64,000 nt of DNA, taken from assembly GCF_003473485.1 (NCBI RefSeq), contig NC_053045.1, forward strand, positions 38,786,494 to 38,850,493, read 5' to 3'. The notes below the pieces were generated by a model. That model worked only from the letters and a program-made list of their open reading frames with translations. It was not told the DNA's origin and made no database searches. The stretch is from Medicago truncatula (Eukaryota; Streptophyta; Magnoliopsida; Fabales; Fabaceae). The translations under genes and the position numbers were made by a program. Below are positions 1-64,000 of the stretch, piece after piece; positions within the stretch are counted from its first letter, which is position 1, and each line of letters starts with the position of its first letter.

Positions 1-1002
1 AAATTCAAAATTGATTCACTCATGCTCAAACTTTACAAAATCTCACTTCTAACAATATTACTTAGGTGCAGCTGTCTGGATTGGGGGAGGTACACAAACT
101 GTCCAACTGTGTGGCAGTGTTTAGCCTACAGTTGGTTGTGTTTGTTTACTGATTTTTGTTGCTCGCTTTTCATAAGGTGCAGTTCATGGTAAAAACATTA
201 TCTCTCATGCCTTGGCCATGAAGAATGTTTTAACAAATAATAAAAAAGTTTTATTTAGAATAAAAAATGGTTTAACAAATAAATAAAGTGTGTTGGAAAA
301 TATGTGGCAAAAAATATGTTGAAACTATGAATTTTAAACATATTGAATGTTCGAATTTTGAAGATATTGAATGTTCAAATTGTGACATTCAATATGATAA
401 AGAATGTGTTGAATCTATGATAGAAAAATTAGTTTCAACACATTCTTTGTCACAAAGAATGTCACATTATTTGGACATTCAAATATTTGTTAAAACTATA
501 TGTTTCAATAAATTAGTTTTATTTAGATTTATGAATTTGTTTATTTAGATTTATGAGTTGGTAAAAATTCATGAGTTTTATTTAGATTTATGAGTTTCTT
601 TATTTTCAGTAAAAATAAATTAAAAAATAAAAATACTAAGAAAATTATCATTTTAGCATTTTTTAAATAGAAAAGTTATAAAAAAAAGGTTAATTTGCAA
701 AACTTTTCATAAAAAAATTCAGTGTACTTTTTCCTAATATTTACTAAGATTTTTCCATCATTTACACACGTTAAAAGTTCGAAATTGTAAGTTTGTATTG
801 AAAATTGTAAGTTGATATAAAATATATATTTATTTTTTATAAATAATTGTTGTTTTTGATAATAAAAAAAATTATGATAATTCAAGAGTGAGGGAGTATT
901 AATTTATGGTATTCAGAAGGTGATAATCTAGAAAAAGGGTTCACTTTGTATTTGAAAAGAGATTGAAAGAGTTAAGAGAGGAAGTAGTAGTGATCAGAAA
1001 AG
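1..1002. other. Intergenic, A/T-rich; no gene seen
   Basis: I see no credible coding region here. Bases 288-548 hold an open frame, but it is built from a degenerate repeat of phrases such as attgaatgttc and matches no family I know. The last ~100 bases before 1003 probably hold the promoter and 5' UTR of the TAXIMIN-like gene. Confidence 0.6.
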
Positions 1003-1328
1003 ATGTGCAATTCAGAAGGTGAATGCAGACCATTGGGTTTTCTATTAGGTCTTCCTTTCGCCTTTCTCTGTCTCCTCATCTCAATCGTTGGTGTACTCAT
1101 CTGGATTGTCGGGTTGGTACCCTTTCTCTTCTCTTCTGGGTTACTTTGATTTGGGTTTCGATCTAATCGCTATAAAAATCAAAACTTTTATTCATATTTT
1201 GCAGATTGGCGCTTACTTGTATATGTCCTTGTTGTTTGTGTTTAACTATAATAGTGGAGCTTGCGCTTGAATTGGTCAAAGCTCCATTGCATGTCATGGA
1301 GTGGTTCACCTCTAAGATCCCCTGCTGA
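1003..1328 (+). CDS. TAXIMIN-like cysteine-rich signalling peptide (2 exons, 77 aa)
   Basis: The coding exons are 1003-1112 and 1205-1328, separated by a 92-bp GT-AG intron with phase 2 (gg|a). The joined product is 77 aa. It starts [20 protein letters not shown], has a hydrophobic stretch at about residues 13-37, then a CICPCCLC cysteine cluster, and ends in EWFTSKIPC. The CRPLGFLxGLPFA start, the CxCPCCxC cluster and the C-terminal IPC are hallmarks of plant TAXIMIN peptides, which are 70-80 aa, enter the secretory route and affect lateral-organ separation in Arabidopsis. Each exon alone gives only a short or misleading frame, so simple ORF calling misses the gene. The start is the only ATG giving this N-terminus. 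The family call is from memory of the conserved motifs and is firm; which paralogue it is cannot be told. Confidence 0.88.
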
Positions 1329-2302
1329 AGATAGTTTCTTGTTATTGTTATTGGGATTGATTTAGGGTTCTTAAGGTTGATGTTTGGTTTTTTGGGTTTT
1401 TAAATTTTATCTACAGAGTTTACTATAGTGTGTTTAATGAATTTTAATTGCACAGAAAGAAAATTTTAGTTTTGTTTGATATCTGTGAATTAATTTGTTT
1501 ATTACTTTGAACTATATATGGAACTATTGTTCTTATACATTTATGTATGATTTTGCTTTTACATAGTTTTTATCATCATTTAATAATTTCATGTTCATCT
1601 TGTTGATTTCAACTTGTATCATCTGAAATCAACGCCCTTTTTGTTGAAATTGGATTCCCTTGACGGGAGGGAAAATACGCATGCAGAACATGATAGTCGT
1701 TCAATCAGATGACATAACAATACCATCTGATCCGATCTTGATCGAATGACCATCGATGTCCGAGTTTCTTTGTGTTTTTCCTATTGAATGTGATTGATTG
1801 GAAAAGTTATCAGCTCTTTGGTTGAAGTCATTGTCCACAATAATTGAGTTTGGATGAAAAAAATAATGTAGACTAAGAGTTTTAAAAATTTATATGCCTT
1901 TATTTTTTTAAAAATTTGATTGTAATCATTGGTGTAAGTTGTGTCATAACAAAGGGCAATTTCAGTTGTCCTTGTGATAGGAACAATGCATAATATATAC
2001 AAGGTCATCATAAAAAAGAATTGGATTAACGACTGGATTTGAGGAAACTTGTGAGCAAATATTCATAGAACAAAGTGATTGTTCATTGTTATATAATTCC
2101 ACAATTTGATGAGACTGCTAAAATATATAGAGCTCTTTTACTAGAGCACATATTTGCTATAAGGATGCAAAATAGAAGTCTAATTACATATACTTGTATT
2201 ATTTTATAGAACCACGTAATGAAATTCTTATTTATTTACAACTTCATAAGGCAGATTTGGATAAAACAGCTTATATCTATCAAGAGGTTTAAAACAGATT
2301 AT
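1329..2302. other. Intergenic, with probable 3' UTRs of two converging genes
   Basis: This gap lies between the convergent TAXIMIN-like (+) and LEA (-) genes. Its two ends should hold their 3' UTRs. No frame, repeat or RNA gene stands out. Confidence 0.5.
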
Positions 2303-3683
2303 TCACTTAGCATTTGACTCAATGCTCTGCTTTGACTCTGTTTCCCCTTCTCCAAGGGCAAGCACCTTAGTTGTCTGTGCAATTTCTGCAACAGTTTCAC
2401 CTATAGCACCCAAAACTCCACCCTCTTTTCCCTCTTCACTCTTTTCCATCACTTTCTTCGCTGGTTGAATCATGTTTTCTCCAATCTCTGCCACAGTTTC
2501 ACCTACAGCTCCCAACACAGTACTTCCACCATCAGTAACCTTCTCCATCTTCACAACACCATCTTGAGGTTGTTCATTATTTCCTTCAAAGCTTTTTTCA
2601 GCTATGTTTTCATTTAGCTCTTGTTCTTGTATACTCTTTGTGGAATCATTGGCTTTCACAGCGTCTGCATAAGTAGCATACACTTTGTTTCTTTTTCCTC
2701 CCTCTTGACTTTGTAAACTTTCATCAGTTTTGTTCATCTTTTCTGCATGTTGGATTTTAGTTTCCCCAATCACACCTTGCTTTTTTGCTTTGTCTCTCTC
2801 TTGAACTCCCTGAAAGCTTTCCACAGTGTTGCTTTCATTAGCCATCTGTGGAAGTGGACGAACAACACTAGATTTCTCAATTCCTTCATGGTCCTGCCCT
2901 TGTGTCTCTTCAAAGCTTTTGGTGGCAGTTTTTTCTGATGGCCCCTCCTTATATTCCTAATTGCAATTGCCAAATTTCTAAGAGTTAGAATTTTACACCA
3001 AAGGTTCTTTAGATTCTACAATAAAATGACTACACATTTTGCATGCATATCAAGTTTCAGGATACATAATATCCAAGTTAATTAATTCACTTAATTCAGG
3101 TACTATTTTCATATAAATGTTGATAAGGATGGTTATAAAAAAAGCATAGAGCTTTCAATGAATCAATGTATGTATATAAAAGAGAAAGATAGATATCTAG
3201 ATGAGGCATTGATTTACATATAGAAATAAAAACCTTATTTTGTGAAACTCTTTTGGCCTCTGATTCCTCCTCATTGTTCCTTGCTTCTTGTTTTACTCTT
3301 TCTTGGGCATTTGCATTGGTATCATCCATTGCCTTCTGACATCTATTATGGTCCATTGTTGTTTCTTTCTCCTCTCTGTCCCTCAATCCTTTAGCAGCAG
3401 CTTCTACCACGCCTTTTATTTCAAACTTGTTCAAATAACCTCCAACACCTTTAGCTTCTTCAGACTCGTTGTATCTACCAGAGTGTGGCTCTCCAATATG
3501 CTGTTTTTTGTTATCAGTATCACCCCCTCCTTTATCTTTATTTGATTCCTTAATATCATTCACAGCAGCAGCAAAGTTTTTGTCAAGGTTTTTTCCATGT
3601 TTCTGGATATGAACCTCTCTTACCTCCAAAAACGTCTCAGTCTCATGGTATACTCCTCCGCGAAACATTTGTTCAGATGCCAT
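2303..3683 (-). CDS. Seed LEA protein, SBP65-like (2 exons, 367 aa)
   Basis: On the minus strand the exons are 3683-3234 (150 codons) and 2956-2303 (217 codons plus stop), joined in phase 0 with GT-AG ends. The protein starts MASEQMFRGG, is very rich in Glu, Lys, Asn, Gln and Thr, has no membrane segment, and is almost certainly disordered. Near the C-terminus a motif occurs twice: VLGAVGETVAEIGEN and VLGAIGETVAEIAQT. The MASEQ start, hydrophilic body and GETVAEIA repeats resemble pea SBP65, the seed biotin-containing LEA protein thought to store biotin and protect drying embryos. This protein is clearly shorter than SBP65 (about 550 aa), and I cannot identify the biotinylated lysine, so biotin binding is not shown. 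Seed-maturation expression is inferred from the family. The second exon start (gaa tat aag) could shift by 9 bases to a nearby AG. Confidence 0.75.
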
Positions 3684-4743
3684 TGTTTTTGTTTTGTTAT
3701 CTCACGTTTGAAAACAATCAATCATACACTGTTCTCTACTATTGGTGAAAAAGAAGTTGAACTGTGAGTTTAAAAGAACAAAATAGGAACATGTCGGTTT
3801 GAAGTCTGAAATGTGAAGAGGATGAGGTTTGCATGGGGAAGGACATGTGGTGTAACAAAGTAGCCTAGGAATCGTTTTCAAACCAATTGCAGTGATTCAG
3901 CTTCTTAATCCAAACATTGCCACGAGCTAAACTTGTCAGATTAATTGAGACACGTCAAAGCTTAGAAGAAGGAATGTTTTGTTATTACACTGGAGTTCTC
4001 TGGAACACACCATATTACCTAGTTTATTGGTTCATCATTTCGTATTATTCATATTCCTTCCCTATCACCATTCCTTCCATTTATTTCCACTCAACGTACC
4101 CATCATCATATCATTATATAAATATGTAATTTTTTTACGTTAACACATATTTTTACGCTCCATGGTGATTTTCTAAGAGTTACACTTTGTAACTTCCGTA
4201 AAATTATGATGGATCGTCGTGATTCTGACACATCTATTGTAATACCAAACATACACTTTTAACGTGATACTAGTAAACACTAGTTGAATATTTGGGCACC
4301 AATTGGTAAATGGCCTGATCCTTGGAGTGTAAACACAGCGTGCATTCAAATCTGACATGTGAAGCTTATAAATTATAACTGCTCTAGTTGGCAACATTAC
4401 ATGAGATTCTCTTGCATTTTTTTTTATTCAAATCAAATGCTTTAGAAAAGGGAACTTCATCATCTACTTGATTTACAACAAGACACCAAATCCTTCCAAG
4501 ATATACTATTCAAATTGAAAAAACATATATTTGGCACAATTAAAGGCAAATTGCTGCCTAAACAATGAACATTTACAATTTTAGACATTGGACCATCCAA
4601 CCTTTATTGCCCAATTACAAGAACCGAAACACCAAATCAAATATTTCCTAAAGTTGAAAACAATGGATTTTCCTCTAAAATAAGTTGAACCTTATAAACA
4701 AATTAAGTTGTCAAGCCTCTCTCTAGTTGTTTTTTGTTTTCTT
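3684..4743. other. Intergenic: LEA promoter side and TBL 3' side
   Basis: Bases 3684-3900 are the likely promoter and 5' UTR of the LEA gene. Short open frames at 3917-4129 and 4173-4397 have no recognisable domain. The stretch before 4744 is the likely 3' UTR of the TBL gene. Nothing else is supported. Confidence 0.5.
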
Positions 4744-7700
4744 TCAATGAGAAAGTGCTGCATAGAGAAGCTGATTCCAAGTATCAGGAAGTCCAGGAAG
4801 ACACCAGTGGCTACAATCAGTTGCCATAACACCACTATAACCTTCAGGATGTGCATCTTTTCTATACTGTGAAAGAGTTGTCACATCTAAGAAATAAACT
4901 GGCTTACTCATCTTTCTCAACACCTTGTTCACCACCATCCAAGCCATTGGTGTCCCTCCAGGGTATTTCAAACCAAAATATGGCACTTTCTCACTCATGC
5001 ATGACTTTGTTGGTTGGTTCCAATCTCTCCCCCTAATGCCACACACCATATATATTATTAGAGCTTAATTTTTAGTATGCAAAAATGTTCAATGCCATGC
5101 CAATATATCAAAACGAATTATATGTGTGATTTTAGAAGTAGAAATGAACACAATAAAATATTTTTAACGATCTGATAATTATAATTAATTGATGTAAACA
5201 ATATTTACAATGAGAGTCTATATGAAAAAAAAAATGTGTTGATTAATGCATAAAATTACTTAAATTAACAACTTACTGGTAATGGACAGGAGAAATTCCT
5301 AAGAAGAAGACTTTGGTTTGTGCTGGATTAACATTCATTTCAACCCACCTAGCCCAAGTTTGTAGTCCTTTGTAGAATGCAACAAAACGATTCATATCTT
5401 TATACAACTTTTTATTCTCCTGAATATAATCCCATCTGTCATGAATTTCAAGTCACAAAAACATTAGCATCATTAATTAAACATTGCAATAAAAATGAAT
5501 GTGAGAAAATGATCCTACGGCTGTGAGCTTCCAGTGTGGGTCCACCAATGCCACGTGTTGAAGATCAACACATCCATTCCTCTCCAAGCTTCACCACTCT
5601 TGATTGAATCAAGCTTCAATACTCGTCCTTCTTTATCATGATCAAGGTCCACCAAGTATGCTGTGCGGTATAGAAATAACTCAAGCCCATACTCCTAAAA
5701 AGAAAAAACAATAACATTTAGTTAGTTATATAGATAGATAGGTTTCTTGTGTTCATTTTCACGTTCTTTTCATAAATTACATGTAGTTAGTTATTTACTT
5801 ATTTCACAAGCTATAACCGTTAGCTTATAATGTTCAATGTTAGTATGTCACTATTGAAATTCCAGTTTGATACACTTATGAACAATAATTATACTAGTCA
5901 CATTATATAAATAGCATTATGAAAACTTATATGATAAACAAACATTATGAAGCAATTAATCAGATTTTCTGGTATGTATGGAAAAAAAGTGATAAATAGC
6001 AAATTATTATCATTATCATTCATTACATTTGCGGAAACAGGACCATGGGACCATTAAAAAAAACGGTTTCGTAAAGCAATGTTTGTTGCAGTCGTTGTCT
6101 TCATCATAATTTAGTTACAACAAATGTAATGAATTAAAAAAAGATTAGGATTTTTTTGTATCCTAAAATTTGGTTGATTACTCATAAAATTAATTCAAAA
6201 TTTAAGTTCACTTTAGAATAATTAAAAATAATAGCATAGAATTTAATTATTAGATGTTAAATACCATACCTAACAAAACTTTAGGTGTTAAAGTGTCAAA
6301 ATAAAAATCGATGTTTAACAATAAAATAAGAGTTGTGTTATTTCAACAACCATTTGATTGTGATAACCATAATTTTACGAAGAGGTATTGACACAAGAAA
6401 AAATTGCTGTTGACACGTATGATAGGGCTGAAAAACACATGTAAAAGACGAAAATGTCATTTCGACAGTTAACTGCCGACGAAAAAAAAAAACCTCCGCA
6501 CTTAAGTGCTGAAGAACTAACTCATCAATTTTATTTTATTTTCGTGAATAATTTTCTGATTATAGTTAAACTTGATATTGTTACTTTACGCTATTAGATA
6601 CACAGTCTATGTGATTAGCTGTGAATGAAGAATAATACAAAGTGCACATAGAAAATTACACCCTCTGTCCTAATTAAAATATCAAGTGTTTCAGCATTTT
6701 TATATCTGCCAAACCTGTTCCATACAACCCATACTATTTATTAGCTGAGCAATAAATTTGAAGGCAACGTAGTAACGAAGTTATTTTAACATGTCATTTC
6801 TTGGCTAATCAATCATATTGTCCATAGTTCAATAGAGTTATTTTAACATGCTGTTTGGTTTAAAAAAAAAATTGATGAGTTAGTTCTTCGGAGGTTTTTT
6901 TTCTTTCCTTTTCCATCGGCAGTTAACTTCGATAGTTAATTGCAACCGGTTCCAAACTTCAATAGTTAACTGCTACAGGGATATTTTCGTCTTTTACATG
7001 TGTTTTTCAGCTCTATCATATGTGTTAACAACAATTTCTTGACACAAAAACCAAAACAATAAGAAAAAAAAAAGTAAAAATATAACGTGAGTACTGAATA
7101 TGAAAGAGAAAGTTGTCATAAAAAATGTCTAAAATTGTACGAATATCATTTCTCATAAAATAATCATTGCTATAAACATAAATTTATTTGACAATGTTTT
7201 ATAGGATAAAGTTCATTTTTTATTTTTATTTTGAGAGGGCCAAAGTTCATTTTCTTGTCTAGTTCTTTTGCATAGGAACTGTTGAAAATTACTGTTGTTT
7301 GCTTTAAGCAAGTTCTGAGAAATGAAGTAAAAAGGGAAAGAAACAATTCCACTTTTCACCATAAACAAAATACGTAATGAATTTGTGGTAATTGAAACTC
7401 CACGTCTGTTCTAATAAAAAAAGTTTGAGAAACAATAAAGAGTGGTACTATCCTCTCAAAAAAATAAAGAGTGGTACTACTACCGTTTTTTTCTCTTTTT
7501 TGATTTAGACTAGATGAAAAAATTACATTATGTGCATGTTTGAATTGGTAGAAAATTGCCACAAAAGTGGTTTAAGTATATGAAGACAAACATTTATTAT
7601 CTCTCATAAATTATCATTAGAAAATGTCCCCAACACAAAGGAAAGCCTCCAACCAATCACATCAATTCTTTATTGCTCAAAACTTCACTTTAACACAGAA

Positions 7701-8694
7701 ATATGCACACCATCATGTTCTAACCTCAAGGCTTGTAATACTCAAATAGATCAGATTTAAGTGTCACAAAATTTCAGTTCAATTATGTAATAACATAACA
7801 GAAGTTTCAAAAAGCAAAACAGAATATGACATGACTTTGTTAGCCTAACATCATCAAAACAAACAAAAAAACAATATTTTCTTACACTATTGGTTTAAAT
7901 TTCAAAACAATGGAAGCACAAAAGACATAAAAGCTAAGAAGCATTAATAAAGACAACAGACACGGCACGGACACTGATACGTCGATACTGCTAATAATTT
8001 GATAAAATTATATAATTTAGTGTAATTATAAGTATCGGTGTCGTGTCAGTGTCGGACGCGACACGTGTCCGACACCAAGACACGCCTAACCCGAGGAGTG
8101 TCCGTGCTTAATAAGTGAAGGAATGAAAAGAACCAACCTCAAATGTGACTGAAGAGATAGCATCTCTTTGTCTGAATGTGCTTCTAGAATTTGGTACAGC
8201 AGCATGAATCATACAAGCCAATGAATTGAACTGATTTAAGCTCAAAGAGTCACCAACAAACATAATCTTTTTTCCTTTATTTCCTTTCAGAAAGTTCAAA
8301 CCATTGAACCTGCAAAACAATTTATCACAACCACATTTAGCTACAACCATAGAAACCAATAAAAGAACACAAAATGGTAACAAAAATTGTACCTTGGCAT
8401 GTTACAAGAAAATGGCATCCACCTATATTTCTGGTAAAGCTTATCTTTGCGACCATGTTTCTGACAATTGAACTGTGGATCTATGAAAGGACAAGTTGAA
8501 GGGTCATAGAGAGGATATGAAGCGTCGTAGACCCATTTGCCACGGAACAAGTTACATGTTCCTGCAATGTTACTGACTTCAAAGTTGGTCTCATTGCTGA
8601 AAGAGTTAAAATCCTCTGATTTTGTTTGGTGGGAATACAGAAACAGAGTTAGAAACAGAGTTGGAAACAGAGCATTTACAAGCACTGAAACCAT
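4744..8694 (-). CDS. Trichome birefringence-like (TBL) wall polysaccharide O-acetyltransferase (5 exons, 365 aa)
   Basis: The minus-strand exons are 8694-8393, 8309-8138, 5694-5519, 5435-5277 and 5032-4744. All have GT-AG ends, and the phases fit to give 366 codons with the stop. An N-terminal hydrophobic signal or anchor (residues ~1-22) is followed by the TBL domain ([24 protein letters not shown], then [15 protein letters not shown]). The GDS esterase motif ([13 protein letters not shown]) and the C-terminal DxxH motif ([15 protein letters not shown]) are both present, so the Ser-His-Asp machinery looks whole. TBL proteins act in the Golgi and O-acetylate xylan, mannan, pectin or xyloglucan; the substrate cannot be read from sequence. 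The overall length and SSQPWDYIQ context suggest the TBL36-43 group. Intron 2 is 2,443 bp and holds a MITE and other repeats. A TATA-like box lies ~90 bp upstream. Confidence 0.9.
6390..7046. mobile_element. Long-TIR MITE in the large TBL intron
   Basis: The left ~100 bp (from gacacaagaaa at about 6390) is repeated inverted at the right end (to about 7046). The two arms share the run gctgaaaaacacatgtaaaa. The arms are ~60-100 bp and the interior is A/T-rich without coding potential. Long inverted ends around a non-coding core fit a Mutator-type MITE. I could not find a clear target-site duplication, so the exact ends are approximate. Confidence 0.7.
7097..7156. repeat. Single arm of a dispersed fold-back MITE family
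   Basis: This stretch (gaatatgaaagagaaagttgtca... to atatcatttctca) matches, in reverse, the arms of the elements at 36122-36303 and 59943-60123. Only one arm is evident here, so it is probably a degraded copy. Confidence 0.45.
7955..8105. repeat. Small inverted repeat with GACAC/GTGTC-rich ends
   Basis: The stretch opens with gacacggcacggacactgat and closes with a matching inverted end (gtgtcgtgtcagtgtcggac, then gtgtccgtgc). It is much more G/C-rich than its surroundings. Similar phrases (gtccacacgacaccgacaca, gtgtccggtgtttgtg) occur at about 41570-41660 in a methyltransferase intron, which suggests a dispersed MITE-like family. Confidence 0.5.
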
Positions 8695-8781
8695 TTCTTG
8701 GGTTTTGGTCCCAACCCACGATTTTTTTGAATGAAAAAAGTACTAAAGAGTGAAGATAAACTTGTCACCTAATCATGTTCT

Positions 8782-8789
8782 TATATAAT
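8782..8789 (-). promoter_or_regulatory. Probable TATA box of the TBL gene
   Basis: The minus strand reads TATATAA here, about 90 bp upstream of the start codon at 8694. Position and sequence fit a plant TATA box; the transcription start is not known. Confidence 0.45.
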
Positions 8790-9016
8790 AGTGTCTGCAA
8801 AAAGATGTAGAGAGAGAAAGAGGAGGGTTCCACGATCCTACATGGAATGTGAAAACAGAATACCTTTGATTTCTTTTGAGTATTTTTTTATTTTTAGATT
8901 ATTTTAATTTTTTTCCTCAAAAGTTTAGGTAAGTCCTACTTTGAAAATTGATAAGGTTAAGGAAGATATTTAGACTTAACAAATATTGATAAGTCCTCAA
9001 ATATATACTAAAAATA

Positions 9017-9425
9017 GGGAGTTTCTATGGTACACCCTTAAATTAAAGTGTACCAGTACATCTATTTCATAAATCAATAAGTTATCAATCATTTTTATGT
9101 AATAAAGAGATATTTATCAACTTTTATATTTTAGAAAATATTATTTTATAAGAAAAAACGTCATTTCATCCTGTATAAGAATCATACTAATTTTTTAACA
9201 TTTTATTCAAAAAAATAAACAATATTCACTATTATGGGTATTAAAAATTAAAAAAAAAATTGAATTTTGATTTGCCGACACTTTTGAGAAATAAAATATA
9301 ATTATTATAATTGTAACCAATAGAAAATATATTTTTTCTAAAAAAAATAACTCATTAAACTATTCATTTAACATATGGGTGTACCGGTACACTCAAATTT
9401 ATTGAGTGTACCATAGAAATTGCCC
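9017..9425. mobile_element. MITE with GTGTACCATAGAAA-type ends (copy 1)
   Basis: The ends are inverted: gggagtttctatggtacacc on the left and gtgtaccatagaaattgccc on the right. The sequence just inside is also paired (tgtaccagtac and tgtaccggtac). The ~410-bp body is non-coding. Flanks read ...aaata and taaaa..., compatible with a TA target duplication. A second copy lies at 60925-61263. Confidence 0.7.
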
Positions 9426-10960
9426 TAAAAATATGATTTTTATCTGTCTCAATTAAAAAATATTCAGATTCTATATCTATTAACATGGCCGACATTTTTT
9501 TGCGGCCATAATAGCATTTCGTCGTGGCTGTAACGGTGTTTCATCGTGATTTTTGTTCACTCTATAAAAACGATGAAAAACAGTAATATCGATTATCCAT
9601 ACCTTCACCCTTTTTTTTTGATAACAAACCGTTTTTTAAAACCTTGAGCAGGAGTTAAATCACAAATTTTCATAGTATTTCAATTATGCAAGATAAAGTG
9701 AGATTTTAAATGTAAGTTGTAACCTTTTAACCTTAGCATCTTGTGGGGTTAGGATGTTATCTTAGCTTTAAGATATCTTGGAATCATGTTTGTTGTGATT
9801 CAAAAATAATGGTAACAACACTTAAGCCACACAAAAAGACAGAACTGAAAATGTCCTGTCATAGAATTGAATTTTTTTCTTACTTAAGGATAAAATAATG
9901 ATTGCACATTTTTGGCTATAAACATGGGTCTATGTGATTTCAAGCTATGTGATTAACATTGGTGATTGTCATATTTACCCTTTAGTTTTGTTTTGTGTGT
10001 AATATTAATAATGAAAATGTTAACTAGTGTTCTCAGAGCAATGGTTAAGAAAACAAATATAATAATTTTGTATTGAAATTTGCGTATTTAATTTCTTAAA
10101 AGTATAAGAAGTGATATTTTCAACTTAATTTTTTTTTTTTTGTTTCTTTAACCATTGCTCTAAGAGCATCGATTACCTAACCCTATTAGAGTAATATTAA
10201 TATATGGTCCTTATATTCTTCTTTCAGCTTTTTTCAGTTATTTTGTGTTCAGGTGCAGAGTCTGCCTCAGTTGTGATTCTTCAACTTGATTAGGTAGTTG
10301 TTGTTGATATGCTATGACAGTTTTCACAAGTCAGAAATATCATTTGGATTTTGGAATTTGGATGATTGACCAACCATACATAGTTGACCCTATCATGTGC
10401 ATCTTTTGCTTTTTAAGCATACAAAAAATAATGGTACTTGCTAGTTGCTACTTAGATATGTTGCTTTTATTAGCCGACAAATTTGAACAAAAATGTTTTT
10501 TTTGGATTATTACTTTCTATGAACCATCTCATTTGTTTGTGTTTTGGTTCTTATAATTGGAAAGAAATTAAGATTTTTTTAGTGATTGTTTGGTTTAACG
10601 GTGACTTTTACCATTTTTATGTTTTGGTAGAAGTTTAGTTTTATAGCTTCATAATTTCAACTTTAAAATTGTAATCGTAGCAAAATTTGATGTCAAATGC
10701 GATTTCAAACACTCACCTAAATCTAAGTTAGCTCTCTTTATTGAAAAACCCTTGTTAATATTAAATGGAGAAACATGGATCCCTTGCAAATGCATGGATC
10801 TCCTAACCAAATTAGTTAAGTTAGTTTTTTTTTTTATTGATAGGGACGTTGGCACATTCACATAATTAAAAGCATATCTTGCATCACACATATGAACTCA
10901 CACTAAAATAAAATTTGAAAAGTAATTTTACTAATGAGATTTATTAAATGTAACTTGTAA
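9426..10960. other. Intergenic, non-coding
   Basis: I see no gene. A small fold-back element lies at 10028-10175, described separately. The open frames at 10314-10556 and 10649-10891 have no recognisable domain. Confidence 0.5.
10028..10175. mobile_element. Short MITE with AGAGCAATGGTTAA ends
   Basis: The left end reads ttctcagagcaatggttaaga and the right end is its inverse (tttaaccattgctctaagag). The ends are ~25 bp, the whole is about 150 bp and the core is A/T-only, which fits a small non-autonomous DNA transposon. Confidence 0.6.
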
Positions 10961-11648
10961 GTGCTTGTTTGGTATGACGTCTGATAGCCTCAAAAGCCAG
11001 TTTGTTTTTTGAAACGTTGTTTCAACATACTTTTAATGTTTGGATGGGTTTTAGAATCAATTCTCTGAAACGCGGATTTGGCCCCAAACGTGGGTTTTCT
11101 CAAAGCTACAAATTGAAGCTTTCACGGCAAAGCAAAATCGAATCAAACAATTTGTTTTTCAATGACATGTAAATTTACATAATTACCCATATTACACATT
11201 AACAACTTTCTTCTTCACAAACACACACCTTCGATACAGATCTATCTTCCCCTCTGTGAGCTTGAGGCCAATCAGACTAGTACTGAGTGATGGAGAAATG
11301 GTAGGATGGAAGAAAAATAGTGAGATGGGGGAGAAGAAAGGTTAGAAGCGTAAGAGTAGTGAGAGGTGAGAAGGAGATGGAAATGGTAGAAATGTAAAGA
11401 AGCTTATGAGAAATCTAAGAAATAGAAGAAGGAACACGTGATTTTTAGAGTGACATAAATTGGAGTTTTTTTTATCTATTGGGTTGGGTTGTGTTCCAAT
11501 ATTTTGGATTGATAATATCGTTTGATGCTGTGTATTTTCACACCTTTGGAAATTTTTTATATTGTATTAAAAATAACCAAATTGATAAAAAATATATTTT
11601 TTTTAAAAAAATCTTATAAATTTTCTTAAAAAAAAAGATTTTTATAAA

Positions 11649-11710
<62 letters not shown>

Positions 11711-12035
11711 ATATTCAAACTGATATTATTTTAAAATAAATTTTTGAACCAATAAAAATCCATTTATGATTTTAGATAAGTTCAAATAAGTATCTAAAAT
11801 AAGAATGGGATGTTTAGTTTTAAATACAATTAAAAGGATAATTTTGTCATTTTACATTCAAAATCAATTTTGATTCAAACTATCCAAATGAAATCAACTC
11901 ATAAGAATCACTTTCAAACAAGTGTATCCAAACATAATCAATTCACCTCAAACTCACTTTTAATCAAAATCAATTCTCTCAAACTCAATTCTATCAAAAT
12001 CAATTCTCGTCACCGCCATACCAAACACACCAAGT
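10961..12035. mobile_element. Composite A/T-rich element with TGTTTGGTATG ends
   Basis: The left end reads gtgcttgtttggtatgacg and the right end, on the opposite strand, ttggtgtgtttggtatggcg, so the unit is bounded by ~20-bp imperfect inverted ends. The right ~200 bp belongs to the dispersed aattgatttt-rich family also seen at 49266-49606, 56938-57062, 59050-59342 and 59402-59742. A long TA run (11652-11707) sits inside. It is non-coding and may be two elements fused or nested. Confidence 0.5.
11652..11707. repeat. (TA)n microsatellite
   Basis: About 28 uninterrupted TA units. Such tracts are length-variable and prone to assembly error. Confidence 0.95.
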
Positions 12036-12754
12036 GTATCTTTCATTTTGTTACTCCGTTTATGCTTTAATTTTGTATGTAAACTGTTGGCAAAAGTGGG
12101 TGGATGAATGAAAAGTATATGCAATGAAAAGAAGTGGCGGCCATATGCATAATGCATGTATGTCATTAGAAAGCATTCGAATATGCATCATTTTATATGA
12201 AATAATCTAAAAACTTATTTATACTGTACTATTTTCTAGTTGAACCACTTTGAAACGTGTTTAATTAGCTGTGAATTTTGGTGGTTGTGGTTTAATTATA
12301 CTAGAATAGTTCTTTTTAATATATAGTTCTCTTTTATACTAAAAGTAGACTCAACTTACACCACACAAAAAATGAACTCAACATATTACTATACCCTCAA
12401 TTTATAGAGTGAAGGGGCATGTGTGGTTGGCAAACCGAATTTCACTTAATCCTACTAATCTTCCTCCCTTCCGTCACTCCTCTCTAAAGAAATTCCTTTT
12501 GTATTTACACATAAAATACAACCATTTACATTTTTTCAAGTTTTTTATTATGATGAGATAAATAATTAATATGATGTAAAACTTTTTGGATAAGTTGTTG
12601 AGGATACTACACTTAGCAAGTTTTTGAATTTATTATAATATTTACTCATTTAAAATATTTAGATTTTTAAAGTTTTGGATAAGTTAAATAATTTCATTTA
12701 AATTTTTTATATAATTCAATATTAAAAACTTTGAATAATTATGTACCCATAGGC
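12036..12754. other. Intergenic, A/T-rich, non-coding
   Basis: Nothing recognisable between the composite element and the Mutator-like element. Confidence 0.5.
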
Positions 12755-12870
12755 TACAAGTATAAATATTAATATAGCTACGCACACATATATTTCCACC
12801 CTATACCTTTCCTCGCGTGCCCTATTTTTTTCCAAAATACCCTTTGTTCAAAAAATATAATTTGAACTAC

Positions 12871-13116
12871 TTCCGGAATATTAATTTCGGATTTATTCGT
12901 GGATTTTGGCACTTCATCACCCTGATGGATGAAGATGTCAGTGATGAATAGATGAATCCGGATTATATAATCCAAACATTTTATATCATTTCCGGATTAT
13001 ATAATCCGAATAGTGTAAATCACCCTATTGAAAGTCAACAAAAGGGGGTGGTGAACGACGGTTCCGGATTATATAATCCGGAAAGTGATAAACATGTCCG
13101 GATTATATAAACCGGA
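12871..13116. repeat. Cluster of CCGGATTATATAATCCGG palindromes
   Basis: Five copies of a ~18-20-bp palindrome or close variant occur here, at about 12871, 12958, 12990, 13062 and 13097. Two variants lie at the other end of the element, at about 15715 and 15748. The best copy is ttccggattatataatccgg. All are within the Mutator-like element, mainly subterminal. Confidence 0.8.
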
Positions 13117-13484
13117 ATGCATCAGTACAGAGGCAGAAGCCATCTGTTTTAGCTGAGCCTGTGTTTTAGAGCAGATATTGTCAATGTTGTTGGCCTTTGA
13201 CCATATGCAAACCAAAAAATCAAGTTATAAAATCGAAATTAACAACACAATATAATTTTCGAACATTAATAAAACATAATTATCCAAATGTTACGTAACA
13301 TTATGATCCAAAATATTCAAACATTAAAAGTAAATAAAATACAATCAATCCCTAATAACTACACCCCCAGCACCTCTGCTACCACCCCTTCACCACCTCT
13401 GCCACCACTGCCACCATCAGTAGATCCCCGACGACGGTAAACTTTTCGATCATGCACCTCTTTCAACGCGTCCTCCAAATGATG

Positions 13485-15558
13485 TCATTCCTCAGTACCT
13501 TTCGGCACCAGACCACTTCTCATCACAGCATAGATGTGGTCTCTGATGCGGCTCATCCTTTCGCTAAGCTTTAAGTAGGCAATGTCTTCATCCTCTTGAG
13601 CAGCTCGCGCATCAAGGATCTCACGCTCCGGTGGCCTCGGCACCGGTACCGGCATGTTTGGAAGAATCATGTGTGGATGGGAATGTCGATAAAACCAATC
13701 GATATATCCATCTTCTGCCTCCACACCATGAATTGCAGGCTCTCCCAACTACTGAGGTGTCAGCGCATAATCAAGTGCACGGAGAAAGCGGTTTTTGATC
13801 TCCGCCAAATTAACATCAACAGTTGCACTCTCCACGAGATGTCTCGGTATGGTCTGAACCCACCCAAACTGACGAAGCACCCTCTTCGGCAGATATCTCA
13901 CCATGCGGTCTCCAAATCTCAGCCAACCAGATTAAAGGCTAACCTGCTCAAACTGACGTGCCTGACGGTGCACTCCATATTGGGCCATGACAACCCTCGT
14001 CAAATCCAACGCATCGAGATAATTTATGTAGTGGTCCACTGTGCCTAAACCAGACAATGGTAAAAAAAGCATCGCGCGTGGGTACTGATTCTCTACATAA
14101 TTTTCCCAGACTTCATTGCTTCCCATACCTGGGAAGTGATGAAACACCCAAGCCTGCACCAAAGACAACCACGTATAAATATACAAACCATATACACTTA
14201 CATTTTAAAAAATAAAACATAGTTTTTAATTTATACCTACAACAAAGTCAGGTATCCTGCCATCTGACTGCAGTTCCAACGTGCGGCATTGTTGAGCTCC
14301 TAATACAAGTGTGCTAGTGCCGCAACTCCCCATGAAAAACTAGAAACAAGATCAATGTTTCTGAAGAACTTCAGGTAGACCACATCAACAGCCCACTGGC
14401 TCTTGTCAGTGAATATCGTGATCCCCACCAAGTATAACAAATATATGCGGACAGTTTGGTCCTGCAACCTCTCCACCTCCTCAGTCACACCATACTCAGC
14501 CGCCAAATCCCTCTGCTCCTTCAAACACTCCTTGAAGATCTTCTCTAGGTAGCTAAATCGGCAATGTGCACCTTTGGTCTTGTCGACCTCAATAAGAGCA
14601 TCACCCGTATCAGACTCCAAGTACTCCTCCATCAATTCCACCGCCTCGTCCCGTGATATGAACCCGTGGGACAGGAGCATGTCGTCAATGGGGATATGCA
14701 GCAAATAGGTCACATCATCAAGTGTGACTGTTATCTCCTCAAACGGAAGGTGGAAGCTGGAAGTCTCCTCGTGCCACATCTCCACAAAGGCATAGATCAG
14801 ACCATGGTCAATCATGATGTAGCTGGTATCTTGGAGCCAACCAAGGTCGGTGCCATGCAATCTGTTCTCCCACCACCGTGCAGCTATGATAAGTCTGGTG
14901 TCATGATCATGCATCTCTTCTATCTTATTTCCGTTATTGATGCATTTTAATTTTCCACGCCACTGCAAATAATTAAAATTAACAAAGTGAGTTTAAACTT
15001 ATGGCTTCACAAATAAATTTAACATTACATAAACAGGCAATTTCACAAATATCAACATCATTTTCACACAGATTAACATTAATTGAGTTTAACATTAAAA
15101 AATACCTCGCCATCAGCCGCCTTCCTAGCCACGTGCACATGGTACTTCCACAGCAGGCCAGTCTCGTGTGGGCCACCGGGATAGTCATCTAGTGACTCAG
15201 GGTCCACCACATTCTCCTTCTTCTTTCGCTTTTGTCGTGGCTCGACATCTTCCATTTCCACGTCCATAGCATGCAACTCCTCCTCAAGCTCCTACTCCTC
15301 CATATGCTGCAAGCCCACATCAGGCTGGTCTTGCTGCAAGTCCATATACTCTTGCTGCTCCGGCTGATGCTCGACATCAGCATGGCGTCCTCTAGCACCC
15401 CGACGCCTCGGAGGAACACCACCTTCATCCTCTAGCCGTTGGCTACGCACTCTCCTACGAGAAGCATGACATGCCTCCCTTACGCGCCGAGTATTAGACG
15501 TTGAACCTTCTGTAACATTCAAATTAGGGTAATCAATCATCACAATCAAACAGCACAA
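13485..15558 (-). pseudogene. Plant mobile domain (PMD/MAIN-like) gene, broken
   Basis: The minus-strand gene has an acidic and arginine-rich N-terminal part (about 15540-15105). The PMD core starts near 14963: RLIIAARWWENRLHGTDLGW, then a conserved stretch ending LPFEEITVTLDDVTYLLHIP. It continues through AWVFHHFPGMG (about 14150), YLPKRVLRQFGWVQTIPRH and EDGYIDWFYRHSHPHMI to about 13485. This is the order seen in MAIN-like proteins and in the so-called phosphatase-7 long-form homologues, a domain shared by silencing factors and transposons. There are about four in-frame stops across the deduced frame, including after LAHLY and before LGEPA, so no full protein is expected. Host MAIN genes lie outside transposons, so this is a transposon passenger rather than a host gene. 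Confidence 0.75.
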
Positions 15559-16370
15559 TCAAACTGCACATAACAGAAGCAAAAAAAAAAACTCCAAATT
15601 TGGAAAAGATTTGTGGTGTTCGGATTTTGGGATAATGTAGAGAGAGTGAATGTTGAATGTGAAACTGTAAAACTGTAAAAATGGGGGTAAATTTCCTTTT
15701 ATACTTCGCAGTTGTCCGGAATATAAATTCCGAAATGCGCATAGATGTTCCGGATTATAAAATCCGAAAGGAATTTTGATAATTTGCATAGGACGTACGA
15801 GAAGGCCATAGGATGAAAAAAATAATAGTCTATATATTTTTCAAACTACTTGTATGAAGACGAGTACCATAATACCATGTTCAAACTCTGCCCATTGTCA
15901 TCCCTAAGCCAAACATATGGATCCCTGGGTTGGAGTCAAGTTTTGAGGGCTATGTAGTTGATATCCGTAACTAAAAATAAATTAAATGCTTTTCAAAGAT
16001 CACATTTCTAGTAGTGCAATTCTCCCCGTTATTTAAAATAAATGCTCATAAAAAGAATTGGTTTTATTGTCAATGATTGATATCCATGGTTCAATTAATG
16101 TACATTTAGATAGCTACAATTTGATAACATGAAAATAACAGTCCATTCCCATGGAGGCTTCAATAAGTTTATGATTAAATTGAATTAATCATCTACTCAA
16201 TTGAATTAATTAACTAATAGGACAAAAACTAACTACCTAGATGTCACTTAGGAATGAAAAAATAGGTGTTGACGAAACACTTTTGTTAAAAAAAACAAAA
16301 ACTTGTTATCTTATCCTAATTCTGAAATACGAAATCACATGTAAGAACATTTTGAAGACTATATATTTCT

Positions 16371-16497
16371 ATGAGCATAGTTCAGTTGACACAGATATTG
16401 TATAATATATATAGAAGTTGAGGTTAGAACTTCAGACACCTCATTTATTCTCTTTAAAAAATGAATTGTGACCACTGCGTTACTTGATAAAAAAAAT
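16371..16497 (+). mobile_element. tRNA-derived SINE (longer form)
   Basis: An A-box-like gagcatagttcagttgac is followed ~45 bases later by a B-box-like gaggttagaacttc. Then comes a tail (ctttaaaaaatgaattgtgaccactgcg) and a short A-run. The layout and tail match the minus-strand element at 29626-29739. I found no convincing target-site duplication, so this is probably an old copy. Confidence 0.55.
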
Positions 16498-17718
16498 TAC
16501 TGACAATTTAAAAATGAGAAAGAAATAGAGTAGTAAATGAAAAATAATTTATTGAATGAAAGACAGGGACGTAAGCAGTAAGAGGGGGGGTCCTATGAAT
16601 GATATAATAGCAAGTGGCCATATACGTACTGTCTTGTTCTATTAGAAGCTCAAATGCACTTCAACATAAGCTGGACTCAACAACTTGTAGTGTAGTGGCC
16701 ATTGCCTACCAAACTTGAAAGAGTATACTTACAAGTCAAAGTGTGAGTTGTCTTTATTGATAAACATAACAGAAAAGATTTTATGATTACACATGACATA
16801 CCAACAACAAGGGTTTGATCTTGTATATTTAAAAGAGGTGAATCAAAGAGAGAATCTAGTAAACTAGTTTACCAGTATGCATGTTATCTTAAAATAATAC
16901 CTATAAAAATAATCTTAGTAAAAAACCACTATTAGTATTGCGTGCAAAACAATATTCACCCATAATTAGTGGAAATACACTGTGATCTTTTTTTTTAGTG
17001 GAAATACATAATTTGTATTTGACTTTTCATTGGGTGAATGCATGCTATGAAAGCATTGCTATCAACGTACGTAGTTATCCTTCTCCATGTGATCCTTTCC
17101 CCATCATCGGTCCTACAAAAAGGAAGACCTTATTTCATTTGATTATTACTATTTGTAAATGAGTTATCTCTTCCTGTTTCAATTGCACGTTGAAAAGGTT
17201 TTCGCTTGTTGGTTAAGCACATATTTAGATAAATGTTAAAACTTTATCTTAAAATTGTACTTATAATAAATAAACTTTGTAAATGTGTATTATACTACAT
17301 TTGGTATAATACACACTCGTTTGGTTCTTCTATCTTTGATCGGAGAAACTATGTCTCATGTGAAATCATTGTATCTAATAAAAAAATCAATATGCTTAAG
17401 TGTACAAGAATTGTTGAATGGCTTAGTGGTTGCTTAAGGCTCCTGTTGCTAAATTGATTGGGTTTGAATCCAAACTATGGATTTTTTTGCATAATTTTCA
17501 ATGCTATAAAAGCGCTTAGTGATCCAACCCGGTTTGTTGTGCCGGTTCAATACGTGGCTTTATCGAGTTTTGGCTAGTTTGATGATGTTTTAGCGGGTTA
17601 ACGATATTCTCCTATAACCTACTCTTTACACAACGTGTCAGGTCATACTCTTGAACGATGGACATTAACGGAGACACTATTTTGATTGACGTGTTATAAT
17701 TTAAAACCATTTAATCGT

Positions 17719-17839
17719 ACAAGTTATTAACGGATTTTTTTTTATAGTGGTTGGAGTTTGAACCTCGGACCTTGCATATTTTATGCATTGTCCAAACCAA
17801 CTGAGTTAAGCTCACAATGACACAAGTTATTAACGGATT
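17719..17839 (-). mobile_element. Very short tRNA-like retroposon with 18-bp target-site duplication
   Basis: An exact 18-bp direct repeat, acaagttattaacggatt, flanks the insert at 17719-17736 and 17822-17839. The ~85-bp insert lies on the minus strand. It starts with a gagcttaactcagttggt A-box region, has an anticodon-arm-like hairpin (tgcat...atgca), then a B-box-like ggttcaaact, and ends in an A-run. The duplication and A-tail are the marks of LINE-driven retroposition. Confidence 0.85.
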
Positions 17840-18353
17840 GACCATTAGTTACAATTTCAATTATAAAAATTGTCTAATTATTCAAATAAAATAGCAAGAA
17901 TATGTTATTTTTTTAAGAAAATGCTCCTTGATTCCTTATAACTTTGCAGTAGCCAAGCTTAATACATTTCTTAAGTCATAAATTGTGAATTTGTGATCAG
18001 CATCGTTGTCAGATTTGCTGGCTTTAGGCAACCATTAATTAGTTATAGTCCCTCTTCCCAGGCCCTTGTTTATTGGGCTATTATTAGTATATTATTTTGA
18101 GCAAACATCCAAAGCAGCTTTTTAAAGCTGTTAATTTGGCTACAATAATCTAAACCAAAAAGTACTTGAAAGTTTGAGATGCACGGTTGGTGCTCTAGCA
18201 AGAGCAGTGGCTTTAGGGGGACAAAACAATGTGAAATGAATTTGTTTTAAAGACAATGCTACTTCAAGCTGTGGCTGCTGGGTAATGTAGGCCATGTACA
18301 GCTAAAAATATCTGGCATATGCTCATGCACTCCTAATATCCGTTTTATACATG

Positions 18354-18483
18354 TACTCATCCATCCCAAAATGTAAGCAAAAATGGATCAACATAAGTTG
18401 ATGTATCTAATGTACAAATTTTGAACAAAATACATTAATTTTTGTTGACCAATTTTTGCTTACATTTTAGAACGGATGGAGTA
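18354..18483. mobile_element. Stowaway-type MITE
   Basis: Inverted ends of about 30 bp (ctcatccatcccaaaatgta and its inverse ending gaacggatggag) are bordered by TA. The body is ~130 bp and non-coding. The CTCCxTCC-type tip and TA target fit Stowaway MITEs. Confidence 0.75.
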
Positions 18484-19644
18484 TTTTCCAACAAGCGATT
18501 GATTGAAACCCGTTCTCATCTTTCCGTGAATACAACTCATATGGTAAAAGATCACATAAATATTTGACATACAAAGGTGCGAGTCAGCACTTCTCAGCAT
18601 TTAATGTGTGTGAAATTCACCGTTAGACTCTTTAAAAGAAATAAGGAAAATGAAAGTTTTGCTTATCCTCAACATACGTTTACATTTTTTAAAAAGAAAA
18701 ACCTAGCAGCAAAATTTACACATACTAAATATGGAGAAAAGATGCGAGTACGTTCTAAGATATCAAATGTTTCCGCAATCTTTTACTATCTCAACTGCAC
18801 GCACAAAATAATATTTTTACTTTGTCAGTATTTCCCATGAACTTTCCCTTTCAATTTTATTGATCAATAATGGAGGACATTGTGGAACGAGACGCCAAAT
18901 ATATGGGCTCTCTAAAGAAGCTGGATTAAGACACCAAGTGACTGCATTGATGTAGCAAACTTGGTACTTAAGAGAAGCCACATGCTTTATAGCCATAATC
19001 AATTAAATATCAATGGTGGATTAGGTGGTCAAGTTTCAGTAATTACTCAGTTCGATTTGTACCTAGAGCACCATTATCTTACCAAAGTTATATAATTTAT
19101 AGTCATTCTTACGCAAAACTTCATTTTTATAACACAGAAACATTAATGTACACCATATTGACAATGGCACGAGTTTAGTATTAATAAACAAAAAAGGGTC
19201 TAAAATATTAAACGCATAATCATAGTTAATATTGAAATTTGAAAAAACCATGGGCTTAATATTGTTTCTATGTGAACTATTTTCACATCAATGAATCGGG
19301 ATTACAGTTCCAGTTAAGCTAGTATTTGTACTAATTAATTCACATAGAACTATACACATATATCATGCAAACAAAAGAAGTTTCAGGATTATGAAATCAA
19401 TCAGAAAGGACATGCAATTGACAATGTCAACAAGTGAATAATATGTAAATAGGATGTGTTCAATATTTTATAAAATAAGGAAAGTTACAGATTATTCTGC
19501 GTGGAGAGATATTTTAGGAATTTAAATCTTCTCAACATCTAAAATTCCCTGAAGGGTACATTAATATCCTTCAAAAGGACTTAGAAGTGGAAATCAAGTT
19601 TGTAGGATTGGTTGTGTATTTGCACAATTTACTCATCCTGGTAT

Positions 19645-22600
19645 CTACAGAAGCTCCCATTCAGGTTCAGACACACTATGAAGCAGTAACTTCTTTTGAT
19701 CCTCCTGTAATGTTTGATCTAAATTCTTCATTGAAACTCCATTTGCTTTTTCATTGTTTCCATGCCACGCTGCAAGCTCCTTATACTCTTGCTTTCTTGC
19801 CGATTTCTTGGATAAAGAAAAGCCTTGCCGCCTTGTTTTCTTAAAACCGGAAAATGTAATTTAAGTTAGAGGTTTAATGCGAATGCATACCAGATAAAGA
19901 TAAACTTTTTAAAGGAAGGGGGTAGGACTGTTTGTACCTTGTTAGCCTTCAGATTACCAACTTCTTTGGGAACTAATTCGAGATCATCTCCAGTCACTAT
20001 AACACAAGTTTCCTCAAGCTTCAGATGATCTTCTTGCACGGTTTTATGACCTTGTTCTATAACAGTAATGATCATTGTTACATCAAAACTTAATAAATTT
20101 GAAAATTTCTTAGATAATAAAAAGCATCTGTACTAATTTTTTTTTGTGGAGGTCGGGGTTTGAACCCTGAACCTTGCATATATTATGCATTGCATCAGTA
20201 CTAATTAACATGATATAATAACAACACGAAACTGAATGGTTTAATACTATCTGTTTATATATCTACATACTCGAAAACAAATCTGCTTTAAAAAAGTATT
20301 ATAGTCAATGCTGTGAAAGTTGAGAGTCTAAGTAAGATCGAGAGGTGGTCGAAAAGATTGTAAGTTGAGGATTGTAGCACGGATCATAAGATCCTACTAG
20401 TAGGGAAAAAGTGTACTTCTATCCATATAATCCATATATAGATGCATAAAAATTATCATAGATGAAGAAAATAACTTCTAAATCACAGCATTAAACTAAG
20501 CGATAACCATAATGTCATAAATAACTCAACTAGGTTCAAACTAAATCAAGGCTAGAAACAACAATTCTAGATTTTCACAGAATACAACAGAGATTGAACT
20601 GAAACAAAGACGAAGTTACTGATAACATAGGAACCACAAGAAAGAAACAGAGAAATAAAGGGAAGAGGGATGAGGCCGCGTCACAGTTCCCCCCCCCCCA
20701 AAAGAAAATGAGGTGGCTTCGCTGGTGGAGGAAGGTGTGAGAGACAGGCCGTGAGAGAAGAAAGAGGTTTTTCCATCACGAAGATCTGAACAGAGCAACG
20801 ATCGTGCAACGAAGACGGGAAAAATAAAGTTTCACGTTTCTATTATTTTTTTCAATATAAAAACTTGGATTTTCTGTGAAGACTCTACTCAAATTCGTAC
20901 AATTATAAAATTTAAGTTTTCCGACCCAAATTTGGGAAGAAGTCCAGACAGGAACAAACTCGCAATCATACCAATTTCACTGTGATTACTTCATATCCTA
21001 TAGTCATTACATCAGGGTTTGTGTTTCATGGATCATAGGATCCCACAATCTGACTCACGATCCTGCCAACATTTATCATAGTAACTGCACCTATATGTGC
21101 ATATTATTAAATCATATCACATAACTGCGACTGCACCTATATGTGGCTATTAAATCATCACAAAATATTAAACATTCAAATTGGACTCGATACAAAAAAA
21201 TAATTGTGTCAGCAAGAATTCTCACCATGCCCCCACCCTCAAACATAAAAGATGGAAGAAATAAAAGGGGGGCAAAGATTCTAGACCAACCAAGTGTTGG
21301 CAATAAAATTATTTGTTGATGGAAGATAAAAGACACGTGAGGAATTCATTAAATTGAAATAACCAGATTCTACTCTGAAGGGAATTGAGTGTTTTATGCA
21401 TAATTTTCATTTCAATAGAGTAGCTTTGACATATTCATAAGAATGAAGCATTAATCAAATCCCAAGTCAAAGACACCTAATCCCTACAACCTAATGTAGA
21501 AGTTACAAAAAGGTATATAATCTGCAAGGGTAATTCCTTATTTCAACCAACACGTGGTTGGTTTGAGTGGTAAGGAGCTCGAGCACGTTAAGCAAGTGGT
21601 TAAGGATTTGATCCATGACTCTCGCATATGGAGAAAACTTCGTTGTAAGTGGAGAACTCACCTTGTGTTTCCAACAGGTTACTGTCAAACAATGGTGAAT
21701 ACAAAAAAAAAATCTAATTTCAGATGGAAAGGTTGAATGAAGTGCTATGCTTTCACCCCTAGAGCCACTGTTATTCAGATTTCTATGGTTTCGAAGCAGA
21801 ACAACAATCCAACCTCATCCTATTCCAACCACTAGGGGTTTGCATGTAAATTTCCAAATAAAAGTAATGTCCCTTTTTGTGAATAATAGTAAGCAATGAA
21901 CAGAAAATTATATGTAAAGCATGGTAGCATGCCAGTGCACCATTTTCATCAGATACTGCAGAGAAGAGTAGAACTTAAAACTTGGTTTAATCAACTTACT
22001 TTTCTATTCAGAATCATTTAGTTTTAAATCGAAAAAATCACTTTCTACAAATGAATTGTTTTGAATTTATTTTATAGGAAAATGTTGGTATATTAGTTGT
22101 TGTGTTCGCTTTCAGGGTTTGAACACTTAAACTCCTAGTTAGAACCCCTTGGGTGTCCCTCAGCTCACCAATTGAACTGCCTGCTCTGGAAAATTGTTTT
22201 GCCTCTTAACTATTTATTTTTATGCAATATTTGCCAAAAGCAGCCAACAGTCCAACACCATGATACATGCAAATGGGAATGCCTCTAAAATAATTTTTTA
22301 ATGAAAAAGCCACCTTTACATTATTTTAGTGTTTCGATAACATTTTGAAAGAAAAAAGTCTGAATTAAAAAAAATTAAAAAATTTGATTATTGTAAGAAG
22401 TTATTTTCAGTGGCTTTTGAAAGAAAAAATATATATATAATTGTAAGCACTTCTTATTTTAATTGCAAAAAAAACAAAAGCGACTTCAAAATTGTAGCCT
22501 AATGGAAAATAGCTTCTGTAATATAAAAAATCTATAAAATAAATCATTTTTGTGCATAACATTAAAATCACATAACTGTAGGACTGCACCAAGGGTCAAC

Positions 22601-25302
22601 TCTAAGCCCTTATCTTTTTACTTTAGTTTTGAACGCACTTACGGAATACATCCAAGAGCCATCACCGAGATGCATACTTTTTGCGGATTATACAGTCCTA
22701 CTCGGAGAGTCGAGGGAGGAGTTAAATGTGAGGTTGAAGACAAGCCTTAGAAGCATATGGCTTCCGCCTGAGTAGAAGCAAGAGATTATATGGAATGTAA
22801 CTTTAGCAAAAGTTGACGGAATTCTAGCTTAGAGTTGAAATTTGGAGAACATGTCATACCACAAGCTACACAGTTTAAATATCTTGGGTCCATAGTACAA
22901 AGCGACAGAGAAATAAAAAGAGATAACAGCCATCAAATTCAAGTGGGGTGATTGAAATGGAAGAGGGCCTCAGGTGTTTTATGTGATACAAAAGTACCGT
23001 TCAAGCTGAAAGAATTTTTTTACCACACAGCTGTAAGATCGATGGTTTTGTATGGGATGGAGTGTAGGGTAGTAAAAAACCAACACGAGAATAAAATAAG
23101 CGCAGCGGAGATGAAGATGTTGTGTTGGATGTATGGTAAGACTAGACAAGATAGTGGAAACTCAGCTTAGGTGGTTTGGGCATGTAGAGAGAAGACATTA
23201 GGAGAGTGGCTCATATGGAGGGTAGTCAAATCACAAGAGGCAAAGGGAGACTTAGAAAAACTATAAGAGAAACTATTATGAAAAATCTAAAGATTAATGA
23301 GTTGCATAGAGGTATGAAATACGATTGAACATTATGATGTCGTTTGATCCATGTAGCCGGCACCACTTAATTGGACAAGGCTTGGTTATTGTTGTTGTAA
23401 CATTAAAATCACATTTTTAAGCGTTAAACAAAGATGCCATAATGCCTATAGTGAGTTAAAATGCTTCAGAGTTCAGAGTGATGTGAACCAAATATCAAAA
23501 CTCAGTAACTACTTCTGAATTATATAAAATAATACCTGGATGAGATAGAACCACCATGCTATTAGAACAATCATCACACTGTATTGTTCTATCCATAGAT
23601 AAACCTACCAGAGAAAACAATACTATTAAAAGACCCACCCGAAGTTAAAAATGATCAACCAAAACAAAGAGAAAAAATACAAAATTATAAACATAAGATA
23701 AAGTCATAAGGAAATACTCACTATCATAAGAACTCGTACCAATCTGTTTTTCTTCAGCTGATTTAACTTGTAACAGAACATAAGGGAACTGCTTAGTACA
23801 AGCATTTTTAATTTCATTACAATGGTCAGGTTCAGAAGCAAGTCTTGCCACTTCATCCAAAGCTGGCTTTGAAACACTAGCTACAGGATTTTGATCTTCA
23901 TTTGAAATCTCACAACCTTGTGATGGCATGCGTGTATCTGGTTCTGCCGAAGTGATTTCATTGAATATCTTGGTTGCAGCCATTTTCTCATTTACTTGAT
24001 TTTCATCAATGCCAATATTTGATTTAATATCATTTTTCCCAATGTGCTGTCTTGAGCGAGAAACAATATTTCTTCTTTTGACAGAACTTTTTGAAGATGA
24101 CATAATCAAAGCACCGGTCTTATGTACAACATCATTATCAGCATTATGATCAATCTTTGAATCCTCGGTTGTTTGCTTGGTATTAGCCTTCGCAGATCTT
24201 TCCATGAAATTTTGGATTGGCTTCTTACAGAACCCAGCATCAGTAACTTGATCTTTTGGAAATTCAGAGTCTTCCTTCTCATCCAAAACACATGAAATTG
24301 AAGGAAGTAAATCTCCCACGATATCAGAATATAACTTTTTCACATTTTCCCCAACAGTCTGCATCTGATTCTCAATATATTCAACTGTATCCTGTACCCA
24401 AAGAACAAACATATATAAGAAATAGAGTAGCTGGCAAGATTGAAAAACAATGGCAGTGTAGGGAACTAACAATATCAAAAACAGTTTAATCCGTTATTGT
24501 TAAAAACTTGAGCTCATGCAAAAATATTAGGAAAGATTATCAAAGATAACAAGACAAAAATGATAGCAGAGTTGCATTCAACTATAAATAAAACTCAAGG
24601 AAGTCAAAGGAAAACTGATAAAGTTCTATCAGGTTTTAGTGAACTGAGACGAGAGTGCCATATAAATTAGGCATGGTATTCATTCATAAAGAAGAAAATT
24701 AAGCAGTAAAATATTTGACTAATATTATTAATGTCCATATAGATTAGGCATGGGTATTCATTCATAAAAAAATAAAATTAAACATATGTTAAATTTACAA
24801 TATCCTATGCTGTAACTTTTCTTAGCATTCTGAATATTTAACTCCCTTAAACATTTTGACTATTTTACTGACTTGAAAAAGATATGCATGTCTAATACCA
24901 CCCTAAAGAACCCTGTTTAAACCAGCTAGAGGCACTGAGACCTTCGAATGCTTGCCACATGGCTTTGATTACAATGCTTACAACAATAATTAAGGCAGAA
25001 TACTAGGTAAACATAAACCAAGAGGAGATGCAGCTCTAAATGTGGCAGTGGGAATTGCAAAACACAATTTTAGGGTATTCAATCAGTGACATGTATCACA
25101 AGCAATGGTAGATGCACGAGGGCAATTTGAGCCGCATTTCTGATTTGAAACTAAAGAATCCATTGTGTATATACAATATAGGATAGATTAACATGAAACG
25201 ACAATTAGAGCATACCTCGTATATCATGTCTTCTGCCTCCAGGCACATATTTTCAAATTTCTGATACAGGTTTCCAACCCAATTTATGCCGTCCCCATCC
25301 AT
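19645..25302 (-). CDS. Uncharacterised conserved plant protein (5 coding exons, 379 aa)
   Basis: The minus-strand coding exons are 25302-25216, 24391-23722, 23604-23536, 20056-19938 and 19839-19645. All have GT-AG ends, and the phases (0, 1, 1, 0) give 380 codons with the stop. The protein starts MDGDGINWVGNLYQKFENMC, continues IYEDTVEYIENQMQTVGENV, has a long charged and Ser/Asn-rich middle, a small CDDC-containing exon, and a basic C-terminal region ending SEPEWELL. I remember plant proteins of unknown function with the same N-terminus and EWELL tail but no assigned role. It has no membrane segment. The start is placed at MDGDG; an in-frame ATG three codons upstream exists. An acceptor near 25380 and ATG-poor sequence up to ~26100 suggest a 5' UTR intron. 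The third intron (23535-20057) carries several retroposons. Confidence 0.8.
20124..20206 (-). mobile_element. 5'-truncated copy of the short tRNA-like retroposon, with TSD
   Basis: The direct repeats gcatctgtactaatt (20124-20138) and gcatcagtactaatt (20192-20206) match at 14 of 15 bases. The ~53-bp insert between them, on the minus strand, keeps the tgcataatatatgca hairpin, the B-box-like ggttcaaacccc and an A-run. It lacks the A-box half, so it is 5'-truncated. It lies ~70 bp upstream of an exon (20056) of the 379-aa gene. Confidence 0.8.
20689..20699. repeat. Poly-C tract
   Basis: A run of about 11 C bases in the third intron of the 379-aa gene; length is likely uncertain. Confidence 0.8.
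21537..21722 (+). mobile_element. SINE of a second family, with A-tail
   Basis: An A-box-like ggtttgagtggtaaggagct is followed by a B-box-like aaggatttgatcc. The body ends in a run of ten A bases at 21703-21712. Flanking cttatttca (21537-21545) and ctaatttca (21714-21722) form a likely 9-bp target duplication with one mismatch. The element is inside the third intron of the 379-aa gene, opposite to its direction. Confidence 0.6.
22083..22205 (-). mobile_element. Possible SINE (third type)
   Basis: On the minus strand an A-box-like ggcagttcaattggtgagct is followed ~45 bases later by a B-box-like agtgttcaaaccctg. The 3' tail is A/C-rich. No target-site duplication was found. Confidence 0.4.
22557..23414 (+). 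mobile_element. 5'-truncated RTE-type LINE with 17-bp target-site duplication
   Basis: A perfect 17-bp repeat, taacattaaaatcacat, flanks the insert (22557-22573 and 23398-23414). The ~824-bp insert encodes the end of an RTE-clade reverse transcriptase: LTEYIQEPSPRCILFADYT, then QFKYLGSIVQ, VRSMVLYGMECRVVKNQ and ISAAEMKMLCWMYGKTR. It ends in a ttattgttgttgt tail, as RTE elements do. Several stops and a frameshift interrupt the frame, the upstream endonuclease is missing, and the catalytic box reads FADYT rather than FADDT. It sits antisense within the third intron of the 379-aa gene. Confidence 0.88.
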
Positions 25303-26429
25303 GGTGATCATAATATCCTTCAAACAATCGTAAATTGTCCTGAACTGTCTCAACTTATAAGATATGTTACACAATTATCTGCAAAAAAACAAAACAGAAG
25401 AAATCATTCAACATAGTCTCTAAATTGATATTGTACAACACATTATCAATCAGGCTAAAAGTACATTGATCATGAAATATCACCATTAATCATAAAAGAC
25501 ATAACATTGAATACAGAAAAACTCCATTTCCAACCCATGACACAAATAGATTATAGACATAAACAATCATGTATCCAAAAACAAGAAGCAATAATAACAA
25601 ACCATTTAATCAGGTAATTAACTAATAATACCAAAATTAAAACCATAATTTCCCACTGTCCCACTCTGTACCTACCAATAACAGAACAATCCAATAACTT
25701 TATCTTCTAAAACCATACCAATACCTTCAACTAATTTACCAAACACAACCTACAAGGTTTAACTTCTTTGTCCTAATCACTCAAACAGCTTCAACCCTCA
25801 ACAGAATCTTCTCTCTCATCAACAGAGAGAGAGAGAGAGAAAGAGAAACAAGTTCAATTTTGTTTGATCACAACAATAATAAAACCACACGCATAAACAG
25901 AAAATTATAAAATGAAATAGATAAATAAGGAAATTTTAAAGAAAAATAAAAACTTCTGATCAAAAAACAAAAAACCCATGAAGGAGAAATACCCTTTCAA
26001 CCGCACGAAGGAAGAAAAGAAGAGTTGTGACTTGAGAAGAAGGGTACGAGGAAGAGGAACAAAAACAAAACAAGGAAACGTGCACCTTGAAGGTTTTAGC
26101 TTCTTCTATTCTGGCGCTAGGTTTTCCACACGTGTATTCTTCATTTCATCATCTTTTTCATGCTATAAAATGAACATTCTACTTATTCTTTTTTCTTATT
26201 TTATTTTATATTCCAAACTTTTCTATTTTTTCTATGTGTGACATTGACATCTCTTTTTTTGACAACATGTGTTGTAACTTTTTTTTTTAGGCAAACGTGT
26301 TGTAAAAAAAAATTATGTGTTGTAATTTTTTTTTGAAGGGGTTGTTGTAAGTTGTAACTTGTAAAAACTCAATATAACTTGTGATTTATTATTAATATCT
26401 ATATAAAATATGAAATAAATAAATGTTAG

Positions 26430-29300
26430 TTATTCTAGGAATATCCCCTTTCTCTAAGGCAGAGTTTAAGGATGCTATTTTCTCTATGCATCCAGATAAG
26501 TGTTCAGGTTCAGATGGCTTCAATTCGGGTTTTTACCAGCACTTTTGGAATTTATGTAGTGATGATATTTTTAAAGAATGTTGTGGTTGGTTAGATATGA
26601 GACAATTTCCCCCTGATTTGAATATTACTAACATTGCCCTTATCCCAAAAGGTTCTACGCAGGTTAGCATGAAGGACTAGCGCCCTATAGCACTTTGTAA
26701 TGTGTTATACAAAATCATTTCGAAAGTGTTAGCAAACCGGTTGAAGAAAGTGCTGCCTAAATGCATTTCCGACAATCAATCCGCCTTCGTCCCAGAACGC
26801 TCGATTTTAGATAATGCTATGGTAGCAATTGAGGTTTTACATTTTATGAAAGCCAAGACGCGAGGGGAAGACAGATATGTTTCTCTAAAACTTGATATTA
26901 GCAAAGCCTATGATCGTATGGACTGGAATTATTTGAGGGCTGTTTTGAATAAGATGGGTTTTCATAACCGTTGGATTCATTGGATGTGTATGTGCGTCGA
27001 ATCAGTGGATTATTCTGTGCTTGTAAATGGTACACAGGTCGGTCCTATTATTCCAGGGCGGGGTGTCCGTCAAGGGGATCCTCTCTCTCCGTACTTGTTT
27101 ATTATTTGTGCAGAAGGTTTATCTTCGCTTATCAGAGATGCCGAGACAAGAGGTGTCCTCACCGGTACAAAGGTTTGTTGTCAAGCACCGTCAATTTCTC
27201 ATCTTTTATTCGCTGATAATTGTTTTCTCTTTTTCAAAGCTAACAAGGATCAAGCACATGTTATGAAGCATATTCTATCCACTTATGAATTAGCTTCTGG
27301 TCAAGCGATCAGTTTACCAAAGTCTGAAATATATTGCAGTCGTAATGTTCCTGATGACCTCAAAGCTAACATTACAGATATTCTAGGCGTCCAACTTGTG
27401 TTGGGCACAGGTAAATATTTGGGCTTACCTTCTATGATAGGTCGAGATCGAAATGCTACTTTTGCTTACATCAAGGATCGTGTTTGGCAGAGAATCAATT
27501 CCTGGAGTGGTAAGTGTCTCTCTAAAGCAGGTCGAGAGGTTATGATAAAATCTGTTTTGCAGGCTATTCCTTCTTATGTGATGAGTATCTTTCAGCTTCC
27601 CACTACCTTACTAGACTCAATTGAAAAGATGATGAACTCCTTCTGGTGGGGCAACGGTAAAACAACACAAAGAGGGATTCATTGGATGAATTGGGAGAAG
27701 CTTTCAGCACCAAAGATTCACGGAGGTATGGGTTTCAAGGACCTATCTGCTTTTAATTTGGCTATGTTAGGTAAACAGGGATGGAAATTTATTACAGAAC
27801 CAGATTCTCTGGTGTCTCGAATTTTTAAAGCTCGTTACTTCCCCTCTGGCTCCTATCTCACGGCCACTGTTGGGCACAACCCCAGCTATGTTTGGCGCAG
27901 CATCATGCGTGCTAGATTTATTGTGCGTGGGGGCGCTAGATGGAGTGTCGGCTCAGGCGCGACTATTCCTATTCTTAATTAACCATGGCTGCCAAATGGG
28001 GAGTTTATTAGTAGTGATACTCCAGGTGCTCACTTTGTTCATAATTTTACTGTTAACAGCTTGATGAATTTATATGATAAAACATGGAATGAACAGGTGG
28101 TTAGACAAGTTTTTAGTGATGATATAGCAAACAAAGTACTACATACGCCATTGATTTCTCAGGTTGACGAGGATAGAATTATATGGAAAGCGGAAAGGCA
28201 CAGACGTTACTCTGTTCGTAGTGCTTACAGGTTATGTGTATCAGAACTGATTGATTCATCTTATAACTGGCGACCGGGGTATTGGTTTGGTATTTGGAAT
28301 CTAAAAGTCCCACCGAAAGTCAAGAATTTAATTTGGTGCATGTGTCGGGGTTGTTTACCGACTCGTGTCCGTTTGTTGGATAAAGGTGTTAATTGCCCAA
28401 CTAATTGCGCTAGTTGCGCCTCCAATCATGAAGATCTTATGCATGTTTTCTTTGCTTGTCCTTTTTCTATACAGGTTTGGAATAGAACAGGTCTTTGGGG
28501 TTCGGTGCAACACGCCCTTTCTACCACTGCCTCAGCTTCGGAAGCTATATTTTATCTGTTGGAGACTTTGTCGGTTGAATTAAAACAACATATGTCATCT
28601 GTATTATGGAGTATATGGAAGCACCGCAATCTCAGAGTGTGGGATGATGTAACAGAAACAAGTGCCGCGGTTGTCGAGCGTGCTAGAAACATGCTTGCAG
28701 ACTGGCAACTGGCTAATGCTCCGGATGTTCTTGTATCTAGATCGAATCATCAACCAACAACGGCCTCCACCTCTCAACAACATCGAATCACGTGGCAGCC
28801 TCCCGTGGCCGGAAGATACAAATGTAACATCGATGCGGCCTTCTCTTCTCACGTCAACCGTACAGGTATTGGTATTTGTGTTCGCGATGCAGAAGGTACG
28901 TTTGTTCTGGCTAAGACTATGACATACCCTTGTACTGTTCAGGTGGAAGTGGGTGAAGCTTTAGGGCTGCACTCTGCTTTGCAATGGTTGAGTGATATGC
29001 AATTTGACAATGTGGATTTCGAAACAGACTCTAAGTTGACAGCTGAAGCCTTCCTTTCTACTAGAAACGACTTGTCCGAATTTGGATGCATTATTTCCTC
29101 ATGTCGTTCTTTGTTCAGTACTTTCTTTTCTAACTCTAGGGTGGAGTTTGTTAGGCGACAAGCCAACGTGGTTGCTCATGCTCTTGCAAGGGAGGCCACG
29201 TCTTTAACTAGTCCCGCCGTTTATTTTAATATACCCAATTGTATTGAAACTCTTATTATAAATGAAATGCTATAAGCATGTTGTCCTTCAAAAAAAAAAT
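26430..29300 (+). mobile_element. 5'-truncated L1-type LINE (reverse transcriptase, zf-RVT, RNase H)
   Basis: The frame begins inside the reverse transcriptase (FSKAEFKDAIFSMHPDKCSG). It continues with LANRLKKVLPKCISDNQSAF, LKLDISKAYDRMDWNYL, GVRQGDPLSPYLFIICAEGL, then zf-RVT (NLKVPPKVKNLIWCMCRGCLP) and RNase H (CNIDAAFSSHVNRTGIGICV, FETDSKL). It ends at 29275, with an A-run at 29290-29298. Two in-frame TAG stops interrupt it, before RPIALCNV and after ATIPILN, and the active-site box reads FADN rather than FADD, so it cannot be active. The endonuclease half is missing. I could not fix the 5' junction or a target duplication. It lies ~300 bp from the probable 5' UTR of the 379-aa gene, in the opposite direction. 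Confidence 0.92.
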
Positions 29301-29604
29301 TCGTGTTTGTTACACTTTTATTTTAATAATTGAATTTACTATTATCTATTTATTATATGTGCTATTTATATTGAAAGTCGAGAATAATTTTGAAAAAAGA
29401 AAAAGTAGCCATGCTTTTTTATTTATATATGGTATAAATACTATTGATTTGATATATCCTCCGCATATATTTAAATATGACCGTGGATGTTATTAAGATC
29501 TTACGACCATTGATGTCTGCATCGTTAGGGAGAATAAACGTCAACTGTAAATAGAAGCATAATCTAATGGCTATCGGGATGTCCTACACTCTCTCCAATA
29601 TAAT
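29301..29604. other. Intergenic, A/T-rich
   Basis: Nothing recognisable between the LINE tail and the SINE target repeat. Confidence 0.5.
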
Positions 29605-29760
29605 TATGCACACTATCTCTTATTTTATTGTCGAGTAGTCTAGTGGTTATAATTCACTTTTTAAAAGTGAATAAGTTGGGTGTTCGAAGTTCGAACTTCA
29701 ACCCCTGCATATAACAATAGTTGTCCCTATCAATTGAGCTATGCACACTATCTCTTATTT
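29605..29760 (-). mobile_element. SINE with exact 21-bp target-site duplication
   Basis: A perfect 21-bp direct repeat (tatgcacactatctcttattt) occurs at 29605-29625 and 29740-29760. The 114-bp insert on the minus strand begins gctcaattgatagg, has a B-box-like gaagttcgaac, and ends with a tail (cactagactactcgac) and a very short A-rich end. It matches the plus-strand element at 16371-16497 in order and spacing. The exact duplication suggests a fairly young insertion. Confidence 0.85.
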
Positions 29761-29814
29761 ATTATCACGTTACTTATCTTATATTATAAATATTATTAAT
29801 ATATTATAATCAAA

Positions 29815-30315
29815 TCCAACTTTCTACGTAAAGTCTCTTGCTAGTAACCTTGTCTTATGCTTAACAATCTCACCATTTGGATTTAGCTTCGGTTTGAACA
29901 CCCATTTTACATCAATAGATTTCTTATTTGTTGGTAACTTTGTGAACTCTCGCATCTAGCTGAGCATCTTTCCATACTTTCTCCAACATTTCTACTTCAT
30001 AATTGATAGGCTCGGAATCAGCTAACAATGTAAAATAATGCACAAAATCTCCCTCCTCATTTACTTCATTATCTGGGATAACTCCAGCTAATCTTGAAGA
30101 CACAAATTGTTGTCTTTGTGAGGCTGTTATAGGAGGCTCCTCTTGAGTATCAACTTATTGTTGGACTTGTTCTTCATCAAATATTGCAGGAAGTTAGGAA
30201 CAACTGGATTAGAACTCCTCTCCTTCTTATTCCAATTCCAAACTTCTGACTCACACACTATGACACCTCTGCTAATCATAATTGAGTGATTCATAGGATT
30301 ATAGAGCCTATAAGT
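29815..30315 (-). mobile_element. Fossil fragment of a Ty1/copia LTR retrotransposon
   Basis: The minus strand resembles the copia pol region from the end of integrase into the beginning of reverse transcriptase. No LTRs, primer-binding site or gag are seen, so it is an internal scrap of ~500 bp. It is broken, with several interruptions, and looks old. Confidence 0.7.
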
Positions 30316-30599
30316 GTAACATCCTGATTTTTTGTTTATTCTTTGTTTACGTAAATTCAATAAAGAAAAGTATAACAATTGTGTTATATACTTTGTGGTA
30401 AGATTTTATGAAAATTACGTAGTTATTGATTAGAAATGAAAATCTTTGACTTTTTAAAGAATAGTTTATTTATTAGGAATTTTTATAGTGTTCTGGAAAC
30501 ACTCTTTAATAAAGATTGTTTATTCAATATGCACTTTAAAATCTCTTCGTTTACAAATTGGATCCATCAAATATCACTTTTCTTTTACAAATCAAATAT

Positions 30600-30910
30600 A
30601 ACATCATTATATTTATATTCTCAAAACATTGGTGATGAAAAAATGGTGATGATCTTGACCCATTTTCGCATTTCTTAAGGTTTTAATTTCAAATAATGTT
30701 GACTTGTCAAAACGTGACTTTATATGACAACCAAGTTTGGATAATGGATAATGTCCACATATAGGCCATGAGGTAGATAGTTTAAGACAAACAATATTTT
30801 GTTGTCCCCTTACGGCCTATTAAACTCAAATGTTGTTTATGTTTCAAGAAGTTTTAAAGGAAACAAAATCCCAAGATTTTCATTGAGGCACAGTAGCAAT
30901 TATATTCACA
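30600..30910 (-). pseudogene. Relic copy of the 3' end and flank of the methyltransferase gene
   Basis: This segment parallels 38790-39410, the 3' flank and last codons of the methyltransferase gene. Shared phrases include tttaaaggaaacaaaatccc, tcattgaggcacagtag (its last codons TVPQ and stop on the minus strand) and atattttgttgtcccctta. Similarity stops abruptly beyond the final codons, so no usable coding sequence is present. The copy at 39 kb has extra sequence, including a fold-back MITE at 38828-38990, that is absent here. Confidence 0.75.
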
Positions 30911-31554
30911 CAGTTTTGATCTCAACCTTTCATTTTTGATCTGACGGCCCGTAGTTGTTACTGCGTTAACGCAATTACATCGTGGGATCCAGTTCCAAGA
31001 TTAGAATCATAGCATGACTAAGGAAATAGCTCGGTGACTAATTATTGCTCAATAAGAACTTAATTCTTTGAGACCCCGCCCAATGCCATACATAATCCCA
31101 ACATGTTCCATTGCATAGAAAAGGCTAATACAAACCGTCATTAGTGGTTATTGTTACTACAACATGGCAGCTATGAATTTGTTGCATCACATTAGCGGGA
31201 ATTAAGTGCTGACAACTTACCCCATCCTCCAATTCAATTGCTTGCTCTTAGGGAACATAGTTGACGGTTACATTCTTCAGAAGTAACACCCAAATGTTGC
31301 CGTTCCCAATATTCCATTGAATGTCTTCCAAATGATTGTGATTCCTGTCCAAGTATTCAGACAAGTTGCTCTAAATTTCACCATAGGGAGCTAGGTGCAT
31401 TAGAAATGGGGCGGCAGCCACCCCTATGTCTTGGATAACACATACGGCCTCCTGTATGTGAGAAACTACCTTCGCCACCCCTAGTATATATACTTGAATA
31501 TAGTGTAACTATTTTTTATTCCACTTCATTCTGTTTAATTACCATACTTAAATA
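30911..31554. other. Intergenic; possible decayed coding scrap on the minus strand
   Basis: Around 31380-31150 the minus strand reads about 70 codons with one stop (including LSEYLDRNHNHLEDIQWNIG and QAIELEDGVSCQHLIPANV). It looks protein-like but I do not recognise it. Nothing else is supported. Confidence 0.3.
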
Positions 31555-31695
31555 TGGGTAGCACTTGAGTGACATTGGTGACATTGGCCAATCACAATGC
31601 TTGTGAAAGAGAGAGAAACACAAGCATTGTGGCATTGTGATTGGCCAATGTCACCAATATCATCCAACTCTATGTCACCCAAGTATTTTTCCCTT
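31555..31695. mobile_element. Small fold-back MITE
   Basis: Two long arms of ~50 bp (acattggtgacattggccaa...caatgcttgtg and its inverse) flank a ~12-base loop of gagaga sequence. The outer part (acttgagtgacat and atgtcacccaagt) also pairs. The RNA from either strand would form a near-perfect hairpin. Confidence 0.8.
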
Positions 31696-31817
31696 AAATA
31701 TAGCTTCTCCACTTTGTTTAAGTAAAACTTGCTCATATTTTTTTTTATTCCACCTCGCTGAACATACATATATCTTGTCATTCTTTAAGATATACTAATT
31801 AATTTACTAGTTGTAGC

Positions 31818-32150
31818 TTTTTAAAATTTAGGTTTTTGGTCCCGAGTTTTACCCATTATTGTAATTTTAGTCATAGCCGAGTTTTTTTTTTTTTACTTTA
31901 GAATGGTGATTTTTTGGATAGAAAGTGGTGATTTTTATCACAAAAGTGATTCTTTTTTTTAAAAAAATTTATCTTCAAATTTAAAATCCGGGCTAAAAAT
32001 CACGACTTTTGGAGCCAAAAAATGTCATTTTTAAGAAAAACAATGGATTGAAACCAAAATTTCAATAATGTGTGGAACTAAAAACACATAGAGGGACTAA
32101 AATTTCATTTGAGGTAAAACAGGGGGATTAAAAGTTTATTTAAGCCAAAT
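31818..32150. repeat. Dispersed repeat with TTTTGGTCCC / GGGACTAAAA ends
   Basis: The left part reads ggtttttggtcccgagtttta and the right part is broadly inverse (gagggactaaaatttcattt). The centre holds internally paired gtgattttt and aaaatgtcattttt blocks. It is a MITE-like, non-coding, common legume-type repeat, and its ends are not sharp. Confidence 0.5.
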
Positions 32151-32502
32151 ATATGAAAATATTAATTAAGTTGAATAAAAAATAACTGAGGAAAAGAAAA
32201 ACTAATATCAAATTCAAACCACAACTCATTGACAAATAAAAGTCATATAACACTACATAACATCAGATTAGGAGTTTGTTTTCATCCGCCGTAATGCACT
32301 ATACCTCGTATTATAATAGAATTACTCTACAATTTTTGCCACCCTTCATAATATTTTTTGGCTTCGTCCCTTACTGTATTTAGATTTTAAAATTTGCACC
32401 CATAGAGCATTAGGCTCAACTATCAAACTCCACACCAACTTCATCAAAAGGACTTGTTAAATAAATTGACGTTGCGGAAGCTTAAGCCTCTTTGCCCCTT
32501 AG

Positions 32503-32848
32503 TCTTTGTTTGAGAGTTTGGAGGGGAGGGGATGGTTTTGGAAAAAAGAGAGAGTAAATGAAAGAAATAAAAGAAATTAGGAGGAGAAGGATTTGGGGTT
32601 ACAAAATATCTCTTTTTGGGAAACTAAAAAATTGTATTGGGAAATACTTTTAAAGGGTTTATATAATTTTTTCAAATTCATTTTTTGTTGTTATAATATT
32701 CTTTAATTAAAAATATATCAATCATAAGTATTTTACTTATCAATTATTGCTCTTTCAAAAGATGTGAAAGATTTCTTCATTTTTTCTATATATTTTTCAC
32801 CTCTTGAACTCCTCCCTTCCCCTCCCCTCCAAACTCACAAACAAAGTC
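32503..32848. mobile_element. MITE with GAGTTTGGAGGGGAGGGG ends
   Basis: The left end reads tctttgtttgagagtttggaggggagggg and the right end is its inverse (cccctcccctccaaactcac, then aaacaaagt). The ends are ~35 bp, the whole ~345 bp, and the core non-coding. Confidence 0.8.
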
Positions 32849-32989
32849 ATAGGTTGACGAATCTTCTCCCATACGACTGTCTTCCAACCCCTTTAGATTC
32901 CAACGTTCCCCACAAGAAGTTCCTCATAATTTTCTCAATTTGACTACAAACACACCTTTTGGGAGGAGCCGTCTGCATGATATAGGGAG

Positions 32990-34870
32990 TTGATAATTGG
33001 ATCCGATAATTGTTGAGCTCCTTTTACGGTTAAAGAATTGCTCTTCTTCCATTTGTTTTTGCTCATTCCTGTCCAACGTAAGTTAACTCACACTGAAACG
33101 TTGAAAATACATCTGCGTGGTCCTAATTATGACAGTAGACTTGATCTTGAGCCACATAAAATAGATTTTGGATAGTGAAAGGAATGAATTTGATTTTCTT
33201 ATGGTATATACCCTTGGGTTATGAAATAACATGCTTACTTTGCTAACAAATCTCTTTGGTTTTCTTCAGACCGAGGATATCGCTCATCCACTTGGATTAA
33301 GAGTAGCTTTGGAGAAGCAAGCTAAATCAAATTCTTTTTATGTAACTCAGGTAAAATCACTAGTATTTCAATTTTTTTTAGGTCAGTGATCATATGCTTA
33401 AAGTACTGATAAAGTCTTTTGTGTATACTATATGGTTAATCATAAAGAAAACTATAAAATTGATTTATGTTTATCATGAGTTAGTGCCTTAATCAAACCT
33501 CAAGGAATTCACTTTTACCGACTAACTACTAACAAAAAAAAACTTTTTCATATATTCTTTTATATGTATGCATTTTATGATTAAAGTTTTTCTTAAGTAT
33601 AACCTTCAGGTTATGCTTCATTGCTTAATTTTTTTTTTTCATTCCTTGCAGATCGAAACAAAATGTTGCTTTGAATAATTTTAGGTAACGGTAAATAGAT
33701 TGGGGAAAAATAATATCTATAAGCATTGTAGCTTAATGTTTAAGAAGAGAAGAAGACTAATTTCTAAACAAGTAAAAGCCTTAGAAAAGGAGTTTTGAGT
33801 TAGGCAAAAAGTAAAAATAAAAATCTTCAAGCTAGCTTTGAAGTTTTAGTTTGTTTCAATATCATCTATTTCTCATCGTGAATTTATGGAAATGGCTGTA
33901 ATACTTGAGAATTAGTGATTATATTTTTGTTGATTTTGGTTAATTTTGATCAACAATGTTGTTTTAAGCGTCCTCTTTTGATTTTTTGCTGTTTCAGAGG
34001 AGTGAAGATCTCATATTTACTTCCTCTTTGACTTACTTTTGTTGCGGACAACATTAGGTTTGTTTTGCATAATAGCTTTCCTTTTTCATGTTTGTTTAAT
34101 GTATCAATCTAATTTAACTCCAGCGAATGACATAATTTTTGTCATTAGAATAAATTCATGTTAGCTTAACTTATTTTTCCATCTTACTCAAGTTTATTGG
34201 CACATCAAATATACGTTACTGTGCAACAATGATGGTTAAGTAAAGAGCTTTAGTTGAAACTGCCGATTTATACAAAGTCCTGCATAAAATCTCATCTCTT
34301 CTTTCTTTAAGCAGCATAGACTTTTTGGTGGATTTGTGTTTATTGAGGTTGTTGGTGGTGTTGAGGATGATTAAATAAAGTGTCAAGGATGATTTAAATA
34401 ATATGTAGTCCTCGGATATCTGAAGTTACATATTCAATTGATATGCCTGTTACTTAGAACTATGATGAACTTACTTCTATTATAGTGGTTTTTCTAAAAC
34501 TGTTCTAAAATTTTGAAGATAAACGTAAAGAGTGAGAGGTGATGAAATCTATCTATTTTAGCTAATTTATTTCTTGGCCATTTAGCTTTTTTTCTTTAGG
34601 TTTCTATTATACTTTATTGGCATGTGTTAGGCTTGAATTTGCAATATATTTTGAACTGATTTGTATTTGCAGTCTTCATTATCATACCTATCTTTCTAAT
34701 ATTATTTTATTCTTTGTTTTCTTAGATGGAAGGATTATGCAGGAGACAAAATAAGGCATGAAGGCCAAAACAAATATTAGGGAAACTAGTTTGGAGAGCT
34801 CTGAAGGATAAATTATTGGTGCTTTTTTGAAGATATCATGTAAATATGGTCTAAAACTATGTTGAATACT
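32990..34870 (+). other. Possible spliced transcript, probably non-coding or a decayed gene
   Basis: A series of good splice signals lies in order on the plus strand: a gtaagt donor at 33078, ttcttcag acceptor ending 33269, donor at 33351, ccttgcag acceptor ending 33651, donor at 33685, tgtttcag near 33998 and ttttcttag near 34726. The 81-nt segment 33270-33350 is open and protein-like (TEDIAHPLGLRVALEKQAKS), but the next segment closes the frame quickly. I do not recognise the protein. This is inference only; random A/T-rich DNA also yields such signals. Confidence 0.3.
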
Positions 34871-35381
34871 AGAAAAATAAAATTTCGTGTTTTTATTATC
34901 GTTTGTGGTTTACTTCCAAAACAGAATATTAAATTCAAAACAATTTCAGTTATAAAGTATATAATATTTTGCTTTTAATTTAATTGAAAAGTTGTACTCC
35001 CCGTGCGAAACACTAGGCATACAAATATTTTTCTAAAGACGAGACAAATCCTAGTTAAGCATTTGATAATCCACTAGCATAATGACAATCAATTCTTTTA
35101 TGCAGTTTTACATAGCGATCAACAAGAATTATGTAATTAACTGCATTGTTGAAAGAAACATTATGCATCATGCAAGTTGGAGATTCAACAACCAAACAAC
35201 ATACAAGTGTTAATGCAATTTTTCTTAGAAGCAAAATTAAATTTATTAAAATAAAACACAACACAAGTATAAACAATGCAATTTCTTATAGAAAAAAATA
35301 AGAATACAATTTCTTTTTTATTGTTTGACGAATACGTTTCCAATTCTAAAAAAATTCCATCAAATGCATGGTTTTTATATC

Positions 35382-35463
35382 GATGTTCTAACAAAGAAAG
35401 AAAGAGATAGGGCAAAATAATGGATGTTCTAACAAAGAAAGAAAGAGACAGGGTAAAACAATG
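35382..35463. repeat. Two-copy tandem repeat, 41-bp unit
   Basis: The unit gatgttctaacaaagaaaga... is repeated once, starting at 35382 and 35423, with three or four mismatches. It lies in non-coding DNA. Confidence 0.85.
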
Positions 35464-36121
35464 GAGCATTGTTGACTTTGATTTGGAATGAAAAGGCAAG
35501 CTGAGGATGGTCAGAGGAGACATCAGTATTATCTTTCCTTAAAAGATATCTTTTTATAGGAGAGTCTTACACATTTAAGACTTGATACCTATTAGGTACT
35601 CAATTGAAGATAATTTTTTCGAGGTTTTATAAGAATTGGAGTGGAACCTACACTTTTTTAATATTAAAAAATTGAAATGTAATGATATAAAGTTATTGAT
35701 AGTTGATTAGTGAGTCTCATTTAAGAAATTTATGTGAAATGTTGTACTTATTAGGTACTACTATTAAAAAATTATAAGTGAGTGATGTATACATATGTGG
35801 CCATTTAAGTACCAAAAAATGAATATCTCTATTGTGGATGCTCTAACATTGTGCGATCCTTTAATGTTGTTGTTGCGTGCTCAAGACTAAATTCAAACTA
35901 AAAACATTGATTAAGTAAGAAGAGAGTCGTGATATTTTATCTAAACGGTTATAAGTGAATATAATATTATAATCATATCATATTAAAAAAAATGGTAAAA
36001 TGTTGCTCCATACTTGGAAAGCCATTTTTTATGACATGAAAGGACGATTTTATTTTCAAGATAGCATATGGGATAGTAATGTATGGTTTAAACATGGATT
36101 CTTAAGAAATCTTTCTGTGAT
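35464..36121. other. Intergenic, A/T-rich, non-coding
   Basis: No recognisable gene or clear element. Confidence 0.5.
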
Positions 36122-36303
36122 GAGAAATGATATTTGTACAATCATTTTATGATAAATTTTTGACAACTTTCTCTTTCATACTCACATAACATTCTTATCC
36201 TCTCTCTCATTTTTCTCTCTATTATTTTTGACTAATAAAAAGAGAGAAAACTAAAATTGTCACCAAAGTTATCATTAAATGGATATCCAAATATCATTGC
36301 TCA
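36122..36303. mobile_element. MITE with GAAATGATATTTGTACAAT ends (copy 1)
   Basis: The left end gagaaatgatatttgtacaat pairs with the right end ggatatccaaatatcattgctc. Inside, gacaactttctctttcat pairs with gagagaaaactaaaattgtc. The total is ~180 bp. Similar elements lie at 59943-60123 and, as one arm, at 7097-7156. Confidence 0.65.
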
Positions 36304-36439
36304 TGTGTGATATGGTTCATGATATAGCCTACGATGATAAGGTACTCGACACTACAACCGGGTGAAAATAAATCTTGTACTTTTCTAAAAGATTATAAAA
36401 ATAATACTTGGATCAAGAAGTATCCGTAACATAATATAG

Positions 36440-36650
36440 TACTCTACTTGTCCTTATAAGCCTTCTGTTTTGTATGCTATTATTAACAAATTGTTATTTG
36501 TTTGTATGTGTATTAATTTTGACTTTTTATTTTTCAAGACAAGTTATTAGTTATTATTAATAAATGCATCTAGTAATTTGAAATGAGTTTATATTTAGGG
36601 ACAAATTTTTAGTCAAATGAGTGCTTATATACATGGACGACTGGAGTACT
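36440..36650. mobile_element. Stowaway-type MITE
   Basis: The left end tactctacttgtccttataag and the right end gcttatatacatggacgactggagta are inverted and bordered by TA. The body is ~210 bp and non-coding. Confidence 0.65.
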
Positions 36651-36654
36651 ACTA

Positions 36655-37215
36655 AATGCTCTAAGAGCACGTGTTAACATCCTTAAATAAAAATGAGAAA
36701 TGCTAGCAACGCTCTCTTTTAAACACTCTCTCTAGCACTCATTTTTTTATTAGGTGAAAACAATGTGGGATCTACACTTTGAAAATGGAACCCACATAAA
36801 GTGGTGGGACATACATTAATTTAATCCAATAAAAAAGTGAGTGCTAGAGATAGTGCTCAAAAGAGTGTTCATAACATTGTTCAATAAAAATAACGCGTGT
36901 TAACATTTCCGTTTCATATGCTCTTCAAAACTCCATTTTTCCTCTCTATTACTATAGTTTTAAAATGTTTTGAAGTGTATATTAAATAAGTGGTTTCATC
37001 AAATATCATACTCCCTCTATTCCATTTTAAATCACATCATTTGAAAATATGCATTATTCAAGTAACATTCTTTGAACATATTTTTCTATTAATTAATATA
37101 CAAATAAAAACGGTATCATATAAGATATTGTTGGATTTGACTCGATGAATATTTTTAAAATATCAAATTTTTATAATTTCTTTTAATATTTTATCAAAGA
37201 TATTTAAGATCAAGA
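36655..37215. repeat. Repeat block, copy 1 (interrupted by a MITE)
   Basis: The stretches 36655-36690 and 36892-37215 match 38104-38735 in order. Shared phrases include ctcttcaaaactccattttt, ctctattactatagttttaa, aataagtg-tttcatcaaatatcata and tcgatgaatatttttaaaata. A MITE (36685-36891) splits this copy near its left end. No coding potential. Confidence 0.8.
36685..36891. mobile_element. MITE with ~55-bp arms and 9-bp target-site duplication
   Basis: The left arm (agaaatgctagcaacgctctc, then ctctagcactcattttttta) is repeated inverted at the right (aaaaaagtgagtgctagagat, then gtgttcataacatt). The flanking aataaaaat is duplicated (ending at 36694 and 36891). A 9-bp duplication with long arms suggests a Mutator-type MITE. 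Confidence 0.75.
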
Positions 37216-38103
37216 GTGTTAGCTATCTTTTTTTTTTTTTTTGAAAGATGAGTGTTAGCTATCTAAATTGAAAAATTATCAAGAAAATGTATTTAGAATT
37301 TAGAATGAAAATAGTGAATATATGCAGGGAAACAAAATTATTTCCTTATAAATTTTTAAAATTGGTTCAAATAAATAACTTAATCAAATAATTATCTAAA
37401 ATTTTCTCTATCAAATTATTATCTAAAAAAAATAAAGGAATTATCTAATAAATTTAACAAAAGCTATGCTAAATTGAATATAGTTTAAACTGAAACTTAA
37501 TGAAGAACAAAACTGAAAACAAATAAATAGTTAGAATTGAGGACAAAACTCATGTAGATTTTCTTATGTGTTTTTCATATGATTTTTAACTAAAAATAAA
37601 TACATTTTGTGTAGCTATAACAAACTTTGATAAAATTATGAGGAGCGAATCATACAAAAAACACAAAATAATATGCACTAAGTTTTATTCTTAGAATTAA
37701 GAATTAAAATAAAAATAAAACTTAGATGCATTAAATTTATTCACTAATCAAGAAGAAGACTAGTGAAGAAGAAGGAAGAAGATGAATTAAAACAAAGCTA
37801 ATGTTAAAATGACATGTGTACTTACTTAACGTTTTTTTAATAAATCTAACGAAAGGGATTAAAATATATATCGGAGATGAACTTAAGGGAATGAAAGAAA
37901 TCAAAAATTAATTATGGGACCAAAATGATACCAAAAAAAATTGTTAAAGGATTAAAAGAGAAATTTAGTCGATTATTTAATATAGTGTCATGATACATAT
38001 TAAGAATTCCACAAATGAAGTATTTATTGTAGAAAATTAATTTTTAACTTTTTGAAAAATAAATTGACACAATTTCCAATATGTAATTTCTATTTTTAAT
38101 ATA
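37216..38103. other. Intergenic, A/T-rich, non-coding
   Basis: No recognisable feature beyond low-complexity A/T sequence. Confidence 0.5.
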
Positions 38104-38783
38104 CTAAAAAATGCTGTAAGAGCGAGCACCTATTAACATTCGTCAAACCAAAAAGAAACGTGTTCACATTTCTGTTTCATATACTCTTCAAAACTCCATT
38201 TTTCCTCTCTATTACTATAGTTTTAAAATGTTTTAAAATGTATATTAAATAAGTGATTTCATCAAATATCATACTTCCTCCGTTCCATTTTAAATGATAT
38301 AATTTGATACTACCTACGTTCTTAATTATAGGAGCCTTTTGCAAAAATTACGGAGATTAAGAAAGTTGATTTAGTATTAAATTTGTATATAATTACTATT
38401 GTTTTTACAATTTTATCCTTAAGAGAGAGAGAGTTAATTTATGTTTTCAACATAATATTTATTGTTAATTGAAAAAAAAGATGCAAAATAAATAAGGGTA
38501 CGTTAGTAAAGAAATAATTAATGTACTTGAAAATACCAAAGGAGTCTTATAAAAAGGGACAATTTTTTTTTCTCAAAAGGGTCTTATAATTAGGGACGGA
38601 TGTAGTAATATTTTTCTACTAATATACAAAGAAAAATGGCATCATATAAGATGTTGGATTTGTCTCGATGAATATTTTTAAAATATTAAATTTTTTCTAA
38701 TATATCATCAAAGATATTTAAGATCAAAATCATGTATCGACATATCTGTCAAGTCAACTGTATTGTAAAGGATGGAGGGAGTA
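38104..38783. repeat. Repeat block, copy 2 (with nested Stowaway MITEs)
   Basis: This is the second copy of the block at 36655-37215. Both copies carry the start of a Stowaway-type MITE (tact[c/t]cctc) at the same position, so that MITE was there before the duplication. Here the MITE runs 38272-38783, ending gatggagggagta, and holds another MITE (38308-38608). Confidence 0.75.
38308..38608. mobile_element. Stowaway-type MITE nested in another MITE
   Basis: The ends tactacctacgttcttaatta and taattagggacggatgtagta are inverted and bordered by TA. The element is absent from copy 1 of the surrounding repeat block, so its insertion is younger than the duplication. Confidence 0.8.
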
Positions 38784-38827
38784 TTATCTCGTTTATATTT
38801 CCAAAACTATGGTAATGAAAAGTATGT

Positions 38828-38903
38828 ACACCCTCCGATCACTATTATAAGCAAAAATTCATTTTTATTCATTTTTTAGGTTCATTCATTAAATGTTATA
38901 TGT

Positions 38904-38938
<35 letters not shown>

Positions 38939-38990
38939 CATACAACATTTAATAAATGAACCTAAAAAATATAAATTTTTGCTGATATTG
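38828..38990. mobile_element. Fold-back MITE with central TA run
   Basis: The arms share ttttttaggttcatt-attaaatgttgtatgt in inverse orientation, around a TA run at about 38912-38936. It is missing from the related segment at 30600-30910, so it inserted after that duplication. Confidence 0.7.
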
Positions 38991-39393
38991 ACTTACTCAT
39001 TTCACGAGGTCTTAATTTCAAACAATAGTGACTTTTGTCACACCCTGACTTTGTATTGATAACCAAGATTGGATAATGTCCATAGATAGACCGTGAAGAA
39101 GATAGCTTTAAAGCTTTTAACGTAAGACAGACAAAGAATATTTTGTTGTCCCCTTAAGATGCACATCCATTCTAACATTCGGAAGTACAGTATTATCTTA
39201 TTATGTACGTTTGCTTATCCTTCTTAAACATCATTCCTAATCTATTATTCTTGATCATACACCATTCAAGCTAACCAAAGAACAAAGCAAAAAACAACCA
39301 AATAAAGCTTCCTAACAAGTAAAACCTTTCATTAAACTTAAAGTTGTTTGTGTATTCCAAAAAGTTTTAAAGGAAACAAAATCCCAAGATGTT

Positions 39394-42300
39394 TCATTGA
39401 GGCACAGTAGCCGTTAAAGTTACGTGCCTAGGGTCGGTAAGAATTGATTTTATGTTCACAAAACCAGCTTCCCTCAGTGTTTCATCCATATCGGTCAAGT
39501 AGTACTCGTCAAGAAAGGGTTCTGTGCTCTTCATCAATGTAAACAGGACAGGAGACAACTCCTACAAGACATGAAGAAAACAAATGAACAAGTTTGATGA
39601 TGTTCCTACTAGACAACAATTTACCATAAACTACATGAAAGATCTTTAATCAGTTTTGGATCCGTAAAATCTCACTTCATTCTGATTGATTCAAAATAAA
39701 AAGAGTATGCAGTATTAAAAGTTATGTTACAGGCTAAGTGATTTTCAACGTGACAGCGACTATGCGTCTCTAGTAGCATATATGATTTAATGTATTGGTT
39801 CATATTATCGTTGAAATGTAGTTATGCAGATAAAAAAAGAGTCAAATGTAGTTAGCTCTTGAGCTAACTTATACATATTATGTTAATATTTACTGTTAAC
39901 CACAATATAAGGAAAAGCTATATAAACAAACTCAATGTATTGATTATAAAAATATGATCAAGAATAAAAGATGGAAAAATACCTGTAGGACCTTTGACTT
40001 TGGCTGCACAAGGCAATATTAATGATATTAGTGTTTGTTATAGGAGAATAAAAAGAAAGAAGAAGAAAATCTGATCATGATTTTATTTACCGAATTATCT
40101 GTCATAGCAAACGTGCCTCCAGGTCGAAGGAGACGGAATGCTTCCTTTACTACATTCACTATGGCTCTTGCAGGACATTCATGAAACTGCATAAATTGAC
40201 GAGTCAAGCAAATAAAATCTACTGAATATTTTGTTAAAAATATTGTTAGAGCAGTCAAATCTATGTATCAATTAATTCACATGGAAAAAACTTTCAAAAG
40301 ATGCCATCATTCAGCTGTTTAGGACTTGTGACTTGCAGTGCAGGAAAGATAGCACCTAGATTTCAATTGCAAGATTCCTTTCCTAGGAAGTAAAATACAC
40401 GTCTGCAAATTCCTTTGTTCTTTATAAAAAGGTTTTTCTAGTATATTGTCATATTGTGTTACGAGCTTGAAAATCCACAATTGATTTAATGCAAGAACAC
40501 TGAAGAATATTAGTCTCTAACCAGTGATTTTGAACATAAGAAAAAAGTGCATTGCAGCATTCTCTGAATTTAACGGAGGACCAAATAAGGGGAGAAGAAG
40601 GCATACCACATAAGAAATAGACACAAGATCAAATGATTTAGAAGGCAAGCCCGTGTCTTCCCCATTTGCATGTATCCATTTTATAGGATTTTTTCTAGGT
40701 GTTCCGCTCTTTTCCTTATGCTGGGCCACAGCTAGAAAATAGGGTGACATATCTAGCCCCTGGAACAAACATTTCAATCATAAACCATGTACATCCCATA
40801 CACAAGGCTTCTTTTACATAGTGTTGACAGAACAATTTCAATTGCATTCGTTAAAACTCACAATGACATTGGCCGTAGGGAACTTGTCCGCAAGAAATCT
40901 TGAGCTTACTCCCACAGAACATCCAATGTCTAGAATGTCACCAATCATAGATGTTTGTGAATGCTGTAGATGATGTTGTTCAATTGCATTAAGCCAATTG
41001 CCACGCATTATCTGCGTCGCTTCTTCTACTGATGAAGCGGTAGGAATCGCTCGTCTTACCATTGACTTAGTAGCAGCCTCGGCTTCTGCTGCTGCCTATC
41101 ATCATATAAAACAGATATTATGATATTTTCTTTGGAATTTCAGCAAAGAAGCCAATAAAGATCAGGATTTTCATCCACAGAGTAGTTTGTTAAAAAATGC
41201 ACCTATGATTCAAATGGTTGCTAAAGAACAAAAGAAACAAAAAACCACATATTACATTGGAAAATCTCATAATTTGTAAATGTGCTTAAACAGATAGTAA
41301 TGTACACATGATTAATGCCAAGCATAAAAGGTCCAGCAAAAACGTATTTTGACTGTTTGGTATCATCCATATCTTAGATGGATGCCAAGGCACATTTTTA
41401 CAACTATAATGTGTAACCTTTGACAAACACAAATCTTTAAAAGTAATAAATTGGAACTTGTGAAAGTTAGCAGTAACTTTGCATAATAAGTATATCAAAA
41501 CAAAACCAAAAAAGTGTTGAAGAACAACCGTTATGTAGCACCAACACTTTAGATTGATGGTGTGTCCACACGACACCGACACATGTGGTTACATAATATT
41601 CAATTACTTCAATTTCCTAAATAATTACGAGTGTGTGTCCGGTGTTTGTGTCAATAATTCATAGACAACACAACATATTCAACTACCAAACCAAAGAGGA
41701 AAATATCTATGGTAACTGGTTATCAAGAAAGGAGTGACCAAATGAAACCATTCATTGACATTGACAAAAAGTGAAGTAAAGTTAAGAATTAGCACTTACC
41801 AGCCATGTAAGATTCCCTTCATCATATGCATGAAATGGATTCAAATAATCTGTACAGTAAATGAAACAGTCCTTCCATCAATACACTTGAAACATGCAAG
41901 TGCAAAGAAAAGAGAAAGATTATATGTAGTAAATTAAAGAAGTAAGATGAAATTACAATCAGGGTAGACTAAAGATTGGTTTTGAATGCTATCCAACTCC
42001 TTATAAACTTGTGACTCCAAAATCTCTTTTGTCATTTCCCTCCAAGGTATGTTGTTTTTCTCAGCTGTACTGCATTTACAATCACATCCAAAACTATAGT
42101 TATGCAAAATTTGAAGCAAATTAAAGTGAGTAGAAGCAATGGTTAACCAACCTTATAAAAACTTGTCTAGCACCAAGCTTGAGGATAGAGTATAAAGGCT
42201 TGAAAGATATAAGAGCTCGAACCATGCGAGAGAGAGGAGTCTCTCCAGTCCATTTTGGTCTTACCAGCTTTCCTTCTTCATAGCTACTAGCTTGAAGGGA

Positions 42301-42429
42301 GGTTGTTGTGTCGGAAGCTGCCGCATGAACCACCACATGACGCCGTGTTGGTGCCTTTGTGGTTGTGGTGGTGATGCCGTGTGGAGAGATTAATGAAGAG
42401 AGGTTCTGAAGTTGTGAACAAAGAGCCAT
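39394..42429 (-). CDS. Chloroplast-targeted SAM-dependent methyltransferase, UbiE/MENG-like (8 exons, 370 aa)
   Basis: The minus-strand exons are 42429-42152, 42069-41957, 41849-41800, 41095-40862, 40759-40607, 40186-40091, 40003-39983 and 39561-39394. Phases fit throughout (371 codons with the stop). The first ~50 residues (MALCSQLQNLSSLIS..., Ser/Thr-rich, ending TRRHVVVHAAAS) look like a plastid transit peptide. The class I methyltransferase fold starts at DILDIGCSVGVSSRFLADKF (motif I). GLDMSPYFLAVAQ (motif II area), ANGEDTGLPSKSFDLVSISY and FRLLRPGGTFAMTDNS follow. The fold resembles quinone and small-molecule C-methyltransferases, but the substrate is unknown. An upstream in-frame ATG at 42477 exists; MALCS is the better transit-peptide start. 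Exon 7 is only 21 nt (PKSKVLQ). Confidence 0.87.
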
Positions 42430-42959
42430 TGTGTGAAAATGGTTCAAACAGTGGTAACCAAACGTAAACACATCCATCCTTGTGAGAGGATCTAATGGTT
42501 ATAAGTCATCGACACTAAATCTAACTTACCAATAATATACAACCATGTGGACCTTGAAATAAACTCTAAGATCTATCTACATCTCCCATGCTGTCTCTAA
42601 TGATTTTCCATTTTTAGTGTTAATTTGGGAAAAATACAAGAAAAAACATGCATGTGGCTCAAAATTTAATCATTTTTGTTTCGATTAAAGGACACAAATT
42701 ATAGAGGAATAAAAAGGTAAATAAAAGATCGTAAAATGAAAATAAATACTCTCAGCTCCTTGCATTTTAACCATAGGCACTATTTATATAAAAATAAATG
42801 TTAATATATAAAATGTAGTTTTTTTTTTTGTTACATATAAAATGTAGTTCGATTTGTCTAAGTAAATATATACAATTTAAGTAAAATAAAAGATGAAATT
42901 TGGGAAAAAAAAATCGTAAAAGAAAGCGTCATAATAAAGATGATTGATAACTTCTTAGT

Positions 42960-43675
42960 TGTCACGGTGTAATACTCCGTTATCCCAAAGCAATTAAATG
43001 TTAAATAATACATCAGAGTATATCCCAAACGGGCATGTCACACTACTTTTTAAATTTTCTTAAATAGAATATAAAACTATTTAATAAACCACAAACTTTA
43101 TTAGTTTCACCAAAACCTTGCAGCGGAATATTTTCATTAAAAACAACAACAACATCAATTGTTTAATTCTCCATAAAATCCTGGCATGAAAGCCTCATCA
43201 AAGTAATTAAAACAACAATAAGAGCTACATCAGCATGTTCCAAAAATTGATACATAGGAATGAAAATAAATAAGTAAATCCCATCCCGTACGTATCAGAG
43301 CCCTAGACACTTGAGCCACCACCTACTACTCAGGATCACCTGCAAGTTACCCATAGGAATGACAACATTGGTTTTTTTCTCCCAACACTTGTCTGTACGT
43401 AAAAGCAGTTCTGACTTCTCTTTTTCCTAACTCCCCAAATATTAACTCCCCTTTATTTCATTTACTCCCCCTTAATTCTATTAATTCCTAATTAACTCCC
43501 CAACCTCCAAAATAATATTAATTCTCACACTATTCTAATTATATTAAAATAAACTATATAATAAAATAATGCACACCACATAATCAACAAATATTATTTA
43601 AAATCATATAAAAGACTCTAAATAAATCAATAATAAATAAATTAACGACTAGGGCGTTACACACGGCCCAAAATT
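42960..43675. repeat. Unclassified dispersed repeat
   Basis: It begins gtcacggtgtaatactccg and ends near gactagggcgttacacacgg, so the tips are weakly inverse (GTAAYRC). It is non-coding. I could not assign it to a class from sequence alone. Confidence 0.35.
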
Positions 43676-44944
43676 CAAAATCGTGACCGGCGCACAAACT
43701 AGAACATCTTAGTCCGGCAAGCCTATTGACGACACTTGACAAACTATAATTTAAACAATTTTTAAATTGACCTTCACTTTAAAATAATATCCACTGAAAT
43801 TTCGACACAATATCCTCTGTATTTTCAATATTTTCCAAGGTATGAATCATGTCTATAAACTTGTATTATCAGTGAGAATCTCAAAGAGAAATAACTAGAT
43901 GTTTGCACAACTCAAAATAAAACATTCTAGACTTTTAAATAATTGCATATACATCAATTGACGCTAAAATATACGATGTCAACCAAGAGGGTCTACCAAA
44001 AGTGACAATGCGAAAACTTTGAATTTGCTATCAAGTTACTATACCATATAAGAGAATTGTTTCAAGTGGTTCATTGAAAGAGTACGGGCATTGCAGTTTG
44101 ATCTAACTCTGCTATTTTGCAGAGGTTTCGAGTTGGACACTTTAGATAAGGTAACAAAAGCGTAAGGGGGTATTAAACTATATTTTTGCAAGAAACAAGT
44201 TGAGTGATTATATAGTGATATAATTCTTAATGTGGTGTAGAAATTATATATGGACATTTGCGGCAACAAATATCAATATTACAAAGGGATGATTTTAGTA
44301 GACAAATTTTTGAGCACAATGGTAAAGAAATCTTTGATAAGATCCAATGAACAAGTTTTGATTCAAGAACTCAAAAGAGTGGGAAAATTTCACTAAAATA
44401 CACATAGTGTAATTTCCATCAATATTTTACTTGTTTATTCATAATTTTTGCCCCCATTATAAAAGACATAGGCTACAATGGAGGAAAGATTACGAGCATA
44501 GCATAGCATGAATGCATGATTAATGAATAACTCTGGCTACTAAACAAAGAAAAGGTTATAACTTAATTGGCTATTTAAAGTGGGCAACTAAGTCGATGTT
44601 TGAGATGGTTACACATTCATTTGCAGCTCACTAAACATTTTTATCTCACCATTGAAGTGTTAGTTCGGTCTCCATTATGCTTCTATATTGCGTCGCTTCT
44701 TCTCTTGCATAAACTATTGAAATCAAACCCATTTTCCACCACGAAAGAGGCCGAATTTGATCTTGAGTTTAAATGATGAAATGTAGAATTTTTTTTAAAC
44801 TTTCCAACGAATTAAAGATCACGTTAAACAGACATCCAGAGCTCAAGATCAAGATATAGCATAAACAAGACAGAGGTAACATCAAATTTCTACTTTAGAA
44901 GACGATGTTATTTACCGATGGTGTTTTAAACCATTTTCAGGTTT

Positions 44945-45119
44945 GACTTCAGAGTGATCACTAAGAGCATAAAATTGGTTCCTTTTTAGAGTGTCTTTGC
45001 GGATATTTATGACACTGTGTCATATATTTCATGACTTCAGAGTGATCACTAAGAGCATAAATATCGGTTCCTTTTTAGAGTGTCTTTGCGGATATTTATG
45101 ACACTGTGTCATATATTTC
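44945..45119. repeat. Tandem duplication, 88-bp unit
   Basis: The unit from gacttcagagtgatcactaa to gtcatatatttca is present twice (44945-45032, 45033-45119) with only a few differences. It is a recent local duplication in non-coding DNA. Confidence 0.9.
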
Positions 45120-45538
45120 ACTTTGTCCAACAAGTGGGGTGGTAAGAAAATTTAGAAAATATAGTTTAGTGATTTAAATAATTGGGAAGTTTAAAATAAT
45201 ATAATGTATTCAGTGGGACTCATTTATACCACACATATGGAAGGCATGGATGTGGGTGCTCTAAGAAGATCACACTTTCCCTCACACCTAAAGTAGCTTA
45301 GGTAAGAATTTGTTTAGATTGATGTAATAAGCTGGAATTATATAGAATTGAGTGGTATAGAGTGACATTCACAGTCAAAGTTTACAAAATGCGAGTGAAA
45401 TGGAGTTGGAGAAAATCATTGGAGCACTTATACATGAGTTTACATGGTACAAGAAATTACTATTATCATCACTCACTTCCTCATCACATTTAAACATGGT
45501 AAGGATATATAAAAATTCAAATTACTTGACAAAGGAAC

Positions 45539-47618
45539 TTATAAGAAATTTTCTAAAGATGAAGAACTGAATATAGAAACCCTCCTTCTTTTTCTTGCTC
45601 TTAGCATATCCTGTGAAACAGAAAATCTACTAAGTACAGACTTAAGAGCTTGGTGAACAGAACCAGCAAGAAACTGTCTGTATTCAGCAGCATCAAAGTT
45701 TTGTTCTTCACAGCTTATTACAACAAAGACATTCTTCATTCTGTCTCCAAAAGTTGCAATATCTGCTTTCATGATGATGAGATGAAGAGCATCTAGGGCT
45801 TGTCTTATATTAGACAATAAACCTGGTTGATATTCACAACATAGTGATGCTTTAATTGAAAAAGGAAAACCGTTCCAACCTCCCTCTTGTTCTTCAACAC
45901 TTATTTCATCATTGTCCTTTGGTATCATTAAACCTTCACATGCTTGTGTTTCATTCCTTTTTAGCTCTTTCAAGTGTCTAACTACTTCACCAAGTAATGA
46001 TGCTTTGTCCATCTGTGTCATTAAAAGGAAATAATAATAATCAGATTTTTAGTGATGAATGACTGATTTAACATATTTATTTCTACTAGTATTTTTGCTT
46101 TACAATTCAAACTATAAGCATGATGTTGAATTTAAGTGTTAGTGGTTAGTCTCACATCAACTATAAACAACCTGAATGAAAGATATATAAGAGAGGTTTC
46201 TCATATACTAAATGTTTAAGTTTAACGTATAGATTGTGGTGTTGAGGTCTCTTAGTGTCCTAGTAGATAGTCTATTGCAGCCTTCGACACTCTCCCGGAC
46301 TTCCCAACACATAACTAGGTTGGATAGTTAATATCAAATTTATATCACATCCATTTTTAAGGGAATATAACTCAAATTGTGTCCTTGACCATAAAAACAA
46401 TTAAATACTCTTCTAAATGGTTTTACTAATGGATCGTCTAACATATGATCATTTACTAGTTACTACCAACTAGCATGGTTTATACTCCAAATTTTCAAGC
46501 TCCCAACACTTCTTCAATACAAGATGAGATGGATAATGGAAAATGCTAATTGAAGACATATTTCTTGAGCAATTAAAATTCATTAGCATTTTGAGACTTG
46601 TGAAGCCACTTCTTTGGAGAATGCTAATTGAAGACACTTCTTTGGAGAAGATGCAGGCATACATGGTCAGTACCAAATCCATCTAATTGGGACTTGTGAA
46701 GCTATGCTTAGAAGGAAATACCCAATAAAATACCATGTTACACCTTTGAAGTTTGATTTTATCTAACATTCTTTTAATCACCCTAGTCAATCATATAACC
46801 AGCTTAGGTCAACAATGATTACAATTTACTCAAATTATTTAGGTTTGTGTAGATTGAATTATTTGAACTTATCTACCAACAAAAATACTTGTGAAACTGT
46901 TTGTGGAACTTATGGAAACGACTTATAAACTTCTTAGGATAGCTTATGAAAATATTTTGTAACATATATGAAAATAGTTTGACATTATTTCCTTCTGTTA
47001 TAGAAATAGTTATACATAAGCATTTATATGATATCTGACTCGGATCCTTTAAGCAAAGTTTCGGGCTCGATCCATGTGTAAAGGAAAAACTTGGGTTAGG
47101 AGGGGAGAGCCCACTAAACATCACTAGTTAGCTTTCATTGTGGATATTGGTTGGTGGATACTTCACACCAATATAATTGGTTATTAAAAAATAATTAAGC
47201 ATTAATGTGATAAGTACTTACCTTATAAGTGCTTAATTTAGGTTTTATCCAAACATGGAGTTAAATTACTTTTCTGAATGATTAAAGAAAGGATGATGTA
47301 AAAGCATTATGTTGAACTAACCTTCAAAGCACCTGGAATGACACAACGAAGAGTATCAAGATGTGCATTAATCCTAGCTCTTCTCCTCCTTTCTGCCTCA
47401 CTATGATTCTTCAAAGCTTCAACACTTCTCTCTGTAGTGGACACACCCTTTCCTTCCATTTTAACAGGTTCCTCTACAAGCTCCCCTCTCTCCCTATCCA
47501 AAACCAGAGAGAAACTTGAACCATACCCACTTCCAATTACCTCATTGTTTACTTCAAAACCATTTTTACCAATTCTCTCAGTAGCATCTCCAAATATATC
47601 ATAACCTTCCATTTCCAT
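45539..47618 (-). CDS. bHLH transcription factor, bHLH30/TMO5-like group (2 exons, 256 aa)
   Basis: The minus-strand exons are 47618-47322 and 46012-45539, joined in phase 0 across a 1,309-bp intron. The basic region NHSEAERRRRARINAHLDTL has the His-Glu-Arg spacing that contacts E-box/G-box DNA. Helix 1, loop and helix 2 follow (RCVIPGALK, MDKASLLGEVVRHLKELK); the exon junction falls in the loop, as in this family. A C-terminal ACT-like region (SIKASLCCEYQPGLLSNIRQ..., ADIATFGDRMKNVFVVI) is present. These features place it with Arabidopsis bHLH30, bHLH32/TMO5, bHLH51, bHLH106 and bHLH107. Some members drive vascular cell division as heterodimers, others act in salt response, so the role here cannot be fixed. 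An adjacent frame upstream (47549-47965) is not part of it. Confidence 0.88.
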
Positions 47619-48908
47619 AGCAAAGTGAAAAGAGAAATGAAAAAGGAGAGTTGTTTGTGGGGACCAAACACAGGAGACAACCTTGGAAACAATGGAATAA
47701 GGAGAGGTGTTTGTTCTGTGTCAGAGTTGTTTTGGAGTGTGATAGTGATGAAAATGACAGTGTCAGTGAACAAGTGACAGTAGATGATGATGATGATGGC
47801 TAAGGAAGTGAAGGAACTGTTATGGAATACACACCTTTTTATATTGGAGAAGTTCTTGTACCAATAAGATGTAAGGTGTGGCCTTGGTACTTTCTTTACT
47901 TGTAAAATGTTGAAAAATTTGCTTGATTTCAATAGTTTATGCATACTAGAATCATATAGAATCAAATATTAATAATAATTTTTAATTTTAGTTCAATAAA
48001 ATCGTCACACAATCCACTATAAATCCAGGTGAGAGGATCATATCCATACTAAAATCATTTAAATTATCCTTAAACTTCTCTATTAAACGTATTATATTTT
48101 ACTAGTATATGAAAAAATATAAGTGAGTCGAGTTACGGGTTCATCGAGATCACAGTATATTTCAAAACTTAAATAACATCAATAAAAGTTTTTACTTCGA
48201 GGGCGAAAGTTAAACTCATGCTCTAACGTTATAAACCTGATCGTTCTTCATCGGCTATTAGAGCACTATTTTAAATGCAAACTTCCAGTCATAAATTTGT
48301 TTTAATTTTGTAGTTACCCAATTTTAGTCACAAACTATTTTGCATCCATGTTCAGATTTAGGTTACCCAATTTTTTTGGATTTTTAACACAATTTAGGTT
48401 ACACAAGTGGAGGACTTTTTTTTTTGATACAAGTGGGAAAAGAAACAAAAGGCAAAGCAAATCGGAAAAATAACAAAATGAATTTTTGGAGCCAAACAAC
48501 TTTTTTCCAGTGTGATATACACAGCAATAGAAGTCTTAAGTCTCTCACCAACCAACAAGAAGGATATATTGAATAATGCCAAATGCTGATTTTAGCAAAT
48601 TTTGAAGGGAATCTTATTGAGTGATGAGAGCAAAGTATATAAGACGTACAAAATCCACTATGTGTCATTAAATCAATAGTAACAATATTATAGAACAATA
48701 TTAGTGGCAATTTAGATCTCTTGTGATCTCTCAATTGGTTTCATTATTGTCGCAATTTGCTTTTCCGTCTCTTCCACGTCTGCAAAGTGTAAAGCATACT
48801 ATGCTTGAATTTTATTTTGGCATTGTTGGAGATTTCTAAACTCTATCTCTATTTTTTTTTCTTACTCTAATTATAAGTTTCATTTTAAATAATTAGATAT
48901 GCATTGAT

Positions 48909-49139
48909 AAAAAATAATTAGATTTTTTTTTTTGAAAATTCGGTATCTGATCCAAGAATCGATTAATCTGAGGGAACCAATCCCACCGTCCACTTGCAGG
49001 ACCCCCTTTAAAGCCAGAGCAAACTTTGTATGGATTTAACCCATCGAAATTGGCACCAGAGGGAATCAAACCTAAAACCCATGAAGGAGCAAACTACAAG
49101 ATCCCAAACCAACCCCAAATGGGGAAAAAATAATTAGAT
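48909..49139 (-). mobile_element. SINE with exact 15-bp target-site duplication
   Basis: The perfect repeat aaaaaataattagat flanks the insert at 48909-48923 and 49125-49139. The ~200-bp insert, on the minus strand, starts ccccatttggggttggtttg, has an A-box-like gggatcttgtagtttgctcc and a B-box-like aggtttgattccct, and ends in an A-run. It differs from the other SINEs in the window. Confidence 0.85.
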
Positions 49140-49265
49140 ATTCTTTAATTTTCTTCAAATATATTGGTAATTATCATAGATTGGCACATTTATGTACATA
49201 AAAAATATATATTATGATGAATGTATATTTATAAAACTAAACATATTAAACTGAATTTATGAAAG

Positions 49266-49606
49266 ATGTGTATGTTTGGTTTATTTTTTTTAAGAGACAA
49301 AATTGATTCTAGAAGTTTTAATAAAAAAAATTTGTTTAGAGGTGTAGAATTGATTTTAACATGTATAGTTGTTCTCAAAAATAATTGATTTTGACTCTAA
49401 AATTGATTTTAACATATTTAGTTGTTCTCGAACAATATTGATTATATATATAAATTTACTATTCAACTAGCATTTACATAAATTTATATTGATCAACTTC
49501 CCATTACATGAATGTATACAAAATAAATCATTTTATATTTAACCAAAATCAATTTCAGATAATCAAATTCAATTTGTATCAACATATATTCAAACACACA
49601 CTTGGT
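49266..49606. repeat. AATTGATTTT-rich MITE family member
   Basis: The left end reads tgtatgtttggttt and the right end ttcaaacacacact, weakly inverse. Inside, gtagaattgattttaacatg phrases on the left are matched by accaaaatcaatttcagata on the right. Related members lie at 11835-12035, 56938-57062, 59050-59342 and 59402-59742. Confidence 0.55.
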
Positions 49607-50447
49607 AAACAATTGTGCTGTTGTACATAAATCATTTTGTACAAGGCTAAATATCCCTGTAGTCTATTATAAAAAATCCAAGTAATTAATTTGCACTAAA
49701 ATTATTATTTTTAAAAGCAATATGAATTAAAAAATGTAGCAATTGTCCACAATTGAAACACAAAAGAGCTCTTCAAGGGAACATTTCCAATCAGGTTCAC
49801 ACACCTTTTTTCTTAATGTCAATGAAAGTTTCTTCTGTTTAAATTAATTTTTCTAGTGGTCCTCAACTTTTCACTGGGGGGCTAACACGATATTCAAGAT
49901 TGTCTCCAAATTCACGTTTATACTTGGACCTTTGCAATAAAGTACTCCATATTCTTAGTAAGTTGTAACTTGTAACCCAAAAAACGGTGTATATATTTAG
50001 TTAATTACCTACTCTTAGTAGATATGTTATTTTGGAAAGATTCCATTTTTTATTTCATTTTGCTATTGATTCCATCGTTAACATATATTTGAATAAAAAA
50101 GAGGGAAAATATGATGATTCAGATTCGAATAATGGATTTCACATCAAATATTTTCACCGTCAATTTGGTCATACGCTAATTAGCAATTTGTAAACGCATA
50201 ATAAAGATCATTATATTGTCAAACCTTCACTTTTATAATTTATAATCCAAAACATTTCCAACAAAAGGCATCCTTTGCATTAATATTTTAACTTTTTGTA
50301 ATTAAAGCCCCCCATTTCCAACACAAGGGTCTCTCATTCAGAAAATTCTCCCGGGTACGTAACTGTGTATAGAAGATAAATTTGTTTTAAGCATCAAATT
50401 GAAAACTAGAAGAATGTTAACATTCAAATCATCATTGAATTGCCTAT

Positions 50448-50455
50448 TATAAATA
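50448..50455 (+). promoter_or_regulatory. TATA box of the first protease gene
   Basis: TATAAATA stands ~100 bp upstream of the ATG at 50557. A matching box occurs upstream of the second protease gene, though closer to its ATG. Confidence 0.6.
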
Positions 50456-50556
50456 CCACTGAAACTCTCGAGTACAAGCACAACAAACCTTTCTCACATT
50501 TAACTTGTTAACTAATCAACTTGAAAACAGTTCTTTGTCACACTTCACTAGCTAAC

Positions 50557-51695
50557 ATGGCTGCCAATAATCAATTATATCATAGCATTTCATTGGCATT
50601 GTTTTTCTGCTTGGGATTGTTTGCTATTCAAGTCACTTCTCGTACTCTCCAAGATGACTCCATCATATATGAGAAGCATGAACAATGGATGGTTCACTAT
50701 GGCAAAGTCTATAAGGATCTTCAAGAAAGAGAGAATCGTTTAAAGATATTCAAAGAAAACGTAAATTACATTGAAGCTTCCAACAATGCTGGCAATAACA
50801 AGTTATACAAATTAGGCATTAATCAATTTGCAGACCTCACCAACGAGGAGTTCATAGCATCTAGAAACAAATTCAAAGGTCATATGTGCTCCTCAATCAC
50901 AAAGACAAGTACTTTTAAGTATGAAAATGCAAGTGTTCCATCAACAGTGGATTGGAGAAAGAAAGGAGCAGTAACACCAGTGAAGAACCAAGGTCAATGT
51001 GGTAAGTGTCTATCTATTATGTAATGCATTCAATTACAAACTATGTGATCAAATATTGAATTGTCATTAAATTCTAGTTAATTTTAATTTACCTTTTTGT
51101 AGGATGTTGTTGGGCATTTTCTGCTGTTGCGGCAACCGAAGGAATCCATAAGTTGAGTACTGGGAAGTTGGTCTCTTTATCGGAACAAGAACTTGTTGAT
51201 TGTGACACAAAAGGTGTAGACCAAGGTTGTGAGGGTGGTCTTATGGATGATGCTTTCAAATTCATCATTCAAAATCATGGACTCAACACTGAAGCTCAAT
51301 ACCCCTATCAAGGTGTTGACGGAACTTGCAGTGCAAACAAAGCATCCATCCATGCAGTTACTATTACCGGGTATGAAGATGTCCCTGCCAACAATGAGCA
51401 GGCACTGCAGAAAGCTGTGGCAAATCAACCAATTTCCGTAGCTATTGATGCTAGTGGGTCTGACTTTCAGTTTTACAAAAGTGGTGTCTTTACTGGTTCA
51501 TGTGGAACTGAGTTGGACCATGGTGTCACAGCCGTAGGTTATGGTGTCGGTAATGATGGAACCAAGTATTGGTTGGTTAAGAATTCATGGGGAACTGATT
51601 GGGGTGAAGAAGGATACATTAAGATGCAAAGGGGAGTCGATGCAGCCGAAGGACTTTGTGGCATTGCAATGGAAGCATCTTACCCTACTGCTTAA
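50557..51695 (+). CDS. SAG12-like papain-family cysteine protease, copy 1 (2 exons, 345 aa)
   Basis: The exons are 50557-51001 and 51103-51695, with a 101-bp intron in phase 1. The product has a signal peptide (about residues 1-28, [20 protein letters not shown]), then an I29 inhibitor propeptide with the ERFNIN-type pattern ([20 protein letters not shown]) and [11 protein letters not shown]. The mature protease starts near [20 protein letters not shown]. The catalytic Cys is in QCGCCWAFS, His in [11 protein letters not shown] and Asn in VKNSWG; the oxyanion Gln is in KNQGQCG. A GCEGG motif replaces the usual GCNGG. No granulin tail is present. SAG12-type proteases act in the vacuole or apoplast, often in senescing tissue or ageing nodules, which is inferred here. 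The ATG at 50557 is chosen because the frame upstream begins without an ATG. The intron separates QCG from CCWAF. Confidence 0.95.
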
Positions 51696-52969
51696 CTTCC
51701 AAACTTAATGCGTATGTTACCTAAACTTTGTAATTCGATCAAAGCTGTGATTGATTGTGCATTTATCATCTATTAGCTACATTCATCATGGTTTCTATGA
51801 CTATTTGTGTATAGTGTATATATACTTGTGCATTTATCAATACAAAGAAGATATTAAGAGTAAATCCTATTGTTCGTTCTTCTCCTTCTTTAGTTTTATT
51901 TTATTCGCTTTCATAATTTTCGAAATCCCGTAAATCTTATTTTTTACTTGCAAAGGGATTTCAGGTGTTTATTGTTTCTCTCTTCCAACTTACAGCTTCT
52001 CTTTAAAGTAACATTGGTTTAGGTTTTTGAAATATAATGTAAGTCAAACAAGACGAATGTTGAAGTTCAAAATTCAAAATTTTAAACACGCAGCAGTTTA
52101 ATTTAACACTTCTTTCACAAATTGCTTTGGTAAGATTATTAGATATTTCCAAGTTATTTCAATGAGAAAATTGAAACAAACTTTTTTTTTTTTTTTTAAA
52201 AAAAAAGGTATAGAAACAAAGTTATTTTTCATAAGAGGATATGTTCAAACAGCTATATAAACTTGATTAAATTCTTTCAAACGTCACCTTAATGAAGACT
52301 CCAGTATCAATTCACGGACAATAGTGACTCCCAAACTCATGATAGTTCTGGCCTATCTAATTGGTAGACTGGAGCTTCTACATTCCCCCAGTTAATGCAA
52401 CGATGGATGAAAAATTCCATGCACTTTGACATCAAAGTTTCAAACAGACTTGGCATTTAACACCCAGATGAATGCTCGCCCCAAACTAACATGTATTGCT
52501 TCTCCATTTTCATGACTTGTGTGACCCACTAAACAAGCTTCAAACATACATTTAATCAACTTTCTGTTTGGAAAGTAAATGAGAACATCAATCTGCACTT
52601 GTAATAAAAATTACGGACATCTCTTATTGCTGTGGTATAGATTAATCTTGAGTTCAATGTTGCATGATAATATAGTAAGAGTAAAATCCTTGATCCCTTG
52701 CCTCTATCTCTTGAAAGAAGCCCAAACAGAAAATGCGAGTTAGTAAAAAATGACAACTCAAAAATCTGTGAACATAATTTATTACCTCATTTCTAATATG
52801 TCATCAAACAACATTCCTCATTCGTAAAATAAATCTTAGTACTACAAAGTGGTCATACAAAACTTCAATACAAGCACTCAACCATTTTAAAACTCACTCA
52901 CGATAGCTGCTACTTTGAGCGATTACTGAAAGGAAATCAACTCAAGAAAGGCAATAATTGGTTCATGTT
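51696..52969. other. Intergenic between protease copy 1 and KARI
   Basis: The first part is the likely 3' UTR of the protease gene and the last ~150 bp the 3' UTR of the reductoisomerase gene. No other feature is supported. Confidence 0.5.
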
Positions 52970-56600
<3,631 letters not shown>

Positions 56601-56937
56601 TTTTGTAGAGTGAGGAGTGAGGAGTGAGGAGAAAGAGAAGTGAAGAAATTTTACAAGCGGTTTTTATAGTATAGGTATTGAAGAGAGTTTGCTAACGTGC
56701 GCTGCGTTGGTACTGCACCTTGTGTTTGTGTCTCTAATCTTCTAGTTTTGTTTGTGAACCACTTGTTTTGTTTGTCAACCTACTTCATTATTTCTGTTTT
56801 TTTGAGTTTGCATATACAATAAGCTTGCGACACACGTGGTAATAAATGTTTGATGAATAGATTCACGTCACTCCACTTTTTATTTTACTTGTTGTAATGG
56901 TAAGAGTATAACCTCTCTTTGCATCCACAATGGAGAA

Positions 56938-57062
56938 TTTATTTTAGTTAAACGTGAGTTTGATGAAATTGATTTATGTTTGGATACACCAATATAAAAG
57001 TGATTCTTATGAGTTAATGATGTTTGGATGGTTTGTATCAAAATTGATTTTGAATGTGTAAT
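56938..57062. repeat. AATTGATTTT-rich MITE fragment
   Basis: It shares gtttgatgaaattgatttat, gtttggata-caccaatataaaagtgattcttatgagtt and caaaattgattttgaatgtg with the right part of the element at 10961-12035, inverted. Confidence 0.6.
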
Positions 57063-57639
57063 GACCAAATTAACCTTTTAAATTTACTTAAAACTAGATA
57101 ATTATTTAAAGCTATGTTGAATAATAAAAATTTAAGATAATTGTATAAAATTAGTAAAAAAATTATTATTGGTTTAGAAAATCATTTTAAATCTAAAGTT
57201 TTTTTTGAAAGAAAATATAAAATTTGTATATCGTAAAAAAAAAAATGATGAATTTATTAAAAACTAAAGGAAAGCTATCACCAAAAGCAATTAAGAAACT
57301 CACTGAGGGACTCGCCTTGAAAAATGAATTGAGGCAAAACCAGCAAAACGCAAACACAGGGTGAGAATTGAGATACAACGGAAGCAATCAATTATTGTCT
57401 TTCCTGCGAGCCAAGATTTTTCACCAGAAATCCTCCATCTCTTTTGGTCTCTTCCTCGGTGAAAAGAAAACGTTTTTTCCGGTGAGTTAAAGAACGCTTT
57501 TTTTCCGGCCATGTCAGACAATTATAAAGGGCAATAAGGAAAGATCACATTGAAAAACGAAATTAAAACTCAAACGCGATTCAATCAAACGCAGAAGCTC
57601 TAAATTGTAGTTTCGGATTCACCGTGGTTTTGGTGATAG

Positions 57640-57968
57640 AATCGATTTACATGGATGCTAGCCATACAAATGAGATTTCTGTCAAACCGTGTTTGACAAC
57701 TCCAAACGCACGTTTTACGGATTCTACCGCATATCCAAACAGACGCTAAAACATTTATAATGCATTCAATAATAACCAACGTATCAGATTTGACAACTAT
57801 TTCTTCAAGTGTTTTTATCTTTGGTAATGGGAGACACCAATGTATGGCAAGAGCTTTAGAAAGTGTGGATTTTGTTGATTTGAGTTCTCGTTCCATGTTA
57901 AGAAGGTGATTGCTTGAATACGTGCCCACTAGTATAATCCTATGGAAGATGCATTTTTCTATGGTCAC
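57640..57968 (-). pseudogene. Probable RNase H-like scrap of a LINE or similar element
   Basis: The minus-strand frame contains KALAIHWCLPLPKIKTLEEI, then VVKSDTLVIIECI, resembling the RVT_3 RNase H domain found at the end of plant L1 elements (compare the domain at 28800-29200). Only ~40 residues match the pattern, the frame loses similarity after that, and no other part is visible. An unrelated plant gene remnant is possible. Confidence 0.4.
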
Positions 57969-59049
57969 GTAAGCAAATGAACACGCGTAGAGAAGTTTAT
58001 CCCCAAAATTTAAATTACTGTCTCTGCTTTTTTACTTTTTTAGGTGTCATTTGATTACAAATTTAGCATTTTTATTTAACCATCGTTTTAATATTTTAAG
58101 TATACGATTTATTAATTATACATTTTAACTACTCTTATATTTTTTTAATAAACTAATTAATGTTATGTACAGTAAACATTTCCTCTGAAATAATTGTAAG
58201 GATATTATTTAAAAAAAATGTTTGTCTCAAAAAAATATAAACATCTACATATTATAAGGCTAATTATAAGATTATTTTAGCGTTATAGAATATTTTGACT
58301 AACAGAGTGAATAATCAAAGATTATTTTAAAATTTTGATGTATTAATAGATTTTATGACTATTCGTTACACATTTAAATGACAAAAATGACTATTTATCC
58401 TAAAAAAAGGAATGTATAAGTTAAAAAAAATGAAAACATGTGCCAAAAGAAAATTGATGAACAATTTTGCCAAATATATCGAATCATATCAAGTAACAGA
58501 GTGATATTGTCTTACCTGAAATTGTTTGTGGTCTATTCAGCTACCTTACTGGCCTCTCATGTTTGCTAGGCAACATGAAGTTAGTTGGATTCGTGAGTTG
58601 GAACTTGGATTAATTGATGTTAGGTTGCAATGCATTCTATGTTAGTAATTGCTTTGTAGTTAAGTCATCAATACTACATGAGTCATATGTGCTAGTTTCT
58701 ATAATGGAAGAGAAATTAGTCATATGTGAGTTGTAACGAATATGTACAATAGTTTATCAATGTATTCAAATTTCAAATTAGTATCTGATTGTGTGTTCCA
58801 TTATTCAAAATAGTATGTGACGTTAAAATAGTCCTTAAATGCTGACAAAAATTTTGTTTTTATAGAGACTAATTAATATGATAGTTAGTACTTATATGAA
58901 CTGATATATGACAGCTATTAAGTATATTGAAGGACTGATATGAAAGTATTAACAAAATATTTTAACGTTTATTTTGACCTATCAACGTTGATATTACATC
59001 AATTTTACCCTATTAAAAACTAATTTACCTATGAAATTTGTGTCTCTCA

Positions 59050-59342
59050 TCTCAAAGAGAGCATCAAAATAAATTCTGGATGTGTAGAATTGATTTTGTC
59101 ATGTTTAATTGCTCTTTAATATAATTGAATTTACCTCTAAAATTGATTCTAATTTGAGCATTTTATTCTAAAATTGATTTTGACATTTAATTTTATTATT
59201 CAACTCACTTTTACTTTTACATAAATATATTCAAAACATTATTATACTTTACATTTCAACTAACTTTAAATTAGAATAACTTTCTAAAATTAATTCATTA
59301 AAAATTAATTTTTATCATCACAATACTAAACATACTTTGTGT
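59050..59342. repeat. AATTGATTTT-rich MITE family member
   Basis: It has tgtagaattgattttgtcatg near the left and an inverse-type tail ending aatactaaacatactttg. It is adjacent to a second member at 59402. Confidence 0.55.
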
Positions 59343-59401
59343 CCTTGAAAAAGGGTGGCCACCATTCACATGTAGACACAATTTACGTAAAAGTAAATTA
59401 G

Positions 59402-59742
59402 TGCACATTTGGTTCTATTTTTAGAGATGACAAAATTGATTATGAAAGTGTAGAATTGATTCTTATATGTTTGGTTTCCTTCGAGTAGTGAAAGGATACA
59501 ATTAATTCTTATATGTTTGATTTCTTCCGGCTAGAATTGATTTTGTCTCTAGAATTGATTCTACTTGCAATTAAGATTTGTAAATTTTGATTGTAGAATT
59601 GATTTTTATACTCCAATTTATAGTTTAACTCATGTTCGTTCAGATATAAATCACTTTACCTTCTATTCACTTTTAATCTAAATCAATTTTACAAAATTAA
59701 CTCATTCAAATTAATTATTGTTGTAGTAGAACCAAAACATAT
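59402..59742. repeat. AATTGATTTT-rich MITE family member
   Basis: The left end acatttggttctatttttag and the right end gtagtagaaccaaaacata are inverse. Internal phrases tagaattgattcttatatg are repeated several times. Confidence 0.6.
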
Positions 59743-59942
59743 GCTTAGAAGAAATTCACGAAAAACAATACACTTAGAAGAAATTTGTTTTTGGATCATA
59801 AAAAAAAAAAGTTTTTTAAAAAGGCAATTCCAAATCATTGGATTCCTTCTACCAAAGTTATTGGATTTCGACATGATCATCGTACGCCATCTATCTTCAT
59901 TCGTCAAAGTAATTGGTCATATAAAAAGAGTATATTGAAAAG

Positions 59943-60123
59943 AGCAGTGATATATGTACAACTCTTTGGTACAATTTTTATGACAACTTTGGTTTTCTCT
60001 ATTTTGACTGGTCAAGAATAATAGAGAGAGAAAAAGAAAGAGAGAGAATAAGAAGATAATATGAGTATGAGAGAAAAAGTTATTAAAAAGTTGTTAGAAA
60101 ATGATTGGACAAATATCATTTCC
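59943..60123. mobile_element. MITE with GAAATGATATTTGTACAAT ends (copy 2)
   Basis: The left end agcagtgatatatgtacaac and the right end gattggacaaatatcatttcc pair with the family at 36122-36303. Internal gacaactttggttttctcta corresponds to its inner arm. Confidence 0.55.
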
Positions 60124-60326
60124 TATTAAAAATGAAGTGAGAGAGATGAATGGTACTATAAAAAAACTTGATTAGAGCATATGGGAACCACTTAAAGACT
60201 AAAACTAAAACTTTGATTAGAAAAGCACTATTTGGTGGGTTTTCCTATTTAGTCTGACATGTGAAGTCACTTAAAATTCATTTTGAGGAATCAATCATCT
60301 GAGTAAATTAATCAAGTATTACTAAA

Positions 60327-60352
60327 ATGAGATGAGATGAGATGAGATGAGA
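60327..60352. repeat. (ATGAG)n microsatellite
   Basis: About five perfect atgag units. Confidence 0.9.
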
Positions 60353-60924
60353 TGGAGCATATGAGAACCACTTGAGAGACTAACATTGGAGATGCCGTGA
60401 GGATTCATAAACAAGGAAATAAATTGAGCGGTGGTTAAATATTTGAGTGATGATCTAACCCATGGAATATTTTACCCCTTCAACAACGTAATTGTCTTGA
60501 AGAGAAGAGCTACTGTGATAGTGATTGAGGACCGCTCCCAATGACATAAGGTTAAAGGTTTGTGATAGGGCTTGTGACTTTGCTTGGATATTATTCTTCG
60601 CTAAAATATGGTTATGATCCCTGCAAATATGTCTTATTTTAGTTTTAGTCCATGTAATTTTTTTTTTGTCCTGCAAATATGTATTGTTTTGGTTTAAAAA
60701 AATGATTTTTTAGTTAAAAAAAGTAGATTTTTTCTCAAAAACATCTCAACTTGGACTAAGTTGAACTTTAGGTGACAACACATTGGTCCACAAAAAGGAA
60801 TAACTTATAACTACTTAAGTTTTTTTCTTTTGTCCCTCACGTTAAAAAATAATGTAATCTATATATATTACCCAAGGAAAATGATTTCGACGAGAGTATG
60901 ATATCATAATATAAAAATGTACGT

Positions 60925-61263
60925 ATCAATTTTTACAGTACATCCACAAATTAAGGTGTACCGGTACTTTAACTTTAAAAATCTATATATTAACTATCAT
61001 TTTTATGAAATAAAGAGCTATTTGTTGATATTTGTATTTTAGAAAATATCATTTCATTGTTTATAAAAATCATACTAATTTTTTTACATTTTATTGTAAA
61101 AAATAATCAAAATTATCTATTATGAGTACTAAAAATTCAGAAAAATTAAATTTTATTCCGTCGGCCTTTTTGATAAATAAGATTTAATTATTATAATTAT
61201 AGGTGATAGAAAATAATTTTTACCAATACACTCAAATCTTTGGGTGTACCATAGAATTTGCCA
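60925..61263. mobile_element. MITE with GTGTACCATAGAA-type ends (copy 2)
   Basis: It shares gtgtaccggtac near the left, gaaaatatcatttcat-type interior and the right end gggtgtaccatagaatttgcc with copy 1 at 9017-9425. The left tip is more degraded than in copy 1. Confidence 0.65.
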
Positions 61264-61573
61264 TCACAATAAACTTAATTAATATCTATTTGTTTATATA
61301 ACATCACTTAGTTACGTGAAGCAAAAAGCACACACGTTAGTTAACGTGAAACAAACTGAGTTTTGATTGTGACATACTTTCTTTGTAAGAAAAATGCGTT
61401 CACTTGACAAAGAATTTGGCCGTTGAATAGAAAATTCTCACATTCTCACAGTTGGTTACGGTAGATTCCTACATTGGGTCTCATTCAGAAAATTCTCAGA
61501 GTTACGTTGAATTGAAAATTGTTTTTAGCACAAATTATTAACATAATAATACTTAATTCATCATTAACTTGCC

Positions 61574-61581
61574 TATAAATA
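61574..61581 (+). promoter_or_regulatory. TATA box of the second protease gene
   Basis: TATAAATA about 60 bp before the ATG at 61640. Confidence 0.6.
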
Positions 61582-61639
61582 CCAAAAAAAGTATGGGTAA
61601 AAGCACAGCACTTCTTTAATCCTTCACTAATTAATTACC

Positions 61640-62778
61640 ATGACTGCCAATAATCAATTATATCATAGCATTTCATTGTCATTGCTTTTATGTTTGGGAT
61701 TGTTTGCTATTCAAGTCACTTCTCGTACTCTCCAAGATGACTCCATCATATATGAGAAGCATGAACAATGGATGGTTCACTATGGCAAAGTCTATAAGGA
61801 TCTTCAAGAAAGAGAGAATCGTTTAAAGATATTCAAAGAAAACGTAAATTACATTGAAGCTTCCAACAATGCTGGCAATAACAAGTTATACAAATTAGGC
61901 ATTAATCAATTTGCAGACATCACCAACGAGGAGTTCATAGCATCTAGAAACAAATTCAAAGGTCATATGTGCTCCTCAATCACAAAGACAAGTACTTTTA
62001 AGTATGAAAATGCAAGTGTTCCATCAACAGTGGATTGGAGAAAGAAAGGAGCAGTAACACCAGTGAAGAACCAAGGTCAATGTGGTAAGTGTCTATCTAT
62101 TATGTAATGCATTCAATTACAAACTATGTGATCAAATATTGAATTGTCATTAAACTCTAGTTAATTTTAATTTACCTTTTTGTAGGATGTTGTTGGGCAT
62201 TTTCTGCTGTTGCGGCAACCGAAGGAATCCATAAGTTGAGTACTGGGAAGTTGGTCTCTTTATCGGAACAAGAACTTGTTGATTGTGACACAAAAGGTGT
62301 AGACCAAGGTTGTGAGGGTGGTCTTATGGATGATGCTTTCAAATTCATCATTCAAAATCATGGACTCCACACTGAAGCTCAATACCCCTATCAAGGTGTT
62401 GACGGAACTTGCAGTGCAAATGAAACTTCAACCCCTGCTGCTACTATTGCTGGATATGAAGATGTCCCGGCAAACAATGAGAATGCACTGCAAAAAGCAG
62501 TGGCTAATCAACCAATTTCCGTAGCCATTGATGCGAGTGGCTCCGATTTCCAATTTTACAAAAGTGGTGTCTTCACTGGTTCATGTGGTACTCAGTTGGA
62601 TCATGGTGTTACTGCTGTGGGTTATGGCATTAGTAATGATGGAACCAAGTATTGGTTGGTTAAGAATTCATGGGGAAATGATTGGGGTGAAGAAGGATAC
62701 ATTAGGATGCAAAGGAGCGTAGATGCTGCTCAAGGACTTTGTGGCATTGCAATGATGGCATCTTATCCCACTGCTTGA
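61640..62778 (+). CDS. SAG12-like papain-family cysteine protease, copy 2 (2 exons, 345 aa)
   Basis: The exons are 61640-62084 and 62186-62778 with a 101-bp intron, the same structure as the copy at 50557. The signal peptide ([20 protein letters not shown]), I29 propeptide and catalytic Cys (QCGCCWAFS), His ([11 protein letters not shown]) and Asn (VKNSWG) are all present, so it should be active. Exon 1 after the signal peptide, the intron and the first part of exon 2 are almost identical to copy 1, while the last ~360 bases differ at about one base in seven. Its promoter is also distinct, so regulation may differ. The two genes are direct-repeat paralogues 11 kb apart with the reductoisomerase gene between them. 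Confidence 0.95.
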
Positions 62779-63154
62779 AAGACAAACTTGATACTTATAT
62801 TCCCCAAACTATGTAAATTATGCTAAATTACGTAAATTGTGATTATGCTTGTGTATTTATTAATACAATTAAGGAATGAAAAGTAAATACTGTTGTTAAC
62901 TCTTCTTTTTCTTTATTATGTTATTTTATTTTCTTTATATTTTTCTGGTATATCTCACTACTTAAAAACAAAAATATAGAGACAAATTTTGAGAGGGAAA
63001 CGTGAAATCTCTCTATTTTTATCACTAAATTTTGCTACAAAAAATAAGTGTGGTATTTCATTTTTCGTTACTAATTTTCGTCGCTAATTTTATTTTTTTC
63101 TAGTAGTTGTTTTTATTGATACTTGATACAAATGCATTTGTAGATAGATTTGTT
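62779..63154. other. 3' UTR and intergenic
   Basis: The likely 3' UTR of protease copy 2, then A/T-rich DNA with nothing recognisable. Confidence 0.5.
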
Positions 63155-63269
63155 GATAACATACATAATTTTTTTTTTTTTTTTTTGCGGTGGCTGGGGT
63201 TTGAACCGTGGACTTTGCATATATCATGCATTGTTCTACCAACTGAGTTATGCTCACGAGGACAACATA
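63155..63269 (-). mobile_element. Very short tRNA-like retroposon, long A-tail
   Basis: On the minus strand the insert starts gtgagcataactcagttggt (A-box), has a tgcat...atgca hairpin and a B-box-like cggttcaaaccc, then a run of about 18 A bases. Flanks gataacata (63155-63163) and gacaacata (63261-63269) match at 8 of 9 bases and are a plausible target-site duplication. Confidence 0.75.
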
Positions 63270-63822
63270 TTTATTTATTTTGATTGAATGTTGGTTTAAA
63301 TGGTAAGAAGTTTGATGGATTTGATTTTTTTTAACCCTCTGAATCTCATGAGAAAAGATCATGTTAATCTTGTGGTCAGTTGAAAGGTAAGTAAAGTCCG
63401 ACAAAAATTGTTCCATTTAGGAATCAAATTCAAGTTTTCCTGAACAATTTATTCTTGTTAAAGCTCATTAATCATTTGATCTCAATTGTTTGATTCTGGA
63501 TTTTATATTTGACTCTTGCATTTAAAACAATTAAATATAAATGGAAGAACACACCTTGTTTGTTTCATAGATTCTTCTACGAAGATTAATTATCTTGATG
63601 AAAATTTTCATTTAATTAGATTATTTGACTTTTGTAAATTTTAATGATAAAACTATGATTTATATCAACAAAAAAAAATTATAAACTACGCATGTGTAAG
63701 AAAGATCTAGAAGAAATGGTAACAGACGAGTAACAAACTCGTGAAAAAGCGCGCGAGTACGGGTATAAAACTTGACCCTTCCCTCCTTACATTTTCAGTT
63801 TGAAATTGAAATTGAAATTTCA

Positions 63823-64000
63823 ATGGCTGAAGAATTCTCAACGGGAATGGCAATGGTACCACACGCAATCTCCTCGAAGAAGCGTTCAGCAAAGAACGAA
63901 AAGCTCTGCCTCGAAGATTACATTCATCTTCTTCACTCTCGCAACACCAATGATCTCACTATGAATCAACTCAATCAGGTTCCATTCCATTCCATTCCTT
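63823..64000 (+). CDS. First exon of an unidentified gene, cut by the window end
   Basis: The ATG at 63823 opens a 52-codon exon ending at 63978 with a cag|gttcca donor. It encodes MAEEFSTGMAMVPHAISSKK, then LCLEDYIHLLHSRNTNDLTM and NQLNQ. The acidic-to-basic N-terminus and LEDYIHLLHS...LTMNQLNQ motif recall a plant family of unknown function, but I cannot name it with confidence. The rest lies beyond 64000. Confidence 0.6.
   Translation, partial: MAEEFSTGMAMVPHAISSKKRSAKNEKLCLEDYIHLLHSRNTNDLTMNQLNQVPFHSIP

Follow-up and report, generated by a model that had tools for sequence, protein, structure and literature searches.

Probable relay of two recent interlocus conversions among three papain-family cysteine protease genes of Medicago truncatula

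Three cysteine protease genes on one chromosome of Medicago truncatula, here called A, B and C, share a long stretch of near-identical sequence, and each has kept its own flanks. Two recent ectopic (interlocus) conversions within this small protease family, forming a relay in which A was copied into C and C in turn into B, are to our judgment the probable history of the three genes. The tracts themselves and their edges are plain in the alignments, as set out below.

The window, by which we mean the whole analysed stretch of 64,000 nucleotides (C4:38786494-38850493), holds genes A and B, which share one orientation and are separated by 11 kb. Gene C lies outside it at C4:38675552-38676851 on the minus strand, inverted and about 160 kb from A. 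The genome searched comprises 430 Mb in 42 contigs. A DNA search of all of it with gene A as query returned 47 matches, six of which span all or most of the gene: A itself, B, C, D (contig C5), E and F (both contig C4). The match of a seventh paralogue, G (contig C2), to gene A is split in two pieces. After A, B and C, the next full-length relatives are at most 87% identical. A search of the genome for the papain domain gave at least 103 exon-level matches; four of these on C4 near 60.08 Mb have equally scoring counterparts on the small contig C35 and, judged by scores alone, look like doubled assembly sequence. The main alignment consists of the seven paralogues A to G, with four more distant loci added in the flank comparison only. 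The features below are in window coordinates.

50557..51695, plus strand: gene A, coding sequence of a papain-family cysteine protease, probably SAG12-like, 345 aa, no internal stop; matches Medtr4g079770 (CP5)
50557-51001 and 51103-51695, plus strand: exons of gene A, with the intron at 51002-51102
61640..62778, plus strand: gene B, paralogous coding sequence, 345 aa, no internal stop; matches Medtr4g079800 (CP6)
61640-62084 and 62186-62778, plus strand: exons of gene B
50611..51337, plus strand: stretch of A common to B and C, 3/727 differences from B; probable donor sequence
50611..51727, plus strand: stretch of A common to C, 2/1,117 differences, extending 32 bases past the stop codon
61694..62420, plus strand: converted part of B common to A, from the alignment and the permutation test
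61640..62420, plus strand: part of B common to C, 3/781 differences; presumed extent of the segment copied from C into B
62421..62778, plus strand: 3' part of B with its own older sequence (catalytic His and Asn), 53/359 differences both from A and from C (51338-51696 of A)
61462..64000, plus strand: segment around B homologous to the segment around C, in discontinuous blocks, with homology reaching about 1.5 kb past the window end

The window also holds an ~89-base tandem copy, 97.8% identical, at 44944-45120, and four self-complementary stretches of 116-160 bases (38846-38987, 18354-18483, 12957-13116 and 367-482) that are perhaps small inverted-repeat elements.

The tract common to A and B

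Base-by-base alignment finds only three differences between A and B within 50611-51337, at 50836, 51072 and 51285 (3 of 727 positions). To the left, five mismatches fall in the 54 coding bases (50560, 50596, 50602, 50607 and 50610), and to the right there are 53 in 359 positions (51338-51696). The stop codon of A ends at 51695, and the coding sequences compared carry one base past it in A, without effect on the counts that matter. The right edge is exact, with 51338 opening a dense run of differences, and the number of mismatches per 30-bp window goes from 4 to 0 or 1 over 24 windows and then to 10. A sequence-only reading of the window, made by eye, had put about three differences in 50612-51337, about five just before it and about fifty in the ~360 bases after it, with an abrupt change of identity at both edges. 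Its counts agree with ours; its right edge at 51337 is exact, its left edge is one base off (the last difference is at 50610, so that the tract begins at 50611), and the alignment and the 30-bp profile exclude even divergence along the gene.

That reading also proposed a conversion test of the GENECONV type. Our permutation test in that style, over 387 polymorphic sites, recovered 50613-51337 as the best A/B fragment, scoring 212.4 where the highest of 10,000 shuffles scored 85.1 (p = 1e-4, the floor of the test). When all 21 pairs of the seven paralogues were tested with 2,000 shuffles, A/B, A/C and B/C were at the floor (p = 0.0005). None of the other 18 pairs reached it (p of at least 0.019, the value for both B/E and D/G), and conversion as a general trait of the seven genes is not supported. 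The A/B near-identity is beyond chance. It extends to sites that do not change the protein: dS is 0.008 over codons 19-227 compared with 0.58 over codons 228-345, and the intron segment differs at 1 of 102 sites. Because silent and intron sites are depleted of differences too, selection on the protein alone is rejected as its cause.

Another close pair of proteases in the same orientation lies at 39.14 and 39.15 Mb on C4 (L017 and L018), with identities of 92% (749 bases) and 83% (1,041 bases). Inspected by eye in 50-column windows, this pair has conserved exons and divergent introns, with no comparable sharp step.

The third copy and the flanks

Gene C follows A beyond the A/B tract. From 51338 to 51727, where B diverges, A and C do not differ at all, and directly after 51727 C is B-like again. 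In the 54 coding bases before 50611 it is B and C that are identical (0/54), with A differing at five sites, and B/C mismatches reappear immediately ahead of the start codon. The best B/C fragment runs from 50560 to 51337 in A coordinates; it scores 231.1, and the highest score among 10,000 shuffles was 95.4. For A and C, the exact-run test inside the gene gave p = 0.057 and its mismatch-tolerant form p = 0.0004; the exact-run test is weak here because nearly the whole tested stretch is tract. Over 50611-51337, each copy has private sites: one in A (51072), two in B (50836 and 51285) and one in C (50663). In sum, the locus of C is of B/C type but houses a 1.1-kb gene body of A type, and B holds a shorter A-type piece.

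The surrounding sequence groups the genes in another way. BLAST blocks between the B and C loci cover 61462-62915, 63698-64770 and 65139-65506 (window coordinates), with ~80% identity farther out. Flank identity is 87.9% (5') and 79.6% (3') for B/C, 72.7% and 65.3% for A/C, and 81.8-86.1% for A against D, E and F. In the flank tree B and C are joined (99/97) and a grouping of A with C is rejected (p = 3.9e-8). In the tree of the middle, tract part, by contrast, A, B and C form one group (100/99), and a topology placing A with D, E and F to the exclusion of B and C is rejected (p = 0.0046), though one that keeps D, E and F together is not (p = 0.47). The tree of the 3' part is poorly supported, with B weakly placed with F (52/78). 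Judged by its flanks, then, B is the sister of C, and A belongs with D, E and F. The transfer was non-reciprocal, C being B-like and A being D/E/F-like on both sides. A recent duplication of A into B or C is rejected, since in their flanks B and C match one another and not A, and crossing-over is not favoured because each copy has one flank type on both sides.

These comparisons also show how far a two-gene account reaches. The sequence-only reading saw a recent conversion between A and B over the propeptide, the catalytic Cys and the intron, with older divergence kept in the His/Asn half. The recent conversion is upheld by the dS contrast, the intron and the different phylogeny of the flanks; the two-gene mosaic is incomplete, in that C shares A's tract to 32 bases past the stop codon; and the stretch that it named in A is, by distance, on the donor side, the converted sequence being that in B and C.

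In the tree of the 54 bases at the coding start, F stands beside B and C (91/91) and a group of A, D, E and F is rejected (p = 0.022). Elsewhere F (C4:25.10 Mb) is nearer to A, D and E, and its grouping with B and C at the coding start is possibly another small exchange. Exchanges among D, E and F themselves are possible as well.

Direction and order of transfer

The mean distance to D, E and F, taken relative to the mean distance among those three genes, is 0.89-1.06 for native A and 1.46-2.17 for the native stretches of B and C (1.46 for the 3' part of B). For the common middle it is 0.89-0.91 in A, B and C, with upper 95% limits of 1.01-1.04, and the middle is therefore A-type by distance in all three genes. 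Exon 2 alone has upper limits of 1.28-1.39, too loose to decide. A was probably the donor and C and B the recipients, a direction that the distances favour and on which the middle tree leaves the nesting undecided. Reversing it, so that the middle would be native to B and C and copied into A, with the 3' part of A later copied into C, likewise takes two events with one visible left edge, and the middle tree alone does not reject a D+E+F group apart from A, B and C. The distances, however, disfavour this reversal, the middle values lying well below those of native B and C, and we hold it to be very unlikely.

The right edges differ, and so there were at least two events. Given that B and C do not differ at any of the 54 coding bases left of the edge and that their mismatches are back before the start codon, two events suffice. 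In the relay, sequence of A would first have replaced that of the distant, inverted gene C between codon 19 and a point 32 bases beyond the stop codon; C would have kept its own promoter, its initial 54 coding bases and the flank downstream. Once converted, C would then have replaced the 5' two thirds of the sister gene B, starting near the start codon and ending at codon 227, while B retained its own promoter and the part that encodes His and Asn. The edge on the left, at 50611, would have been made in the A to C step and inherited by B from C, and the piece received by B probably began to the left of 50611, near the B start codon. Physically, each step would have been break repair in the recipient with the paralogue as template.

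We infer that the order was A to C to B, rather than from A to each gene separately, from the 54 bases at the coding start. The probability of finding no B/C difference there runs from 0.0001 to 0.11 as the assumed native divergence goes from 16% to 4%, which supports the relay without proving it. In the separate-transfer history, the main rival, A was copied into C over 50611-51727 and independently into B over 50611-51337, with C not an intermediate. The donor type is the same in both recipients, A and B are close neighbours in the same orientation, and the changes within the tract are all private to one copy, so that those sites give no order. At 51072, D, E and F share the base of B and C, and the change therefore lies in A; within the tract no derived change is common to B and C alone. 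On the other hand, the two left edges would have to coincide within the short interval that follows 50610, and the identity of B and C to the left of it would call for chance or a third event. We regard separate transfer as a serious but unlikely alternative.

Some other A-like copy, lost or unassembled, might have been the donor for one or both recipients. The family has many members, with at least 103 papain-domain matches, but the genome search with gene A found no full-length relative closer than the three genes themselves, and such a donor seems quite improbable. As for an artefact of assembly or consensus, with reads of one copy built into part of another, the copies are more than 99.5% identical inside the tract, the junctions are known from assembled sequence alone, and the recurrence of C4 matches on C35 indicates that doubled sequence does occur. 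Against it, every copy carries private changes in the tract, which would be unexpected of pasted sequence, and promoter sites of both A and B agree with positions published for an earlier assembly, although these sites do not address the junctions. We think an artefact highly improbable, the least likely of these accounts. The relay from A through C to B remains our preferred reading. At a rate of 1.08e-8 per site per year, the conversions date to roughly 83 kyr ago for A/C (10-299), 191 kyr for A/B (39-558) and 178 kyr for B/C (37-520), figures that are rough only.

Gene identities, proteins and known systems

All seven paralogous coding sequences, A to G, are free of internal stops, and the intron in these protease genes is in phase 1. 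Pfam places I29 at residues 41-99 and Peptidase_C1 at residues 127-344 of gene A; both domains are complete and above the cut-off in A and in B. The CGCCWAF motif, which we take to mark the SAG12-like subgroup at the catalytic Cys, occurs in 7 of 7 translations. From papain-family knowledge and the alignments, the catalytic Cys is predicted to be residue 151, inside the common part, with His 288 and Asn 309 in the part that B kept. The proteins of A and C differ at five residues, all in the first 36, and their predicted mature enzymes (from about residue 127) are therefore the same, under different promoters. Between A and B there are 21 residue differences, 15 of which lie beyond residue 227, and the predicted B protein is a chimera with an A-type propeptide and first lobe and its own second lobe.

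Published plus-strand CCAAT positions are -1580 for Medtr4g079770 and -1991, -1066 and -381 for Medtr4g079800. On the same strand, gene A has CCAAT at exactly -1580 and also at -770 (window 49787), a site absent from the published table, and gene B has it at -2027, -1102 and -417, each 36 bases off a published Medtr4g079800 site; the sites of gene C are at -1984 and -1433. The 36-base offset in B and the additional site in A may reflect a change in the annotated start, or an insertion or deletion that distinguishes the assemblies. One paper names Medtr4g079770 as CP5 and Medtr4g079800 as CP6 (PMC9554486). Since the published promoter sites fit A and B, we identify A, by these coordinates, as CP5 and B as CP6, both symbiosis-related proteases of M. 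truncatula. D would be CP2 and G would be CP1, going by chromosome only. We take C to be CP4 (Medtr4g079470). A and C have one identical coding stretch of more than 900 bases, and, with C probably CP4, a joint signal for CP4 and CP5, such as one study reports (PMC9554486), is what genes of this kind would be expected to produce. A review has MtCP6 promoting nodule senescence (PMC8227080), and CP6 and CP2 serve as nodule senescence markers (PMC12610396). Medtr4g079770 is labelled 'SAG family' in one paper and Medtr4g079800 is called SAG39 in another.

For studies of nodule senescence, these marker genes are hard to tell apart, and this is a practical warning. Of the 21-mers of B that start in the first 680 coding bases, 618 of 680 also occur in A or C, compared with 34 of 339 in the rest (this assembly). 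An RNAi trigger, a probe, a short-read count or a guide placed in the common part would not discriminate among A, B and C. B can be distinguished by the part after codon 227 or by its untranslated ends, and A can be told from C mainly by the untranslated ends and the first 18 codons. The locus also offers a clean natural case in which to ask whether conversion moves stepwise from copy to copy.

More speculatively, the gene bodies may behave as a common cassette, with conversion spreading one enzyme over loci with diverged promoters by way of an inverted intermediate ~160 kb away. This we consider a doubtful proposition. If it were true, the same mature protease would come to stand under several symbiosis-related promoters, and, with divergence between copies as low as 0.2-0.4% in the tract, the species might still be polymorphic for converted and unconverted alleles.

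Three papers link the CP1-CP6 set, in which A and B correspond to CP5 and CP6 by promoter coordinates, to nodule senescence and arbuscule degeneration (PMC8227080, PMC9554486, PMC12610396). Among the matches listed in open-licence literature, we found no report of conversion among CP genes. The mechanism is, on good support, ordinary and well-known conversion between paralogues; what is new is the three-gene history and the marker ambiguity that comes with it. A survey of interlocus conversion in rice gives lengths of 4-1237 nucleotides with a mean of 130 and events that become rarer with distance (PMC2277409). The Medicago case resembles it in being non-reciprocal, in involving similar genes on one chromosome and in having lengths within that range. 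It differs in that its tracts, of 727-781 and 1,117 bases, are far above the rice mean, and in that the A/C pair is inverted and ~160 kb apart. The recursive ectopic conversion described for Aspergillus is likewise a case of repeated conversion within one set of paralogues, and there it goes with gene splitting and elevated mutation, whereas the reading frames of the Medicago genes are all open (PMC12844118).
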